64,000 nt of DNA from Pseudosulfitobacter sp. DSM 107133 (lineage in GTDB: Bacteria; Pseudomonadota; Alphaproteobacteria; Rhodobacterales; Rhodobacteraceae), in the NCBI RefSeq assembly GCF_022788695.1, contig NZ_CP085154.1, positions 2,790,001 to 2,854,000 on the forward strand, read 5' to 3'. The translations under genes were made by a program, and so were the position numbers. Positions within the stretch are counted from its first letter, which is position 1. Every line of letters begins with the position of its first letter. The notes below the pieces were generated by a model, which saw only the letters and a list, made by a program, of their open reading frames with translations, had not been told where the DNA came from and searched no databases. Shown piece after piece: positions 1-64,000 of the stretch.

Positions 1-228
1 TATGCGGAAACCGTCGTGGCAGCCGCGCGCCCGGATGTGGGCGATCAGGACCTGTTGGCGGCATTTGCGGGCGCGCAAGTGCGCAGCACTCCCTACGCCT
101 ATGCACAGGACATTTCAGGCGAACGGACTTTGGCGCTGATCGAAGGCGACCCGATGGCAGGAAAAACCCCTGCACCGGTTCTGAAAGATGCCGACTGGTT
201 GCGGCTTCAGGCGATCTGCGGCGGCTGA
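1..228 (+). CDS. C-terminal part of an unidentified protein (5' end outside window)
   Basis: The frame is open from base 1 and ends at TGA 226-228, so only the last 75 residues are present. The first ATG-like codons are internal and no ribosome binding site is seen, so I treat the gene as truncated by the window edge. The visible part is soluble and mildly acidic, with no transmembrane segment or motif I recognise; it ends in DADWLRLQAICGG. It converges on the SPOR-domain gene, whose stop lies 33 bases downstream. Function is unknown; the reading frame is supported by codon usage like the neighbours. Confidence 0.6.
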   Translation, partial: YAETVVAAARPDVGDQDLLAAFAGAQVRSTPYAYAQDISGERTLALIEGDPMAGKTPAPVLKDADWLRLQAICGG

Positions 229-261
229 GGCTTGCGCCATGCCGCCGCTGTCATATTCAAA

Positions 262-1740
262 TTAACGCAGCACAGCGCCAGAGAAACCGGCACCGCGCAT
301 TTTCGCCAGTGCGCTTTTCTGGGCCGCGGGCGTGCTGAACGGTCCGACCAGCACCAGACGCATTTCCTGACCGCTGCGGGTGAATTTGCCAATCCGCGTG
401 GACATCCCCAAACGTTTGGCACGTTGCGCGGCCTGCTGGGCGCTGTCGGACCCGCTGTAATACCCAAGCTGGACATACCCCTTGCCCGAGATCCGCTCGC
501 CTTTGGCTTGCTGGGGTTTGGGCGCAGCCCGCACCGCAGTTGCCGCCTGTGCGGGGGCCGCTTTGACCGGTGCCGAGCGGCTTGAAATCGTCGGCGCACG
601 GTAGGTGCCCGCATTGCGCTGGATGCGTTTGACCAGGAATCCCTGACGTTTCTCGATTGTCACGATCCCCAGCTCGCGCTGTTGCGTGGCAATGTCCGTG
701 TAGGGATAGACCAGCGGGACCTTGGCTGTCACATCGACACCGTTGCGTTGGTCGATCAGACGACGCGGCACGGTCGACGTCCAGATCAGCAACATGCCCG
801 CGTGGCCGTCCAGCGTCTGCTCGGCGCGGTAAGGGTTCAGGCGGTCATCGGTCCATGCAGGGCGATACCCTTCGGGAAGCGGTGCGTTGCGGGTGTTCAG
901 ACGGTGTGTGTAGACGTGTTTGGGCACCACGCGGGTTTGCCCTGTAAGAGCAGAGCGTTGCGGTGCAGGTGCGGCATAGACCGGCGCGGTGTAACTTGGA
1001 GCCGCGTAGCTTGGGGCACTGTAACTGGGTGCGGCATAGGTCGTCGTGGCAGGCGCTGCCGCGACAACACGACGTGTTCCGGCAACAATTGGCTCGGCTT
1101 GCGGGCCGCAGCGCACCGCGCCGCGCACGCCCGAGTTGATATAACGCGAACTGATCGGCGAAGCGCCCTGACAGGCCGGTTGCCGCGGTGTGGCAGCGGC
1201 GACGCGCGGGGCCGGTGCGGCCGGCTTTGGCGCAGGTGTGGATTTGTAGACTGTTTTCGGCGCAGCAGGCGACGGGGCGGGCCGGGGCGCCTGAACAACA
1301 ACCCGCTTGGGTGCGGGAACAGCGGCAGGTGCAACGGCAGGTGCACGGCGCACAACCGCTTTTGGTGCGGGCTTGGGCGCAGGTGCTGTGGCCACTTTGC
1401 GTGGCGCGGGCTTGGCTGCGGGTGCGGGGTTCAGCGTAATCTGCTGTGGTGTCCCCTGCCCGGACGGCGCACCGGCAGCGGTCTGCACGCCCTGGGTCGG
1501 CGTCTGGCCGCAAATCACCTTGCGGGACCGGTTGACGCGCGGCACCCAGGTGACGTTTCCGTCAATCCCCGCGCGGATAAAGACGCAGCCTTTGCTGTCG
1601 ATATACTGCAAGCCCTTGTAGCTGGCAGAGGGAAATTCAGCCGGTGTAATCTCACCGCGTGACAGACTTTGCGCGTGCCCAGCGTCGACATTTGTCGACA
1701 CTGCGATCACAGCAATTGCAATTGCTTTGGTAACTTTCAT
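262..1740 (-). CDS. SPOR domain-containing, Ala/Pro-rich exported protein
   Basis: A 492-residue protein with an N-terminal signal peptide (about residues 1-24, ending near DAGHAQ), a long low-complexity Ala/Pro/Lys region (about 90-260) containing the short tandem [19 protein letters not shown], and a C-terminal SPOR-type domain (about the last 75 residues, starting near [14 protein letters not shown]). SPOR domains bind denuded peptidoglycan at division sites, so an envelope or septal role is likely; the Pro-rich part probably spans the periplasm. I chose the ATG at 1738-1740; an in-frame GTG lies 12 bases upstream at 1750-1752. A perfect 28-bp palindrome sits just upstream (1759-1786). The antisense strand is open over most of the gene because of the low-complexity codons; I regard that as a shadow. 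Confidence 0.85.
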
Positions 1741-1758
1741 CTGCGCCCCCACAGGATT

Positions 1759-1786
1759 TGGTCGATACTATATATAGTATCGACCA
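1759..1786. promoter_or_regulatory. Perfect 28-bp palindrome upstream of the SPOR gene
   Basis: The bases form an uninterrupted inverted repeat with arms TGGTCGATACTATA and its exact complement. It lies 18 bases upstream of the SPOR-protein start and 63 bases beyond the upp stop, both on the minus strand. There is no T-run after it, which argues against an intrinsic terminator. The AT-rich centre could overlap a -10 element. A dimeric repressor operator is the likeliest reading; the regulator is unknown. Confidence 0.6.
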
Positions 1787-1849
1787 CGATGCCCCATAAC
1801 TAGAGGCAAGGCAAGCATTCTAGGGTCCCGACCCGAAGGTGGGGCGCGC

Positions 1850-2482
1850 CTATTTGGTGCCGAACATACGGTCACCCGCATCGCCCAGACCCGGAACAAT
1901 ATAGCCGCGATCATTCAGCTTTTCATCAATCGCCGCTGTCACAATCGGCACATCGGGATGCGCTGCCTGCATGGTGGCGATGCCTTCGGGGGCGGCCAGC
2001 AGACACAAAAACCGCAGATTGGTGGCACCCGCCTGTTTGAGCAGGTCAATCGCTGCGACCGACGAATTGCCCGTGGCCAGCATCGGATCAACCGCAATCA
2101 CCAGCCGGTCATCCAGACCTTCTGGCACTTTGAAATAATATTGCACGGGCTTCAGCGTTTCCTCGTCCCGATAAAGGCCAACAAATCCGACACGCGCCGA
2201 GGGGATCAGTTCCAGCACGCCGTCCATCAACCCGTTGCCCGCCCGCAGAATCGAGATCAGCGCCAGCTTCTTGCCATCCAGCGTCGGCGCGTCCATCGGC
2301 TGCATGGGCGTGTCGATCCGCTTGGTCGTCATCGGCAGGCCGCGCGTCACCTCATAGGCCAGCAACTGGCTGATTTCGCGCAGCAATTGGCGGAACACAG
2401 CCGTCGGCGTGTCGCGGTCACGCATGATGGTCAGCTTGTGCTGGACAAGGGGGTGATCGACGACGGTGACATGCTCGCTCAT
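1850..2482 (-). CDS. upp: Uracil phosphoribosyltransferase
   Basis: A 210-residue cytosolic enzyme that converts uracil and PRPP to UMP in pyrimidine salvage. The PRPP-binding loop [11 protein letters not shown] is at residues 131-141, RAGNGL at 80-85, and the C-terminal uracil-binding segment [18 protein letters not shown] is intact. Length matches the family (about 208-210). The ATG at 2480-2482 gives the canonical N-terminus. It lies downstream of deoB on the same strand, 67 bases apart, so it may be the last gene of the nucleoside-salvage operon, supplied with free uracil by the upstream phosphorylase. Confidence 0.96.
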
Positions 2483-2549
2483 GGCGCTCTCCAAATTTGC
2501 TTGGTCCCTATGTGCCAAGCGCGAAGGCCCGAGACAACCTGTGTCGTGC

Positions 2550-3728
2550 CTATTGTGCCACCCCCAGGTGCTCCAGAACCAGCGCCGCCACATCGGTAAA
2601 GGCGATCTGCCCCAGCGTGCCCGCGCCCTTGCCCGCCACCAGAACCGGCACACGTTCGCGGGTGTGATCGGTGCCAACCCACGTTGGATCATTGCCGTGA
2701 TCGGCGGTGATCACCAGCATATCACCCTCCCGCAACTGCCGCAGCAGCGCGCCCAGTTCGGTGTCGAACCATTCAAGATGGCGCGCATAGCCGGACACGT
2801 CGCGGCGGTGTCCATAAAGGCTGTCGAATTCCACAAAGTTGGCGAATGTCAGCGAACCGTCTGCCGCCTCGCGGATCAGGTCGCCCAGATGCCCCATCAG
2901 GGTGCGGTCGTCGCCTTTGCGCACCTCGTCAATGCCCTGCATCGAAAAGATGTCGCCAATCTTGCCCACCGCATAGACCGCGCGGCCTGCGTCCTGCACC
3001 CGGTTGGTCAGCACCGGCGCGGGGGGCAGAATGGCAAAGTCCTTGCGGTTGCCGGTGCGCTGGAAATTGCCCACATCGCCCACGAAGGGGCGCGCGATCA
3101 CACGGCCCACTTTCATGTCATGCAGCAGCGGTGCCACATCCGCGCAAAGTTGCAGCAAACGGTCGAGGCCAAAATGCTCTTCGTGTGCGGCAATCTGGAA
3201 CACGCTGTCGGCGCTGGTGTAGCAGATCGGCCAACCGGTGCGCAGATGCTCTGCCCCCAGATCGGCAATCACCGTGGTGCCCGAGGCATGGCAATTGCCC
3301 AGAATACCCGCCGTGCCCGCCGCCTTGCAGACTGCAGCCACGACATCATCGGGAAATGCAGGGGTTTCATCGGGGAAATAGTGCCACTCCCACGGCACCG
3401 GAAGCCCTGCGAGTTCCCAATGCCCCGACGGCGTATCCTTGCCCCGCGACACTTCGGTGGCTGCCCCCCATGTGCCGATGGGCACAGGGCCATCGACCGC
3501 CTGCCCGCTGGCCAATGTCACCGCCGCGCCAAGGCCCAGCGCCATCATATGCGGTACGTGAAGCGGTCCCGAGCGGCCCTCTTCCGCCTGCCCTGTCGCG
3601 CAGGCTGCGATGATATGGCCCAGCGTGTTGGCCCCTGTATCGGGCACATCGCCATTAAAGAAGGTGTCCGCATCCGGCGCGCCGCCAATGCCGACGCTGT
3701 CGATCACCACCAGAAACGCACGGCCCAT
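2550..3728 (-). CDS. deoB: Phosphopentomutase
   Basis: A 392-residue alkaline-phosphatase-superfamily enzyme that interconverts (deoxy)ribose 1-phosphate and 5-phosphate. The N-terminal metal-binding segment [24 protein letters not shown] (substrate region) and the C-terminal metal motif DHGNDPT are all present. I chose ATG 3726-3728 because its first bases overlap the deoA stop (TGATG), a typical coupled junction; an in-frame GTG-side extension of four residues upstream has no support. It takes the sugar phosphate produced by deoA and feeds central metabolism through deoxyribose-5-phosphate aldolase, which is not in this window. Confidence 0.96.
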
Positions 3729-5044
3729 CACGACACCCACGCGTGGATCAGGGACGGGGCTTTCAGCGCCCGATCGCCCACAGTGAACGCAGCCCGCACG
3801 GCTGCCTCGGCGCGGTCGGCCTGATCGGGCCGCGCGGCGTGGATGACCGCCAGCGGCTGCCCCTTGGCCACGGCGTCGCCCAGACGCAGCACGCGCGACA
3901 GGCCCACCGCCGGATCGACCACATCACTTTCCACCGCGCGCCCGCCGCCAAGGGCCACAACGACACGGCCCAACGCCTCGCCATCAATGGCGCGCACGGT
4001 GCCGGCCTTGGGGGTCGCAACCTCGCGGATCACTGTTGCCTCGGGCAGGAAGCGTGCGTGGTTTTCGACGAATTGCACCGGCCCGCCCATCGCCGCGATC
4101 ATCTTGCCAAAGCGTTCGGCGGCATGACCGCTGCGGATCGCCTGCACGATTTGTGCAGCCCCTGCGTCGGCATCTGCCGCCAGCCCTGCGCCTGCCAGCA
4201 ACACCCCGCCCAACGCCGCGCTGATCTGCGATAACGGGGCATCGGTGTTGCCTGCCGTCAACACCGCCATCACCTCGGACACTTCCAGCGCATTGCCCAG
4301 CGATGGGGCCAGCGGCTGATTCATATCGGTAATCAACGCCGACGTGCGGCACCCCGCGGCGTTCGCGGTTTGGGTCAGCGCCTCGGCCAGCGCCCGCGCG
4401 GCAGTCATATCCTTCATGAATGCGCCCGAGCCGACCTTGACGTCCAGCACCAGCCCCTCAAGCCCGCCTGCCAGTTTTTTCGACAGGATCGACGCGGTGA
4501 TCAGGTCCAGGCTCTCCACCGTCGCCGTCACATCGCGGATCGCATACAGCCGCTTGTCCGCAGGAGCGATGTCACCTGTAGCGCTGACAATCGCACAGCC
4601 CGCGCCCGCAACCACATCGTGAAACTGCGCCGCGTCCAGGTTCACATTTACGCCCGGTATCGCCTCGAGCTTGTCCAGCGTCCCGCCGGTGTGCCCCAGG
4701 CCCCGCCCCGAAATCATCGGCACGAATGCCCCGCAGGCGGCCAGCGCAGGGGCCAGCACCAGCGACACGCAATCGCCCACGCCGCCGGTGGAATGTTTGT
4801 CCAGCACCGGGCCACCCAGATCCCAGCCCAACACCTGCCCGCTGTCGCGCATCGCCAAGGTCAGCGCGACACGGCCCTCGTCGCTCAACCCGTTCAGGCA
4901 GACCGCCATGGCAAAGGCCCCCGCCTGCGCATCACTGACCGCGCCATCGGCCAGCCCTTGGGCAAACCACGCCAAAGCATCGCGCGACGGGGTGTCGCCT
5001 GCACGCAGGGTGGCAATGATATCGCGTGCCGAAAAATCGCTCAT
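3728..5044 (-). CDS. deoA: Thymidine phosphorylase
   Basis: A 438-residue enzyme of the pyrimidine nucleoside phosphorylase family that cleaves thymidine or deoxyuridine with phosphate. The phosphate-binding signature KHSTGGVGD lies at residues 83-91. Length fits the bacterial family (about 430-440). The ATG at 5042-5044 overlaps the cdd stop (ATGA), and its own stop overlaps deoB, so the enzymes are translationally coupled. In this operon deoxyuridine made by cdd would be split here, with the base going to upp and the sugar phosphate to deoB. Confidence 0.96.
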   Translation of the reverse strand: MSDFSARDIIATLRAGDTPSRDALAWFAQGLADGAVSDAQAGAFAMAVCLNGLSDEGRVALTLAMRDSGQVLGWDLGGPVLDKHSTGGVGDCVSLVLAPALAACGAFVPMISGRGLGHTGGTLDKLEAIPGVNVNLDAAQFHDVVAGAGCAIVSATGDIAPADKRLYAIRDVTATVESLDLITASILSKKLAGGLEGLVLDVKVGSGAFMKDMTAARALAEALTQTANAAGCRTSALITDMNQPLAPSLGNALEVSEVMAVLTAGNTDAPLSQISAALGGVLLAGAGLAADADAGAAQIVQAIRSGHAAERFGKMIAAMGGPVQFVENHARFLPEATVIREVATPKAGTVRAIDGEALGRVVVALGGGRAVESDVVDPAVGLSRVLRLGDAVAKGQPLAVIHAARPDQADRAEAAVRAAFTVGDRALKAPSLIHAWVS

Positions 5045-5427
5045 TTCATGTGATCGGGCGTGAAGGCCCCTGGCAGCAATTCGGCCAGCGTCATCACCTG
5101 CTCGACCCCGCCGGTGGTCGCCATGGTCACAACCACGTCGCCTGCGCCAAACTCGGCCAGCTTTTGGCGGCACCCGCCGCAGGGGGTCACCGGCATCGGG
5201 CTGCCTGCGATCACGTAAACTTCGGTCAACCGCGTCTCACCCGCCGCCACCATCGCAGCGATGGCGCCTGCCTCGGCACAGGTGCCTTCGGGATAGGCCA
5301 CGTTTTCCACGTTGCAACCCGCATAAACGGTGCCAGAAGCCCCGGTGATCGCCGCCCCCACCTTGAAGTTGGAATAGGGCGCATAGGCCTTTTCGCGCAC
5401 ATCTGTGGCGGCTTGTTTCAACGTCAT
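5041..5427 (-). CDS. cdd: Cytidine deaminase
   Basis: A 128-residue homotetrameric-type cytidine deaminase that converts (deoxy)cytidine to (deoxy)uridine. Zinc ligands and the proton-shuttling glutamate are visible as C50-A-E52 and P-C83-GG-C86. The first in-frame start codon is a TTG directly before the ATG at 5425-5427; the ATG overlaps the stop of the upstream VOC/cupin gene by one base and is preferred. The 3' end overlaps deoA by four bases (ATGA). Confidence 0.96.
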   Translation of the reverse strand: MTLKQAATDVREKAYAPYSNFKVGAAITGASGTVYAGCNVENVAYPEGTCAEAGAIAAMVAAGETRLTEVYVIAGSPMPVTPCGGCRQKLAEFGAGDVVVTMATTGGVEQVMTLAELLPGAFTPDHMK

Positions 5428-6518
5428 CAACTCTCTCCTGTTCGGGTGTTGAACACGCCCGGCAAGGACACCTCCAACAATTCCAGATCATCCGAAGGAT
5501 CGGCATAGCGGACCCTCATTCCCGGCGGCACCACAAATGCATCGCCTGCCTCCAGCGGATAGGGATCACGGCCTTCGCCATGCAATTCCATGGTGCCGTC
5601 CATCACAAAGGTGAACAGAATGTCGCTGTCATGCCATGACCACTCCGGCGTGCCCGTGCCCCGCCGCACCACATGCACACCCGCCACATTGTCGGTATGC
5701 GCCGCAATCGTGGTGTCGCGTGATTGAAATCCACCCATGCGAAACGGCTGCCACGTCGCCTCGTCCACCTTGTGATGCACAAACCGCTGGCCCTGGAACA
5801 CGCGGTCCGGGTTGGCCGGGCCGTTGGGCAACTCCATATCGTGGTCAATGGTCGTGACATGTTCGGCCGGCACGCCGATCTCGATCACCTCGATGTTGTC
5901 GCTGGCGAACAGCACGCGATGGCGGATCTCGGGCGGCTGTATCACGCAGTTGCCTGCGTACAGGCGGAACGGTTCACCCTGATCTTCGTAGACCAGATCA
6001 ACCCAGCCCCGATAACAAAAGATCAACTGAAACCCGACCGTATGGTAATGCACCATGTCAGGCACCGGCCCGCCGTCGGGAATGCGGATGTGGCTGGCAA
6101 TAATCGACCCGCCCAAACGGTCGGGAATCAGGTCGCGGTAATGCATGCCCGCACGGCCGATGACCCAGGGCGCCTGATCCTTCAGTCGCCGCACCACAAA
6201 AGAATGGACCGTGTCGGGCATGACCACCGGCTGTTGCAAGGCCTCGATTGTCACCTGCGTTCCACCCGGCGCGGTCACCTCCAGCGCACCTTCGGCAAAA
6301 TCCGCCGGTTCCGCACATCGGATCAGCAGCCGCCCCGCAGCCGCATCCAGCCCCGAATCCAGCCGCACCGCCAGACCGTGCCCCGAAAACACCGCCACCG
6401 CCGGATCATCCGCCGGATAGATCATGTCCATCCGCATCCCCAGCCGCTTGGTGAAAAACCCGATGTCACCGCGCAGATCCTGCGTCGGCAATATCACCTG
6501 TGCCCGCGTTTCACTCAT
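5427..6518 (-). CDS. VOC (glyoxalase-like) plus double cupin protein, first gene of the deo operon
   Basis: A 363-residue soluble protein. The first ~120 residues look like a vicinal-oxygen-chelate half (PTQDLRGDIGFFTKRLGM at the start). After a linker, two cupin segments follow: one around VHYHTVGFQLIFCYRGW with a later PPEIRHRV, and a C-terminal one around FTFVMDGTMELHGEG with GDAFVVPPGMRVRY. Cupins often bind a metal through His residues, but the full ligand set cannot be assigned by eye. Its stop overlaps the cdd start by one base, so it is co-translated with pyrimidine nucleoside catabolism. A role in that pathway (sugar or base derivative oxidation, or sensing) is inference only. Confidence 0.8.
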   Translation of the reverse strand: MSETRAQVILPTQDLRGDIGFFTKRLGMRMDMIYPADDPAVAVFSGHGLAVRLDSGLDAAAGRLLIRCAEPADFAEGALEVTAPGGTQVTIEALQQPVVMPDTVHSFVVRRLKDQAPWVIGRAGMHYRDLIPDRLGGSIIASHIRIPDGGPVPDMVHYHTVGFQLIFCYRGWVDLVYEDQGEPFRLYAGNCVIQPPEIRHRVLFASDNIEVIEIGVPAEHVTTIDHDMELPNGPANPDRVFQGQRFVHHKVDEATWQPFRMGGFQSRDTTIAAHTDNVAGVHVVRRGTGTPEWSWHDSDILFTFVMDGTMELHGEGRDPYPLEAGDAFVVPPGMRVRYADPSDDLELLEVSLPGVFNTRTGES

Positions 6519-6571
6519 AGCATCCTCCGAAGTCCCAACCTGTCCCGACCGCAGCCGTTTGACAAGCCACC

Positions 6572-6619
6572 GCTTTCTTTTGGCCTTAAATATCCCGGAG
6601 CGCGAGGCAGCGCCTCGCA
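6572..6619 (+). repeat. Family B intergenic repeat, copy 1 (divergent region)
   Basis: The module CTTTCTTTTGGCC, then TTAAATATCCCGG, then a GC-rich hairpin (GCGAGGCAGCGCCTCGC) recurs at 22766, 45684 and 53876 in this window. Unlike the others, which follow a stop codon in sense orientation, this copy lies between two divergent genes (the VOC/cupin gene and maeB). Confidence 0.6.
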
Positions 6620-6656
6620 GATAGCTTACCGGTAGCTGTTGGCCTGCCGGAAAAAG

Positions 6657-6674
6657 TAGTTTAACGCTAAACTA
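6657..6674. promoter_or_regulatory. Inverted repeat TAGTTTA-N4-TAAACTA upstream of maeB
   Basis: A perfect 7-bp inverted repeat around ACGC ends 25 bases before the maeB ATG. The position fits a repressor operator or a site overlapping the promoter of maeB. I do not recognise the cognate regulator. Confidence 0.5.
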
Positions 6675-6699
6675 AATTGATCAACCCGGAGCCAAACCA

Positions 6700-8973
6700 A
6701 TGTCCGACACCCCCTCGACGCGCCAAGCCGCCCTTGATTACCACGAATTTCCCAAGCCGGGAAAACTGGAAATCCGCGCCACCAAACCACTTGCGAACGG
6801 GCGTGATCTTAGCCGGGCCTATTCGCCCGGCGTGGCCGAGGCCTGCCTTGAAATCAAGGCCGATCCTGCAACCGCTGCACGGTATACAGCGCGGGGCAAT
6901 CTGGTGGCCGTGGTCACCAACGGCACCGCCGTACTGGGGCTGGGCAACATCGGGGCGCTGGCGTCAAAACCGGTGATGGAGGGCAAGGCCGTCCTGTTCA
7001 AGAAATTCGCGGGCATTGATTGCTTCGACATCGAAGTGAACGAATCCGATCCTGAAAAGCTGGCCGATATCGTTTGCGCGCTGGAACCGTCCTTTGGTGC
7101 GATCAACCTGGAAGACATCAAGGCACCGGATTGCTTTACCGTTGAACGAATTTGCCGCGAGCGGATGAATATTCCGGTCTTTCACGACGACCAGCACGGC
7201 ACCGCGATCGTAGTGGGTGCGGCGGCGACCAATGCGCTGTACGTTGCCGGCAAGGCATTCGAGGATATCAAGATTGTTTCGACCGGCGGCGGGGCTGCGG
7301 GCATTGCCTGCCTGAACATGCTGCTGAAACTGGGCGTAAAGCGCGAAAACGTCTGGCTGTGCGATATTCACGGGCTGGTCTACGAAGGCCGCACCGAAGA
7401 TATGAACCCCGCCAAGGCTGCTTTTGCGCAAAAATCCGACCTGCGCACGCTGGACGATGTCATTGACGGGGCCGACCTGTTTCTGGGCCTGTCCGGCCCC
7501 GGTGTGATGACCCAAGCGCATGTCACCAAGATGGCCAAACGCCCGATCATCTTTGCACTGGCCAACCCGACGCCTGAAATCCTGCCCGATCTGGCCCGCG
7601 AGGTTGCGCCCGATGCGATCATCGCCACAGGCCGCAGCGATTTTCCCAATCAGGTCAACAACGTGCTGTGCTTTCCCTTCATCTTTCGCGGCGCGCTGGA
7701 TGTGGGGGCGACCACGATCAACGACGAAATGCAGCTGGCCTGTATTGACGGCATCGCAGCCCTTGCCCGCGCCACCACCAGCGCCGAGGCCGCTGCCGCC
7801 TATCAGGGCGAGCAGATGACCTTTGGCGCTGACTACCTGATTCCCAAGCCTTTTGATCCGCGTCTTGTGGGCATCGTTTCAAGCGCCGTGGCCAAGGCTG
7901 CAATGGACAGCGGGGTGGCCACCCGCCCCATCGAAGATCTCGAAGCCTACAAGACCAAGCTGGACGGATCGGTGTTCAAATCCGCCCTGCTGATGCGCCC
8001 CGTGTTCGAAGCCGCGCGCACCATGTCGCGTCGCATCGTCTTTGCCGAGGGCGAGGACGAGCGCGTGCTGCGCGCCGCGCAGGCCATGGTCGAGGAAACG
8101 ACCGAACGCCCGATCCTGATTGGTCGCCCCGAGGTGATCGAGTCCCGGATCGAGCGTGCAGGCATGACCATCAAGCTGGGCGAACATGTCGATCTGGTGA
8201 ACCCCGAGAACGATCCGCGTTATCGTGACTATTGGGGCACCTACCACGAGATCATGGCCCGCCGGGGTGTCACCCCCGATCTGGCCCGCGCCATCATGCG
8301 CACCAACACCACCGCCATTGGTGCGGTCATGGTACATCGCGGCGAAGCCGACAGTCTGATCTGCGGCACCTTCGGCGAATTCAAATGGCATCTGAACTAC
8401 ATTGAACAGGTGCTGGGCACCCAAGAGCTGCATCCCGTGGGCGCCCTGTCGATGATGATTCTCGAAGACGGGCCGCTGTTCATTGCCGATCCGCATGTTC
8501 ACCCGACACCGACACCCCATGACATCGCGCAGATTGTGATCGGCGCGGCGCGGCACATGCGCCGCTTTGGCATCGAGCCGCGCGTCGCGCTGTGCTCGCA
8601 ATCGCAATTTGGAAGTCAACCCGGCGGCACCGGCGTGCACATGCGTGCAGCGCTGGAAATCCTCGATTCCGAGCCCCGCGATTTCTGCTATGAAGGCGAG
8701 ATGAACATCGACGCCGCTCTTGACCCCGAGCTGCGTGAACGGCTGCTGCCGGGCGGACGCATGCAAGGCGCGGCCAATGCGCTGGTTTTTGCCAACTCCG
8801 ATGCAGCGTCGGGCGTGCGCAACATTCTGAAAATGAAGGGCGGCGGGCTTGAGGTTGGTCCGATCCTGATGGGCATGGGCAACCGCGCCCATATCGTCAG
8901 CCCGTCGATCACCGCGCGCGGCTTGCTGAACATGTCGGCCATCGCCGGCACGCCGGTTACTCAATACGGCTAA
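6700..8973 (+). CDS. maeB: NADP-dependent hybrid malic enzyme
   Basis: A 757-residue two-part enzyme that decarboxylates malate to pyruvate. Residues ~15-420 are the malic enzyme part ([15 protein letters not shown] near 40, [10 protein letters not shown] near 165, Rossmann segment [15 protein letters not shown]). Residues ~430-757 form a phosphotransacetylase-like domain ([17 protein letters not shown] at its start), known as an allosteric acetyl-CoA-sensing module in this family rather than a catalytic one. Length is typical. The start is preceded by CCCGGAG. A strong hairpin terminator follows. It stands alone, divergent from the deo operon. Confidence 0.96.
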
Positions 8974-8988
8974 GTCGCACAGACATGG

Positions 8989-9016
8989 CGCCGTCCCGTT
9001 TCCGGGGCGGCGTTTT
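8989..9016 (+). terminator. Intrinsic terminator after maeB
   Basis: Stem CGCCGTCCCG / CGGGGCGGCG with one G-T wobble and a TTTC loop, followed by TTTT. Confidence 0.8.
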
Positions 9017-9033
9017 GCGTTTCGGCTGGCGGT

Positions 9034-9105
9034 TTATTTCTGCGCGGGTTTGGCACCGGGTTTGGAGGGTGCTTTTTTCGGCTGCGGTTTTGGCGATGTG
9101 GCCAT
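9034..9105 (-). CDS. Possible 23-residue Lys/Pro-rich peptide
   Basis: A 24-codon ORF encodes a peptide rich in Lys, Pro and Ala (starts MATSPKPQPKKAPSKPG, ends AKPAQK). It lies in the ~500-base gap between maeB and prpE, on the opposite strand. A weak GAGAG lies upstream of the ATG. Composition is highly basic and could suggest nucleic-acid or ribosome contact, but the ORF is too short for statistics; it may be spurious. Confidence 0.3.
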   Translation of the reverse strand: MATSPKPQPKKAPSKPGAKPAQK

Positions 9106-9469
9106 GATGCATACTCTCGTTTGCAAGCGGCCCGGCACAACGTCGGGCCTGCGCGTAATCTGTACCTGAACCCGAGTCGAAGGAAGGGATTTATTTGCGT
9201 GCAGATGCAGTATTTTCCTTTTAACGGCAGAAGGTTGCCAGATTCTCTACGCCATGAGCCAAGGTTGGCTGATGCAGCATTTTCCCGCGCGGGGCAGTGA
9301 ATTTTCGCGGAACGGATTTGCCGCCGTATGCGTTCTGTCCCTTTCACATTTGCGCGTAACTTCCGTCTGCAACTGCGCGCTGAAATACCGCAGAACCCGC
9401 CCCTCTCTTGTATTGGACAAGACCATAGGCCGCAGCCTATGACTGATCCCAAGAGAGGGAGGACACATT
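9106..9469. other. Intergenic region upstream of prpE, no gene seen
   Basis: Apart from the small peptide ORF at its left edge, this stretch has no convincing coding frame. It should hold the prpE promoter. No perfect inverted repeat was found; the sequence CATTTGCGCGTAAC followed by TCTGCAACTGCGC (9347-9381) looks vaguely repetitive but is not a clear operator. Confidence 0.5.
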
Positions 9470-11362
9470 ATGGGATACCGCGAGACCTACGCGCGCTGGC
9501 AGAACGACCCCGAAGGCTATTGGCTTGAGGCAGCAAAGGCCATTGATTGGGACGTTGCACCCTCTCAGGCGTTGTTTGACCGTGGCGACCATATCTATGA
9601 ATGGTTTGCCGATGCGCGGGTGAACACATGCTATAATGCGGTTGACCGTCACGTCATCGCAGGCAATGGCGACCGCACGGCCATCATCTATGACAGCCCG
9701 ATCACCGGGCGCAAATCCAAGACCAGCTTTGCCGAATTGCTACAACAGGTCGCAGGCTTTGCCGGCGGACTGGCGGCCCGGGGCATCACCAAGGGCGACC
9801 GCGTCATTATCTATATGCCGATGGTTCCCGAAGCGCTGGTGGCCATGCTGGCCTGCACCCGTCTTGGCGCGATCCATTCTGTGGTGTTCGGCGGCTTCGC
9901 CGCCCATGAACTGGCGGTGCGCATCGACGATTGCGCACCCAAGGCGATTATTGCCGCCTCTTGCGGGCTGGAGCCCAACCGCGTGGTGAAATACAAACCG
10001 CTGCTGGACGGTGCCATCGAACAGGCGACCCACAAGCCCGAATTCTGCGTGATCCTGCAACGCGAAGAAGAAATGGCCCCGATGATTGAGGGCTGCGATC
10101 TGGACTGGACCGATTTCCAGGCCGGCACCACCCCCGCCGACTGTGTACCGGTTGAGGGCACGCATCCCGCCTATATCCTCTATACATCCGGGACCACCGG
10201 CGCACCCAAGGGCGTGGTGCGCCCCACCGCGGGGCATCTGGTGGCGCTGAACTGGTCGATGAAGAACATCTATAACGTCGATCCCGGCGATGTGTTCTGG
10301 GCCGCTTCCGATGTCGGTTGGGTCGTGGGGCATTCGTATATCTGCTATGGCCCCCTGATCCACGGCAACACCACTGTTGTGTTCGAGGGCAAACCCATCG
10401 GCACGCCCGATGCGGGCACCTTCTGGCGGGTGATCTCTGAACATAACGTGCGCAGCTTTTTCACCGCCCCCACCGCATTCCGCGCCATCAAGCGTGAAGA
10501 TCCCAAGGGCGATTTTCGCAAACCCTATGACCTGAGCTGTCTGCGCGCGCTGTATCTGGCCGGCGAACGCGCCGATCCTGACACCATCGAATGGGCGCAG
10601 GATTTGCTGGGCGTGCCGGTCTTCGACCACTGGTGGCAAACCGAGACCGGCTGGACCATCGCGGGCAACCCTGCGGGGCTGGAAGCATTGCCGGTCAAGA
10701 TCGGATCACCCACTGTGGCAATGCCCGGCTATGACGTTCAAATTCTGGACGAAGGCGGACGCGCCCTGCCCGCGGGCGAACTGGGGGCGATTGCGATCAA
10801 GCTGCCCCTGCCGCCCGGCACCCTGCCAACCCTGTGGCAGGCCCAAGAGCGGTTCCGCAAAAGCTATCTGCACACATTCCCCGGCTATTACGAGACCGGC
10901 GATGCCGGCATGATCGACGCCGATGGCTATCTTTACATCATGGCGCGCACCGATGACGTGATCAACGTGGCAGGGCACCGCCTGTCCACCGGGGCCATGG
11001 AAGAAGTGCTGGCCGGCCACGCGGATGTAGCCGAATGCGCGGTAATCGGCGTGGCGGACGATCTGAAAGGACAGAATGCCATCGGGTTCGTCTGCCTGAC
11101 CAAAGGCGTGAACCGCCCCCACAGCGACATCACCGCCGAATGCGTGCAACGCATCCGCGACCAGATCGGGCCGGTGGCGGCGTTCAAACAATGCGTGGTG
11201 GTCGACCGGCTGCCCAAGACACGCTCGGGCAAGATCCTGCGCGCGACAATGGTGAAAATCGCCGACGGCGCGGCGTTCAAGATGCCCGCGACCATTGATG
11301 ACCCCGCCATTCTGGACGAAATCAGCGACGCTTTGAAAGCCATCGGTTACGCAGGCGGCTGA
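9470..11362 (+). CDS. prpE: Propionyl-CoA synthetase (AMP-forming)
   Basis: A 630-residue acyl-activating enzyme that makes propionyl-CoA from propionate, ATP and CoA through an acyl-adenylate. The phosphate-binding loop YTSGTTGAPKG is at 238-248, the DHWWQTETGW motif near 385, and the C-terminal catalytic-lysine region KTRSGKILR at 583-591. Overall similarity is to PrpE rather than Acs (shorter N-terminus, FGGFAAHELAVRIDD segment). The ATG at 9470 follows GGGAGGACACATT, a good Shine-Dalgarno sequence. It is monocistronic, closed by a terminator at 11382. Confidence 0.93.
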   Translation: MGYRETYARWQNDPEGYWLEAAKAIDWDVAPSQALFDRGDHIYEWFADARVNTCYNAVDRHVIAGNGDRTAIIYDSPITGRKSKTSFAELLQQVAGFAGGLAARGITKGDRVIIYMPMVPEALVAMLACTRLGAIHSVVFGGFAAHELAVRIDDCAPKAIIAASCGLEPNRVVKYKPLLDGAIEQATHKPEFCVILQREEEMAPMIEGCDLDWTDFQAGTTPADCVPVEGTHPAYILYTSGTTGAPKGVVRPTAGHLVALNWSMKNIYNVDPGDVFWAASDVGWVVGHSYICYGPLIHGNTTVVFEGKPIGTPDAGTFWRVISEHNVRSFFTAPTAFRAIKREDPKGDFRKPYDLSCLRALYLAGERADPDTIEWAQDLLGVPVFDHWWQTETGWTIAGNPAGLEALPVKIGSPTVAMPGYDVQILDEGGRALPAGELGAIAIKLPLPPGTLPTLWQAQERFRKSYLHTFPGYYETGDAGMIDADGYLYIMARTDDVINVAGHRLSTGAMEEVLAGHADVAECAVIGVADDLKGQNAIGFVCLTKGVNRPHSDITAECVQRIRDQIGPVAAFKQCVVVDRLPKTRSGKILRATMVKIADGAAFKMPATIDDPAILDEISDALKAIGYAGG

Positions 11363-11381
11363 TCGCCCATGGCAGAACAGC

Positions 11382-11418
11382 AAAAGCCCGCAACGCATCC
11401 TGCGCTGCGGGCTTTTTT
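11382..11418. terminator. Bidirectional terminator between prpE and csbD-like gene
   Basis: AAAAGCCCGCA and TGCGGGCTTTTTT form an 11-bp stem around a 13-base loop, with A-run and T-run on the two sides. It serves converging prpE and the CsbD-like gene. Confidence 0.9.
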
Positions 11419-11437
11419 GACCTTGGTATCGAAAGGT

Positions 11438-11647
11438 TCAGAACATCGCCTTGGCGCTGTCTGCCCATTCGTCGACCTGACGTTCCGCCTCGTCTCGCGC
11501 CACGCCATAGCGTTCCTGAATCTTGCCAACCAGCACCTCGCGATCGCCTTTGGCTTCCTGTACTTCGTCGTCGGTCAGCTCGCCCCATTTCGATTGGATC
11601 GACCCGGTCAGCTGCTTCCAGTTGCCTTGGATTGTATCCCAGTTCAT
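11438..11647 (-). CDS. CsbD family stress-response protein
   Basis: A 69-residue acidic, helical protein starting MNWDTIQGNWKQLTGSIQ and carrying the family's conserved WGELTDDE segment. CsbD-like proteins are induced by general stress in many bacteria; their biochemical role is not known. The ATG at 11645-11647 is preceded on its strand by AAAGGAG, a strong ribosome binding site that excludes the longer upstream frame. Confidence 0.9.
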   Translation of the reverse strand: MNWDTIQGNWKQLTGSIQSKWGELTDDEVQEAKGDREVLVGKIQERYGVARDEAERQVDEWADSAKAMF

Positions 11648-11744
11648 GGTGAAACTCCTTTGTGTTTGCGTCTGCATACCCAACGCCCAACTCTGTAAGG
11701 CGTTCCATGAAAAGCGGGGCAGTGTCGAAACAAGCGGGCGCGCT

Positions 11745-12779
11745 TCAGCCGATCGGCGCCTGCGCGATGTCGGCCAGATAGGCGTTGGAATAGTCCACCT
11801 CCAGCTCGACCCAGACCGGCAGGTGGTCCGACATCTCGTGGGTGCGCCAATCGCCATAGGTGCCGGGCCAGTCGGCATAAGGCTTGCCGGTGTCCGGCGC
11901 GGTGCGGATCGCCTTGGCAATTTCCTCGTAGTCGGACATTTCAGCTTCGGTAAACACGGCCTCGTGCCAGCGGATCACACCATGGGCCAGCATATGCGAT
12001 TCAGATGGCGGCCCGACAAAGGCGATCTGGTCGTAATGTTTGGTGCCCGTCAGTGACGTTGCCCCGATGTCGGGCACATGAAAGCCCGCATCCGTCAGCG
12101 CGACCATGCCTGCATCGTCGCGGCTTTCGATGTTCATGTCGCCCAGAAAAATATGCACCTCATCCTCGGCGCGGGCGCGTTTGGCCAGTTCGCGGGCGAT
12201 CACGCCAATTTCGTCCTCGCGCAGGGGGCGGCCCTGTTCTTCTTTGAAAACGATATGGGCGTTGCACAGGGTAAAGCGGAACCACCCCGCCTGAAACGCG
12301 GCAAAAAACGGCGTGCGCCCCACCTGTTCGTCACCGGGCAATGCCCCCTTGGGCAGCACCAGTTCACCGATCAGGTTGCGAAAACGCACGCGGTTGCGGT
12401 TATAGACAAAGGCCATGCGTTCATGATTGCCGCGCCCCGAGCCGGAGCTGTCGTTGATGAAGTAATCCCAGTTCGGCCCCAGCAGCTTCATCAGTCGCAC
12501 CATCGCCTCGGTCGATTTCACCTCTTGAATGGCGCAGATGTCAAAATGGTCGATGATCTCGGCAATATAGTGAAAGCTTTCGGCCAGACGCGGACGGCCA
12601 CCGTCAAAATGGCGAATGTTCCAGCTGCCGATGATCAGAGAATTGGGTTGGCGGCGTGCGGTGATCTGCCCGTTCAGCAGTGCGCGCAAGCGCAGCAGTC
12701 GGTCTGCGATCCAGCCGGATTGCCCCGGGACGGTGCGCCCGTGGGGATAGGCGTGTTTAAGCGATTGATAGAATGCCAT
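11745..12779 (-). CDS. Endonuclease/exonuclease/phosphatase (EEP) family protein
   Basis: A 344-residue protein of the DNase I-like EEP fold. Motifs in order: SWNIRHFDG (Asn, metal region) near 62, IQEVKS (catalytic Glu) near 98, a YNRNR segment, FLGDMNIESRDD (Asp and Asn of the active site), and SDHLPVWVELEV (Asp-His pair) near the C-terminus. Substrate could be DNA or a phosphoester; it cannot be decided from sequence. No signal peptide. I chose ATG 12777-12779 (MAFYQSLKHAYPHG); a longer frame has no support. A family A repeat separates it from nadK upstream. Confidence 0.85.
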   Translation of the reverse strand: MAFYQSLKHAYPHGRTVPGQSGWIADRLLRLRALLNGQITARRQPNSLIIGSWNIRHFDGGRPRLAESFHYIAEIIDHFDICAIQEVKSTEAMVRLMKLLGPNWDYFINDSSGSGRGNHERMAFVYNRNRVRFRNLIGELVLPKGALPGDEQVGRTPFFAAFQAGWFRFTLCNAHIVFKEEQGRPLREDEIGVIARELAKRARAEDEVHIFLGDMNIESRDDAGMVALTDAGFHVPDIGATSLTGTKHYDQIAFVGPPSESHMLAHGVIRWHEAVFTEAEMSDYEEIAKAIRTAPDTGKPYADWPGTYGDWRTHEMSDHLPVWVELEVDYSNAYLADIAQAPIG

Positions 12780-12868
12780 GTGCCTTGTCCTGAAAATGAA
12801 TGCGGGTGAATGGCCGCAAGATAGCACGATTTCCCGCCATGCGAGAGGCTGTTTGCAGCCGTCAGGAT

Positions 12869-12931
12869 CGGGGGCCAGCCCCCCGGCGCATACGCGCCTC
12901 CCCCCGGAGTTTATCCGGCAAGATGAAGAAG
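12869..12931 (-). repeat. Family A intergenic repeat, copy 1 (3' of nadK)
   Basis: On the minus strand, right after the nadK stop, the sequence reads CTTCATCTTGCCGGATAAAC then TCCGGGGGG and GC-rich hairpins ending GGGGGCTGGCCCCC. Near-identical modules follow trxB (35399) and prs (61585), always in sense orientation just after a stop codon. It probably forms the mRNA 3' end. Confidence 0.75.
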
Positions 12932-12933
12932 AC

Positions 12934-13695
12934 TCAGTTGAACTGTTCCGAGATCAGCCGTTCTTCAAGGCCGTGGCCGGGATCGAACAGGATATGGTGC
13001 ACGATGCGCGGCTCGGAGCGGATCACAACAGTGCGCACATCGCGCACCGAGCGGCTGTCGGCATCGGCCATCACCGGACGTTTTTCCGGTTCAAGCACGT
13101 CAAAGCGCACTTCGGCGGTTTTGGGCAACAATGCCCCCCGCCAGCGGCGCGGACGAAAGGCAGCAACGGCGGTCAGCGCCAGCACATCGGCACCGATCGG
13201 CAGGATCGGGCCGTGCGCGGAGTAATTATAGGCGGTGGACCCTGCGGGCGTAGCAACCAAAGCGCCGTCACAGCTGAGCGAATCCAGACGCAGGCGGCCA
13301 TCAACCGTGATGCGCAGCTTGGCCGCTTGCGGGCCGGCACGCAGCAGCGAGACCTCGTTGATCGCCAGCGCATGATGGACCGTACCATCGCCGCAGGTGG
13401 CAGTCATCGCCAGCGGGTTCACCTCGGCCTGTTCCGCCGCTTGCAACCGTTCGACAAGGTCGCTTTCGGCATATTCGTTCATCAAAAAGCCGATTGTACC
13501 ACGGTTCATGCCATAGACCGGTGCGGGCAGATCCTGTGTGGCATGCAGCGTTTGCAGCATAAAGCCGTCGCCGCCCAGCGCCACGATTACATCAGCGCTT
13601 TCTTGCGGGACATCCCCATAGCGTTTCACCAACGCCGTATAGGCGGCCTGCGCAACAGGGGCCGCACTGGCAGCAATGGCAATTTTTAGCGACAT
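12934..13695 (-). CDS. nadK: NAD kinase
   Basis: A 253-residue short-form NAD kinase that phosphorylates NAD to NADP. The signature GGDGFML is at 41-47, followed by [12 protein letters not shown], an NE(V/I)S segment (INEVSLLRA) and [16 protein letters not shown]. Length fits alphaproteobacterial NadK (about 250). The start at 13695 gives the expected [10 protein letters not shown]. It is divergent from glyA across 167 bases. Confidence 0.94.
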
Positions 13696-13862
13696 CAGGG
13701 TTTCCTATCGGCACGAAGCTGCACGATTTGAAACATATTATTCCGCAAGGCACCAGCGCAGCCGCAATCTTAGGACTTTACGTCGTATTACCCGCTTTGC
13801 CAGTCCGTCGGTTTCCGTTAGGAAGCGGCGCAATACCTCACGCCACGCATGGAGAATTGCAC

Positions 13863-15152
13863 ATGTCCGCCACAACACCCGGCTTTTTCACCCAAAGCCT
13901 TGCCGACCGCGACCCTGAACTGTTCGGCGCCGTCACAGACGAACTGGGCCGCCAGCGCGACGAAATCGAGCTGATCGCCTCTGAGAACATCGTTTCGGCT
14001 GCCGTGCTGGAAGCGCAGGGTTCGGTGCTGACCAACAAATATGCCGAAGGCTATCCCGGACGGCGCTATTACGGCGGCTGCCAGTTTGTCGACGTGGCTG
14101 AAAATCTGGCCATCGACCGTGCCAAGCAGCTGTTCAGCTGTGATTTCGTCAATGTGCAACCGAACTCGGGTTCGCAGGCGAACCAGGGCGTATTCCAGGC
14201 GCTGCTGACACCCGGCGCGACCATCCTGGGCATGAGCCTGGACGCAGGTGGTCACCTGACACACGGCGCAGCCCCCAACCAGTCGGGCAAATGGTTCAAC
14301 GCCGTGCAATACGGCGTGAAACGCGACACGCTGAACATCGATTATGACCAGATGGAAGCGCTGGCGCTGGAGCACAAACCGGCGATGATCATCGCGGGCG
14401 GTTCGGCCATTCCGCGCCACATCGACTTTGCCCGCATCCGCGAGATTGCCGACAAGGTCGGTGCCTATGTGCTGGCGGATGTCGCCCACTTTGCCGGTCT
14501 GATTGCCGCAGGCGAATACCCCTCGCCGTTCCCGCATGTGCATGTGGCAACCACCACCACGCACAAAACCCTGCGCGGCCCGCGCGGCGGCATGATCATG
14601 ACCAATGACGAAGCCATCGCCAAAAAGATCAACAGCGCCATCTTCCCCGGCATTCAGGGCGGCCCGCTGATGCATGTGATCGCGGCCAAGGCTGTCGCCT
14701 TTGGCGAGGCGCTGGACCCTTCGTTCAAGACCTACCAGCAGCAGGTCATCAAGAACGCGCAAGCACTGGCAGACCAGTTGATGAAGGGCGGCCTTGATAC
14801 CGTTACCGGCGGCACCGACACCCATGTGATGCTGGTCGATTTGCGTCCCAAAGGCGTCAAAGGCAATGCCACCGAAAAGGCACTGGGCCGGGCGCACATC
14901 ACCTGCAACAAGAACGGCGTTCCTTTCGACGACGAAAAACCCACAATCACCAGCGGCATCCGTCTGGGTTCGCCCGCCGGCACCACCCGCGGCTTTGGCG
15001 AGGCCGAGTTCCGCCAGATCGGTGACTGGATCATTCAGGTTGTCGACGGACTGGCCGCAAACGGCGAAGACGGCAATTCCGAGGTCGAGGCCAAGGTTCG
15101 CGCCGAAGTCGCGGATTTGTGCGCACGTTTCCCGATGTACCCCAACCTGTAA
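13863..15152 (+). CDS. glyA: Serine hydroxymethyltransferase
   Basis: A 429-residue PLP enzyme that interconverts serine and glycine with tetrahydrofolate, the main source of one-carbon units. The PLP-binding lysine is K235 in [22 protein letters not shown] is at 38-45 and DVAHFAGL near 206. The frame stays open ~45 codons further upstream, but ATG 13863, preceded by GGAGAATTGCAC, gives the usual N-terminus. A perfect hairpin terminator follows 21 bases after the stop. Confidence 0.96.
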
Positions 15153-15173
15153 GCCCGCAAGGCCAGACCGATG

Positions 15174-15203
15174 ACACCCGCAGCCTTGGCGCTGCGGGTG
15201 TTT
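15174..15203 (+). terminator. Intrinsic terminator after glyA
   Basis: Perfect 11-bp stem ACACCCGCAGC / GCTGCGGGTGT with loop CTTGGC, followed by TTG. Confidence 0.85.
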
Positions 15204-15293
15204 GCATTTGTAAACAAAACAATTTCACTTTGAAGTCCCCGGATTTTTGGTCCATCCTTCGCCAAAGCCTTAGACCTGAACGGAGGCTGACGT

Positions 15294-15884
15294 ATGGCGA
15301 AAGCCCGCGCCCAGAGTGACATAGGACCGTCCACCAACGGTCTGGCCCTGCCTGACGAGGCCACCCTGCCCTACCCGCTTCGGGTGCAGGCGATTTATGT
15401 GCAGGTCAGCGATTATGTGAATCCAGATACCCATCCGATCTATACGTTGATGGACAGCGCAGGCGCGCAGCACACCTATAGTTTTGATTTGCCCGGACAG
15501 GTCACCAGGATTTTGGCCCGGCCCGGCCAGATTTTCACCAAACGCGCCCGCATGTTCGAATTCTGTTGCGACAGGGAAGCAAGGGCCTTTGCTGCCGTCA
15601 GCCCGCCTTCAACCATCAAACCGCTATCGGCACCGCCCATTCCTGCACGCCCGGTGTCGGCACGAACAACACCCCGTCCGCAGACCGATCAGACAGGGCA
15701 TTCCCGCAGACCCGCAAGGGAGGCGCTGTTGCTGGGGGCGCTCGCCACATTGGTTGTGTCTTTGGTGATCTTGTCACAGACCAAACTTCTGACAACGAGC
15801 CATGAGAATGCAGGCAGCAGTTTTGCACAGCAGCCTCTGGACCTCGACAGGGCTTCCTCTGCCACGTTTACCGTCTCGGACTAA
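15294..15884 (+). CDS. Unknown protein with one C-terminal-half membrane segment
   Basis: A 196-residue protein I do not recognise. Residues ~25-100 look like a small folded domain (LRVQAIYVQVSDYV, then YSFDLPGQVTRILARPG). A Pro/Ser/Arg-rich linker (~102-145) leads to one hydrophobic helix (~146-162, LLLGALATLVVSLVILSQ) and a short polar tail, suggesting a tail-anchored or type II-like inner-membrane protein with a cytosolic N-terminal domain. A GGAGG lies ~9 bases before ATG 15294. It converges on the small membrane-protein gene at 15912. Confidence 0.7.
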   Translation: MAKARAQSDIGPSTNGLALPDEATLPYPLRVQAIYVQVSDYVNPDTHPIYTLMDSAGAQHTYSFDLPGQVTRILARPGQIFTKRARMFEFCCDREARAFAAVSPPSTIKPLSAPPIPARPVSARTTPRPQTDQTGHSRRPAREALLLGALATLVVSLVILSQTKLLTTSHENAGSSFAQQPLDLDRASSATFTVSD

Positions 15885-15911
15885 ATCTGGCGCGGTCTGG
15901 CCGTTTGTGGA

Positions 15912-16286
15912 TTACAAATGCCCGGACCAAACCATCCAGCCCACGAACAGAGCCACGATCACCAACAGGTTGAACACAATCACACCGGCCAGCCCCAACA
16001 GCCGCCCGCGGCGCAAATCGGCGCGGTCAATCGTTTTCAGATGGGCCAGCACTTCGGCCTCGGCGCGGGTGACCGCGTCCAGATCAATCGTGCGTCGCAA
16101 CTTGGGATGGCCGTCGATGGCCTGTGCGCGGGCCACCACGGCGCCTTGCTGGCGCACCCGTTTGGGCAACCGGCGCCCCGCCTTGCGCAGGGCGGCGTCG
16201 AATGTGCGCGCCTTGACGCCCAGCGCCGTTTCCAAAGCCTCGCGCAATCGTTCGGAGCGCGTGTCGATATTCGTCTGCATAACCAT
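15912..16286 (-). CDS. Small unknown protein with C-terminal membrane anchor
   Basis: About 124 residues, strongly basic for the first ~95 (many Arg/Lys, helical, e.g. RSERLREALETALGVKAR), ending in one hydrophobic helix LLGLAGVIVFNLLVIVALF and a short tail. Two close ATGs (16284-16286 and 16278-16280) are possible starts; a TTG further upstream is unlikely. It is divergent from the alpha/beta hydrolase at 16334 with only 47 bases between starts, so their promoters must be close or overlap the coding ends. Function unknown. Confidence 0.65.
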   Translation of the reverse strand: MVMQTNIDTRSERLREALETALGVKARTFDAALRKAGRRLPKRVRQQGAVVARAQAIDGHPKLRRTIDLDAVTRAEAEVLAHLKTIDRADLRRGRLLGLAGVIVFNLLVIVALFVGWMVWSGHL

Positions 16287-16333
16287 GGCGGCAGGCCTAG
16301 CGTACCTTGGCAAAACGCGCTAGCCCTAGCGCC

Positions 16334-17107
16334 ATGCTGAATTATATCGACCACGCCCCCGACACCGCCGGCACCCCGCTGCTGATCGCCCATGGCCTGT
16401 TCGGCTCGGGGCGCAACTGGGGTGTCATTGCCAAACGCTTGTCGGACGCGCGCCGCGTGATCGCGGTGGACATGCGCAACCACGGGCAAAGTATGCGTGC
16501 GGATACCAACAGTTACACGGATATGGCGGCAGATCTGGCCACTGTGATCGACCATTTCGGCGCACCGATGGATGTGCTGGGCCATTCGATGGGCGGCAAG
16601 GCGGCGATGACGCTGGCGCTGACCCGCCCGGAGCTGGTGCGGCGGCTGATTGTCGCCGATATCGCGCCGGTGACTTACGAACATACGCAGGCCGAATTCA
16701 TCACGGCCATGCGCGGCGTCGATCTGGCCACTGTCACGCGTCGTTCGGAAGCAGCCGAACAGCTCGCCGCCCAGGGTGTCGAACCCGCCTTGCAGTCGTT
16801 TTTTACACAGTCGCTGGATCTGTCGGAAAAACGCTGGCTTCTCAATCTGGATGCGCTTGAGGCGAACATGCCCGACATCCTGTCTTTCCCCGAACTGGCC
16901 GGCGCCTTTGACGGGCCCGCGCTGTTTCTGACGGGGGGCAACTCGCATTATGTCACAGCCGCGCATCGCCCGCGCATCAAAGAGCTGTTCCCGCAAGCGC
17001 ATTTTGCAAAGATCCCCGAGACCGGCCACTGGCTGCACGCGGAAAAACCGCGCGACTTCGAGGCGGCGGTGCGGACCTTTCTGACGATGGATTTCCAAGG
17101 GACCTGA
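16334..17107 (+). CDS. Alpha/beta hydrolase, YbfF/ABHD11-like esterase
   Basis: A 257-residue cytosolic alpha/beta hydrolase. Early HGLFGSGRNWG (oxyanion hole), DMRNHGQS, the nucleophile elbow GHSMGG near residue 86, and a late catalytic His in ETGHWLHAEKP are the hallmarks of the YbfF/ABHD11 esterase group. The likely acid lies between. The ATG at 16334-16336 is chosen over an upstream in-frame TTG because the protein then begins with the expected strand LNYIDHAPD. Substrate unknown, probably an acyl thioester or ester. Confidence 0.9.
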   Translation: MLNYIDHAPDTAGTPLLIAHGLFGSGRNWGVIAKRLSDARRVIAVDMRNHGQSMRADTNSYTDMAADLATVIDHFGAPMDVLGHSMGGKAAMTLALTRPELVRRLIVADIAPVTYEHTQAEFITAMRGVDLATVTRRSEAAEQLAAQGVEPALQSFFTQSLDLSEKRWLLNLDALEANMPDILSFPELAGAFDGPALFLTGGNSHYVTAAHRPRIKELFPQAHFAKIPETGHWLHAEKPRDFEAAVRTFLTMDFQGT

Positions 17108-17109
17108 CC

Positions 17110-17778
17110 CTAGCTGGGCTGCTCTTCGCTGTGCAACAGGTCCAGCGACGGCGTGCCTGTGCCGATCACCTCAGCAAAGCTGCGGTCTTCCATGCCGGTT
17201 CCGGGATAGGCGAAGGTGTCGATCCCTGCTTCCATGGCGGATTCAGCACCTTCGGGCGTGTCCTCAACGGCCAGCGCGTCCTTGGCCTCGATATGCAAGG
17301 CGCGCAGGGCATCGCGGTAAATCGCAGGCTCGGGTTTGGGACGGGCCGCTTTTGAGCCGTCTCCGATATAGTCAAACACCGAAGGGTCCAGATCACGCCC
17401 CAGCGCACGCAGGATCAGGGCGACCTGCCGTTTGTCCTCGGTGCTTACAAGGGCGATTCTCAGCTCGCAACGCCGGGCCTCTGCGATCAGGTCGGAAATG
17501 CCTGGACGCAGACGCAGGCCCGCCTCCAGCGCCTTGGCAAATGCGTCGATCTTGGAATCATACAGCTCGGTAACGTCGACCTCTTGATCAAGACTGTCGG
17601 CGTAATGCTGGATACGGGCCCGGCCACCAATCACGCGGGACAATTCGGTGTAGGTCTCGGCGTTCCAGTCCCACTCAAGATCGTGGGTGGCGAAGGCTGC
17701 GTTGAATGCGCAGCGTTGCAGCTCGAACGTGTCGGCCAGAACCCCGATCGACCCCAAAAGCAGTGCAGAATAGCGCAA
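17110..17778 (-). CDS. HAD-like (CbbY-type) protein lacking the catalytic aspartates
   Basis: A 222-residue protein with the HAD phosphatase/phosphoglucomutase layout: cap domain (~15-85), motif II Ser/Thr (ALVSTEDKRQ), motif III Lys (KPEPAIYRDAL) and motif IV-like VEDTPEGAESAMEAG. Motif I, normally F-D-x-D-G-x-L-x-D-T, reads L-G-S-I-G-V-L-A-D-T, so both the nucleophile and the acid/base Asp are replaced. I chose a TTG start (17776-17778) with GGGGGA seven bases upstream; an ATG 24 bases further up has no ribosome site. Likely a pseudoenzyme or one with another chemistry. It converges on the hydrolase, two bases apart, and is divergent from carB. Confidence 0.75.
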   Translation of the reverse strand: MRYSALLLGSIGVLADTFELQRCAFNAAFATHDLEWDWNAETYTELSRVIGGRARIQHYADSLDQEVDVTELYDSKIDAFAKALEAGLRLRPGISDLIAEARRCELRIALVSTEDKRQVALILRALGRDLDPSVFDYIGDGSKAARPKPEPAIYRDALRALHIEAKDALAVEDTPEGAESAMEAGIDTFAYPGTGMEDRSFAEVIGTGTPSLDLLHSEEQPS

Positions 17779-17982
17779 GACAGATTCCCCCACGATGTGC
17801 ATTCAAACGCGCAGGCTGGCAGGTGGTTCCAGCCGACAGGCGAGCAGAGGCAAAGATTTTTGCGAATCCACCTGCCTGAATGCCTTATAGCAGGGCAACG
17901 GGCCTTGCACCCGACGCCTTGTTGCCTATAACGCAGGACAATTTGGGCGCAGGGGGTGCCCGGAAACGTAAGGGGCCGCGCC

Positions 17983-20900
17983 ATGCCGAAAAGAACCGAT
18001 ATCAAATCCATCATGATCATCGGAGCTGGCCCCATCGTAATCGGGCAGGCTTGCGAATTCGACTACTCGGGCGCACAGGCCTGCAAGGCCCTGCGCGAAG
18101 AAGGGTACCGGATTATTCTGGTCAACTCGAACCCTGCAACGATCATGACCGATCCGGGCATGGCCGACGCCACCTATATCGAGCCGATCACCCCCGAGAT
18201 GGTCGCCAAGATCATCGAGAAAGAACGCCCCGACGCATTGCTGCCCACCATGGGCGGGCAGACCGGCCTGAACGTGTCGCTTGCGCTGGAAGAAATGGGC
18301 GTTCTGGCGAAATACAACGTCGAGATGATCGGCGCCAAGCGCGAAGCCATCGAGATGGCCGAGGACCGCAAACTGTTCCGTGAAGCGATGGACCGGCTGG
18401 GCATCGAAAACCCCAAGGCCACGATTGTGACCGCGCCCAAGGGACCGGATGGCAAGAAAGACCTTGCCGCTGGCGTCGCACTGGCCTTTGAAACACTGGA
18501 TTATGTCGGCCTGCCCGCCATCATCCGCCCCGCCTTTACCATGGGCGGCACCGGCGGTGGCGTGGCGTACAACCGCGAAGATTACGAACATTTCTGCCGC
18601 ACCGGCATGGATGCATCGCCCGTGGGTCAGATCCTTGTCGATGAAAGCCTGCTGGGTTGGAAAGAATACGAAATGGAAGTGGTGCGCGACACCGCCGACA
18701 ACGCCATCATCGTCTGTTCCATCGAAAACATCGACCCGATGGGCGTCCACACCGGCGACAGCATCACCGTGGCCCCGGCCCTGACGCTGACCGACAAAGA
18801 ATACCAGATCATGCGCAACCACTCGATCGCGGTCCTGCGCGAGATCGGCGTGGAAACCGGCGGATCAAACGTGCAATGGGCGGTGAACCCCGCCGATGGC
18901 CGCATGGTCGTCATCGAGATGAACCCGCGCGTGTCGCGCTCGTCGGCGCTGGCGTCCAAGGCGACAGGTTTCCCGATTGCCAAGATCGCGGCGAAACTGG
19001 CCGTCGGCTACACGCTGGACGAACTGGACAACGACATCACCAAGGTGACACCGGCCAGTTTCGAGCCGACGATCGACTATGTCGTCACCAAGATCCCGCG
19101 CTTTGCCTTCGAGAAATTCCCCGGCTCCGAGCCGAACCTGACCACCGCGATGAAATCCGTGGGCGAGGCGATGGCCATTGGCCGCACCATCCACGAATCG
19201 ATGCAAAAGGCGCTGGCCTCGCTGGAAACCGGTCTGACCGGTTTTGACGAAATTGCCATTCCGGGCGCACCCGACCGCGCCGCCATCACCAAGGCGCTGG
19301 CCCAGCAGACCCCCGACCGCATCCGTGTGATCGCACAGGCCATGCGCCACGGCATCAGCGACGACGACATTCACGGCATCACCATGTTCGACCCGTGGTT
19401 CCTGGCCCGTATCCGCGAGATCATCGACGCCGAGGAAGAGGTCCGCGCCAACGGCCTGCCCGAAGATGAAAAGGGCCTGCGTCACCTCAAGATGATGGGC
19501 TTTACCGATGCGCGTCTGGGCACGTTGACCGGCCTGACCGAAGATCAGGTGCGCACCGCGCGCCGTGCTGCAGGCGTTGTCGCCGTGTTCAAACGCATCG
19601 ACACCTGCGCTGCCGAGTTCGAGGCGCAAACCCCTTATATGTACTCGACCTATGAATCGCCCGTCTTTGGCGAGGTCGAATGCGAAGCGCGGCCGTCCGA
19701 CCGCAAAAAGGTCGTGATCCTGGGCGGCGGTCCCAACCGCATCGGTCAGGGCATCGAGTTTGACTATTGCTGCTGCCACGCCTGCTATGCGCTGACGGCG
19801 ACGGGCTATGAAACCATCATGGTCAACTGCAACCCCGAAACCGTGTCGACCGACTATGACACCTCGGACCGGCTGTATTTCGAACCGCTGACGTTCGAGC
19901 ACGTCATGGAAATCCTGCGGGTCGAACAGGACAACGGCACGCTGCACGGTGTGATCGTGCAATTCGGCGGCCAGACCCCGCTGAAAATCGCCGCCGCCTT
20001 GCACGCCGAGGGCATCCCGATCCTGGGCACCACGCCCGACGCCATCGACCTGGCCGAAGACCGCGAGCGGTTCCAGCAGCTGGTGCAGGGCCTTGGCCTG
20101 AAACAGCCGCACAACGGCATCGCCCATTCCGACGCCGAAGCGATCGAGATTGCCAAGGACATCGGCTTTCCGCTGGTGATCCGCCCGTCTTATGTGCTGG
20201 GTGGCCGCGCGATGGAAATCGTGCGCGATCAGGCCCAGCTTGAGCGTTATATCAAAGAGGCCGTCGTGGTATCGGGCGACAGCCCCGTGTTGCTGGACAG
20301 CTACCTGTCCGGCGCGGTCGAACTGGACGTGGATGCCATCTGTGACGGCACCAACGTGCACGTCGCAGGCATCATGCAGCACATCGAAGAGGCCGGCGTC
20401 CACTCGGGCGACAGTGCCTGTTCGCTGCCGCCCTATTCGCTGCCCGACGAGATCATCGAGCGGGTCAAGGAACAGACGCACGCGCTGGCCCTTGCCCTGC
20501 ATGTGGTCGGCCTGATGAACATCCAGTTCGCGGTCAAGGACGGCGAGATTTACCTGATCGAGGTCAACCCGCGCGCCTCGCGCACCGTGCCCTTCGTGGC
20601 CAAGGCGACAGACAGCGCGATTGCCTCCATCGCCGCGCGCGTCATGGCGGGCGAGCCGCTGTCGAACTTCCCGATGCGCGCGCCCTATGACGCAAACGCC
20701 AAATATTCGGACGTGCTGCCGTTGGGTGATCCGATGACATTGGCCGACCCCAACATGCCCTGGTATTCGGTGAAAGAGGCGGTGCTGCCCTTTGCCCGCT
20801 TCCCCGGTGTCGATACGATCCTGGGGCCGGAAATGCGTTCCACCGGCGAAGTCATGGGCTGGGACCGCGATTTCCCGCGTGCCTTCCTCAAGGCGCAGAT

Positions 20901-21315
20901 GGGGGCAGGCAACCCGTTGCCGCGCGAGGGCTGCGTGTTCGTGTCGATCAAGGACGACGACAAGACCGCCGACATGCTGGAAGCCGCCAAAATCCTTCTG
21001 GGTCTGGGCTTTACCCTCGTGGGCACGAACGGCACCGCCAAGTGGCTGACCGAAAACGGTCACACCTGCGGCACCGTCAACAAGGTCTACGAAGGCCGCC
21101 CCGATGTCACCGACCTGATGAAGAACGGCGGCGTGCAGATGGTCATGAACTCGACCGAGGGCACGCAGGCAGTCGAAGACAGCAAATCGATCCGCTCGAT
21201 CGCGCTTTATGACAAGATCCCCTATTTCACCACCGCAGCCGCCTCCTACGCCGCCGCGCTGGCGATCAAGGCACAGGCGGCCGACGATGTGGGCGTAAAG
21301 TCGCTGCAAGGGTAG
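17983..21315 (+). CDS. carB: Carbamoyl-phosphate synthase large subunit
   Basis: A 1110-residue protein with the duplicated ATP-grasp architecture: carboxyphosphate half (~1-400, starting [20 protein letters not shown]), oligomerisation domain (~400-560), carbamoyl-phosphate half (~570-940, [19 protein letters not shown]) and the C-terminal MGS-like allosteric domain. It makes carbamoyl phosphate for pyrimidines and arginine with CarA, which is not in the window. The ATG at 17983 follows AAGGGG and gives the normal N-terminus; an in-frame start nine codons upstream is less likely. The antisense strand carries a long open frame that I reject as a shadow. Confidence 0.97.
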
Positions 21316-21337
21316 ACAACGCACAAGATTCCCGCAC

Positions 21338-21363
21338 AGGTTGGTGGCACATGCCTCCAACCT
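21338..21363. repeat. Hairpin AGGTTGG...CCAACCT after carB
   Basis: A 7-bp perfect outer stem with an inner GGCA/TGCC stem lies between the carB stop and the micro-lipoprotein start. No T-run follows; it could stabilise the carB 3' end or attenuate the small gene. Confidence 0.4.
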
Positions 21364-21377
21364 GACAGGACTTCCGA

Positions 21378-21452
21378 ATGCGCCTTTTCGTTCTTTTTGT
21401 ACTGCTGGCCGGCCTTGCCGCCTGCGACGTGCCTTTTGTGCCGCTGATCTGA
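21378..21452 (+). CDS. Micro-lipoprotein, 24 residues
   Basis: A 25-codon ORF encodes a short peptide with a hydrophobic leader (MRLFVLFVLLAGLAAC) and a lipobox LAAC, so the mature product would be a lipidated 9-residue peptide CDVPFVPLI. An AGGA lies 7-8 bases before the ATG. Too short for automatic gene finders, but the complete lipoprotein signal plus ribosome site support it. Position directly after carB is suggestive of shared transcription. Role unknown; small bacterial lipoproteins include entericidin-like factors. Confidence 0.65.
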   Translation: MRLFVLFVLLAGLAACDVPFVPLI

Positions 21453-21635
21453 AGCGTTCAGGCCCAACCTTTTTGCGAAGTGGTGTGCCCTTCCGTCCAT
21501 GCAGGCGCAGGCCCACCGGCACATCACTTGAACGACGCCCCCAGCCGCCTAAATCAAGACGATGTCCCGCCACCCCACCTTGACCTTCCGGCGCTAACAC
21601 GGCTTCATATGGGACGCTGAAAAAAGGGGCAGATC

Positions 21636-22760
21636 ATGTACACACCGGCGATCACGGGCACAGGTGTCTTTACACCCTCCGAGACAGTCACCAACGCAGA
21701 ACTGGTGACAGCGTTCAACGCCTATGCGGATCTCTACAATGCCGAACACGCCGCCGAAATCGCCGCGGGCACGCTTGCGCCCAAGGACCACTCCTCGGAA
21801 GAATTCATCGTCAAGGCATCGGGCATCGAACAGCGCTATGTGATGGTCAAGGACGGCATTCTGGACCCGCATGTCATGTACCCAAAAATGCGCCAGCGCA
21901 GCGATGACGAACCGTCGATCATGGCTGAAATGGCGCTCAAGGCCGCCAATATCGCGCTGGAAAACGCAGGCAAGACCGCCGCCGACGTCGGCGCGGTGAT
22001 CTGCGCCGCCTCAAACCTCGAACGCGCTTATCCGGCCGTTGCCATCGAAATTCAGGATCTGCTGGGCATTCAGGGCTTTGCCTTCGACATGAATGTCGCC
22101 TGCTCCTCTGCCACCTTTGGTATTCAGGCCGCCGCCGACATGATCCGTTCGGGTTCGATCCGCTCGGCGCTGGTGATCAACCCCGAGATCTGCTCGGCGC
22201 ATATCGAATGGCGCGACCGCGACTGCCACTTTATCTTTGGCGATGTGGCCACCGCCACCCTGCTGGAGCGTGAAGAGGACGCCGCAGGCCCCTGTTTCGC
22301 CGTCAAATCCACCCGTTGCGCCACCAGCTTTTCCAACAACATCCGCAACAACAACGGCTTTCTGCGCCGCTCGCGCCCCGACGGCATGAAAGACCGCCGA
22401 GACATGCAGTTCATGCAGAACGGCCGCAAGGTGTTCAAGGAAGTGGTCCCGATGGTATCGCAACACATCATGGATCACATGGCGGACGAAAACCTGAACG
22501 CAGAGGACATCAAGCGCCTGTGGCTGCATCAGGCCAACAAAAGCATGAACGACTTTATCGGCAAAAAGGTACTGGGCCGCACGCCCGAACCGGATGAACA
22601 ACCCAACATCCTGCAAGACTACGCCAACACGTCATCGGCGGGGTCCATCATCACCTTCGCCAAACATTCCGCCGATCTCAAGGATGGCGACCACGGTCTG
22701 ATCTGCTCGTTCGGTGCAGGCTATTCCGTTGGCAGTGTGCTGGTCGAAAAACACGGCTAA
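21636..22760 (+). CDS. Beta-ketoacyl-ACP synthase III-like enzyme
   Basis: A 374-residue thiolase-fold enzyme of the KAS III (FabH-like) group. The triad is visible: C156 in NVACSSATF, H298 in LWLHQANKSM and N331 in YANTSSAGS. It is longer than housekeeping FabH (about 320) because of an N-terminal insertion rich in Ala and acidic residues (~25-70), so it probably belongs to a separate branch that condenses other acyl groups. AAGGGGCAGATC precedes ATG 21636. It converges on arsH with a family B repeat between. Confidence 0.85.
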   Translation: MYTPAITGTGVFTPSETVTNAELVTAFNAYADLYNAEHAAEIAAGTLAPKDHSSEEFIVKASGIEQRYVMVKDGILDPHVMYPKMRQRSDDEPSIMAEMALKAANIALENAGKTAADVGAVICAASNLERAYPAVAIEIQDLLGIQGFAFDMNVACSSATFGIQAAADMIRSGSIRSALVINPEICSAHIEWRDRDCHFIFGDVATATLLEREEDAAGPCFAVKSTRCATSFSNNIRNNNGFLRRSRPDGMKDRRDMQFMQNGRKVFKEVVPMVSQHIMDHMADENLNAEDIKRLWLHQANKSMNDFIGKKVLGRTPEPDEQPNILQDYANTSSAGSIITFAKHSADLKDGDHGLICSFGAGYSVGSVLVEKHG

Positions 22761-22765
22761 ACCGG

Positions 22766-22813
22766 CTTCTTTTGGCCAAAAATATCCCGGGGGGCCAGGG
22801 GGCAGCGCCCCCC
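22766..22813 (+). repeat. Family B intergenic repeat, copy 2
   Basis: CTTCTTTTGGCCAAAAATAT then CCCGGGGGG and a GGGGGCAGCGCCCCC hairpin, immediately after the KAS III-like gene. Same module as 6572, 45684 and 53876. On the opposite strand it could also end arsH transcription. Confidence 0.75.
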
Positions 22814-22839
22814 TATTCGGCTTCAACAAGCCAGACCCG

Positions 22840-23547
22840 CTATTTCTGCGAAACCCGCTTGTGCACCGCCTCGACCGTTTCCACCCGTTCCGAATACCGG
22901 TCCACCAGATAATCGGCCCGCCCGCGCACCAGCCAGGTAAACTTCACCAGCTCTTCCATCACATCAACGATGCGGCGGTAAAACGGCCCCTCGGGCAGAC
23001 GCCCGTCCTGAAACTCAAGCCACGCCTTGGGAATGGACGACTGGTTGGGAATCGTCACCATCCGCATCCAGCGTCCCAGAATCCGCATCTGGTTCACCGC
23101 ATTGAATGATTGCGACCCGCCCGACACCTGCATCACTGCCAGCGTCTTGCCCTGTGTCGGGCGAATGCCGCCCTGCATCGACAACGGCAGCCAGTCGATC
23201 TGGGTCTTCATCAGCCCCGTCATCGCCCCGTGACGCTCGGGCGACGACCAGACCATGCCTTCGGCCCAGACCGCCAGTTCACGCAACTCGGTCACCTTGG
23301 GGTGATCCTCGGATGCATCATCCACCACTGGCAGGCCGGTGGGGTCGAACATCCGCGTCTCGCAGCCCAGATGCCGCAGTATGCGCGCGCTTTCCTCCGC
23401 CGCGCGGCGGGAATAGCTGACATCGCGCAGCGAGCCATACAGCAGCAAAATGCGCGGCGGGTGGCGCGGATCATCTGCCGCCGCCAGTGCATTCACATCA
23501 ATGTCGGGCAATGCGTCCGTGAAAAGCGCGCCTGTGTCTTCAGGCAC
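22840..23547 (-). CDS. arsH: ArsH-type NADPH-dependent FMN reductase
   Basis: A 235-residue flavodoxin-fold protein. [14 protein letters not shown] is the phosphate-binding loop for [14 protein letters not shown] and [16 protein letters not shown] are typical of ArsH. ArsH proteins oxidise trivalent organoarsenicals or reduce quinones and metals using NADPH. No arsR, arsC or arsenite pump is nearby, so this may be a general oxidoreductase. It overlaps the upstream 152-residue DNA-binding-like gene by eight bases, implying coupled translation. Confidence 0.88.
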
Positions 23548-23998
23548 TTTCTTCTTCCAGATGCAGCTTCATGTCGATCAGCACGCGCTGAAGCAGCGAG
23601 GTCTCGCGCAGCAGACGTTTGGCTTCGTTGACGGTGATAATCCCGTCTTCGATGGATTGCTGGTATTCGCTCATCAACATGGCAAACCGCTGGCTCAACG
23701 CGATCACATCGGCATTTATTCCGCCGGTCGACGGCGCATTCTGGCGGCGGTCCTCGAATGCCAGAACGCCGCCCTGCAATTCGGCCAATGCTGTGGTGAC
23801 AAAGGGAAAGGACGCCTCTTTCTCAAGACGCACCACCGCGTCAATCGGCATGAACCTGTCGGCATGTTCGGGATTGTCCGAATAATACCGCCCCAAAGTC
23901 GCTTTGGATTTGCCGGTCACAGCGCATGCGGGCTCTATGCCCACATCCTTGACCAACGCCTCGGTGTGCTTTTTCAAGTAGCTGCCAATACCTGCCAT
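23540..23998 (-). CDS. CII-like (phage-regulator-type) DNA-binding protein
   Basis: A 152-residue soluble protein. Residues ~10-55 contain a helix-turn-helix-like stretch ([19 protein letters not shown]), followed by [24 protein letters not shown], the pattern I associate with small CII-type regulators in this order. The C-terminal half (~90-152) is helical, with heptad-like leucines ([21 protein letters not shown]), probably for oligomerisation. The ATG at 23996-23998 is preceded by GTGGGGACGT. It overlaps arsH, so it may sense the same signal and control its own operon. Identification is moderate. Confidence 0.65.
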
Positions 23999-24364
23999 AC
24001 GTCCCCACTCGACTCTCGCGTGCCCTCCCCGTTGATAGGCAGGGGAAAGCATCTTGTCTTTTCCCATTAAATCAACAGCGTGGAAATGTCATTTTTTAAT
24101 CGTCCCGCCGGTTTCGGGATTTTTTTTCGAGTGGCCCGTGCCTCCCCCACGGGAAAGTGTGAGACCCGTTGCGCTTTCGCCGCTTGGGAACGGTGGGCTG
24201 GCATGTCCGGCAGTCGGCGTGACGGGCTCCTTTGCGGGGCCTTTCCGCACCCCTGCGGCCATCGCACCGCCACAGCTTAGCGCTCTGCCTCTGCTGCAAA
24301 AACGGGCGCTGCGGCCCGCCCTCTCACTTGCCTGCCCGCGCCCCTTGGCGTACCCCTTGGCGCT
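23999..24364. other. Intergenic region between divergent genes, no gene seen
   Basis: The stretch separates the CII-like gene (minus) and tdk (plus). The left third is AT-richer (TTGATTTAATGGG... on the minus strand) and probably holds the promoter for the CII-like/arsH operon. The right two thirds are very GC-rich; several frames are open by chance but have no ribosome site or family resemblance. No terminator or repeat copy was recognised. Confidence 0.45.
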
Positions 24365-24949
24365 ATGGCCAAGCTCTATTTTCACTACTCCACAATGAAC
24401 GCAGGCAAATCGACAGTTCTGTTGCAAGCCGCGCACAATTACCGCGAGCGCGGTATGCAAAGCTATTTGCTGACTGCGCAATTCGACAACCGCGCAGGTC
24501 AGGGCCGTATCGCGAGCCGTATCGGAATTGGACAGGATGCAGACACTTTCGCACCCGGCGAGGATCTGTTTGCCAAGATCGAAACCCATCTGGACACCGA
24601 CAACATTGCCTGCGTTTTTATCGACGAGGCGCAGTTTCTGAGCGAGGCGCAGGTCTGGCAACTGGCCCGTGCGGTGGATGATCTGAAAGTGCCCATCATG
24701 TGCTATGGCCTGCGGGTCGATTTTCAGGGCAAGCTGTTTCCCGGTTCGGCCACACTTCTGGCGCTGGCGGATGAAATGCGCGAGGTGCGCACCATCTGCC
24801 ATTGCGGCAAAAAGGCCACGATGGTCGTGCGTCAGGATGCGCAGGGCAATGTGGTGCGCGATGGGGCGCAGGTGCAGATCGGGGGCAACGAAACCTATGT
24901 CAGCCTGTGCCGTCGTCACTGGCGCAAGGCCACGGGCGACAAGGCATGA
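24365..24949 (+). CDS. tdk: Thymidine kinase
   Basis: A 194-residue type II thymidine kinase that makes dTMP from thymidine and ATP. The P-loop is STMNAGKST (9-17); the Walker B/catalytic segment is VFIDEAQFL; the lasso-loop zinc site is visible as ICHCGKK and the late SLCRRH pair. Length is typical. No clear Shine-Dalgarno sequence precedes the ATG. The stop overlaps the next gene's ATG (ATGA). It complements the upp/deo salvage genes elsewhere in the window. Confidence 0.95.
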   Translation: MAKLYFHYSTMNAGKSTVLLQAAHNYRERGMQSYLLTAQFDNRAGQGRIASRIGIGQDADTFAPGEDLFAKIETHLDTDNIACVFIDEAQFLSEAQVWQLARAVDDLKVPIMCYGLRVDFQGKLFPGSATLLALADEMREVRTICHCGKKATMVVRQDAQGNVVRDGAQVQIGGNETYVSLCRRHWRKATGDKA

Positions 24950-25320
24950 AACGGTTCTGCGCCGGTCTGCTTTGCGGTATCGCGCTGGCCTGCGGGTTGA
25001 TCCTGACCGGCGTGCCGGGGGTGTTGCCGGGCATGTACGCCCGCATGGATCAACGCGCGACAAACGACTGGCAGGTAGCAAAATTGCTGATGTTGCGTGA
25101 TACGGCTTTTCTGGCCTGCGCCGGTCAGGAAGACATCCGCCACGCCGCCCAGATCCGGGGCTGGGAGGTCGAGATCATCAACCCTGACACCGAAGCGATG
25201 CCCCGGCAGTTGCAAGATGCCCACTGGGCGCTGCGCATCCACACCCGCCCGGCGCCGCCGTTGGCAACGGAGCCGGGTGATATTTACGGCTTTGACAGCC
25301 GGGGATGTTTGATGCGCTAG
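24946..25320 (+). CDS. Small exported or membrane-anchored protein of unknown function
   Basis: A 124-residue protein with an N-terminal hydrophobic segment (MKRFCAGLLCGIALACGLIL) that may be a signal peptide or anchor, then a ~95-residue soluble domain with two further cysteines (FLACAGQ and RGCLMR) that could form a disulfide in the periplasm. The ATG overlaps the tdk stop. Its TAG stop codon is part of the CTAG target duplicated by the IS5-family element, so the insertion left the protein intact but removed its natural 3' region. Confidence 0.7.
   Translation: MKRFCAGLLCGIALACGLILTGVPGVLPGMYARMDQRATNDWQVAKLLMLRDTAFLACAGQEDIRHAAQIRGWEVEIINPDTEAMPRQLQDAHWALRIHTRPAPPLATEPGDIYGFDSRGCLMR
25317..25320. 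repeat. Left target-site duplication CTAG of the IS
   Basis: CTAG flanks the element on both sides (25317-25320 and 26160-26163), matching the YTAR target preference known for IS5. Confidence 0.7.
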
Positions 25321-25393
25321 GTCACATACCCATAAAAGGGATTCACAGACTTTAGAAAACGTGATTCACTTTCCGGCAAATGTGGAGGTGAGA

Positions 25394-25759
25394 ATGGCAC
25401 GTTTTGATTTGACAGATTTTGAATGGTCGGTGATCCAGCCGTTGCTGCCGACGAAGGTGCGCGGCAAGCCCCGTGTGGATGACCGGCGGGTTTTGAACGG
25501 CATCTTCTGGCGCTTGCGGACTGGTGCGCCCTGGGCAGACATTCCTGCCCGATACGGGCCGCATACGACCTGTGTGAACCGCTTCAACCGCTGGCGGCGT
25601 GCGGGCCACTGGGCGCGTATTCTTGAAGCAATATCAGAGGCATATGAGGGTGAGGTGCAAATGATTGACAGCTCCTCCATCCGGGTACACCAACAGGGCG
25701 CAAATGGCCCTAAAAAAGGGGGCGATCCGATTGCCTGGGTCGCTCAAGGGGCGGGCTGA
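25394..25759 (+). CDS. IS5-family transposase, N-terminal frame (OrfA)
   Basis: A 121-residue frame with the DUF4096-like N-terminal domain (ARFDLTDFEWSVIQPLLP) and the first catalytic Asp in MIDSSSIRVH near residue 96. ATG 25394 follows GGAGGTGAGA. The homologous reading continues in the -1 frame after the A6G5 run at 25712-25722: read in -1, the protein continues GRSRGGLTTKIHALVDA, the expected family sequence. OrfA alone ends at TGA 25757-25759. Confidence 0.85.
   Translation: MARFDLTDFEWSVIQPLLPTKVRGKPRVDDRRVLNGIFWRLRTGAPWADIPARYGPHTTCVNRFNRWRRAGHWARILEAISEAYEGEVQMIDSSSIRVHQQGANGPKKGGDPIAWVAQGAG
25709..25722 (+). other. Probable programmed -1 frameshift site
   Basis: CCTAAAAAAGGGGG joins OrfA and OrfB. 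A-runs of this kind are the known frameshift signals in two-frame IS5/IS427 transposases. Confidence 0.65.
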
Positions 25760-26163
25760 CAACGAAAATCCACGCTTTGGTGGACGCGCTTGGCCGCCCG
25801 ATCCGGCTCATGCTGACGGCTGGGCAGGCCTATGATGGACACGCGGCAGAGCAGATGCTGGATCGACTGAAAGAAGGCTGCAGCGTGCTGGCGGATCGCG
25901 CCTATGACAGCAACGCGATCCGTGATTTGATCGCCAAACAGAAGGCGCAAGCCGTGATCCCTTCGATGCCGCAACGCAATCCTGTCATCGCGCATGATCG
26001 CGAGCGTTACAAAGCACGCAACGCAGTGGAGCGTTTCTTCAACAAACTCAAAAACTTCCGCGCGGTAGCAACAAGATATGACAAACGCGATGATAATTTC
26101 CTCGCATCCATACAACTCGCGTCAATCAGAATCTGGTTGCGAACTTATGAGTCGGTGACCTAG
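25723..26163 (+). CDS. IS5-family transposase, C-terminal frame (OrfB)
   Basis: This frame supplies the DDE second Asp (LADRAYDS) and the Glu (NAVERFFNKLKNFR), with GRSRGGLTTKIHAL at its start. It is likely read by -1 frameshifting on the A-run at 25712-25717, giving a fusion of about 256 residues; the earliest internal start would be TTG 25777. The stop TAG 26161-26163 lies partly in the right CTAG duplication, so the transposase uses a stop codon supplied by the target. Confidence 0.82.
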   Translation, partial: RSDCLGRSRGGLTTKIHALVDALGRPIRLMLTAGQAYDGHAAEQMLDRLKEGCSVLADRAYDSNAIRDLIAKQKAQAVIPSMPQRNPVIAHDRERYKARNAVERFFNKLKNFRAVATRYDKRDDNFLASIQLASIRIWLRTYESVT

Positions 26164-26173
26164 GGTCCGGATC

Positions 26174-27127
26174 CTAGACCGCGTTGGGCGCGTCCTGTCC
26201 GTCGATCAGCACGGCCTTGAGGTTGCACACGGCCATCAGCCCCATATCGGTGCGTACTTCCAGTGCCGCCGTGCCCAGATGCGGCAGCAGCACCGCGTTG
26301 TCCAAGGCCAGCAGCGCAGCAGGCACCTCGGGTTCGCGCGCATAAACATCCAGCCCCGCGCCACCGATGGCCCCGGTTTGCAGGGCGTCGATCAAGGCAC
26401 CCTCATCCACCACATCGCCGCGTGCGATGTTGATCAGATGCGCATGGGATTGCATCGCCGCCAGCACCGCCGCGTCGACCAGATTGCGCGTGTCGGGCCC
26501 GCTGGGCACCGCCAGCACCAGCACATCCACCGCAGCCGCCAGTGTTAACAGGTCATCATAAGGCGTCGCGTCAAGGTCGAGTTCTTTGGGCGAGCGGGTG
26601 AAATATGCGACCTTCATGCCAAAGCCGAAATGGCAGCGCCGTGCTATCGCCAGCCCGATGCGGCCCATGCCGACAATGCCCACGGTCTTGCCCGACAGGT
26701 GCATCCCCAGCATCTGCGTCGGGTGCCAGCCGTCCCACTGCCCTGCCCGCACCATCCGTTCGCCTTCGCCGGCACGCCGCGCGCTCATCAGCATCAGGGT
26801 CATGGCGGTGTCGGCTGTGGCATCGGTCACCGCCCCCGGCGTGTTGCTGACGATCAGCCCCTTGGCCCGCGCCGCCGCCACGTCGATGTGGTTATACCCC
26901 ACGCCAAAGTTGGCCAGCATCACCGCGCGGGGCGTGACTTGCGCAAAAACCTCGGCGCTGAACATATCGCCCAGCGTCGGCAGCACGGCGTCGTAGCCAT
27001 CCAAGGCGTCAATCATTTCAGCCTGCGACAGCGGCGCGTTGCTGTCCCGCATGGTCACGTCGAAATGCCTGCGTGCCTCGGCCTCGACGTCGGCGGGCAT
27101 GGGGCGCGAGATGAAGAGGCGTTTCAA
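26174..27127 (-). CDS. D-2-hydroxyacid dehydrogenase (glyoxylate/hydroxypyruvate reductase type)
   Basis: A 317-residue NAD(P)-dependent oxidoreductase. The Rossmann loop GIVGMGRIGLAIARR is near residue 150; the catalytic Arg lies in NIARGDVVDEGAL, the Glu in YAREPEVPAAL and the His in LLPHLGTAALEVR. The N-terminal substrate domain has NFGVGYNHIDV. Glyoxylate or hydroxypyruvate is the likeliest substrate, which would fit with glyA; other 2-ketoacids are possible. The start is a TTG (27125-27127) overlapping the csaA stop; no ATG fits. Confidence 0.9.
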   Translation of the reverse strand: MKRLFISRPMPADVEAEARRHFDVTMRDSNAPLSQAEMIDALDGYDAVLPTLGDMFSAEVFAQVTPRAVMLANFGVGYNHIDVAAARAKGLIVSNTPGAVTDATADTAMTLMLMSARRAGEGERMVRAGQWDGWHPTQMLGMHLSGKTVGIVGMGRIGLAIARRCHFGFGMKVAYFTRSPKELDLDATPYDDLLTLAAAVDVLVLAVPSGPDTRNLVDAAVLAAMQSHAHLINIARGDVVDEGALIDALQTGAIGGAGLDVYAREPEVPAALLALDNAVLLPHLGTAALEVRTDMGLMAVCNLKAVLIDGQDAPNAV

Positions 27128-27465
27128 TGCATCCGCCCCCCGTTTGGCACCGCCTGATCGGGGCGCAGCAGCACGATCTCGCCTGCGTCATCGGGCAAGC
27201 CCAGCACCAGAACCTCGGACATGAAGGGACCAATCTGGCGGGGCGGAAAGTTCACGACTGCAACCACCTGTTTGCCCACCAGCATCTCGGGCGTGTAATG
27301 CGCGGTGACCTGTGCGCTGGTCTTGCGCTCGCCAATGTCACCACCAAAATCGACCCACATCTTGATCGCAGGCTTGCGTGCCTCGGGGAAAGGTTCTGCG
27401 CGCAGCACGGTGCCAACGCGAATGTCGACCTTGAGGAATGTGTCAAAGTCCAGATTATCAGCCAT
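27124..27465 (-). CDS. csaA: tRNA-binding domain protein, CsaA-like chaperone
   Basis: A 113-residue single OB-fold (tRNA_bind) protein. VDIRVGTVLRAEPFPEARKPAIKMWVDFG is split here into VDIRVGTVLRAEPF and the following KPAIKMWVDF; later SAQVTAHYTPEMLVGK and NFPPRQIGPFMSEVLVLG are family hallmarks. CsaA homologues bind tRNA-like ligands and act as export chaperones in Bacillus. The ATG at 27463-27465 overlaps the proC stop by eight bases, and its own stop overlaps the next gene, so the three genes form one coupled operon. Confidence 0.9.
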   Translation of the reverse strand: MADNLDFDTFLKVDIRVGTVLRAEPFPEARKPAIKMWVDFGGDIGERKTSAQVTAHYTPEMLVGKQVVAVVNFPPRQIGPFMSEVLVLGLPDDAGEIVLLRPDQAVPNGGRMH

Positions 27466-28270
27466 CTGCCAGCTCCTTTGCACGGCGTGTTGCGGCGGCC
27501 ACGGCGCGGGGCAGCAGCGACGGAAAGCCCGTTTCTTCATCCATCAAGACCTCAAGCGCCGCCTGCGTGGTGCCGTTGGGCGAAGTCACGTTGATGCGCA
27601 GTTGCGCGGGGTCCTCATCCGCATCCTCGGCCAACGCCCCCGCGCCTGCCACCGTGGCCTTGGCCAGTTGCATCGCCAGTTCCGGCGAGAGCCCCTGTGC
27701 CACGCCACCGGCTGCCAGCGTTTCGATCATGTGGAACACATAGGCCGGCCCCGACCCGCTGACCCCGGTCACCGCATCAATCTGCGATTCCGTTTCCAGA
27801 CGCACCACCTGCCCCACGGCACTGAGCAATTCTTCGGCCACGTCCAGCGCGCCTGCGCCCGCTTCGTTGGCGACGATAGCGGTGATACCGCGACCCACGG
27901 CGGCAGGGGTGTTCGGCATTGCCCGCACCACGGGCGTGCCTGCACCCAGCGTTTTCTCGAAATAGGAAATCGGCGTGCCCGCCGCGACGCTGACGAACGT
28001 GGTGCCGCCCCCGCCCATGTGGGCCATATTGGGCACCGCATCGCCCATCATCTGCGGCTTGACCGCCACCAGCACGATCGCCGGATGCGCAGGCAGGTCG
28101 GCGTTGATGTGCACGCCTGTGCCCTTCAGCCAGTCCGACGGATTGGGGTCTTTCACCCAGACCGACGTGGCGGGCAAACCGCGTTTCAGCCAGCCCGCCA
28201 ACATGGCCGAGCCCATCTTGCCACAGCCCAGCAGCACAAGGCCGCGCTGCGCAATTACCTCAGTTGTCAT
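27458..28270 (-). CDS. proC: Pyrroline-5-carboxylate reductase
   Basis: A 270-residue enzyme for the last step of proline synthesis. The dinucleotide-binding loop [17 protein letters not shown] is at ~12-28; [14 protein letters not shown] and the C-terminal signature [18 protein letters not shown] are conserved. Length fits the family. ATG 28268-28270 starts the protein. It is the first gene of the proC-csaA-hydroxyacid dehydrogenase set. Confidence 0.95.
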
Positions 28271-28307
28271 GGTTTGCCCTTCCCCGAATATGGTTCAGGG
28301 CAAAGGT

Positions 28308-28808
28308 TTACGCGCGGCCATAGGCCTCTGCAATGGCAACTTCCAACGCATCCTTGGGCGTACGATCACCCCATGTCAGCAGTTGCAGCGCGGGATAGTA
28401 CCGCTCGGCGCTCATCACGGCGGCGTTGATCATGGTATCGACCTGTTCGGGGCCTGCGATCTGACCACCGGCCAGCACCAGACCATAGCGGTAGACCATC
28501 AGCTTTTGCTCTTCCCAAAAGGTAAAGGCGCCCGCCCAGCATTGATCGTTGATCAGGTTCAGCAAAGCGTAGAGGTCACCCAGCTTTTCAGCGGGTGGTT
28601 CCATTTCAAAGGTACAGACCAGACGCAGCGTTTCGTCATAGCCCGACCAGGCCAGCGTCAGGGAATAGGTGCGCCACTGGCCTTCGACAGCCATGGCGAT
28701 CTGATCGTCTGCAATACGGTCGAAATCCCAGTCGTGGTGTGCTGCGATATTCTCGACAATATCAATCGGGTGAATCTCGTCTTCCAGGAATTGCTCGGAA
28801 AGGGCCAT
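28308..28808 (-). CDS. YbjN domain-containing protein
   Basis: A 166-residue soluble, acidic protein of the YbjN/type III secretion chaperone-like fold, with the pattern [17 protein letters not shown] near the start and [22 protein letters not shown] in the middle. Homologues are conserved in alphaproteobacteria; no enzymatic role is established. ATG 28806-28808 is preceded by an A/G-rich AAAAAGAGGTGGCG. It lies just upstream of proC with 37 bases between, so it could lead that operon. Confidence 0.85.
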
Positions 28809-29222
28809 GTCGCCACCTCTTTTTCTCGCTCTAGCGGTGGGGCATTGCCGCGCCCCCAAGCGCTAGGTGCCTGCTCTGAGTGTCGAGGGTCATCCCCCGT
28901 ATCTCTACCAAATATGGTGCAGGCGGGGCGGCCATCTGGCAACCCTTTATTTGGGGATAACTTCAATAAGTTGTGGAAAAGGCCGAGGGGCGCACAAAAT
29001 GCACGCCTATTTTGGATGTTCGAGGGAATGAGCCCACCACAAGGTCGGCGCCCGCCAGTCGCACCAAAGGTGCGCCGTTTATCTCACCAAAGCTGCGCCG
29101 TTCATTACCGTCGCGCCTGCGGCGTGACGGGCGGTCGGGCGCGGCCTCTCACAGAATGCAAGGCAATGTGTTGCGGGGCTTTAGTGCCTGGGCGCGTGTT
29201 GCGCGCGCCAGGTTCGCCTGAC
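28809..29222. other. 414-base gene-free region with short repeats and DnaA-box-like sites
   Basis: No convincing gene. Seen in it: TGGGGATAA (28952-28960) and TGTGGAAAA (28972-28980), whose complements TTATCCCCA and TTTTCCACA resemble DnaA boxes (the second fits TTWTNCACA); between them ACTTCAATAAGT, an inverted repeat; two imperfect tandem ~21-base units CACCAAAGGTGCGCCGTTTA and CACCAAAGCTGCGCCGTTCA (29061-29105); and a GC hairpin CCTGGGCGCG...CGCGCGCCAGG (29188-29214) that may end ubiK transcription. Neighbouring genes are not those usually found at a chromosomal origin. Confidence 0.45.
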
Positions 29223-29462
29223 TTACTTGCTTTCCAGCGCGTCCAGACGCGCCTTCAGCGCCTCGTTCTCTTCACGGGCCTTTTGCGCCATCGCCCGCAC
29301 CGCGTCGAATTCCTCGCGGGTGACAAAGTCGCGGTCCGCCAGCCAGCGGTCCATCAGCGACTTCATCGCGGTTTCGGCTTCGTCTTTTGCGCCCTGCGCC
29401 ACGCCCATGGCGTTGGTCATCAGTTGCGAAATATCGTCAAAAATCTTGCCACGCGCCTGCAT
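29223..29462 (-). CDS. ubiK: UbiK-type BMFP domain accessory factor
   Basis: A 79-residue helical protein: an amphipathic N-terminal helix ([19 protein letters not shown]) and a C-terminal coiled coil ([18 protein letters not shown]). This is the BMFP/UbiK layout; UbiK is an accessory factor of aerobic ubiquinone synthesis and membrane-fusogenic in Brucella. I chose ATG 29460-29462 because AGGAGA lies seven bases upstream; another ATG two codons earlier is too close to it. Divergent from lgt. Confidence 0.85.
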
Positions 29463-29558
29463 GTGCATTCTCCTGTAACTGGCTTGTGTTGTATATGGGG
29501 CCATGCGCGCGCGCCCGCAAGGTTGACTTCCCCCGCGCCGCACATGCATGTCGCACCC

Positions 29559-30452
29559 ATGACCGGTCTGATCCCCTTTCCCGACATCTCTCCCGACATC
29601 TTTTCGGTGTCGATTTTTGGCATGACCATTGCCCTGCGCTGGTATGCACTGGCCTATATCGTGGGCATTCTCGCGGGATGGCGGCTGGTGATCCGCGCGA
29701 TCAAACGCCCGTCCCTGTGGCGCGATGACACGCCCCCGATGACGACGACGCAGATCGAGGATTTGCTGACCTGGATCATCATCGGCGTGATTCTGGGCGG
29801 GCGGCTGGGCTATGTGCTGTTTTACCAGCCGGCCTATTATCTGGCCAACCCGATGCAGATACTGGCGATCTGGCAGGGCGGCATGTCGTTCCACGGCGGG
29901 CTATTGGGCGTCATTGCTGCCGCCTTCATTTTCACCTGGCGTCAGGGCATCCCGAAAACCGCCGCCGCCGATGCCATCGCATTGGGCGTACCACCGGGGC
30001 TGCTGCTGGGACGTATAGCCAATTTCATCAACGCCGAATTGTGGGGCCGCCCGACCGACCTGCCGTGGGGCGTCGCCTTTCCCGGCGATGCAGCGCAATA
30101 TTGTCCCGATGTTGTGGGCCTGTGCGCGCGTCATCCCAGCCAGCTGTACGAAGCGCTGCTGGAAGGGCTGATTCTGGGCGCGGTTCTGCTGGTCCTTGTC
30201 TGGAAACGCGGGGCGCTGAAACACCCCGGACGGGTCGCCGGTACGTTTTTCGCAGGTTACGGCCTCTCGCGGTTTCTGGTGGAATTCGTACGCCAGCCCG
30301 ATGCGCAGTTCATTTCCGAAGGCAACCCGCTGGGGCTGGCATGGCACGTCGGTGGTTGGGGGCTGACAATGGGGCAGATTCTGTCTGTGCCGATGATCGC
30401 TCTGGGCCTGTGGCTGATCCTGCGTGCCCGCAAAGACACCGCCACCCCATGA
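29559..30452 (+). CDS. lgt: Prolipoprotein diacylglyceryl transferase
   Basis: A 297-residue inner-membrane enzyme that transfers diacylglycerol from phosphatidylglycerol to the lipobox Cys. About seven hydrophobic segments; the essential HGG motif is in [11 protein letters not shown], and the signature [17 protein letters not shown] follows. Two starts are possible, ATG 29544 or 29559; I took the latter because homologues begin close to IPFPDI. The same frame is open for over 1.5 kb upstream, which I attribute to GC bias. It would process the micro-lipoprotein at 21378. Its stop overlaps the next ATG. Confidence 0.93.
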
Positions 30453-31507
30453 GCCTGCTGAGGATACTGACCGAGCGGATCACGACGACAGGTCCGATCA
30501 CGCTGGCCGACTATATGTCCGAGGCGCTGCTGCACCCGACCTATGGCTATTACGCCACCCGCGACCCGCTGGGCGCTGCGGGAGATTTCACCACCGCCCC
30601 CGAGATCAGCCAGATGTTTGGCGAACTGATCGGGCTGTCGCTGGCACAATGCTGGCTGGATCAGGGCGCGCCTGCGGCCATCACGCTGGCCGAACTGGGA
30701 CCGGGGCGCGGCACGCTGATGGCCGACATCCTGCGCGCCACCGCCCGTCTGCCGGGGTTTCATGCGGCCCTTACCCTCACGCTCGTCGAAGCCTCGCCCA
30801 CCCTGCGCGCCGTTCAAGCCACCACGTTGCAGGCCCACACGCCCGACTGGCTGGACAGCGTACACGCCCTGCCCGAACAACCGCTGTATCTGGTCGCCAA
30901 TGAATTCTTCGACGCGCTGCCGGTGCATCAATATCAACGCGACGGCGCACATTGGCGCGAGCGGATGGTGGGGGCGCAGGAGGGTCTGCTGCACATGGGG
31001 CTTGGCCCCGCCGCGCCGCAACCGGCACTGGCGCACCGGCTTGAGGACACGGCCCAGGGCGACATCGTCGAGATCTGCCCCGCCGCTGTGCCAATCATCG
31101 ACACCATCAGCACCCGCATTCACGATCACGGCGGTGCGGCGCTGATCGTTGATTATGGCGACTGGCGGTCTTTGGGCGACACGTTGCAGGCCCTGAAAGC
31201 CCATGCAACCACCGACCCGCTGACCGATCCCGGCACCGCAGACCTGACCACCCATGTCGACTTTGAGGCCCTGACGCAGGCCGCCCGCTGCCCGTTTACC
31301 CGCGTAACCCCGCAAGGAGTGTTTCTGGAACGGCTTGGTATCACCCAGCGCGCCCAGACGCTGGCGCAAACTCTGCGCGACGCGCCGCTGGAAGCGCACA
31401 TCGCCGCACATCGCCGGTTGACGCACCCGACAGAAATGGGAAACCTGTTCAAAGTGCTGGGCCTCTATCCAAACGGCGCCGCACCACCACCAGGTCTGGA
31501 ACCATGA
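30449..31507 (+). CDS. SAM-dependent methyltransferase, MidA/NDUFAF7 family
   Basis: A 352-residue protein of COG1565. [18 protein letters not shown] near residue 47 and the SAM-binding [10 protein letters not shown] near 80 are diagnostic; [12 protein letters not shown] follows. The mitochondrial relative NDUFAF7 methylates an arginine of complex I subunit NDUFS2; a similar role in bacterial complex I assembly is inference. It overlaps lgt (ATGA) and the next gene (ATGA), so all three are coupled. Confidence 0.9.
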
Positions 31508-32259
31508 CACTCAAACTGCTGACACATGATACACTGGATCCGCTGCAACACGGGTTCTTCACCCGCGCGGGTGGCGCGTCCTCGGGCGTGTTCGCCGGGC
31601 TGAACTGTGGCAGCGGCAGCACCGATCAAACCGAGATTGTCGCGATCAACCGCGCCCGTGTCGCGGCCCGTCTGGACGTGCCCGCCGACCATCTTCTCAG
31701 CGTGTATCAGGTGCATTCGACCAAAGTGATTCCTGTCACCGCGCCGTTGCCCAACAAACCCAAGGCCGATGCGATGGTGACGGCAACACCGGGGCTGGCC
31801 CTGTCGGTTCTGTCAGCGGATTGCCAGCCGGTGCTGTTTGCCGATCACAAGGCGCAGGTGATCGGCGCCGCACATGCAGGGTGGCGCGGAACGCTGGACG
31901 GTGTGCTGGAGGCGACGGTGGACGCGATGGAGGCTTTGGGTGCCTCTGCCCGGAACATAAATGTAGTCATCGGCCCCTCGATCAGCCAGCGCGCCTATGA
32001 GGTCGGACCCGAGTTCTTTGAAGCCCATATGGCCGAGGATGACGCAAGCGCGCGCTATTTCGCCAACGGCAAGGGCGACCGGATGATGTACGACCTGCCC
32101 GGATACGGGCTGCACCGCCTGCGACAGCGCGGCGTTGCGTCGGCTGAATGGACCCGCCATTGCACCTATAGTGATCCCGAGCAGTTTTTCTCCTATCGCC
32201 GGTCTGTTCACGAACGTGCTGCCGATTATGGCCGGTTGATCGCAGCCATCCGGCTCTGA
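31504..32259 (+). CDS. pgeF: Peptidoglycan editing factor / purine nucleoside phosphorylase-like (YfiH, DUF152)
   Basis: A 251-residue multicopper-polyphenol-oxidase-like (DUF152) protein. Hallmarks: HGFFTRAGGASSGVFAGLNCG at the N-terminus (first part HGFFTRAGG), VYQVHSTKV, SVLSADCQPVLF, GAAHAGWRGTLDGV and the late YSYRR-like FFSYRRSVHE. Cys and His residues of the zinc site are present. E. coli YfiH removes wrong residues from UDP-MurNAc precursors, and human FAMIN relatives act on purine nucleosides. It ends the lgt-midA-pgeF operon. Confidence 0.88.
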   Translation: MTLKLLTHDTLDPLQHGFFTRAGGASSGVFAGLNCGSGSTDQTEIVAINRARVAARLDVPADHLLSVYQVHSTKVIPVTAPLPNKPKADAMVTATPGLALSVLSADCQPVLFADHKAQVIGAAHAGWRGTLDGVLEATVDAMEALGASARNINVVIGPSISQRAYEVGPEFFEAHMAEDDASARYFANGKGDRMMYDLPGYGLHRLRQRGVASAEWTRHCTYSDPEQFFSYRRSVHERAADYGRLIAAIRL

Positions 32260-32432
32260 GACCCGCAAGAACGGAAACAATTGCGGCCACGGCGCCTTAT
32301 TTAATCCTCATTTGCCTCAAATCATCTTGAAATCGGCAGAAACCGGTCCCAGTCGGGCCAGAATGCTCCTGCAAAACTGTTGTTAACAGCGGCGCACTTT
32401 GCCGCATCTATGACAGAGCAGAGGACAAACAC

Positions 32433-32573
32433 ATGAAAACCAACACACGTTTCATCAAGTCCGTGGTTGCAGCAGCGGCTGACGAAAAAACCGTGATGCC
32501 TTGGGCGCGCGGCAAACGTCGCGCGGCGTTCATCGCAAAACGCAAAGCCGAGCTGAACAGCAAAGCCGCCTGA
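32433..32573 (+). CDS. Small basic protein, 46 residues
   Basis: A 47-codon ORF giving MKTNTRFIKSVVAAAADEKT, then MPWARGKRRAAFIAKRKAEL and a short tail. Net charge is strongly positive, with an RGKRRAAF core. GAGGACAAACAC precedes the ATG. The composition and codon use fit a real gene; I believe similar peptides occur in relatives, but that is memory, not a search. It may bind nucleic acid. It stands alone between pgeF and the Hint protein. Confidence 0.65.
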   Translation: MKTNTRFIKSVVAAAADEKTVMPWARGKRRAAFIAKRKAELNSKAA

Positions 32574-32668
32574 TCCGCTGCCTTCAGGCCGAATCATGGT
32601 GCAAAAATAGAATCACATTGCGCGCAGGGCTGCGGCAAATGTGGCAAAATCTGGCGCGCGCCGCCTGA

Positions 32669-32694
32669 CAATCCGCCTCAAATGAGGCGGATTG
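32669..32694. repeat. Perfect hairpin CAATCCGCCTC-AAAT-GAGGCGGATTG
   Basis: An 11-bp perfect stem with a 4-base loop lies between the 46-residue gene and the Hint gene. Followed by GTGTGATTT rather than a T-run, so it is a weak terminator or an RNA structural element. Confidence 0.55.
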
Positions 32695-32845
32695 GTGTGA
32701 TTTGAACGGCAAATGTCGTCAATTCTTTGACAATCCACCCTTTAAACAGCGATTAACGGTTCATCAGACACGTGAACCTCAGTTCATCTATCGTCGTCGG
32801 TGGGGGCCGACATCAGATGTGACCGACCAGAACAAGGTTAATCGC

Positions 32846-33598
32846 ATGACCACGACTATCGCCCTTGCAGGGCAATCGCGCTACTACAGCCAATATGCCC
32901 CGACTGCTCAGGGCAAAAGACTGCCGCCGAACCGGACATATGAAATCGCCGCCTTGCGCGCCGATGGCAGCCGTATGGTGAGCCAGATCAAGGCACCCGC
33001 CCTGCCGCTGATCGAATCGGCCTTTTCCGCATTTGCGCGTGGCACTGTTCTGGAAGGACGCGATGGTCCCATCGCCATCGAAGATCTGCAACCGGGCGAC
33101 TGGTTGCGCACCTCGAACGGGGATGCTGCGCAGGCCGTTTGGATCGGGTCCACCACTTTTGTACCCGCCGACACCGGACAGCGCACGTCGCTGATCCGCA
33201 TCATGGCCGACACCTTCGGCCCCGCGCGCCCCGAAAGCTTTCTGACCGTCGGGCCGTCGGCCCGCCTGCTGCAAACGCCGCACAACCTGCGCGGCACCCT
33301 GGCATCGGGTGCGCAAATGCTGACCCCTGCCCGGGATTTTGTCGACGGTGTGAATGTCATTGAAATCTCGCCGCCCACATCGGTGCGGCTGTTCCACATC
33401 GGCCTGACACGCCATGCCGCGGTTTATGCCGGTGGCATGCTTATGGAAACCTTTCATCCCGGCGCCAACGCGACCCGCAACGTCAGCCATTCCGTGCGCG
33501 ACATGTTCCTGTCGATGTTCCCGCGCATTTCCCATGTAACCGACTTTGGTCCGCTGGCGCATCCGCGCGCGCCAGAGCAGATCGAAACCGCAGCCTGA
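32846..33598 (+). CDS. Hint-domain protein without the catalytic cysteine
   Basis: A 250-residue protein with a Hint_2-type domain (~70-210): FARGTVLEGRDGPIAIEDL then QPGDWLRTSNGDAAQAVWIG, QTPHNLRGT and the late LFHIGLTRHAAVYAGGMLMET. In active Hint domains the first residue before xxGT is Cys; here the position reads A in AFARGT, so autoprocessing is unlikely. Many such proteins in this family act as exported or surface proteins, but no signal peptide is seen. ATG 32846 is chosen as the start of the recognisable protein; an upstream extension has no ribosome site. Confidence 0.75.
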   Translation: MTTTIALAGQSRYYSQYAPTAQGKRLPPNRTYEIAALRADGSRMVSQIKAPALPLIESAFSAFARGTVLEGRDGPIAIEDLQPGDWLRTSNGDAAQAVWIGSTTFVPADTGQRTSLIRIMADTFGPARPESFLTVGPSARLLQTPHNLRGTLASGAQMLTPARDFVDGVNVIEISPPTSVRLFHIGLTRHAAVYAGGMLMETFHPGANATRNVSHSVRDMFLSMFPRISHVTDFGPLAHPRAPEQIETAA

Positions 33599-33627
33599 CG
33601 GCCCGCGCCTGCTGCGCGGGTCATCCC

Positions 33628-34128
33628 TCAGGCGGTCTTGCTCAGCCGGTCTTCCAGAACGTCAAAGGGCACACCCGCCTCGTCCTTGGCCTGACGGATC
33701 ACAAGCGATGTCTTGACGCTGGCCACATTGGGTGTGGTCAGCAACTGCCCCGTCAGAAAGCTTTGGAAGCCCGACAGATCGGGCGCCACGCATTTCAGGA
33801 TAAAATCGACTTCGCCGTTCAGCATGTGGCACTCCCGCACCAGCGGCCATGCACGGCAGCGGTCCTCAAAAGCACTCAAATCACTTTCGGCCTGACTGGC
33901 CAGACCAACCATCGCGAACACCTGCACTTCAAAGCCCAGAACATGCGCATCCACATCCGCATGAAAGCCGCGAATATACCCCGCCTCTTCCAGAGTGCGC
34001 ACCCGCCGCAAACAGGGTGGCGCGGAAATCCCCACCCGTTTGGCAAGCTCGACATTGGTCATGCGCCCGTCTGCCTGTAGCTCTGCAAGAATCTTGCGAT
34101 CAATTGGATCAAGCCGCGTATTCGCCAT
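33628..34128 (-). CDS. Lrp/AsnC family transcriptional regulator
   Basis: A 166-residue regulator with an N-terminal winged helix-turn-helix (DRKILAELQADGRMTNVELAKRVGIS in two parts: DRKILAELQADGRM and NVELAKRVGIS) and a C-terminal ligand-binding RAM domain (~70-150, starting EVQVFAMVGL). Such proteins sense amino acids or related molecules as octamers. It is divergent from trxB across a 246-base region, so it may control trxB and itself. Confidence 0.93.
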   Translation of the reverse strand: MANTRLDPIDRKILAELQADGRMTNVELAKRVGISAPPCLRRVRTLEEAGYIRGFHADVDAHVLGFEVQVFAMVGLASQAESDLSAFEDRCRAWPLVRECHMLNGEVDFILKCVAPDLSGFQSFLTGQLLTTPNVASVKTSLVIRQAKDEAGVPFDVLEDRLSKTA

Positions 34129-34309
34129 TTCACCCCCGGAATTTGCGGTTGTTATAGCACCGACCGCGTTGTGCGCAATAATGTTTCGCTCAGACGCAAG
34201 AATCTTGCACTCTCATCGACGGAATCGCCTGTTAGCGCTGCATATCGGCCATGCAATTGCGGGGTTCAATCACAAAGCGCAGATGTCTATATCCAAGGAG
34301 CTGCACAAT

Positions 34310-34405
34310 ATGTACCACCACTCACCAAACCGCGCCGTTTCGGCGCACAGGGATATCGACCTAAGGGGATCATCATGGGCGAAACACGCAAAACCAAGGT
34401 TCTGA
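34310..34405 (+). CDS. Possible upstream ORF overlapping the trxB start
   Basis: A 31-codon ORF (starting MYHHSPNRAVSAHRD) has a strong AAGGAG nine bases before its ATG, better than the site of trxB itself, and overlaps the first 31 bases of trxB in another frame. It could regulate trxB translation or be chance. Confidence 0.3.
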   Translation: MYHHSPNRAVSAHRDIDLRGSSWAKHAKPRF

Positions 34406-35382
34406 TCATCGGATCGGGCCCCTCGGGCTATACAGCCGGCATCTATGCCAGCCGCGCCATGCTGGAGCCGATCCTTGTTCAGGGCATCGAACCGGGCGGC
34501 CAGCTGACCACCACGACCGAAGTCGAGAACTGGCCCGGCGACACCGAAGTGCAAGGCCCCGACCTGATGGTGCGCATGGAGGCCCACGCCAAGGCGATGG
34601 GCTGCGACGTTGTCAGCGACATCATCACCTCGGTCGATTTCTCAAAACGCCCCTTCGTGGCGCAGTCCGACAGCGGCACGGTCTATGTGGCTGATGCGAT
34701 CATTCTCGCCACCGGCGCGCGCGCCAAATGGCTGGGCATGGCGTCCGAGGAGAAGTTCAAAGGCTTCGGTGTCTCGGCCTGCGCCACATGCGACGGCTTC
34801 TTTTATCGCGGCCAGGAAATCGTGGTGATCGGCGGCGGCAACACCGCCGTGGAAGAGGCGCTGTTCCTGACCAACTTTGCCTCCAAGGTCACGCTGATCC
34901 ACCGCCGCGACGAATTGCGCGCCGAGATGATCCTGCAAGACCGGCTGAAAAAGAACCCCAAGATCGAAACCCTGTGGTTCCACCAGCTCGAAGAGGTTTA
35001 CGGCACCGACAGCCCGCTGGGCGTCGAGGGCGTGAAGGTCAAGAACGTGAACACCGGCGAAATCACCGACATTCCTGCCAAGGGCGTCTTTGTCGCCATC
35101 GGCCACGCGCCTTCGAACGAACTGGTCAAGGACGTGCTGGAAACCCACATGGGCGGCTATGTCGTCACCAAACCCGACAGCACCGAAACATCAATTCCGG
35201 GCGTGTTTGCCGCGGGCGACCTGACCGACCACAAATACCGCCAGGCCGTGACCTCGGCAGGCATGGGCTGCATGGCCGCGCTCGAAGCCGAACGCTGGCT
35301 GGCAGAAAACACCGACACGGACGTGGCAAAAGACACCTCCCTGCCGCTCGGTCACGGCGCCGAAGTCCAAGAGAGCGTCTGA
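34375..35382 (+). CDS. trxB: Thioredoxin reductase
   Basis: A 335-residue flavoprotein that reduces thioredoxin with NADPH. FAD loop IIGSGPSGYTAGIYASRA at 11-28, redox-active C136-A-T-C139 (CATCDGFFYRG), NADPH loop VVIGGGNTAVEEALFL and the C-terminal FAD motif GVFAAGDLTDHKYRQAV. ATG 34375 follows AAGGGGATCATC. A possible small upstream ORF overlaps its start. A family A repeat follows the stop. Confidence 0.96.
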   Translation: MGETRKTKVLIIGSGPSGYTAGIYASRAMLEPILVQGIEPGGQLTTTTEVENWPGDTEVQGPDLMVRMEAHAKAMGCDVVSDIITSVDFSKRPFVAQSDSGTVYVADAIILATGARAKWLGMASEEKFKGFGVSACATCDGFFYRGQEIVVIGGGNTAVEEALFLTNFASKVTLIHRRDELRAEMILQDRLKKNPKIETLWFHQLEEVYGTDSPLGVEGVKVKNVNTGEITDIPAKGVFVAIGHAPSNELVKDVLETHMGGYVVTKPDSTETSIPGVFAAGDLTDHKYRQAVTSAGMGCMAALEAERWLAENTDTDVAKDTSLPLGHGAEVQESV

Positions 35383-35398
35383 CCACTTCGCCAGCCCC

Positions 35399-35456
35399 TT
35401 CATCTTGCCGGATAAACTCCGGGGGACGGCGCGCATGCGCCGGGGGGCTGGCCCCC
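35399..35456 (+). repeat. Family A intergenic repeat, copy 2 (3' of trxB)
   Basis: TTCATCTTGCCGGATAAACT then CCGGGGG and hairpins GGCGCGCATGCGCC and GGGGGGCTGGCCCCC. Same module and orientation relative to the preceding gene as at 12869 and 61585. Confidence 0.75.
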
Positions 35457-35516
35457 ATCTTTCGTTGACCGCGCACGCAAGGTCGGGCCATTCTGCGCCA
35501 AATCAAGGAGCAGATC

Positions 35517-37181
35517 ATGTCCGACCTCTGGCGCGGCAACTGGGCAACGCGCGCCCGCATCGTCAGCGGGCTGGCCCTAATGCTGTATGCGTTGCTGCAC
35601 TTTCTCAATATCGGCCTGGGCCTGTTCTCGCCCGACTGGCTTGAAAGCGGCCAGGAGCTTCGCAAAATATTCTCCCGCAGCCCGGTGGGCGGCGTGTTGC
35701 TCTACGCAATGCTGATCCTGCACGCGGGCCTGGCGCTCTGGCGCCTGATCGAACGGCGCAGCCTGCGCATGCCGCGCGCCGAGGCGGTGCAATACACCTT
35801 TGGCTTTTCCATTCCGCTGTTGCTGATAACGCACATCACCTTCACCCGCATTGCCCACGAGGTTTACGACGTCGAGGACCAGATGGGATATCTGATGTAT
35901 CTGATCTGGGGCACCAAATCGGCGCTGACCCAAAGCGTGCTGCTGCTTATTGTCTGGATACACAGCTGCATCGGCCTGCACTTCTGGCTGCGCGGACGGG
36001 CGTGGTGGCGGCGCAACACCCATGTGCTGACGGGTCTGGCGGTGCTGGTCCCCGCCTTTGCGCTGGCCGGCTTTGTGACCGAAAGCCGCCGTTTGCAGCT
36101 GGCTGCCCAGGACGAAGACACACGTCTGGACATGCTGGATGCCTACAACTGGCCCGGCCCCGGGCAGTTCACGCACCTTTTCGAGATCGACGCCGCATTG
36201 TACTGGGGATTTGTCGTTCTTCTCTGCTCTGCTCTGGCGCTGCACTTTGCCCTGCGGCTGAATGCACGGCGCAGCAGCGTACGTATCACCTATTCGGACG
36301 GGCCAACCATCACCGCACCCGTGGGCCAGACACTGCTGGAAATGTCACGCGGCGCGGGCGTGCCGCACACCGCCCTGTGCGGGGGCAAGGGCCGGTGCAC
36401 CACCTGCCGCGTAATGATCGAAGCGGGTGCCGAAGATCTCCCACCGCCCTCGGAGGCCGAAGCACGCAGCCTGCAAGCTGTGGGGGCTGCCTCGGGCACG
36501 CGGCTGGCTTGCCAGATCAAACCTGCGCAGGCGATGACTGTTCATCGTGTGTTTGCCCACGGCACCCGTATCGCGCGCGGATCGGCCACGCAGGGGCAGG
36601 AACGTCCGCTTGCGATTCTGTTTCTGGACATGCGCGGCTTTACCGCGCGCACCGCAGGGCAACTGCCCTATGATGTGGTGTTCCTGCTGAACCGGTTCTT
36701 TGACGCGGTTGTGCCAGCGGTGACGGCTTCGGGGGGCAAGATCGACAAATATCTGGGTGACGGGTTTCTGGCCCTGTTCGAAACCCCCGACACCGCCTCT
36801 TCGGCACAGGCTGCCTTGACGGCGGCCGCCGGGATCGGGCGGGCGCTGGATGCGTTCAATGCCGGCCTGCAAGCCGAAGGCGCGCCGCCCGTGGGTATTG
36901 GAATCGGGCTGCATCTGGGCAACGTCGTGTTGGGGGAAATCGGCGCGCAGGGCGATGCGCCGCGCACCCTGATCGGGGATGCCGTCAATGCCGCCAGCCG
37001 GCTTGAGGCCGCGACCAAGCCGATGAAAGTCGAACTGCTGATCAGCGCCGCCGTGCTGCACGCCGCCGGCCTTGAGCCCCCCGGCGAACTGGTGCCTCTG
37101 TCCTTGCGCGGGGTTGATGGCGACATCCACGCCCTGCCTGTACCCAAGGCCGCCAACGCGCCACAAATGCCCGCGCCCTAG
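35517..37181 (+). CDS. Membrane protein fusing TM region, 2Fe-2S ferredoxin domain and class III nucleotide cyclase
   Basis: A 554-residue protein. Residues 1-245 hold about five to six hydrophobic segments with histidines in or near them (H28, H69, H106, H114, H149, H155), resembling a fumarate-reductase-type cytochrome b anchor. Residues ~255-345 form a plant-type ferredoxin domain with C288, C294, C297 and C332 (C-x5-C-x2-C ... C). Residues ~362-545 are a class III cyclase with metal-binding D371 (ILFLDMRGF) and D415 (KYLGDGF), the adenine-selecting K411 and D488, and the transition-state N491/R495 pair (DAVNAASRLE), all intact. It is predicted to make cAMP under redox control. It starts at ATG 35517 with AAGGAG upstream. 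Confidence 0.88.
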   Translation: MSDLWRGNWATRARIVSGLALMLYALLHFLNIGLGLFSPDWLESGQELRKIFSRSPVGGVLLYAMLILHAGLALWRLIERRSLRMPRAEAVQYTFGFSIPLLLITHITFTRIAHEVYDVEDQMGYLMYLIWGTKSALTQSVLLLIVWIHSCIGLHFWLRGRAWWRRNTHVLTGLAVLVPAFALAGFVTESRRLQLAAQDEDTRLDMLDAYNWPGPGQFTHLFEIDAALYWGFVVLLCSALALHFALRLNARRSSVRITYSDGPTITAPVGQTLLEMSRGAGVPHTALCGGKGRCTTCRVMIEAGAEDLPPPSEAEARSLQAVGAASGTRLACQIKPAQAMTVHRVFAHGTRIARGSATQGQERPLAILFLDMRGFTARTAGQLPYDVVFLLNRFFDAVVPAVTASGGKIDKYLGDGFLALFETPDTASSAQAALTAAAGIGRALDAFNAGLQAEGAPPVGIGIGLHLGNVVLGEIGAQGDAPRTLIGDAVNAASRLEAATKPMKVELLISAAVLHAAGLEPPGELVPLSLRGVDGDIHALPVPKAANAPQMPAP

Positions 37182-37412
37182 GGCAAAACGCATGACCAGC
37201 ACACAAAGCCGATATGCGCCATTCGCCAAAACCCGCAAAAACAGGACAAAACACCCCGAAAACCCATCTCGACAGGGGAATTTGTGCCGATTTTGCGTCA
37301 CATGTGATTTTGCCTGCGCTCTGCATCTGGACGCCCAGCGCCCAGCCCGCTATTGCCCGCATCAAGCGCTGTCCGCAGGGCCGCCTCCACCCGTTGAACG
37401 AAAGCAATCTTC

Positions 37413-39131
37413 ATGCCGATGCAGAATAATCTCGCCCCGATTCCAGAACTATATGTTTCCTACGATTCAGCCCAGAAGCTCAAACTCGAGGCGGCCGATC
37501 TGGTCAGCCACGATCTGACCCCGCGCCAGATCTGCGATCTGGAATTGCTGATGAACGGCGGGTTTAACCCGCTCAAGGGCTTTTTGACCGAAGAAGATTA
37601 CAACGGCGTCGTGGAAAACATGCGGCTGGCCGACGGCAGCCTGTGGCCGATGCCGATCAACCTCGACGTAAGCGAAAAATTTGCCGAGTCGCTGGAAATT
37701 GGTCAGGACATCGCCCTGCGCGACCAGGAAGGCGTAATTCTGGCCACCATGACTGTCACCGACCGTTGGGAGCCGAACAAGGCCAACGAAGCGGAAAAGG
37801 TCTTTGGTGCCGATGACATCAAACACCCCGCAGTGAACTATCTGCACAACCAGGCAGGCAAGATCTATCTGGGCGGTCCGGTCACCGGTATCCAGCAACC
37901 CGTGCACTATGATTTCCGCGCCCGCCGCGACACGCCCAACGAATTGCGCAGCTACTTCCGCAAAATGGGCTGGCGCAAAGTGGTTGCATTCCAGACCCGC
38001 AACCCGCTGCACCGCGCCCACCAGGAACTGACCTTCCGCGCCGCGCGCGAAGCACAGGCCAACCTGCTGATCCACCCCGTTGTCGGCCTGACCAAACCGG
38101 GTGATGTCGATCACTTTACCCGCGTGCGCTGCTACGAAGCCGTGCTGGACAAATACCCGGCGGCCACCACGTCGATGTCACTGCTGAACCTTGCCATGCG
38201 TATGGCCGGCCCGCGCGAGGCCGTGTGGCACGGTCTGATCCGCAAGAACCACGGCTGCACCCACTTTATCGTTGGTCGTGACCACGCGGGCCCCGGCTCG
38301 AACTCCAAAGGCGAAGATTTCTATGGCCCCTATGACGCGCAGGACCTGTTCCGCACGCATCAGGAAGAAATGGGCATCGAAATGGTCGATTTCAAACACA
38401 TGGTCTATGTGCAGGAACGCGCCCAATACGAAGCCATGGACGAAATCGAAGACAAAGACGACGTCACAATCCTGAACATCTCGGGCACCGAGCTGCGCCG
38501 CCGTCTGCAAGAAGGTCTGGAGATCCCCGACTGGTTCTCCTTCCCCGAAGTGGTCAAGGAACTGCGCCGCACCAAGCCGCCGCGTTCGCAGCAGGGCTTT
38601 ACCGTGTTCTTCACCGGTTTTTCGGGCTCGGGCAAATCCACCATCGCCAACGCCCTTATGGTCAAGCTGATGGAAATGGGTGGCCGCCCCGTGACATTGC
38701 TGGACGGCGATCTGGTGCGCAAGAACCTCAGCTCGGAACTCGGCTTCTCGAAAGAGCACCGCGACCTGAACATCCGGCGTATCGGGTATGTGGCGTCGGA
38801 AATCACCAAGAACGGCGGCATCGCCATCTGCGCGCCCATCGCGCCCTATGCCACAACCCGCCGCGCTGTGCGTGAAGACGTTGAAGCCTTTGGTGCCTTT
38901 GTCGAAATTCACGTTGCCACCTCGATCGAGGAATGCGAGCGCCGCGACCGCAAAGGCCTGTACAAGCTGGCCCGTGAAGGCAAGATCAAAGAGTTCACCG
39001 GCATCTCTGACCCCTATGATGTGCCGGAAAACCCCGAGCTGAGCGTCGAAACCGAGAATGTAGACGTCGACAACTGCGCCCACCAGGTTCTGCTGAAGCT
39101 GGAAAGCATGGGTCTGATCGCCGCCGAATAA
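37413..39131 (+). CDS. Bifunctional sulfate adenylyltransferase/adenylylsulfate kinase
   Basis: A 572-residue fusion that makes APS and then PAPS from sulfate and two ATP. The N-terminal sulfurylase (~1-390) has QTRNPLHRAHQEL and GRDHAGPGSN; the C-terminal APS kinase (~395-572) has the P-loop GFSGSGKST, DGDLVRKNL and the lid segment KGLYKLAREGKIKEFTGI. The ATG at 37413 or 37419 may be used. It may feed assimilation or sulfation. It is closed by a terminator and has no cys neighbours here. Confidence 0.95.
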   Translation: MPMQNNLAPIPELYVSYDSAQKLKLEAADLVSHDLTPRQICDLELLMNGGFNPLKGFLTEEDYNGVVENMRLADGSLWPMPINLDVSEKFAESLEIGQDIALRDQEGVILATMTVTDRWEPNKANEAEKVFGADDIKHPAVNYLHNQAGKIYLGGPVTGIQQPVHYDFRARRDTPNELRSYFRKMGWRKVVAFQTRNPLHRAHQELTFRAAREAQANLLIHPVVGLTKPGDVDHFTRVRCYEAVLDKYPAATTSMSLLNLAMRMAGPREAVWHGLIRKNHGCTHFIVGRDHAGPGSNSKGEDFYGPYDAQDLFRTHQEEMGIEMVDFKHMVYVQERAQYEAMDEIEDKDDVTILNISGTELRRRLQEGLEIPDWFSFPEVVKELRRTKPPRSQQGFTVFFTGFSGSGKSTIANALMVKLMEMGGRPVTLLDGDLVRKNLSSELGFSKEHRDLNIRRIGYVASEITKNGGIAICAPIAPYATTRRAVREDVEAFGAFVEIHVATSIEECERRDRKGLYKLAREGKIKEFTGISDPYDVPENPELSVETENVDVDNCAHQVLLKLESMGLIAAE

Positions 39132-39154
39132 AGCGCGCAAGACCGACAGATATG

Positions 39155-39187
39155 AAAAGGCCCCGTTGTGTTCAGCGGGGCCTTTTT
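39155..39187 (+). terminator. Intrinsic terminator after the SAT/APS kinase gene
   Basis: AAAAGGCCCCG / CGGGGCCTTTTT stem with a 10-base loop and a T-run. Confidence 0.9.
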
Positions 39188-39214
39188 AGTGATGCAATGC
39201 CGTGCCGGTGGCCG

Positions 39215-40060
39215 TCAAACCCCGTCGCGTACCATTTCGGCGGCGCTGCGTTCATAGTCCGACCACTCCACCGCCTGCGCTTTGGCACGCAGCAGCGCAG
39301 GGCGCATCGCCGCGTAAAGACCGGCATCGGCTTTTGCAATCGCTGCCAATATCTCGTCTTTGCTGGTGCAGACTATCATCGCGTCCGTGTCGAAATAGTC
39401 GGCCACATCCGGCGCGCCCCAATAGATCGGCACCGTTTCGCACAACAAGGCATCTACCAGCTTCTCGCTGAAATACCCCCCTGCCCGCATGTTCTCGATC
39501 ACCACCGAAAACCGGAATGGCGCCAGCCCTTCGTGCTTGTGCTCGAAGGGCGCATAGCCGCGCCCCATCAGCGTTACCCCCTGCGCCAGGGCGGCGACGT
39601 CGTGGCGCAATTTGTGCCCCTCCAGATCACGCCGGTTCGACGCAATCAGCGAAACCTCCTGGGTCTTGCTCAGATCCAGCGTCTCCCACTCTGGCACCCA
39701 AGTGCGCGCCGCTGCCAGAAACCGCGCATTCGGCGCGCCGCGCAACAGACCGGGATCATGGGTGAATATCCGGTGATAGCGCCAATGCGTCCAGCGCAGC
39801 AGCCGCAGGTGGCGTAAATGAATGGCGCGCGGCTCCACCACCATCACGCTGACCTGTGCAGCCACCCCGAAAGGGCGCAGATGCATCGCGGTCTTGGGGT
39901 AGACCAGCAGGTGATCCTGCGCCCCCAGATCCGCGACCGTGCCCTTGCTCAGGTGCGCCGGACGCCCGACAGGCCAGTGCAGCATGTCCAGCGGCAGATC
40001 AGCCACCCGCCGCCCGACGCCCTTGCCATAGGGCAGCACAGCGATTGCAGGATCAGTCAT
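39215..40060 (-). CDS. Glycosyltransferase family 10-like (fucosyltransferase fold) protein
   Basis: A 281-residue soluble protein. The C-terminal half carries the GT10 donor-binding pattern: FRFSVVIENMRAG, then GGYFSEKLVDALLCETVPIY and WGAPDVADYF. The N-terminal half is less conserved. GT10 enzymes transfer fucose or a related sugar; the actual sugar is unknown. No other polysaccharide genes are nearby. ATG 40058-40060 overlaps the phzF-like stop by eight bases, so the two are coupled. Confidence 0.8.
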   Translation of the reverse strand: MTDPAIAVLPYGKGVGRRVADLPLDMLHWPVGRPAHLSKGTVADLGAQDHLLVYPKTAMHLRPFGVAAQVSVMVVEPRAIHLRHLRLLRWTHWRYHRIFTHDPGLLRGAPNARFLAAARTWVPEWETLDLSKTQEVSLIASNRRDLEGHKLRHDVAALAQGVTLMGRGYAPFEHKHEGLAPFRFSVVIENMRAGGYFSEKLVDALLCETVPIYWGAPDVADYFDTDAMIVCTSKDEILAAIAKADAGLYAAMRPALLRAKAQAVEWSDYERSAAEMVRDGV

Positions 40061-40928
40061 CGCCAAGATCAAGCATCCCGGACATCAACACAAACCCCGC
40101 GCCCGCAACCTCGACGCCCGTGATCGCGTTGCGCGGCCCCAGCACCCGCACGTGTGCCTGTCCGGGGCGGCCCATTCCGTGCCCTTGCTCGGCAGTGAAC
40201 GTCGGCGTCTCGATCAGCCCCTGCCCCCACAGATAGGCTGCCATCGCGCCTGTGGCCGATCCGGTAAACGGGTCTTCGGACGGGCTGGGCGGGGCCATCA
40301 GCGACCGCGCGGCGGTGTCGCCTGCGGGCGTGAACCCTTCCAGCGTGCACCAGAACGGTTCCATCATGTCGATGTCAGTGCCCTGCGCCGCCGCCAGGTC
40401 GGCCAGGGCCTGAAGGTTCAACTGCACCCGCTCCAGCGTCGCCCGGTCTTTCAGAACAGTAATGACAAAGGGCAGACCGGTGCTGACCTGCTGGGGCGGG
40501 CTGACAATGTCATCCGCCGTCAAGCCCCCCACGGCCGCGACCAGCGCCGGATCGGCAAAACCACCGAATTGCGGCGCCACCTGCGTCATCGTCACATGGT
40601 TGCCCTGCACGTTCACCGGCACCAGCCCCGCACCGGTTTCCAGCACCAGCGGACCATCCGCGATCATCCCGCGCGCACGCATCGCGGCGACAGTGGCAAC
40701 GGTGGGATGCCCCGCAAAGGGAATCTCGCGGCTGGCCAGAAAATAGCGCACCCGCACATCGGCCACCTTTGACGGTCCGGTAAAGGTACACTCGACCAGA
40801 GATGTCTCGCGGACATAGGCCATGCAGGTTTCGCTGCCCAGCCCTGCGCCCTGATGCACCACGGCACAACCATTGCCACCAAAAGCACGGTCGGTGAACG
40901 CATCCACCCAGTCAAATTCATATGTCAT
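40053..40928 (-). CDS. PhzF family isomerase
   Basis: A 291-residue protein with the duplicated diaminopimelate-epimerase-like fold of PhzF. The N-terminal DWVDAFTDRAFGGNGCAVV, the catalytic Glu in TSLVECTF (about E46), PFAGHPTVATVAAM and DPFTGSATGAMAAYL are characteristic. In phenazine producers PhzF isomerises trans-2,3-dihydro-3-hydroxyanthranilate; isolated homologues have unknown substrates. Its start overlaps the stop of an upstream gene remnant (40925-41044). Confidence 0.9.
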   Translation of the reverse strand: MTYEFDWVDAFTDRAFGGNGCAVVHQGAGLGSETCMAYVRETSLVECTFTGPSKVADVRVRYFLASREIPFAGHPTVATVAAMRARGMIADGPLVLETGAGLVPVNVQGNHVTMTQVAPQFGGFADPALVAAVGGLTADDIVSPPQQVSTGLPFVITVLKDRATLERVQLNLQALADLAAAQGTDIDMMEPFWCTLEGFTPAGDTAARSLMAPPSPSEDPFTGSATGAMAAYLWGQGLIETPTFTAEQGHGMGRPGQAHVRVLGPRNAITGVEVAGAGFVLMSGMLDLGDD

Positions 40929-41044
40929 CGCATCCTCACACAGGCATTGGCCGCGCCGAAGCTGGCATCAAAGGCCACCATAGCCCCCGCGAAGACCGCA
41001 AGAAAAGCTGCATCTTCATCAGGCGGCGCGATGGGCAGACCGGA
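40925..41044 (-). pseudogene. 3' remnant of a lost gene upstream of phzF-like gene
   Basis: A frame of 39 codons (…LPIAPPDEDAAFLAVFAGAM… VAFDASFGAANACVRMR) ends in a TGA that overlaps the PhzF ATG (ATGA-type coupling), as a genuine operon neighbour would. It opens at an in-frame stop near 41045 and has no start codon in a good position. Beyond 41045 the sequence becomes AT-richer and the ABC-F gene begins. I read it as the C-terminal end of a gene whose front was lost, perhaps when the ABC-F segment arrived. Confidence 0.5.
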
Positions 41045-41084
41045 TCAATTTACAACTGATTGGCCTATTCTTGCCCCAACGGAT

Positions 41085-42602
41085 TTACGATGTCCCCATC
41101 GCCGCGCACAGAAACGGTTCCGGGCTGTCCACCTCTTCAAGCTTCTTGCCCTTGATCCACCAGAACCGATTGCCGACATTGCGCAGAAAGCTGCGGTCGT
41201 GACTGACCAGCAGGCAAGACGCGTCATGCGCAATCAGCTCGTCCTCCAGCGCTTCCTGTCCCTGGATATCAAGGTGGTTTGTCGGTTCGTCCAACAGGTA
41301 GAAATTCGGATTTTTCAGGCGCAGGACCAACATCGCCAGACGCGCCTTTTGTCCGCCAGACAATGCGCCAATCTTGGTATCCTGCATCTGTATCGCCACA
41401 CCCGCGCCCGCCAACACGCCGCGTGCGCGTTGATCACCGATGTCAAACTGCCCAGCGATTGCCGTCATGGGCGTGTCGCTGTCCGAAAGCTGGCTAAGAT
41501 GTTGATCGGAACAGGCCGGGACAATCGAAGGTGCACATTTCACCACGCTGTCACGGCCTTCGAATGCGTTTTGTATCAACTTGACCAGTTGCGTCTTTCC
41601 GGTGCCATTGGCCCCCAGCAACACAATCCGGTCGCCGGGAAGAATCCACTTTTGCCCCGTTTTGTACAAAACCCGGCCATCCGGCGTTTCGACCGCTATG
41701 TCATCCAATGTAACCAGCGCCTTTGCGTGAGTGCCGCTGTTTGCCAACGTGATGTCACCTGCGCTGCGATCCTGATGGGATGGCTTTGCCGCCGCCTCCA
41801 TCTGTGCTGCACGATCATTCAGTTGCCTGGTCTTGGTAACAAGCAGGTCCGAGCCGGAATTGATCCCGATATTCTTCAACTTCGCGGCCTGTTTGCGCAG
41901 CTGCTGTGCTTTGTTCAGATCGTTGGCAAAGCGCCGCTGGTCGGCAGCATCCGCTTCGTCCAGTGCCGCGCGGGCCGCCGAAAAAGCCAGCTGAAACACC
42001 CGCGACCGTTCGGCCCGCAAGAACAGCGTCCGGTTGGTTGTGGCATCCAGAAACGCCCGATCATGAGAGGTGATGACAACAGGCATATCGCGCGGCAGGC
42101 CGGCCAACCATTCCTGAAGCAATCCGATACGGTGCAGGTCCAGATGGTTCGTGGGTTCATCAAGCAGCAAAATATCGGGTTGCGTAATCCACGCAGCCGC
42201 CAACATCGCGGTGCGCTGCCATCCACCGCTCAGCGCGCTCAGGGGTTTGTGTTGCAACTCATAAGGGACACTCAGGTCGCCCAGCACCACATCCACACGC
42301 CAGCTTTCATATTCAGCTTGTTCAGCCGGAAGCGCGGCCAGCACCCAGTCGTAAAGGGTATGACCGTAGGCGTCCTGTGGAACGTTTTGCGGCACATATC
42401 CGGTTCGCAGACCGCGTGCGCGGATGATATCGCCGGTTGTCGGTTCACCGATCCCCGCCAGACACTCCAGAAGTGTCGTCTTCCCGCGCCCGTTTGCGGC
42501 GACCAGACCGACACGGTCACCCTTGGAAATGGTCAGGTTCAAGTCGTCAAAGAGAGGATCGCCAAGGACGACGCCCAAAGCGTTGATATTCAGAATTGTC
42601 AT
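41085..42602 (-). CDS. ABC-F family ATPase (possible ribosome-protection type)
   Basis: A 505-residue protein with two ABC domains and no membrane segments. First domain: Walker A AANGRGKTTL, signature LSGGWQRTAML, Walker B DILLLDEPTNHLDL. Second: Walker A LGANGTGKTQL, signature LSGGQKARLAML, Walker B YLLDEPTNHLD. The interdomain linker (~245-300) is charged and helical (ANDLNKAQQLRKQAAKLKN). ABC-F proteins act on the ribosomal E site; some give antibiotic resistance. The ~180-base leader has attenuator-like features (uORF 42692-42739, terminator-like hairpin 42621-42643), which points to a drug-inducible type. Confidence 0.88.
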   Translation of the reverse strand: MTILNINALGVVLGDPLFDDLNLTISKGDRVGLVAANGRGKTTLLECLAGIGEPTTGDIIRARGLRTGYVPQNVPQDAYGHTLYDWVLAALPAEQAEYESWRVDVVLGDLSVPYELQHKPLSALSGGWQRTAMLAAAWITQPDILLLDEPTNHLDLHRIGLLQEWLAGLPRDMPVVITSHDRAFLDATTNRTLFLRAERSRVFQLAFSAARAALDEADAADQRRFANDLNKAQQLRKQAAKLKNIGINSGSDLLVTKTRQLNDRAAQMEAAAKPSHQDRSAGDITLANSGTHAKALVTLDDIAVETPDGRVLYKTGQKWILPGDRIVLLGANGTGKTQLVKLIQNAFEGRDSVVKCAPSIVPACSDQHLSQLSDSDTPMTAIAGQFDIGDQRARGVLAGAGVAIQMQDTKIGALSGGQKARLAMLVLRLKNPNFYLLDEPTNHLDIQGQEALEDELIAHDASCLLVSHDRSFLRNVGNRFWWIKGKKLEEVDSPEPFLCAAMGTS

Positions 42603-42620
42603 AGGGGTCTCGGATCATAC

Positions 42621-42643
42621 AAAAGGATGCCGCAACGCGGCTA
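42621..42643 (-). terminator. Terminator-like hairpin just before the ABC-F start
   Basis: On the minus strand GCCGC-GTT-GCGGC is followed by ATCCTTTTG, 19 bases before the ATPase ATG. A terminator inside a leader is expected of an attenuator. Confidence 0.55.
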
Positions 42644-42676
42644 TGGGCGACCAATTGAGATGTATGTCTCGGGTCG

Positions 42677-42700
42677 GCCCTGCAAACGGATTTACAGGGC
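42677..42700 (-). promoter_or_regulatory. Hairpin GCCCTG-N12-CAGGGC over the leader ORF stop
   Basis: The left arm is formed by the last codons of the leader ORF and the loop contains its TAA. A ribosome stalled in the ORF would disrupt or mask it. Confidence 0.5.
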
Positions 42701-42739
42701 GAAGCGGGGACCATGCTGAAGTCGGCGGATGATACGCAT
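42692..42739 (-). CDS. Leader peptide MRIIRRLQHGPRFAL upstream of the ABC-F gene
   Basis: A 16-codon ORF on the ABC-F strand. GGGAGG lies 12 bases upstream of its ATG. The peptide has four Arg residues in 15, with an I-R-R-L segment like the basic stalling motifs of macrolide-type leader peptides. It ends 89 bases before the ATPase start. Very short, so confidence depends on the surrounding attenuator architecture. Confidence 0.5.
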   Translation of the reverse strand: MRIIRRLQHGPRFAL

Positions 42740-42778
42740 GTTCAGCTTGTGCCCTCCCATTGTAGATTGTGACCTTTG

Positions 42779-42809
42779 AAGTTTAGAAAACACAGTCCGT
42801 TTTCACAAG
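42779..42809 (-). promoter_or_regulatory. Putative sigma-70 promoter for the ABC-F leader
   Basis: On the minus strand TTGTGA, 17 bases, then TAAACT. The predicted start would give a leader of roughly 170 bases containing the short ORF and both hairpins. Confidence 0.4.
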
Positions 42810-42942
42810 CCCCCGATGAAAGGGCAGAGCTTTGGGCCGTGTTGCAGAGAGTTGTGATGTGGCGCGCGATCAAGTCCCGCGCTTCGTCCAGCGCCGCGAG
42901 GCCCGCAGGCTGCCGGCCTGCAAGGCCAGCAGCGCAGTTGTG
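42810..42942. other. Region between the ABC-F promoter and DUF1150 stop, no gene seen
   Basis: The DUF1150 frame continues open beyond its stop codon, but no start codon or ribosome site supports a separate gene. A GC-rich imperfect hairpin CTGCCGGCCTGCAAGGCCAGCAG (42907-42929) may end hsp20-DUF1150 transcription; it has no clear T-run. Confidence 0.4.
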
Positions 42943-43164
42943 TTAATGCACCGCTTGCGGGGCAAGGTCATTCTGGCGGGCCAGCACAAAGGCCATCTTG
43001 CGGTCTGCAACCAAGGCAATTTGCGTGCCCTGCGCGTCATGGACGGCATAAAGGTGGTCAAGCCCTTCGGCCTGTTCCTGAACGTCCTGCGGCAGATCGC
43101 TTACATCGATGGTTTTGACATACACGATGTTGCTTTTGGGTTCTGTGTCAAATGGCGTTTCCAT
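42943..43164 (-). CDS. DUF1150 family protein
   Basis: A 73-residue protein; YVKTIDVSDLPQDVQEQAEG, then LYAVHDAQGTQIALVADR and FVLARQNDLAP are the DUF1150 pattern. The family has no known activity and in alphaproteobacteria commonly lies beside Hsp20 genes, as here (four bases downstream of hsp20). Co-transcription suggests a heat-shock accessory role. Confidence 0.9.
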   Translation of the reverse strand: METPFDTEPKSNIVYVKTIDVSDLPQDVQEQAEGLDHLYAVHDAQGTQIALVADRKMAFVLARQNDLAPQAVH

Positions 43165-43168
43165 GTGG

Positions 43169-43582
43169 TTACCCTTTCCGAATGCTGATGGTCTGGACGA
43201 CTGTTTCGGGTTTTGCCCGCGTCAGATCGACATGCAGCAGACCGTTTTCAATGATCGCCTCTCCAACCTCAACGCTGTCGGCCAGCACAAAGGTCCGTTG
43301 GAATTGTCGCGCGGCGATGCCACGGTGCAAAAACACCCTGCCCTCGCCGTCATCGGATTGCCGCCCGCGGATCACCAGCGTACGGTCCTCGACCGTGATT
43401 TGCAGATCGTCCTCGGCAAATCCGGCCACCGCAAGGGTGATACGATAGGAAAAATCGGATGTTTGTTCGATATTGAAAGGCGGATAGCCTTCGTTTCCGG
43501 ATTTCGCCGTGCGTTCCAGCAGGCGTTCCAGTTGCTCGAACCCCAACATATGCGGGTGCGAACCAAGGGTCATTTTCGTCAT
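43169..43582 (-). CDS. Hsp20/IbpA family small heat-shock protein
   Basis: A 137-residue holdase chaperone. The alpha-crystallin domain spans ~38-125 (YPPFNIEQTSDFSYRITLAV, ending with ENGLLHVDLTRAKPE). The N-terminal part, LGFEQLERLLERTAK, fits the IbpA subgroup. The ATG at 43580-43582 follows AAGGACGTGTCGCA. A sigma-32-like promoter lies about 68 bases upstream. Followed by DUF1150. Confidence 0.94.
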   Translation of the reverse strand: MTKMTLGSHPHMLGFEQLERLLERTAKSGNEGYPPFNIEQTSDFSYRITLAVAGFAEDDLQITVEDRTLVIRGRQSDDGEGRVFLHRGIAARQFQRTFVLADSVEVGEAIIENGLLHVDLTRAKPETVVQTISIRKG

Positions 43583-43649
43583 TGCGACACGTCCTTATCA
43601 GATCAAGCGACAGTCAATTGCGGCCCCTTTTGGCAACCGCCTGATAAGA

Positions 43650-43678
43650 ATATGGGAAGATTTTCGCGCCCAGACAAG
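43650..43678 (-). promoter_or_regulatory. Sigma-32 (RpoH)-like promoter of hsp20
   Basis: On the minus strand CTTGTCT, 15 bases, then CCCATAT, close to the CTTGAAA-N13-15-CCCATNT heat-shock consensus. Confidence 0.55.
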
Positions 43679-43824
43679 GGGCCGGGCGGCCATGCCGGTG
43701 TCGCTTTGTTAAAAAGCAGCAATTTTAGCCACCCAATCGCAGCATTTGCGCTGCACGCACTCTATGCGCAACGGGGATCATCGCTTATGTTTACAACTCG
43801 TTACTCATCAGGAATCAACAATCC

Positions 43825-44049
43825 ATGAATGCGCCCTCTGACCTTTCGATGAAAAATGACGATGTGCTGCGTGTTGAACTGGAAGTGTTCAGGCGCGAAC
43901 ATCGTGATCTGGACGAGGCGATTTCGGCCATGACCCAGCGTGCCACATCCGATCCGCTGACATTGCAACGGCTGAAAAAACGCAAACTGCGCCTGAAAGA
44001 CCTGATTTCGACACTCGAAGACCGTCTGACCCCCGACATCATCGCCTGA
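43825..44049 (+). CDS. DUF465/YdcH family small protein
   Basis: A 74-residue charged helical hairpin: LEVFRREHRDLDEAISAM, then LTLQRLKKRKLRLKDLIS, the DUF465 pattern. Function unknown; the fold is a short coiled coil. It lies 65 bases before purE on the same strand and could be co-transcribed. Confidence 0.88.
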   Translation: MNAPSDLSMKNDDVLRVELEVFRREHRDLDEAISAMTQRATSDPLTLQRLKKRKLRLKDLISTLEDRLTPDIIA

Positions 44050-44114
44050 GCCTTGCCCCGCCGGATCAGGCCCGTATAAGTCCCTGACCAAACGACAATA
44101 CACGAGGGCACAGG

Positions 44115-44609
44115 ATGACAGACCAATCCCCCAAAGTCGGCATTATCATGGGCAGCCAGTCCGACTGGCCGACCATGCGCGAAGCTGCGCAAATGCTGGA
44201 GGATCTGGGCGTAACCTTTGAAACCCGCATCGTTTCGGCCCACCGCACGCCCGACCGGCTGTGGGACTATGGCAAGACAGCCGTGGATCGCGGTTTGCAG
44301 GTGATCATCGCCGGTGCCGGCGGTGCAGCCCACCTGCCCGGCATGATGGCCTCGAAAACCCGCGTGCCGGTGATCGGCGTTCCGGTGCTGACCAAAACGC
44401 TGTCGGGTGTCGATTCGCTGTATTCCATTTTGCAAATGCCGCGCGGCTTTCCCGTGGCGACCATGGCCATCGGTGCCGCAGGTGCTGCCAATGCCGGTCT
44501 GATGGCGGCGGGCATCCTTGCCCTGACTGACGCCGACCTTGCACAGCGTCTGGACCAATGGCGCGCCGATCTGTCGGCCTCTATCCCGGAAGAACCTTCC
44601 GATGACTGA
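44115..44609 (+). CDS. purE: N5-carboxyaminoimidazole ribonucleotide mutase
   Basis: A 164-residue class I PurE that converts N5-CAIR to CAIR in purine synthesis. The nucleotide-binding GSQSDWPTM is at 13-21, and [12 protein letters not shown] and [15 protein letters not shown] are conserved active-site segments. It overlaps purK by eight bases, its partner producing N5-CAIR. Confidence 0.96.
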
Positions 44610-45681
44610 TCCCCGACCCACTCCCTTGGCCACAGGCGCCACCATCGGCATTCTGGGCGGCGGCCAACTGGGCCGTATGCTGTCGGTTGCTGCGGCCCGC
44701 CTTGGCTTCAGAACCCACATCTACGAGCCCGGCGCCAACCCGCCGGCCGCAGACGTGGCCCACGCCTGCACCACGGCGGCCTATGACGACACCGCCGCGC
44801 TGACCGCCTTTGCCCGCTCGGTCGATGTCATCACCTATGAGTTCGAGAACATCCCCACCGAGGCGCTCGACGTCCTCGAGGCGATCAAACCGATCCACCC
44901 CAACCGCGAGGCACTGCGGATCAGTCAGGACCGCCTGACCGAAAAGGATTTCCTGAAAGATCTGGGCCTGAACACCGCGCCCTATGCGGACATTCCCGAC
45001 GCCGCCGCTCTGGACGCCGCCCTCGGCACCATCGGCACGCCGTCGATCCTGAAAACCCGCCGCTTCGGCTATGACGGCAAGGGACAGGCCCGCCTGAAAT
45101 CCGACGCCGACGCGGCCCGGGCCATTGCTGACATGGCAGGCGCACCCGCCCTGCTCGAAGGCTTCGTCGACTTCACCATCGAGGTGTCCGTCATCGCCGC
45201 CCGCAGCGCCAAGGGCGAAGTCGCCTGCTACGACCCCGGTGAAAATGTTCACCGCGACGGCATCCTGCACACCACCACTGTCCCGGCCTCGCTGCCCGCC
45301 AGCGCGCGCACCGATGCCGTGCTGCTGGCGGCGCGCATCCTGAACGCACTGGATTACGTGGGCGTCATGGGGGTCGAACTGTTCGTCACTCCTGCGGGCC
45401 TGATCGTGAACGAGATCGCCCCGCGCGTGCACAACTCGGGCCACTGGACCCAGAACGGCTGTGCCGTGGACCAGTTCGAACAGCACATCCGCGCGGTTGC
45501 CGGCTGGCCTCTGGGCGACGGCCAGCGCCACAGTGACGTGGTCATGGAAAACCTGATCGGCCACGACATGGACCGCGTCCCCGAACTGGCCGCCGCCCCC
45601 GACACCGCCTTGCATCTTTATGGCAAGGCCGAAACAAAACCGGGCCGCAAGATGGGCCACGTCAACCGCATCACGCGCTGA
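44602..45681 (+). CDS. purK: N5-carboxyaminoimidazole ribonucleotide synthase
   Basis: A 359-residue ATP-grasp enzyme that carboxylates AIR with bicarbonate and [23 protein letters not shown] begins the preATP-grasp domain; [12 protein letters not shown] and the late [14 protein letters not shown] are signatures. The ATG at 44602 overlaps purE and gives the normal start; a longer open frame upstream is inside purE. A family B repeat follows. Confidence 0.96.
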
Positions 45682-45683
45682 CT

Positions 45684-45740
45684 GCTTTCTTTTGGCTTAA
45701 GAAATCCCCCCCGGAGGGCCGCTGTCCGCCAGCGCCCCCC
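45684..45740 (+). repeat. Family B intergenic repeat, copy 3 (3' of purK)
   Basis: CTTTCTTTTGGCTTAAGAAA then TCCCCCCCGG and a GC-rich end CGCCAGCGCCCCCC, directly after purK. Confidence 0.6.
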
Positions 45741-45747
45741 GTTGGGG

Positions 45748-46887
45748 TCAGGCCACCAGCCGCGCCGCAATATCGCCCGACAGATAGCTGACGCGCCCGC
45801 CTGATACGGTCATCGCCACGCGGTCAGCGCCGTCCAGCACCACCAGATCGGCGCGCTTGCCCGCCTGCAACACGCCGCGATCTTCCAGCCCCAGCGCCCG
45901 CGCAGGTCCTGCTGACACCAGCGCCCACGCGGCAGCAAAATCCAACACCCCCGAACGCGCCAGCATCAAGGCGGCACGGCGCGGGCTGGGATAGTGGTAA
46001 TCCGAGGCCACCGCATCGGCCATCCCCATCGACACCACATCCAACGCCGAGACATTGCCCTTGTGCGAGCCACCCCGCACCAGATTGGGCGCCCCCAGAA
46101 TGACGACATCTCCCCCCGCATGTGCCGCCTCGGCGGCGTCCAGCGTTTCGGGAAATTCCGACACTTTCACACCCCGCGCGCGCCACGCAGCGCGGTCTTC
46201 GGCAGTCTGATCGTCGTGGCTGCCCATCTGGACGCCCATCCGGCCCAGTTCGGCGCACAGCCCGTCCAAAGCGGCAGGCACTTCGGCGCGACGCGCGTGC
46301 AGGTCCAGCAGCATCTGGAAATGCACCTCCGGGTTCCGCTGCGCTTTCAGCGCCTGCCCCACCAGCCGCGGCGGCTTGCGCCCTTCGGCCAGACGCGCGT
46401 GCGGCAGGTGGTCGTTGAACACCACATAGGACACGCCCCATTCCGCAATCCGCGCAGGCAGGCCCGCGTAATCATCCAGCAAATGCGTCTCGAAGCGCAA
46501 CTGCGGGCGCAGGTCGGTGACCAGCCCGCCCGCTGTGTCGCGGATGGCGGTGAACACCTGATCGGCAAAGTCCATCCCGCGCAGGCCGCCTTCCCAGCTG
46601 ACAAACTGCGCCAGAACACCGGTGGTGATGCCGTTGGCGGCCAGTTCCGCCTCGGCGGCGATCAGCCCTTCGGCCATCTGCTTCATCGCACCGCGACGCG
46701 GAGCCAGATGCCGCTCGAAACCGTCGCCGTGCACATCCACGATGCCGGGCAGCACGCGAAAGCCGCTCAGATCCACCGACCGCCCCACAGGTGCATCGGC
46801 AATCAACCCATCGCACAGGCTCAGCCCGTCACGGTGAAAGCCCTGCGGGCCCAACACCTCGGCCCCTGTCACATCAATTGTCAGCAT
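45748..46887 (-). CDS. phnM: PhnM-type amidohydrolase
   Basis: A 379-residue amidohydrolase-superfamily protein. [19 protein letters not shown] is the metal-binding entry region; [12 protein letters not shown] and SDYHYPSP near the C-terminal half match PhnM, which removes diphosphate from alpha-D-ribose 1-methylphosphonate 5-triphosphate. No other C-P lyase genes are in the window, so the actual substrate is open. The ATG at 46885-46887 overlaps the upstream lipase-like gene by 14 bases. Confidence 0.85.
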
Positions 46888-47665
46888 TGCGCTTTGATCC
46901 CCAAAACCCGCCGCGCGCCACGCAATCGCCGCTGGGGCAATCCAGTTGCTCCAGCACCGCATCCAGCCACGAGATATTGTCCTCGAAGGTGCCGGTGCGC
47001 AGGAAATGCACGGTCTGTGAAATCACGCGCGGGTTGTTCATAATAAATGTATGCGTGACCGGCAGAACGATATGCGCGCTCATCCCCTTCACACGGGTCG
47101 AGGCCACGCTGACCTTGCCGTCATCCGGCCCCGGCAACAGCGTCGAGAAATAGGCGTTCAACGACTGGTCACCGGCAATCACCCCCAGCGGAAAATCCAC
47201 CGGCGGCAAGCTGCGCGGCAGGCTGTCGGGGCCGGTGCCCATCTGCGCGCCTGCGGGGCCGTTCATCCACTCGAAAGCCGCCAGATCGCCCAGCTTGTCC
47301 ACCACTTCGCTGCCCTGATTGGGCGGCGCCAGCATGACCACACGCCCCAGGTTCGGCAGATCGTGGTCACGCAACCATTCGCGCACCAGAATACCGCCCA
47401 TCGAGTGGGTGACAAAATCAACCTTCTGGTCGCCACATTCCGCCAGTGCCGCCGGCATCACACCTTCGGCCAGCGACTTCACGCGCGCTTCGGTCGACGG
47501 ATAGCCGGGGCGCACCACCTGAAACCCGTCCGCCTCCAGCGCCGCTTCCATCAGGGCAAAGGAAGTCTCGGTGCGGGCCAACCCATGCAACAAAATAACA
47601 CAGTCCGCCCGCGCAGGCGCGGACAGCAGCATCAGCAACGACAAGATCGACATGCAAATCTTCAT
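46874..47665 (-). CDS. Exported lipase-like alpha/beta hydrolase
   Basis: A 263-residue protein with a signal peptide ([18 protein letters not shown], cleavage near residue 20) and an alpha/beta hydrolase core: [14 protein letters not shown] (oxyanion region), nucleophile elbow THSMGGILV, and late His in [10 protein letters not shown]-terminal cysteines (LDCPSGDC) suggest a periplasmic disulfide. The nearest kind is the triacylglycerol lipase/PGAP1-like family. Overlap with phnM implies co-translation. Confidence 0.85.
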
Positions 47666-47735
47666 GGGGTGTGAGATAGTGCCATTGCGCCCCTTATGGA
47701 ATGCCCCGTTCGCGACAACTTACAGAAAGCCGCCT

Positions 47736-48191
47736 ATGCCCAAGCCACGCCCGCCCCGTATCGCTGCCCGCGCGGTGATCGTCCACGACGGGCGGTTGTT
47801 GTTGGTGAACGCCTTTGCCGGCAACCGCAGCCCGCTGATGTGCGCCCCCGGCGGCGGGGTCGAGGCGCACAGCAGCCTGCCCGCCAATCTGGCGCGCGAA
47901 GTGCATGAGGAAACCGGCCTGCGGGTCACCGTGGGCGCCCCTTGCCTGGTCAACGAGTTCCACGACCGCAACCGCGACTTTCATCAGGTCGAGGTGTTCT
48001 TTCGCTGCACGCTGGACGGCAGCGCCGACACGCCTGACAGCTGGAAAGACCCCGAGGCGGTGGTGACCAAACGCCGCTGGGTGACTCAGGCCGAACTGGC
48101 CGGGATACCGCACAAACCCTCAAGCCTTGGGGCCGTGGCGTTTGACAATGACGGGATCAGCTATGATCCGTTGGAGCCTTTGGTGTGGTGA
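47736..48191 (+). CDS. Nudix hydrolase family protein
   Basis: A 151-residue protein with the Nudix core GGGVEAHSSLPANLAREVHE followed by ETGL. The REVHEETGL half of the box is intact, but the first Glu of G-x5-E is replaced by Ser. Substrate unknown (a nucleoside diphosphate derivative is usual). The ATG at 47736 follows AGAAAGCCGCCT. Its last 35 bases overlap the end of the DMT transporter gene on the other strand. Confidence 0.85.
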   Translation: MPKPRPPRIAARAVIVHDGRLLLVNAFAGNRSPLMCAPGGGVEAHSSLPANLAREVHEETGLRVTVGAPCLVNEFHDRNRDFHQVEVFFRCTLDGSADTPDSWKDPEAVVTKRRWVTQAELAGIPHKPSSLGAVAFDNDGISYDPLEPLVW

Positions 48192-49005
48192 CCGCCCATG
48201 CGATACCACCCAGCACCAGCGCGGCCGCGACCAGCATAAGCGCGCTGACCGGTTCACCCAGAATCACCGCCCCCGCCGCAATTGCGATGATCGGCACGCT
48301 CAGTTGCACAACCGCCGCGGTCGCCTGTGCCAGACGCGGAAGCACCGCATACCACAGCGCATAGCCCAGCCCCGAGGTCACAGCCCCCGACACCATCGCC
48401 AGCCCGATCCCCACAGGTGCCGCATGCATCCCGGGCCCGATCAGAACCAGCGCCAGCACCGGCAGGCACAAAAGGAAGTTCGCCGCCGTTGCGGGCAGCG
48501 GGTCGGCTTCGGCCCTGCCCGAAATCGTATAGGCAGCCCAGCCCAGCCCGGCCATCACCATCAACGCCGCCCCCGCCGGATCGGTGTGACTGCCCGGCCC
48601 CGGCCACAGCACCAGAAGCAAACCGGCAAAGGCCACGCCCGCCCCCGCCATCTGCCGCCGCGTCGGTGCGGTGCCGCGCAGCGCACCCCAACCGAACATG
48701 GTGATCTGCACCACCCCGAACAGGATCAGCGCGCCCAGCCCTGCATCCAGCACCACATAGGACAGCGAAAACCCGGCCATATAGGCCGCCAATGACAGCG
48801 CCCCCGGCACCCGCGCACGGCGGAACAACGGCAGCGGTGTGCCCCGCACGCTCAGCACCATGCACAGGATCACGATGCCCGCGACCACCCGGATCAGAGC
48901 AAAGCTGGCGGCATCAATGCTGCCACTGCCGACAGCAGCGCGGTTCAGCACCGAGTTGGCCGCGAATGCCGTCATCGTGAGGGCGGTGAGAAGCGCAAGT
49001 TTCAT
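48157..49005 (-). CDS. EamA/DMT superfamily transporter
   Basis: A 282-residue inner-membrane protein with about ten hydrophobic helices in two EamA repeats (N-terminal LALLTALTMTAFAANSVLNR; second repeat near AGLGWAAYTISGRAEADP). Such permeases export metabolites or amino acids; specificity cannot be told. Ends convergently with the Nudix gene, overlapping by 35 bases. Confidence 0.88.
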   Translation of the reverse strand: MKLALLTALTMTAFAANSVLNRAAVGSGSIDAASFALIRVVAGIVILCMVLSVRGTPLPLFRRARVPGALSLAAYMAGFSLSYVVLDAGLGALILFGVVQITMFGWGALRGTAPTRRQMAGAGVAFAGLLLVLWPGPGSHTDPAGAALMVMAGLGWAAYTISGRAEADPLPATAANFLLCLPVLALVLIGPGMHAAPVGIGLAMVSGAVTSGLGYALWYAVLPRLAQATAAVVQLSVPIIAIAAGAVILGEPVSALMLVAAALVLGGIAWAVTTPKAPTDHS

Positions 49006-49017
49006 TCTGGTGCCCGT

Positions 49018-49500
49018 TTATCCAAAGGCTTTCGGATACTTCAAAGCGACCGCAGGCACATCCGTCCCTGGCCCCGCAATCATTGTATACGTCAAGGGAT
49101 AGGGCGATGTCAGTCCCTGTGCGCGGGCCTGCGAAAATCCGGCCCGTTCGTAAAACGACACCTGCCCCAGCACGACAACATAGGTTTCGCTCAGTCGCGC
49201 CCATTCGCTCAGCATACCCATCATCCGGCGCCCCAACCCATGGCCCTGACGGTCGGGGGCTACGGCGACAGGGGCCAGACACAACCAGCCCTGCGGCGCG
49301 ACCATATGGGACAGGGCATAATACCCCGCGATCCGGCCATCCCAGGTGGCCACGCTTTCGCCCGCCATCGCACCGGCCTTGCGCAGCGCGTGCACCAGCT
49401 CCGCCTCGGCCGGGCCGTCAAAGGCGCTGCGCAACAGCGCGTCTACCGCGTCCTCTTCACCGCGCCGCAATTCGCGCGAGAAATCCGGTCCGATCAGCAT
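49018..49500 (-). CDS. GNAT family N-acetyltransferase
   Basis: A 160-residue acetyltransferase. The acetyl-CoA loop is in LAPVAVAPDRQGHGLGRRMM near residue 75-95, and VVVLGQVSFYERAGFSQA is the later conserved segment, as in YhbS-like members. Acceptor unknown. 12 bases upstream of the DMT gene on the same strand, so likely one operon. Confidence 0.9.
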   Translation of the reverse strand: MLIGPDFSRELRRGEEDAVDALLRSAFDGPAEAELVHALRKAGAMAGESVATWDGRIAGYYALSHMVAPQGWLCLAPVAVAPDRQGHGLGRRMMGMLSEWARLSETYVVVLGQVSFYERAGFSQARAQGLTSPYPLTYTMIAGPGTDVPAVALKYPKAFG

Positions 49501-49525
49501 AGGCTGCCCTCCTGAATGGCATATG

Positions 49526-49557
49526 AAAAAAGGGGCCGCCCGCAGGCAGCCCCTTCT
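49526..49557 (-). terminator. Intrinsic terminator after groL
   Basis: On the minus strand AAGGGGCTGCC-TGCGGG-CGGCCCCTTTTTT forms a stem and T-run downstream of groL. Confidence 0.85.
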
Positions 49558-49590
49558 TATAGAACAAAGCGTTCGGTGAGGAACGGCAGA

Positions 49591-51264
<1,674 letters not shown>

Positions 51265-51292
51265 TCAATGAGGGTCAGAGCAGGCGTGGCGC

Positions 51293-51580
51293 TTACTCGA
51301 TGATCCCCATGATGTCCGATTCTTTCATCATCAGCAGTTCTTCGCCTGCGACGGTGACTTCGGTGCCCGACCATTTGCCGAACAGAATTTTGTCGCCTGG
51401 CTTGACGGCCATTTCGATCAGCTCGCCGCTGTCTTTGCGGGCGCCTTCGCCAACCGAAACAACTTCGCCTTCCGAGGGCTTTTCCTTCGCGCTATCGGGA
51501 ATAATCAACCCGCCAGCAGTTTTCTCTTCGCTTTCCGTGCGGCGAACCAGCACGCGGTCATGAAGCGGTTTCAATGCCAT
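51293..51580 (-). CDS. groS: 10-kDa co-chaperonin GroES
   Basis: A 95-residue heptameric cap of Gro[22 protein letters not shown] at the start, the mobile loop around [16 protein letters not shown], and the C-terminal [13 protein letters not shown] are typical. First gene of the operon; the leader carries a CIRCE element. Confidence 0.98.
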
Positions 51581-51638
51581 CTTTGCAGCTCCTTAAGGCT
51601 CAAAGTTACTCCCTTGCAGGGCACCTTGGTACCCCGTG

Positions 51639-51665
51639 TTAGCACTCAGCTCGTCCGAGTGATAA
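51639..51665. promoter_or_regulatory. CIRCE operator (HrcA site) upstream of groES
   Basis: TTAGCACTC-N9-GAGTGATAA, one mismatch from the consensus inverted repeat TTAGCACTC-N9-GAGTGCTAA. It lies just downstream of the predicted -10, so HrcA would block groESL transcription. Confidence 0.95.
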
Positions 51666-51671
51666 CGACGC

Positions 51672-51701
51672 ATAGCTAGGGATGTGCGGCAAGGCTGTCA
51701 A
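51672..51701 (-). promoter_or_regulatory. Promoter of groESL
   Basis: On the minus strand TTGACA, 17 bases, TAGCTA, a good housekeeping promoter placed right before the CIRCE element. Confidence 0.7.
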
Positions 51702-51801
51702 CAGGTGTGTTTGCAATTTTTGCGTTGCTTTTTCAGGGTCGCCCCTTTGCCTTCGCAGCCCAAGGACATAGCGTGGCCTGACACTGACCAAGAGGCCCTT
51801 G

Positions 51802-52788
51802 ATGATGCTGCGCACCCTTGTTTTCACGCTCGCCCTGCTGCTGCCGCAGATGGCGGTTGCCACCTGTAACGGCACCGATCTGCGCACCCGTCTGACTGCG
51901 GATCAGACCGCGGACCTGGACGCGCTGATGCGCGACATGCCCTACCCAGATGGGAACCACTGGATCGCACACAAGGGGGACCAGACAATTCATTTGATCG
52001 GCACGATCCATGTGGCCGATCCCCGCCTGCCAGCGGTGGCCGACGCGCTGGCACCCGTGATCGCGACAGCCGACGCGCTGCTGGTCGAAGCCACCGCAAT
52101 CGAAGAAGAACAGTTGAAAGACGCGATGGCCACCCGCCCCGAGCTGATCTCGCTCGCCTCCGGCCCGACGCTGATCGACCTGATGCCCGCCGAAGACTGG
52201 GCCGAACTGGCACAAGCCGCGTCCCAGCGTGGCATTCCGCCCTTCATGGCCGCGAAACTCCAGCCCTGGTATCTCTCGCTGATTCTGGGCATGCCGCCTT
52301 GCGTCATGACGGCGATGCAGAATGGCGGCGAAGGTCTGGACAAGGCACTGCTGCGCGTCGCCAGCGAAAATGGCACGCCCGCCACAGCGCTTGAACCCTT
52401 TGACACGCTCTTTACCCTGATGGGGCAGGATCCGCTGGAAGAACAGGTCGCGCTGCTGCGCCTCGGTACGTTTGGCGTGCAGCAACTCGAAGACCTGACC
52501 GCCACGCTGGTCGCACAATATTTCGCGCAAGAGCACGGCGCGATCATGCCCCTGAACCGCGTGGTGACCCGCAGTTGGCTCGACCTTCCAAAGAGCGAAT
52601 TCGATGTGCTCTTTGACGATATGCTGGACAAATTGTTGGTCCGGCGTAACGCAAACTGGTTGCCCAAGATCACCGCCAGCCAAGGTGTCACCGTCGTCGC
52701 CGTCGGCGCGGGTCATCTGGGTGGCACGCACGGCTTGCTGAACCTGCTTGCAGGCGACGGTTACATGCTCACACGCCAGCCGTTCTAA
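51802..52788 (+). CDS. TraB/GumN family protein
   Basis: A 328-residue exported protein: signal peptide (about 1-21, RTLVFTLALLLPQMAVA) and a TraB/GumN (Tiki-like) domain. The hallmark HLIGTIHVADPRL near residue 66 and the final VVAVGAGHLGGTHGLLNLL are conserved; relatives are putative metal-dependent proteases or plasmid-associated proteins. ATG 51802 follows AGAGG. An in-frame TTG just before is less likely. Ends convergently with the DUF2161 gene. Confidence 0.88.
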   Translation: MMLRTLVFTLALLLPQMAVATCNGTDLRTRLTADQTADLDALMRDMPYPDGNHWIAHKGDQTIHLIGTIHVADPRLPAVADALAPVIATADALLVEATAIEEEQLKDAMATRPELISLASGPTLIDLMPAEDWAELAQAASQRGIPPFMAAKLQPWYLSLILGMPPCVMTAMQNGGEGLDKALLRVASENGTPATALEPFDTLFTLMGQDPLEEQVALLRLGTFGVQQLEDLTATLVAQYFAQEHGAIMPLNRVVTRSWLDLPKSEFDVLFDDMLDKLLVRRNANWLPKITASQGVTVVAVGAGHLGGTHGLLNLLAGDGYMLTRQPF

Positions 52789-53462
52789 CTGCCCAGCGCA
52801 ACGCCCGCCGCCATCACCGCCTCGGCCCCCTTGGGGGTCAGGCCATATATGCCCTTGTCCACCTTCTCGAACCAGCCGTAATGATCGTCGCGCATCATCG
52901 TGGTGGCCCGCGCAACACCCGTCTCGCGCGCCACATCCGCGCCCTTGCAGGCCCCTGCCTCGTATAAATACAGCGCCAGCTTTACCGCATCCTGACGATA
53001 GGCCGTGACCAGCCCCACCCGCGTCTGACCGCCATCGTTCGGATCGCCCTGCCGGCGCGCAAATTCGCGCAGCAACTGGCCTTGCCGTTTCTTCGACTTG
53101 CGCGGCACATAAGGCCCCGGATCGCAATGCACCTCGACCAGCCCGTCGCTGATCCGAACCGTCAGCAGGCCCAGCCCCAGCCGACGCGCCAGCGTGGTCA
53201 TCTCTTTCAGCGCGCGCTGGAACCGCTTCCCCTGCCCGCGCGCCACGGCCATATACACATCATCCGACACCGCCAGCCGCGCCACGCATTGATGCACCAG
53301 CGTCAGCGAAAACCCCAGCTTCAGCTCCACCACCACCGGCGGCTCGCCCCCGCGCACGGCCACCACATCGGCAGCGCCCACTTCGGCTTTCACCACATAG
53401 CCCTGCCCCTCCAGAAAGGCTTTGACGGGCAAATACAGATCGGTTTCACGCGGCGCACTCAT
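52785..53462 (-). CDS. DUF2161 family protein (PD-(D/E)XK-like)
   Basis: A 225-residue soluble protein. The N-terminal half resembles a PD-(D/E)XK nuclease core (ADVVAVRGGEPPVVVELKLG, with the ELK triplet); the C-terminal half has a winged-helix-like tail (GADVARETGVARATTMMRDD). DUF2161 has no proven function; nuclease activity is inferred from the fold. The start ATG 53460-53462 gives MSAPRETDLYLPVKAFLEGQ. Confidence 0.85.
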   Translation of the reverse strand: MSAPRETDLYLPVKAFLEGQGYVVKAEVGAADVVAVRGGEPPVVVELKLGFSLTLVHQCVARLAVSDDVYMAVARGQGKRFQRALKEMTTLARRLGLGLLTVRISDGLVEVHCDPGPYVPRKSKKRQGQLLREFARRQGDPNDGGQTRVGLVTAYRQDAVKLALYLYEAGACKGADVARETGVARATTMMRDDHYGWFEKVDKGIYGLTPKGAEAVMAAGVALGS

Positions 53463-53515
53463 GCCCGCCAGATAACACCATTTCCCAACCCGCCCCAAGC
53501 CGCTAATGTCCGCCC

Positions 53516-53869
53516 ATGACCCGCGATGAATTCAACGCCCACTGCGCCGCAAAACCCGCCACAACCCATGTGGTGCAATGGGGCAATGCAGATGTGTGGA
53601 AGGTAGGCGGCAAGGTCTTTGCCATCTGCGGCTGGGCCGACGATGCGCCGGCCTTCACGTTCAAAGTCACCGAGATGGCCTTTGAGATCCTCAGCGACAT
53701 GCCCGGCCTGCGCCCCGCGCCCTATCTGGCCTCGCGCGGCATGAAGTGGATTCAGCACCACGCGGCCCCCGGCCTGAACGATACCGAACTGGCCCAGCAC
53801 ATCGACGCCTCCTATGAGATGATCGCCGCCAAACTGCCGCGCAAGACCCGCACCGCGCTGGGGCTGTAA
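53516..53869 (+). CDS. MmcQ/YjbR family protein
   Basis: A 117-residue CyaY-like-fold protein of the YjbR family: VVQWGNADVWKVGGKVFAIC, then FKVTEMAFEILSDMPGLRPA and DTELAQHIDASYEMIAAKLP. The family is thought to bind DNA; the role is unproven. Divergent from the DUF2161 gene, 53 bases between starts. A family B repeat follows. Confidence 0.9.
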   Translation: MTRDEFNAHCAAKPATTHVVQWGNADVWKVGGKVFAICGWADDAPAFTFKVTEMAFEILSDMPGLRPAPYLASRGMKWIQHHAAPGLNDTELAQHIDASYEMIAAKLPRKTRTALGL

Positions 53870-53875
53870 CCCCGC

Positions 53876-53929
53876 CCCTTCTCTGGTTCAAAAAATCCTG
53901 GGGCGTATGAGGGGCAACGCCCCTCATCC
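53876..53929 (+). repeat. Family B-like intergenic repeat, copy 4
   Basis: CCTTCTCTGGTTCAAAAAAT then CCTGGGGCG and hairpin ATGAGGGGCAACGCCCCTCAT. A more divergent copy, directly after the yjbR-like gene. Confidence 0.55.
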
Positions 53930-54055
53930 AAACAAACAGCGTCCGCGCCAGCGGGCCTTTTTGACACAGTCCAAGGGGCCAAAATACCGCAGGTGACAAT
54001 GCGCATCCGCCCCCCTATAAGGCCCGCAAAACCACACATAACTTCAGGACGTCCC

Positions 54056-54976
54056 ATGACAACGCTCGTATTTGGCCACAAATCCCCCGACACCGACAGC
54101 ACCGGCAGCCCGATCATCTGGGCGTGGTATCTGAAAACCGTTCACGGCGTCGATGCCAAGCCGGTCCTGCTGGGCGAACCCAACACCGAAGCGGCATTCG
54201 TGCTGAAACGCTGGAACCTCGACAAGCCCGAGATCGTCAGCACCGTGGCCGACGGCACACCCGTTGTCATCGTCGACACCAACAACCCCGCCGAGCTGCC
54301 CGACAACATCAACAACTGCGACATCAAGGCAATCATCGACCACCACAAGCTGGTGGGTGGTCTGGAAACTGCCGGCCCGATCCACATCGTAATGGAGCCG
54401 CTGGCCTGCACCGCAACCATCATGTTCAAAGCCATCGGCGCGCATATGGCGCAAATGCCCGAGAACATCAAAGGCGCGATGCTGTCGTGCATCCTGTCCG
54501 ACACGCTGGAATTCCGCAGCCCGACCACCACCGACGAAGACAAGGCCATCGCACATGATCTGGCTAAACAGCTGGGCATCGACATTGCGTCCTACGCCTC
54601 GGAAATGTTCGAAGCCAAATCCGACGTTTCGTCCTTCTCGGATGCGGAACTGCTGCGCATGGACAGCAAGGAATACACCGTTGCCGGCAAAGACTTCCGC
54701 GTCAGCGTGCTGGAAACCACAGCGCCCAAGATCGTGCTGGACCGCAAGGACAGCCTGATGGCGTCAATGGTGGACGTAGCTGCCGAAGACGGTGCCGATC
54801 AGGTGCTGCTGTTCGTCGTCGACATCCTGAACGAAGAGGCCACATTGCTGGTGCCCAACGATCTGGTGAAAACCGTGGCCGAGAAAAGCTTTGGCGCGAC
54901 CGTGACCGGCGACACCGTGGTGCTGCCCGGCGTGATGAGCCGCAAAAAGCAAATCATCCCCAACCTCAAAGTTTGA
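54056..54976 (+). CDS. ppaC: Manganese-dependent inorganic pyrophosphatase
   Basis: A 306-residue family II pyrophosphatase (DHH/DHHA2). FGHKSPDTDSTGSPI carries the first metal ligands (His, Asp, Asp), VDTNNPAEL the next, and IIDHHKLVGG the DHH motif; the C-terminal SRKKQIIPNL binds phosphate. It hydrolyses pyrophosphate made by enzymes such as prpE and the sulfurylase. ATG 54056 follows CAGGACGTCCC. Confidence 0.95.
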   Translation: MTTLVFGHKSPDTDSTGSPIIWAWYLKTVHGVDAKPVLLGEPNTEAAFVLKRWNLDKPEIVSTVADGTPVVIVDTNNPAELPDNINNCDIKAIIDHHKLVGGLETAGPIHIVMEPLACTATIMFKAIGAHMAQMPENIKGAMLSCILSDTLEFRSPTTTDEDKAIAHDLAKQLGIDIASYASEMFEAKSDVSSFSDAELLRMDSKEYTVAGKDFRVSVLETTAPKIVLDRKDSLMASMVDVAAEDGADQVLLFVVDILNEEATLLVPNDLVKTVAEKSFGATVTGDTVVLPGVMSRKKQIIPNLKV

Positions 54977-55017
54977 GGCCGGTGAAACGACATGTGAAAT
55001 AAGGGGCGCAGCCCCGC

Positions 55018-55045
55018 AAAAGGCGGGCAGCTTGCCCGCCTTTTT
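55018..55045 (+). terminator. Intrinsic terminator after ppaC
   Basis: AAAAGGCGGGCA / TGCCCGCCTTTTT with loop GCT. Confidence 0.9.
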
Positions 55046-55133
55046 CTTTGCCGACCAACCACAGTCCCAGCCCTTGCACCCAACTCACCTTTCATGCTCG
55101 AAGCATTATAACCCAAGTCAAAAGGACCGCCCC

Positions 55134-56006
55134 ATGACGCAGATCATTTCCGCCCTTTCCGAAGTTTCCGACCGCTATGACGCGCTGTTCGTTGATCTGT
55201 GGGGCTGTGTGCACAACGGCATCAGCGCCTTCCCCGATGCCGTGGCCGCCCTGCAAGCCTATCGCGCCCGCGGTGGCACAGTCGTTCTGGTCACCAACGC
55301 GCCGCGCCCCCGCGCCAGCGTCACCACGCAGATCGCAGGCATGGGCATTCCCGACGATGCATGGGACACAATCGCCACATCCGGCGATAGCGCGCGCACG
55401 GCGATGTATCGCGGCGCGGTCGGGGAAAAGGTGTTCTTTATCGGTGAAAACCGCGACACCAACTTTTTCGATCCCATCGGCGTGGTGGACGAGCCGGTCG
55501 ACATCAGGATCGTGCCGCTGGAAGAGGCCGAAGGCATCGTCTGCACCGGCCCCTTCGATCCGCTGGCCGATGTCGCTGATCTGCGCCCCCAGCTTTTGTA
55601 TGCCAAGCAAAAGGGCATGAAACTGCTGTGCGCCAACCCTGACATCGTCGTCGACCGTGGCGATGTGCGCGAATGGTGCGCCGGGGCCGTGGCCAAGCTG
55701 TATACCGAAATGGGGGGCGAAAGCATCTATACCGGCAAGCCGCACCCGCCGATCTATGATCTGGCACGGATGCGACTGGCCGAGATCAACCGCAAGACCG
55801 AAAACGGGTCTATTCTGGCGATTGGCGACGGTGTTCTGACCGACATTCAGGGCGCTCTGGGCGAGGATATCGATTCTCTGTTCATCTCTGGTGGCCTTGC
55901 CGCCGAAGAGACGAAAACCGAAACGCAGCCCGATGCAGCGGCTCTGAAAGCCTATCTGGACAAAGAAATGGTTGCCCCCACCTACTCCATAGGCTTTTTG
56001 CGCTGA
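55134..56006 (+). CDS. HAD-superfamily class IIA hydrolase
   Basis: A 290-residue phosphatase-like protein of the TIGR01459 group (NagD/CECR5-like). Motif I is FVDLWGCVHNG (D-x-W in place of D-x-D), motif II LVTNAPRPRASV, motif III Lys in YTGKPHPPIYD, and motif IV AIGDGVLTDIQGA. Substrate unknown, probably a small phosphometabolite. ATG 55134 follows AAAGGACCGCCCC. Confidence 0.88.
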   Translation: MTQIISALSEVSDRYDALFVDLWGCVHNGISAFPDAVAALQAYRARGGTVVLVTNAPRPRASVTTQIAGMGIPDDAWDTIATSGDSARTAMYRGAVGEKVFFIGENRDTNFFDPIGVVDEPVDIRIVPLEEAEGIVCTGPFDPLADVADLRPQLLYAKQKGMKLLCANPDIVVDRGDVREWCAGAVAKLYTEMGGESIYTGKPHPPIYDLARMRLAEINRKTENGSILAIGDGVLTDIQGALGEDIDSLFISGGLAAEETKTETQPDAAALKAYLDKEMVAPTYSIGFLR

Positions 56007-56094
56007 CAATTTTCCGCTTGGCTTTTCTGCACCTGCAAAGTAATAATGTTGCGGATAGAACTGCCATTACGTCAGAAAATAACCGGAGCCTGGA

Positions 56095-56538
56095 ATGTTG
56101 GACAACCTGCCACGCGGTACGATCTGCATCGAAGACATTGAAATGGGTATGACCCGTCACCTGCGCAAAGTGGTGACGGACGAAGACATCGAGATGTTTG
56201 CCCAGATCAGCACCGACCGCAATCCGGTGCATCTGGATGACGATTATGCCCGCGACACCATCTTTGAAGGGCGCATTGCCCACGGGATGCTGACTGCGGG
56301 TCTGATCTCTGCGGTGATCGGTGAACAGCTGCCCGGTCACGGCACGGTTTACATGGGGCAAAGCCTGAAGTTTCTGGCCCCTGTGCGCCCCGGCGACATG
56401 GTCTATGCCGAGGTCAAGGTGATCGACATCGACATGGCCAAACGCCGCGTCAAACTGGATTGCCATTGCAGCGTCGAGGGCAAGAAAGTGCTGATCGGCG
56501 AAGCCTCGGTTCTGGCCCCGTCGCGCAAATTCGACTGA
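56095..56538 (+). CDS. MaoC family (R)-specific enoyl-CoA hydratase-like protein
   Basis: A 147-residue hot-dog-fold protein. The hydratase signature Asp and His are in FAQISTDRNPVHLDDDYA and GRIAHGMLTAGLIS. Such PhaJ-like enzymes hydrate enoyl-CoA to (R)-3-hydroxyacyl-CoA, linking beta-oxidation to polyhydroxyalkanoate; that role is inferred. ATG 56095 follows CCGGAGCCTGGA. Confidence 0.92.
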   Translation: MLDNLPRGTICIEDIEMGMTRHLRKVVTDEDIEMFAQISTDRNPVHLDDDYARDTIFEGRIAHGMLTAGLISAVIGEQLPGHGTVYMGQSLKFLAPVRPGDMVYAEVKVIDIDMAKRRVKLDCHCSVEGKKVLIGEASVLAPSRKFD

Positions 56539-56543
56539 TGCGG

Positions 56544-56573
56544 CGGGGGCACTGCCCCCGGCCCATCGCTTTT
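56544..56573 (+). terminator. Possible terminator after the MaoC gene
   Basis: CGGGGGC-ACT-GCCCCCG stem right after the stop; TTTT comes 9 bases later, so termination may be weak. Confidence 0.45.
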
Positions 56574-56645
56574 CCCATGGTTTTTGCCCCCTGCAACGTC
56601 GGGACGTGTCTTGCCTCTCGTCATGGGCGCAGCTAGGCATTGGCC

Positions 56646-57578
56646 ATGCGGATCATTCGAGACTACCAGTTTGTCGAGCCTTCAGATCGCGGGGCCTCTG
56701 TGGCCATCGGGAACTTTGACGGCGTTCATGTGGGCCACCAGTCGGTGATTGATCTGGCGCGCACAGCCGCGCCTGACGCGCCCTTGGGCGTTCTGACCTT
56801 TGAACCCCACCCGCGCGAATTCTTTGCCCCCCACTCTGCGCCCTTCCGGCTGATGGGCGCCGAGGCGCGGGCGTCGCAGCTGGCCAAACTGGGTGTCGAA
56901 CGCCTGTACGAGCTGAATTTCAACACCCAGCTTGCCGGCCTGTCACCCGAAGCATTTGCCCGCACGGTGATCGCTGACGGTCTGGGCCTGCGCCATGTCG
57001 TCGTGGGGGCCGATTTCTGTTTTGGCAAGGGCCGCGCCGGTACAGCGGCCGATCTTCAACAGTTCGGGGCCGACATGGGCTTTGGCGTGACCATCGCGCC
57101 GCTGCTGGAAGCCAGCGATGCCACCGTCTCGTCAACAGCCATCCGCGACGCACTGAGCAACGCCCGCCCCCGTGACGCCGCCGCGATGCTGGGCCACTGG
57201 CACCGGATCGAAGGCCCGGTCATCGGCGGCGAGCAACGGGGCCGCGAGTTGGGCTTTCCCACGGCCAACATGTCCATTGATGGCCTGCACCCGCCGGCCT
57301 ATGGCGTTTATGCCGTGCTGGTCGACGTGCTGGAAGGGCCACACAAGGGCCGCTATCAGGGGGCCGCGTCCATCGGCGTGCGCCCGATGTTCGGCGAAAA
57401 CCGCGCAAACCTTGAAACCTTTATCTTCGACTTCTCCGGCGATCTTTACGGTACCCATGTCTCTGTTGCCCTTGTCGAGCATCTGCGTGGCGAGGAAAAA
57501 TTCGACAGCCTTGATGCGCTGATCACCCAGATGGACGCCGATTGCGCCCGTGCACGCACCATATTGGCCGCGCTATGA
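56646..57578 (+). CDS. ribF: Bifunctional riboflavin kinase/FAD synthetase
   Basis: A 310-residue enzyme making FMN and FAD. The N-terminal adenylyltransferase has GNFDGVHVGHQSVI (~23-36) and SSTAIRDALS; the C-terminal kinase starts near GPVIGGEQRGRELGFPTANM (PTAN motif) and has GVRPMFGENRANLE. ATG 56646 is preferred to the TTG six bases upstream. The stop overlaps the next ATG. Confidence 0.95.
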   Translation: MRIIRDYQFVEPSDRGASVAIGNFDGVHVGHQSVIDLARTAAPDAPLGVLTFEPHPREFFAPHSAPFRLMGAEARASQLAKLGVERLYELNFNTQLAGLSPEAFARTVIADGLGLRHVVVGADFCFGKGRAGTAADLQQFGADMGFGVTIAPLLEASDATVSSTAIRDALSNARPRDAAAMLGHWHRIEGPVIGGEQRGRELGFPTANMSIDGLHPPAYGVYAVLVDVLEGPHKGRYQGAASIGVRPMFGENRANLETFIFDFSGDLYGTHVSVALVEHLRGEEKFDSLDALITQMDADCARARTILAAL

Positions 57579-58033
57579 GCGGCGCGAAACTGGGGCACAA
57601 ATTCTGGGAACGCAAGACACTGGACCAGATGACCGCCCCCGAATGGGAAGCCCTGTGCGACGGCTGCGGCAAATGCTGTCTGAACAAGCTGGAAGACGAA
57701 GACACCGGCGACGTGGCCCTGACCCGCATCGCCTGCCGCCTGCTGGACGATGCCACCTGCCGCTGCGCGCATTACGAAAACCGCCACCAGTTCGTGCCCG
57801 ATTGCATCGTGCTGAAACCGTCAAATCTGGACACCCACGCCTACTGGATGCCGCAAACCTGTGCCTACCGTCTGCTGTGGGAAGGCAAACCGCTGCCCGA
57901 GTGGCACCCGCTGCTGACAGGCACATCGCAATCGGTGCATGATGCCGGCGTCAGCGTGCAAAACATGACGCTCAGCGAATTCGACATTCCCGAAGAAGAC
58001 TGGGAAGAGCACATAATTGAGGAACCCACCTAG
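57575..58033 (+). CDS. YcgN/UPF0260 cysteine-cluster protein
   Basis: A 152-residue protein with the family's cysteine pattern: CDGCGKCCLNK near residue 29-39, then CRLLDDATCRCAHYENR and a late QTCAYRLLWEG. The Cys set (C-x2-C-x2-CC ...) suggests an iron-sulfur or zinc site. Function unknown. ATG overlaps the ribF stop, and ltaE starts at the base after its stop. Confidence 0.9.
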   Translation: MSGAKLGHKFWERKTLDQMTAPEWEALCDGCGKCCLNKLEDEDTGDVALTRIACRLLDDATCRCAHYENRHQFVPDCIVLKPSNLDTHAYWMPQTCAYRLLWEGKPLPEWHPLLTGTSQSVHDAGVSVQNMTLSEFDIPEEDWEEHIIEEPT

Positions 58034-59071
58034 ATGTTTTTCGCCTCTGACAACGCCGGTCCCGTTCACCCGCAGATCATGACGCGCATGATCGACGACA
58101 ACACGGGCCATGCCATGCCCTATGGTGCCGATCCGGTGATGGACGAGGTGCGACAAGCCATCCGCCGCACGTTCGAGGCCCCCGAAGCCGAAGTGTTTCT
58201 GGTGGCCACAGGCACCGCCGCCAATGCGCTGGCGCTGGCCTGCTACACCCATCCCTTCGACACCATTTTTTGCAGCAACGTCGCCCACATCCACGAGGAC
58301 GAATGCAACGCCCCCGAGTTCTACGCAGGCGGGGCCAAGCTGACGCTGGTGCCCGGCGGCGACAAGATGACGCCCAAGGCGCTACACACCACCATCGCCG
58401 GCGAAGAGGTGCGCGGTGTGCACGGCCCGCAACGTGGTCCGGTCAGCATCACCCAGGTCACCGAACGCGGCGAGGTGTACACGCTGGACGAGCTGCGCGC
58501 CCTGACCGCCGTGGCCAAGGAATTCGACCTGCCCGTCCATCTGGACGGCGCACGCTTTGCCAATGCGATCAACACGCTGGACTGCACCCCTGCCGAAATG
58601 ACGTGGAAATCAGGCGTCGACATCCTCAGCTTTGGCGGCACCAAGAACGGCTGCATGGGCGTCGAGGCCGTGGTGCTGTTTGACCCCGACAAGGCGTGGG
58701 AGTTCGAGCTGCGCCGCAAACGCGGGGCGCACCTGTTCTCGAAACACCGCTATCTGTCATCACAAATGGCCGCCTATCTGGACGGCGATCTGTGGATGGA
58801 AACCGCTGCCGCCGCCAATGCCCACGCCCAGCGTCTGGCCGCAGGGCTGCGCGACAAGGGTGCCGAGTTTCTGCACCAGCCCGACGCCAACATGATCTTT
58901 GCCGCCTTCCCCCGCGCCGCGCACAAGCGGCTGCACGCGGCAGGGGCGAAGTATTACATCTGGGAAGGCGAACTGGAAGGCGACGACCCCGACGAAATGA
59001 TCGCGGCCCGTCTGGTCTGCGACTGGTCGATCTCGGATGCGCAAATCGACCAGTTTCTCAGCTACCTTTAA
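58034..59071 (+). CDS. ltaE: Low-specificity L-threonine aldolase
   Basis: A 345-residue fold-type I PLP enzyme that splits threonine or allo-threonine into glycine and acetaldehyde. The PLP lysine is in DILSFGGTKNGCMG near residue 200; FASDNAGPVHPQIM at the N-terminus and PVHLDGARFANAI (PLP Asp) are conserved. It starts directly after the YcgN stop. Last gene of ribF-ycgN-ltaE; ends convergently with a hydrolase. Confidence 0.93.
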   Translation: MFFASDNAGPVHPQIMTRMIDDNTGHAMPYGADPVMDEVRQAIRRTFEAPEAEVFLVATGTAANALALACYTHPFDTIFCSNVAHIHEDECNAPEFYAGGAKLTLVPGGDKMTPKALHTTIAGEEVRGVHGPQRGPVSITQVTERGEVYTLDELRALTAVAKEFDLPVHLDGARFANAINTLDCTPAEMTWKSGVDILSFGGTKNGCMGVEAVVLFDPDKAWEFELRRKRGAHLFSKHRYLSSQMAAYLDGDLWMETAAAANAHAQRLAAGLRDKGAEFLHQPDANMIFAAFPRAAHKRLHAAGAKYYIWEGELEGDDPDEMIAARLVCDWSISDAQIDQFLSYL

Positions 59072-59850
59072 ACCGCGTCCAGAAACCGGCGGATTTCGGC
59101 GGCGACCTTCTCGGGGTGGGTAATCGGGGCCATGTGCCCCGCACCCTCCAGCACAACCCGCTCGGCCTGTGGAATACGGCGCTGAATGGCGCTGTTGGCC
59201 GCGGCGATGGTGCCGTCGGATTGGTCACCCTCGATCAGCAGCACAGGGCATTTGATCACGTCCAGCGCGCCGGGCTTCAGCAGTCCGATGCTGTCGCGCT
59301 GCACTGCGGGCGCGGAACCCGCGACAAAGTCGATACGGTCGGCCATGTACTGCCGGGTCTGTTCGGGAATTTCATCCCACGGCACACCGTTGCCCCAGCC
59401 GCGGTTGAACGACCGCGCCGCCTGCATCTTGTCACCCGCCTGCATCGCCGCATCGAAATCCAGATTGCGCTGGCGGTACTCCTCGACCTTGGCCGGATCA
59501 TCCGCCGCCACAAAGGCAAAGGCGACCGGTTCGATCAAGGTCAGACTGCGCACCCGCTCGGGCGCCTCGGCGGCCAGCCGCAAGGCCACGATCGCGCCAA
59601 AGCTGTGGCCGATCACGTCCATAGGCTCGGACAGCATGTCATGGCCCCAAGCGGTCACCAGATCATGCAGGTCGCCGGTGCCGTCCCAGTCGGGAGATTT
59701 GCCGTGGCTGGGCATGTCATAGGCGTTGATCGTCAGCCCCGCGCCCATGGCATCGGCCAGACCGCGCCACGCGCCCGAATGGGCCAGCGTGCAGTGAATC
59801 GCAAGGACCTGTCGGGGGCCCTTGCCATAGCGTCTTGAGTGGTACTGCAT
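59068..59850 (-). CDS. Alpha/beta hydrolase
   Basis: A 260-residue cytosolic hydrolase: oxyanion region AIHCTLAHSGAW, nucleophile elbow VIGHSFGAIVAL near residue 83, acid in LLIEGDQSD, and catalytic His in EGAGHMAPITHPE. Substrate unknown. Two bases downstream of the HCCA isomerase-like gene, so probably one operon. Confidence 0.88.
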   Translation of the reverse strand: MQYHSRRYGKGPRQVLAIHCTLAHSGAWRGLADAMGAGLTINAYDMPSHGKSPDWDGTGDLHDLVTAWGHDMLSEPMDVIGHSFGAIVALRLAAEAPERVRSLTLIEPVAFAFVAADDPAKVEEYRQRNLDFDAAMQAGDKMQAARSFNRGWGNGVPWDEIPEQTRQYMADRIDFVAGSAPAVQRDSIGLLKPGALDVIKCPVLLIEGDQSDGTIAAANSAIQRRIPQAERVVLEGAGHMAPITHPEKVAAEIRRFLDAV

Positions 59851-59852
59851 GC

Positions 59853-60452
59853 CTAAAGCTTGCCTGCCAGATGCAGATCCAGATCTTCCAGCCGGTCCTG
59901 CCCCCAGAACCGGTTGTCGCCCTCGCAGATGTAGAATGGCGCGCCAAAGACACCGCGATTGGCGGCCTCTTCCAGATTGGCGGCATAGGTTTCAGCCCCC
60001 TGCAACAACCCGCTGTCTGCCAGCGACGGCGAGAATCCCGCCTCTTCCAGACAGGCACGCACCACGTCATCCTGCGCGATGTCTTTCTCTTCGGCCCAAA
60101 CCGCGCGCAGGAACCCATGCACCAGCTTGCCCAGATCGCCACCACCCGCATGAATCGCCGCGATGATCGCATAAGAGGCAGGCGCGCCATTGGTGGGCCA
60201 ATGGGCGGGCTTCAGATTGAACGGCATGTCCAGTTTCTTGGCCTGCCGCACCAGTTCCTGTGCCCGGTATTCCTGGCGGCTGGGGTGGCGGTCCTTGGGG
60301 GGTGTGCCCCCGGTGCGACCGAACAGGGCCACCACATCTGTGGGCTTATAGTTGATCGTGGCGCTGTGTCTGGCCGCGATTTCTTCCAGCCGCGTGCCTG
60401 CCAGATAGGTATATGGCGACAGCACGGAAAAAAAATAGTCGATCTGGTGCAT
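59853..60452 (-). CDS. DsbA-family 2-hydroxychromene-2-carboxylate isomerase-like protein
   Basis: A 199-residue thioredoxin-fold protein of the kappa-GST/HCCA isomerase group. DYFFSVLSPYTYLAGTRLEE at the start carries the catalytic Ser (FSVLSPYTYL), and FGAPFYICEGDNRFWGQDRL is the cis-Pro/C-terminal signature. In naphthalene degraders it isomerises a chromene; a glutathione-linked detoxification role is more likely here. Divergent from prs. Confidence 0.9.
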   Translation of the reverse strand: MHQIDYFFSVLSPYTYLAGTRLEEIAARHSATINYKPTDVVALFGRTGGTPPKDRHPSRQEYRAQELVRQAKKLDMPFNLKPAHWPTNGAPASYAIIAAIHAGGGDLGKLVHGFLRAVWAEEKDIAQDDVVRACLEEAGFSPSLADSGLLQGAETYAANLEEAANRGVFGAPFYICEGDNRFWGQDRLEDLDLHLAGKL

Positions 60453-60557
60453 GTTCTTCTCCGATAGGGGGGTGTCCCGCTTTGCCGGACCGTAAGGCCA
60501 TGCTAAGCGGTGTCAACGTTACGATTCTGTCACAAGCGCCTTGGGGGGCCACAAGAC

Positions 60558-61577
60558 ATGCCACACGTTCAGGAACCCAAGCTGATCGCCGGAAACGCCA
60601 ACCAGCCGCTTGCACAGGCCATCGCACGCAGGATGTCGATGCACCGTGGCAAGAAAATGGGTCTGGTTGACGCCCGCGTCGAACGGTTCAACGATGGTGA
60701 AATATTCGTCGAAGTTTTCGAAAACGTCCGCGGCGAGGATATGTACATTATCCAGCCCACGTCTAACCCGGCCAACGACAACCTGATGGAACTGCTGATC
60801 ATGTGCGACGCGCTGCGCCGCTCGTCCGCCGCCCGCATCACCGCCGTGATCCCCTATTTCGGCTATGCCCGCCAGGACCGCCGCACCAAGGCCCGCACGC
60901 CGATCAGTGCCAAGCTGGTGGCCAACATGCTGGTCAGCGCCGGTGTCGAACGGGTTCTGACCATGGACCTGCACGCCGCGCAAATTCAGGGCTTCTTCGA
61001 CATCCCTGTCGACAACCTCTATGCTTCGCCGATCTTTGCACTGGATATCGCCAACCAGTTCCGTGGCCGCATGAATGAGCTGATGATCGTCTCTCCCGAT
61101 GTCGGCGGCGTGGCCCGCGCCCGCGAACTGGCCAAACGCCTGAACGCGCCGCTCTCCATCGTCGACAAGCGCCGCGAGAAACCCGGCGAGATTGCCGAAA
61201 TGACCGTGATCGGTGACGTCAAAGACAAAATCACCCTGATCGTCGATGACATGTGCGACACCGCCGGCACCCTGTGCAAAGCCGCCGAAGTGCTGATGGA
61301 AAACGGCGCCAAGGAAGTGCACAGCTACATCAGCCACGGCGTCATGAGCGGCCCGGCCGTCGAGCGTGTGACCAAGTCGGTGATGAAATCGCTGGTGATC
61401 ACCGACACGATCGCCCCCACCCAGGCCATCCTTGGCGCGCCGAACATCCGTGTGGTCCCAACTGCGCCGATCTTTGCCCAGGCCATCCTGAACATCTGGA
61501 ACGGCACCTCGGTCAGTTCGCTCTTTGAACAGGACACGCTGGGCCCGATCTACGACGGTATGTACGCCGCCGAGTAA
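60558..61577 (+). CDS. prs: Ribose-phosphate pyrophosphokinase
   Basis: A 339-residue class I PRPP synthetase, which supplies PRPP to upp and the pur, pyr and his routes. [16 protein letters not shown], the flexible-loop DKRREKPGE and the PRPP signature [13 protein letters not shown] are present. Slightly longer than the enterobacterial enzyme (315). ATG 60558 is used; a longer open frame has no ribosome site. A family A repeat follows the stop. Confidence 0.96.
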
Positions 61578-61584
61578 TCACCCA

Positions 61585-61644
61585 ACTTCATCTTGCCAGA
61601 TAAACTCCGGGGGAGCGCCACAGGCGCGGGGGCAGCGCCCCCTG
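61585..61644 (+). repeat. Family A intergenic repeat, copy 3 (3' of prs)
   Basis: CTTCATCTTGCCAGATAAAC then TCCGGGGGAG and hairpins around GCGCCACAGGCGC and GGGGGCAGCGCCCCC. One base (A for G) differs from the other copies in the leader. Confidence 0.75.
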
Positions 61645-61651
61645 CCCCGGT

Positions 61652-62002
61652 TCAGTACAGATCCCAGTCTTCTGGGTCGACCAATTCACCGATGGCCGTC
61701 CACCCGACCCGTATCCGCGCGACGCGGGTGTCGCCCCATGTGCGAAACACCAGATCAAACCCGCTTTCGGTAATCGTCTCGCTGGCAATGTCGGCGCGGA
61801 TCACTGTTGTGGCATCCATATCCCACAGGCTGATCGCGATCTGAATCGCTGGCGGACTGCGGAACGGTTCAGAAAATGAAATCCGCCGCCGCCGCTCGCG
61901 TTGGCCGCGCCCGGTCCACATCTCGCCACCGTCCTCGAAATCCGAGAACAACACAGGGTCGCCCTGTTCGATGCCGATCAAATTGTTTCGCAATTTCTTC
62001 AT
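61652..62002 (-). CDS. H-type lectin domain protein
   Basis: A 116-residue protein dominated by one H-type lectin (discoidin I C-terminal-like) domain: SFSEPFRSPPAIQIAISLWD, then ESGFDLVFRTWGDTRVARI and a final GWTAIGE. Such domains bind N-acetylgalactosamine in animals and Dictyostelium. No signal peptide is seen, so location is unclear. ATG 62000-62002 (MKKLRNNLIGIEQGD) is chosen. Between prs (convergent) and atpC. Confidence 0.82.
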   Translation of the reverse strand: MKKLRNNLIGIEQGDPVLFSDFEDGGEMWTGRGQRERRRRISFSEPFRSPPAIQIAISLWDMDATTVIRADIASETITESGFDLVFRTWGDTRVARIRVGWTAIGELVDPEDWDLY

Positions 62003-62068
62003 TCTTGGATCCCGACGGCACAGAGTTGGCGCGAACCGCAGAATGCACAACAATGTCGCCTGAATGCA

Positions 62069-62097
62069 AGAAGGCCCCGAAAATTTCGGGGCCTTTT
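62069..62097 (-). terminator. Terminator after the atp operon
   Basis: AAGGCCCCGAAA / TTTCGGGGCCTT, a near-uninterrupted palindrome with flanking A and T runs, 21 bases after atpC. Confidence 0.8.
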
Positions 62098-62117
62098 CAA
62101 CGATTTGAAGTCAGAGC

Positions 62118-62552
62118 TTACAGGTTTGGCTGTTTGGTGCTCAGGCCGATCTCGCTGCCCATGGCGACCATGTCGCCCAGCAGCTTGGCCGCGTCATCGA
62201 CGGGGCCCGGCTCGTTGTGGAAGTTTTCCTTGGCCGTCTTGTACATATTCTCGGCTTCTTCGTACATCTCGTCGAGATGTTCCTGAGTGATGTCACCACG
62301 CGCCATGGCGCGTTCCGCCAGAACGGTCACGCCTTCGGCGTTGATCTCGGCAAAGCCGCCGGTGACAACGTATTCGGCTGTCTTGCCGTCGGCCTCGACC
62401 TTCAACAGGCCGGGACGCAGCGTGGTAATGGTCGGCGCGTGGCCGGCCATCACGGTCAGATCCCCATCGGCGCCGGGGATCGAAACCGCGGTCGCCGCGT
62501 GCGAGGCAAGGCTGCGCTCGGGCGAAACCAGATCGAATTGCATATCTGCCAT
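62118..62552 (-). CDS. atpC: ATP synthase F1 subunit epsilon
   Basis: A 144-residue central-stalk subunit that couples rotation and inhibits ATP hydrolysis. [20 protein letters not shown] starts the beta-sandwich, with [20 protein letters not shown] and [18 protein letters not shown] conserved; the C-terminal helices follow (~90-144). 69 bases after atpD. Confidence 0.96.
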
Positions 62553-62621
62553 TTTAGTCCCCTTGGATCAGTCACGTCACCCGGACAGCACTGCCTGCCA
62601 TCCGGGATCGGTGATTGGGAT

Positions 62622-64000
<1,379 letters not shown>

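Follow-up and report, generated by a model that had tools for sequence, protein, structure and literature searches.

Organization of the ABC-F locus and its leader

The window, by which we mean the whole stretch of 64,000 nt that was analyzed, encodes an ABC-F ATPase on its minus strand, preceded by a leader that contains a promoter-like sequence, a 15-codon open reading frame with its own ribosome-binding site, and several hairpins (Table 1). An initial annotation had placed these elements on this strand from the letters alone, and all of them proved to be real and correctly positioned.

Table 1. Features of the ABC-F locus, numbered along the whole 64,000-nt stretch; all elements of the leader and gene are read on the minus strand.
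Feature	Position	Strand	Basis
Promoter-like TTGTGA-N17-TAAACT	42780..42808	-	sequence; same layout in close leaders
Promoter boxes: TTGTGA, 17-base spacer, TAAACT	42808-42803 (TTGTGA), 42785-42780 (TAAACT)	-	sequence
GGGAGG, ribosome-binding site of leader ORF	42753..42758	-	sequence; alignment A1
Start-codon hairpin, GCTGAA with TTCAGC	42746-42715	-	
Leader ORF, 15 codons MRIIRRLQHGPRFAL plus TAA	42692..42739	-	codon table of 85 leaders; synonymous bias
Codons 10-12, Gly-Pro-Arg, proposed arrest core	42704..42712	-	residue counts in 85 leaders
Region 1 (GCCCTG), 5' arm of hairpin A	42695..42700	-	helix 1:2 pair counts
CAGGGC, partner of GCCCTG	42682-42677	-	sequence
Region 2 (CAGGGC plus CGACCCGAGA), putative partner of region 1 or region 3	42667..42682	-	pair counts; swap test 2x3
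Region 3 (TCTC-AATT-GGTC-GCCC), putative partner of region 2 (ON) or region 4 (OFF)	42645..42660	-	helix 2:3 pair counts; swap tests
Hairpin C, GCCGC-GTT-GCGGC, then ATCCTTTT	42629..42641	-	between regions 3 and 4; terminator-like scan match
Region 4 (GATCCGAGACC), similar to region 2	42606..42616	-	swap test 3x4, including loci outside the training set
ABC-F ATPase, 505 aa (ATG 42602-42600)	41085..42602	-	Pfam ABC_tran, NCBIfam, structure model
Hsp20-family, IbpA-like small heat-shock gene	43169-43582	-	
Protein with sub-threshold glycosyltransferase family 10 match	39215-40072	-	20.8 bits, cut-off 23.9

The encoded protein contains two stretches matching Pfam ABC_tran, and its structure model (pLDDT 88.8) adopts an ABC-F fold whose nearest solved chains are ABC-F proteins. 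Two helices (residues 207-249 and 252-272) lie between the two ABC domains in the model, giving the two-domain, long-linker arrangement. The best family, NCBIfam NF000355 (ribo_prot_ABC_F), scores 280.7 bits, which is below its curated cut-off of 380. Fold scores against ARE and housekeeping structures in the PDB are close together, and the comparison does not favor a macrolide-type ABC-F. The candidate resistance groups named in the available text of Murina et al. (PMC6723617) are BAF2, BAF3 and PAF1.

The Hsp20-family gene, which lies upstream of the ABC-F gene and shares its strand, had no counterpart near ABC-F in any of 70 related loci. More generally, none of six neighbor genes from the window occurs within ~3 kb of ABC-F in those 70 loci, with L001 as positive control.

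A consensus scan found no promoter in the scanned stretch, but the promoter-like sequence proposed initially has its layout repeated in relatives: of 59 close leaders, counting the window's, 55 have TTGnnn-N16-18-TAnnnT 5' of the leader ATG, where shuffles expect 1.5, and the distance to that ATG is mostly 72-76 nt. Most columns of GGGAGG are invariant in alignment A1 (58 sequences). The 178-nt leader has a folding energy of -65 kcal/mol, compared to -48.9 (sd 3.97) in 200 shuffles, none of which folds as well (z -4.06). A third hairpin encloses the leader start codon and may control translation of the leader itself; in one relative (L088, alignment A2) both of its arms appear by eye to have been altered together, to GCAGAA with TTCTGC.

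Conservation of the leader peptide

Leaders were gathered from 72 loci in named species genomes (two of which, L079 and L080, are remote ABC matches only) and from 29 further loci found by searching 295 genomes of the window's family; L075 and L104 were dropped because they had too little upstream sequence. The 97 loci weighed yielded 85 distinct leaders with hairpin A, the window's own included. Left out were two whose match was not N-terminal (L057, L076), four duplicates (L081, L082, L083, L087), and six in which the script's rule detected no hairpin A (L033, L060, L061, L062, L063, L066). The 85 comprise 59 close leaders, window included, and 26 divergent ones. Alignments A1, A2 and A3 hold 58, 27 and all 85 sequences, respectively, with L001 in both A1 and A2 and L028 in neither.

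The initial annotation had proposed comparing homologous leaders for loss of the ORF and hairpins. The outcome favors that annotation: among the 91 distinct loci whose upstream sequence could be read, the leader is present at 86 and absent at 5. L033 carries it after all (MRIVHRLQHGPHAVL; covariance-model match), though it stands outside the 85, and L060-L063 and L066 give no covariance-model match to the leader. The Kiloniella genomes among these loci (L060, L062, L063, L066) have a 64% identical ABC-F without a leader of the window's type.

In the close set the peptide is MRI-x-RRLQHGPR-x-AL with little variation, whereas the divergent set keeps the core alone. Gly10 is found in 85/85 leaders, Pro11 in 84/85, and Arg or Val at position 12 in 83/85; the exceptions are one G-T-F and one GPA, and L033 has GPH, with His at position 12. 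Beyond the training set the core reads GPV, GPI, GPD or GPR, with single cases of GSV (L143) and QPV (L147). Residue 13, by comparison, is occupied by at least nine different amino acids among the 85. Because four codons serve for Gly10 and six for residue 12 (CGC, CGT, GTC, GTT, GTA and GTG), the constraint acts on the protein, and a core fixed in varied codons beside a free residue 13 points to selection on the peptide up to residue 12. The close set leads to the same conclusion: 15 of 21 single-base codon variants in codons 2-12 are synonymous, against an expected fraction of 0.28 (p 5e-5). Judging from this substitution pattern, the leader ORF, which has its own Shine-Dalgarno sequence, appears to be translated and its peptide to be under selection, so that the short ORF of the initial annotation stands as a conserved coding sequence. 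The simplest reading is a nascent-chain stall that would depend on residues up to 12 and be independent of residue 13.

The end of the peptide behaves differently. Ala14 is GCC in 85/85 leaders, and in the three that carry the stem variant GCCCCG/CGGGGC the peptide end changes from AL to AP; because the stem change carries the peptide with it, we assign Ala14 and Leu15 to hairpin A. Attenuation by Arg codons was considered and set aside, since Arg residues 2, 5 and 6 are lost in divergent leaders.

Mutually exclusive helices and the ABC-F ribosome-binding site

Hairpin A, or helix 1:2, is the GCCCTG/CAGGGC hairpin over the stop codon that had been noted initially, and it is conserved: 98.1% of 848 cells are paired, and double-sided changes occur in 20 cells compared to 2.5 in shuffles. 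For helix 2:3 the corresponding values are 95.7% of 677 cells and 14 cells compared to 6.3. No shuffle out of 500 reaches the percentage paired, the number of doubly changed cells or the covariation score of either helix; for helix 2:3, however, the counts of doubly changed pairs and of pair types fall inside the shuffle range (119/500 and 105/500). Chance hairpins were set aside in view of the shuffle tests of the leader fold, helix 1:2 and helix 2:3. The two helices are mutually exclusive because both use the same GGGC, and the first of them overlaps the leader ORF.

Region 4, just 5' of the ABC-F start, resembles region 2 by eye (TGACCnGAGA), is complementary to region 3, and includes GAG, a weak Shine-Dalgarno-like element for ABC-F that was also recognized by eye. 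In a swap test, which asks whether a species' own partner region pairs better than the partner regions of other species, own partners are better for regions 3 and 4 (z -6.5, 0/5000 permutations) and for regions 2 and 3 (z -7.6, 0/5000), but not for the control of regions 2 and 4 (z -0.8, 1085/5000). For 16 loci outside the training set, regions 3 and 4 again match best with their own partners (z -2.75, 78/20000), and the own partner beats the swap mean in 13/16; this test covered 3x4 alone, without the 2x4 control, and sought region 3 in a 54-nt interval wider than that of the main test. Some lineages have replaced GGTCT/AGACC wholesale, for example by GTCTCATC with GATGAGAC in L165 and L144. 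In four rhizobial plasmid loci (L161, L162, L164, L166) the stretch from region 3 to the ABC-F start is, by eye, ~50-100 nt longer than in the window's relatives; despite the added spacing, 6-9 bases of region 3 continue to match region 4.

Folding the leader with and without a ribosome, as the initial annotation had suggested, predicts that a ribosome over region 1 makes the ABC-F ribosome-binding site more accessible in most leaders. For positions -13 to -5, predicted accessibility averages 0.37 when helix 1:2 is formed and 0.47 when region 1 is covered by a ribosome, rising in 69/85 leaders, and it is higher in 60/85 when compared to a state with region 2 also blocked; an important caveat is that the size of this effect is not to be relied on, because the interval was picked after a first calculation over -14 to +3 had shown little difference (means of 0.43 and 0.47, with a rise in 59/85). 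The switch is weak in the window's own sequence (0.60, compared to 0.31 or 0.55 depending on the state assumed), and L101 and L105 show no opening of the Shine-Dalgarno interval. Given this state dependence and these two leaders, the switch rests on co-variation more than on energies. Across the relatives, the way regions 3 and 4 co-vary thus argues for sequestration of the ABC-F ribosome-binding site in one conformation, which would be weak in the window.

Distribution of the leader and the gene

The 85 leaders served to train a covariance model, R1. The many-genome searches used strict filters, under which weak matches are lost. ABC-F is found at E <= 1e-100 in 32 of 295 genomes of the window's family, and the leader is present in 32/32 of these. 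R1 matches 33/295 at E <= 0.01, namely the 32 carriers and G278, and lies directly 5' of ABC-F in all except G166, whose assembly splits leader and gene between different contigs and so hides any adjacency. Most of these matching genomes fed R1, so the matches are partly by construction; the independent evidence is that the other 262 genomes give no match. In G278 (L116) the leader stands before an ABC-F with a large internal deletion (~residues 171-313 gone).

Among 385 genomes of the class, which the named relatives identify as Alphaproteobacteria, R1 gives 10 matches, all within the 15 ABC-F carriers and 8 of them outside the training set. Of the five carriers without a match, L143 and L145 (family f56) reach E < 1e-3 in a small search, and L140, L151 and L152 fall short of that threshold even there. 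A search of 398 genomes of the phylum gives 25 matches, all in the same family or class (the number outside the class is not shown), and 24 of them adjoin the 5' end of ABC-F or, in G733, its remnant; in that genome (L180/L191) a C-terminal ABC-F remnant alone follows the leader. The match in G939 (E 0.0015), a genome without ABC-F, is probably due to chance. Matches beside the gene occur in families f1, f34, f70, f93, f107, f116, f145, f155, f171 and f174, and the model matches almost only 5' of ABC-F genes of the window's type.

ABC-F also occurs on 12 plasmid records, 6 of which are typed conjugative, and the leader is present in each of the 6 records, out of these 12, that were examined. 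The patchy presence, the plasmids and the lack of fixed neighbors suggest that ABC-F is a transferable accessory gene and not a housekeeping gene. Rfam yields no match in the window at gathering score and, at a relaxed threshold, one chance-level match (E 6.3) in 42550-42850; a known RNA family was set aside for want of an Rfam match. The leader family was found neither in the open-access literature searched nor in Rfam.

Model for control of the ABC-F gene

Sequence comparison thus brings together a translated core, two mutually exclusive hairpins, co-variation of regions 3 and 4 and a close link to the ABC-F gene. The best explanation, to which we give a probability of about 0.7, is that an accessory ABC-F gene is governed by an erm-like translational attenuator under ribosome control; in this reading it is a real and conserved ribosome-stall attenuator that most likely acts on translation and is tied to one alphaproteobacterial ABC-F group. 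By default, the leader ORF would be translated to its end and helix 1:2 would form, leaving region 3 free to pair with region 4 and hide the ABC-F ribosome-binding site. We infer a stall with Gly-Pro-(Arg/Val) at the peptidyl transferase center, codon 11 or 12 being in the P site. The footprint of the stalled ribosome would cover region 1, region 2 would then take region 3 as its partner, and this would free region 4 together with the ABC-F start site for synthesis of the protein. The switch probably turns ABC-F on when a ribosome jams, with an antibiotic as the most likely cause.

The initial annotation instead had a drug-stalled ribosome prevent termination, with hairpin C as an intrinsic terminator. 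The window's own leader is compatible with such transcription attenuation, in that the hairpin and its tail are terminator-like (5 of 9 tail bases are T) and hairpin C is one of two terminator-like hairpin sites in the scanned stretch (shuffle mean 0.9); terminators also operate in two ABC-F attenuators already known, those of msrD and vmlR, according to the available text (PMC10314930, PMC9226507). However, at least 5 T in the 9 bases after hairpin C are found in just 21/85 leaders, window included, and a T run of at least 4 in 18/85; these counts use the best hairpin chosen by the script, which detects no hairpin in 3 leaders and settles on a different one in some divergent leaders. Because the T-rich tail is not conserved, we reject hairpin C as a general terminator and transcription attenuation as the general mechanism. 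In addition, consensus folds of 58 leaders form hairpin C with or without region 1 available, so that no conserved pairing is seen that would block it, and in the rhizobial plasmid loci a match between region 3 and region 4 spans, by eye, ~100 nt. We therefore regard termination as the switch as quite improbable, but in the window's strain a terminator may contribute to control. What remains of the drug-inducible layout is a ribosome-stall attenuator before an ABC-F gene in a marine-type alphaproteobacterium, with regions 2, 3 and 4 pointing to release of the ribosome-binding site.

The leader might also sense slow Gly-Pro elongation without any drug, for example when EF-P activity or charged tRNA is short, with ABC-F relieving the stalls. 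Gly10 and Pro11 are indeed the most constant residues at the coding level, and E. coli EttA, an ABC-F, acts through ribosome pausing in the account available (PMC11282234). However, the core has a single proline, the Arg residues are not kept beyond the close set, and the gene is patchy (32/295), found on plasmids and without conserved neighbors, unlike a housekeeping rescue factor; we give this explanation a similarly low likelihood. Unlikely, too, is a generic sensor of translation stress like E. coli toiL, in which any stall in the leader, caused by many drug classes, would open the ribosome-binding site. The geometry of the leader would allow stalls at several codons, and toiL is described as answering several drug classes via stalls at different sites (PMC12121999, in the text available), but a strict Gly-Pro-(Arg/Val) core beside a free residue 13 argues for one preferred stall site.

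Under the preferred reading, a stall-dependent translational attenuator, the inducer would most likely be a macrolide-like drug acting in the exit tunnel or at the peptidyl transferase center in a manner dependent on peptide context, and ABC-F would act against it. Lincosamide, streptogramin A and pleuromutilin drugs are described in the accessible text as causing stalls at the start codon of ABC-F leaders or close to it (PMC9226507, PMC12421871); the conserved core lies deep in the ORF, at codons 10-12, which suggests a drug dependent on the nascent chain. Erythromycin and azithromycin favor (R/K)x(R/K) and xPx stall motifs, according to the portions available (PMC13410324, PMC13148051). The proline at the proposed stall fits xPx, and Arg-Thr-Arg-Gly-Pro-Val, counted in the alignment in 8/26 divergent leaders, contains both motifs. 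A macrolide is a leading guess only, because any proline meets xPx and because the fold comparison does not favor a macrolide-type ABC-F.

A bolder proposal, which we hold tentatively and at somewhat less than even odds, is that these leaders are an undescribed family of drug-sensing arrest peptides, with Gly-Pro-(Val/Arg) and an indifferent A-site codon, that moves with one ABC-F through at least 10 alphaproteobacterial families as a self-contained inducible ribosome-protection cassette. If true, this would reveal an inhibitor directed at the tunnel or the peptidyl transferase center to which these marine and soil bacteria are naturally exposed. Placed in front of an uncharacterized alphaproteobacterial ABC-F, a conserved arrest peptide would directly report the drugs sensed by ecologically important bacteria, and Gly-Pro-Val/Arg would be a compact new arrest core.

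Comparison with known attenuators

Leader attenuators of ABC-F genes are already known, and the inducible ABC-F genes in the literature compared here are Gram-positive. The comparisons below are limited to the portions available of the cited papers. Our leader is like ermC with ErmCL, which responds to erythromycin, in having a short leader ORF; there, a stall frees the ribosome-binding site of the resistance gene via mRNA refolding (PMC10219788). It differs in having an unrelated peptide with a Gly-Pro-(Arg/Val) core, an ABC-F target and alphaproteobacterial hosts. A closer match in target is MsrDL (MYLIFM), a stall-controlled leader peptide 5' of the ABC-F gene msrD (PMC10314930). However, the peptides are unrelated, and msrD has an intrinsic terminator, whereas the leaders compared here do not conserve a terminator, and their likely switch is the ribosome-binding site.

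The ABC-F genes vmlR, tiaA and are5sc, with leader peptides MIN, MVGDDDISG and MLV, are likewise under ribosome-mediated attenuation; vmlR also has a hairpin that sequesters the Shine-Dalgarno sequence, and tiaA is seemingly regulated translationally (PMC9226507, PMC12421871). Their stalls occur at or near the start codon, whereas the constant residues here are codons 10-12 of at least 15. Finally, toiL-topAI of E. coli resembles our model in that a ribosome stalled on an upstream ORF opens the ribosome-binding site of the downstream gene (PMC12121999). The target there is a toxin-antitoxin operon and the available text of that paper mentions no proline motif, whereas the leader described here would join a Gly-Pro-(Arg/Val) core to an ABC-F gene.
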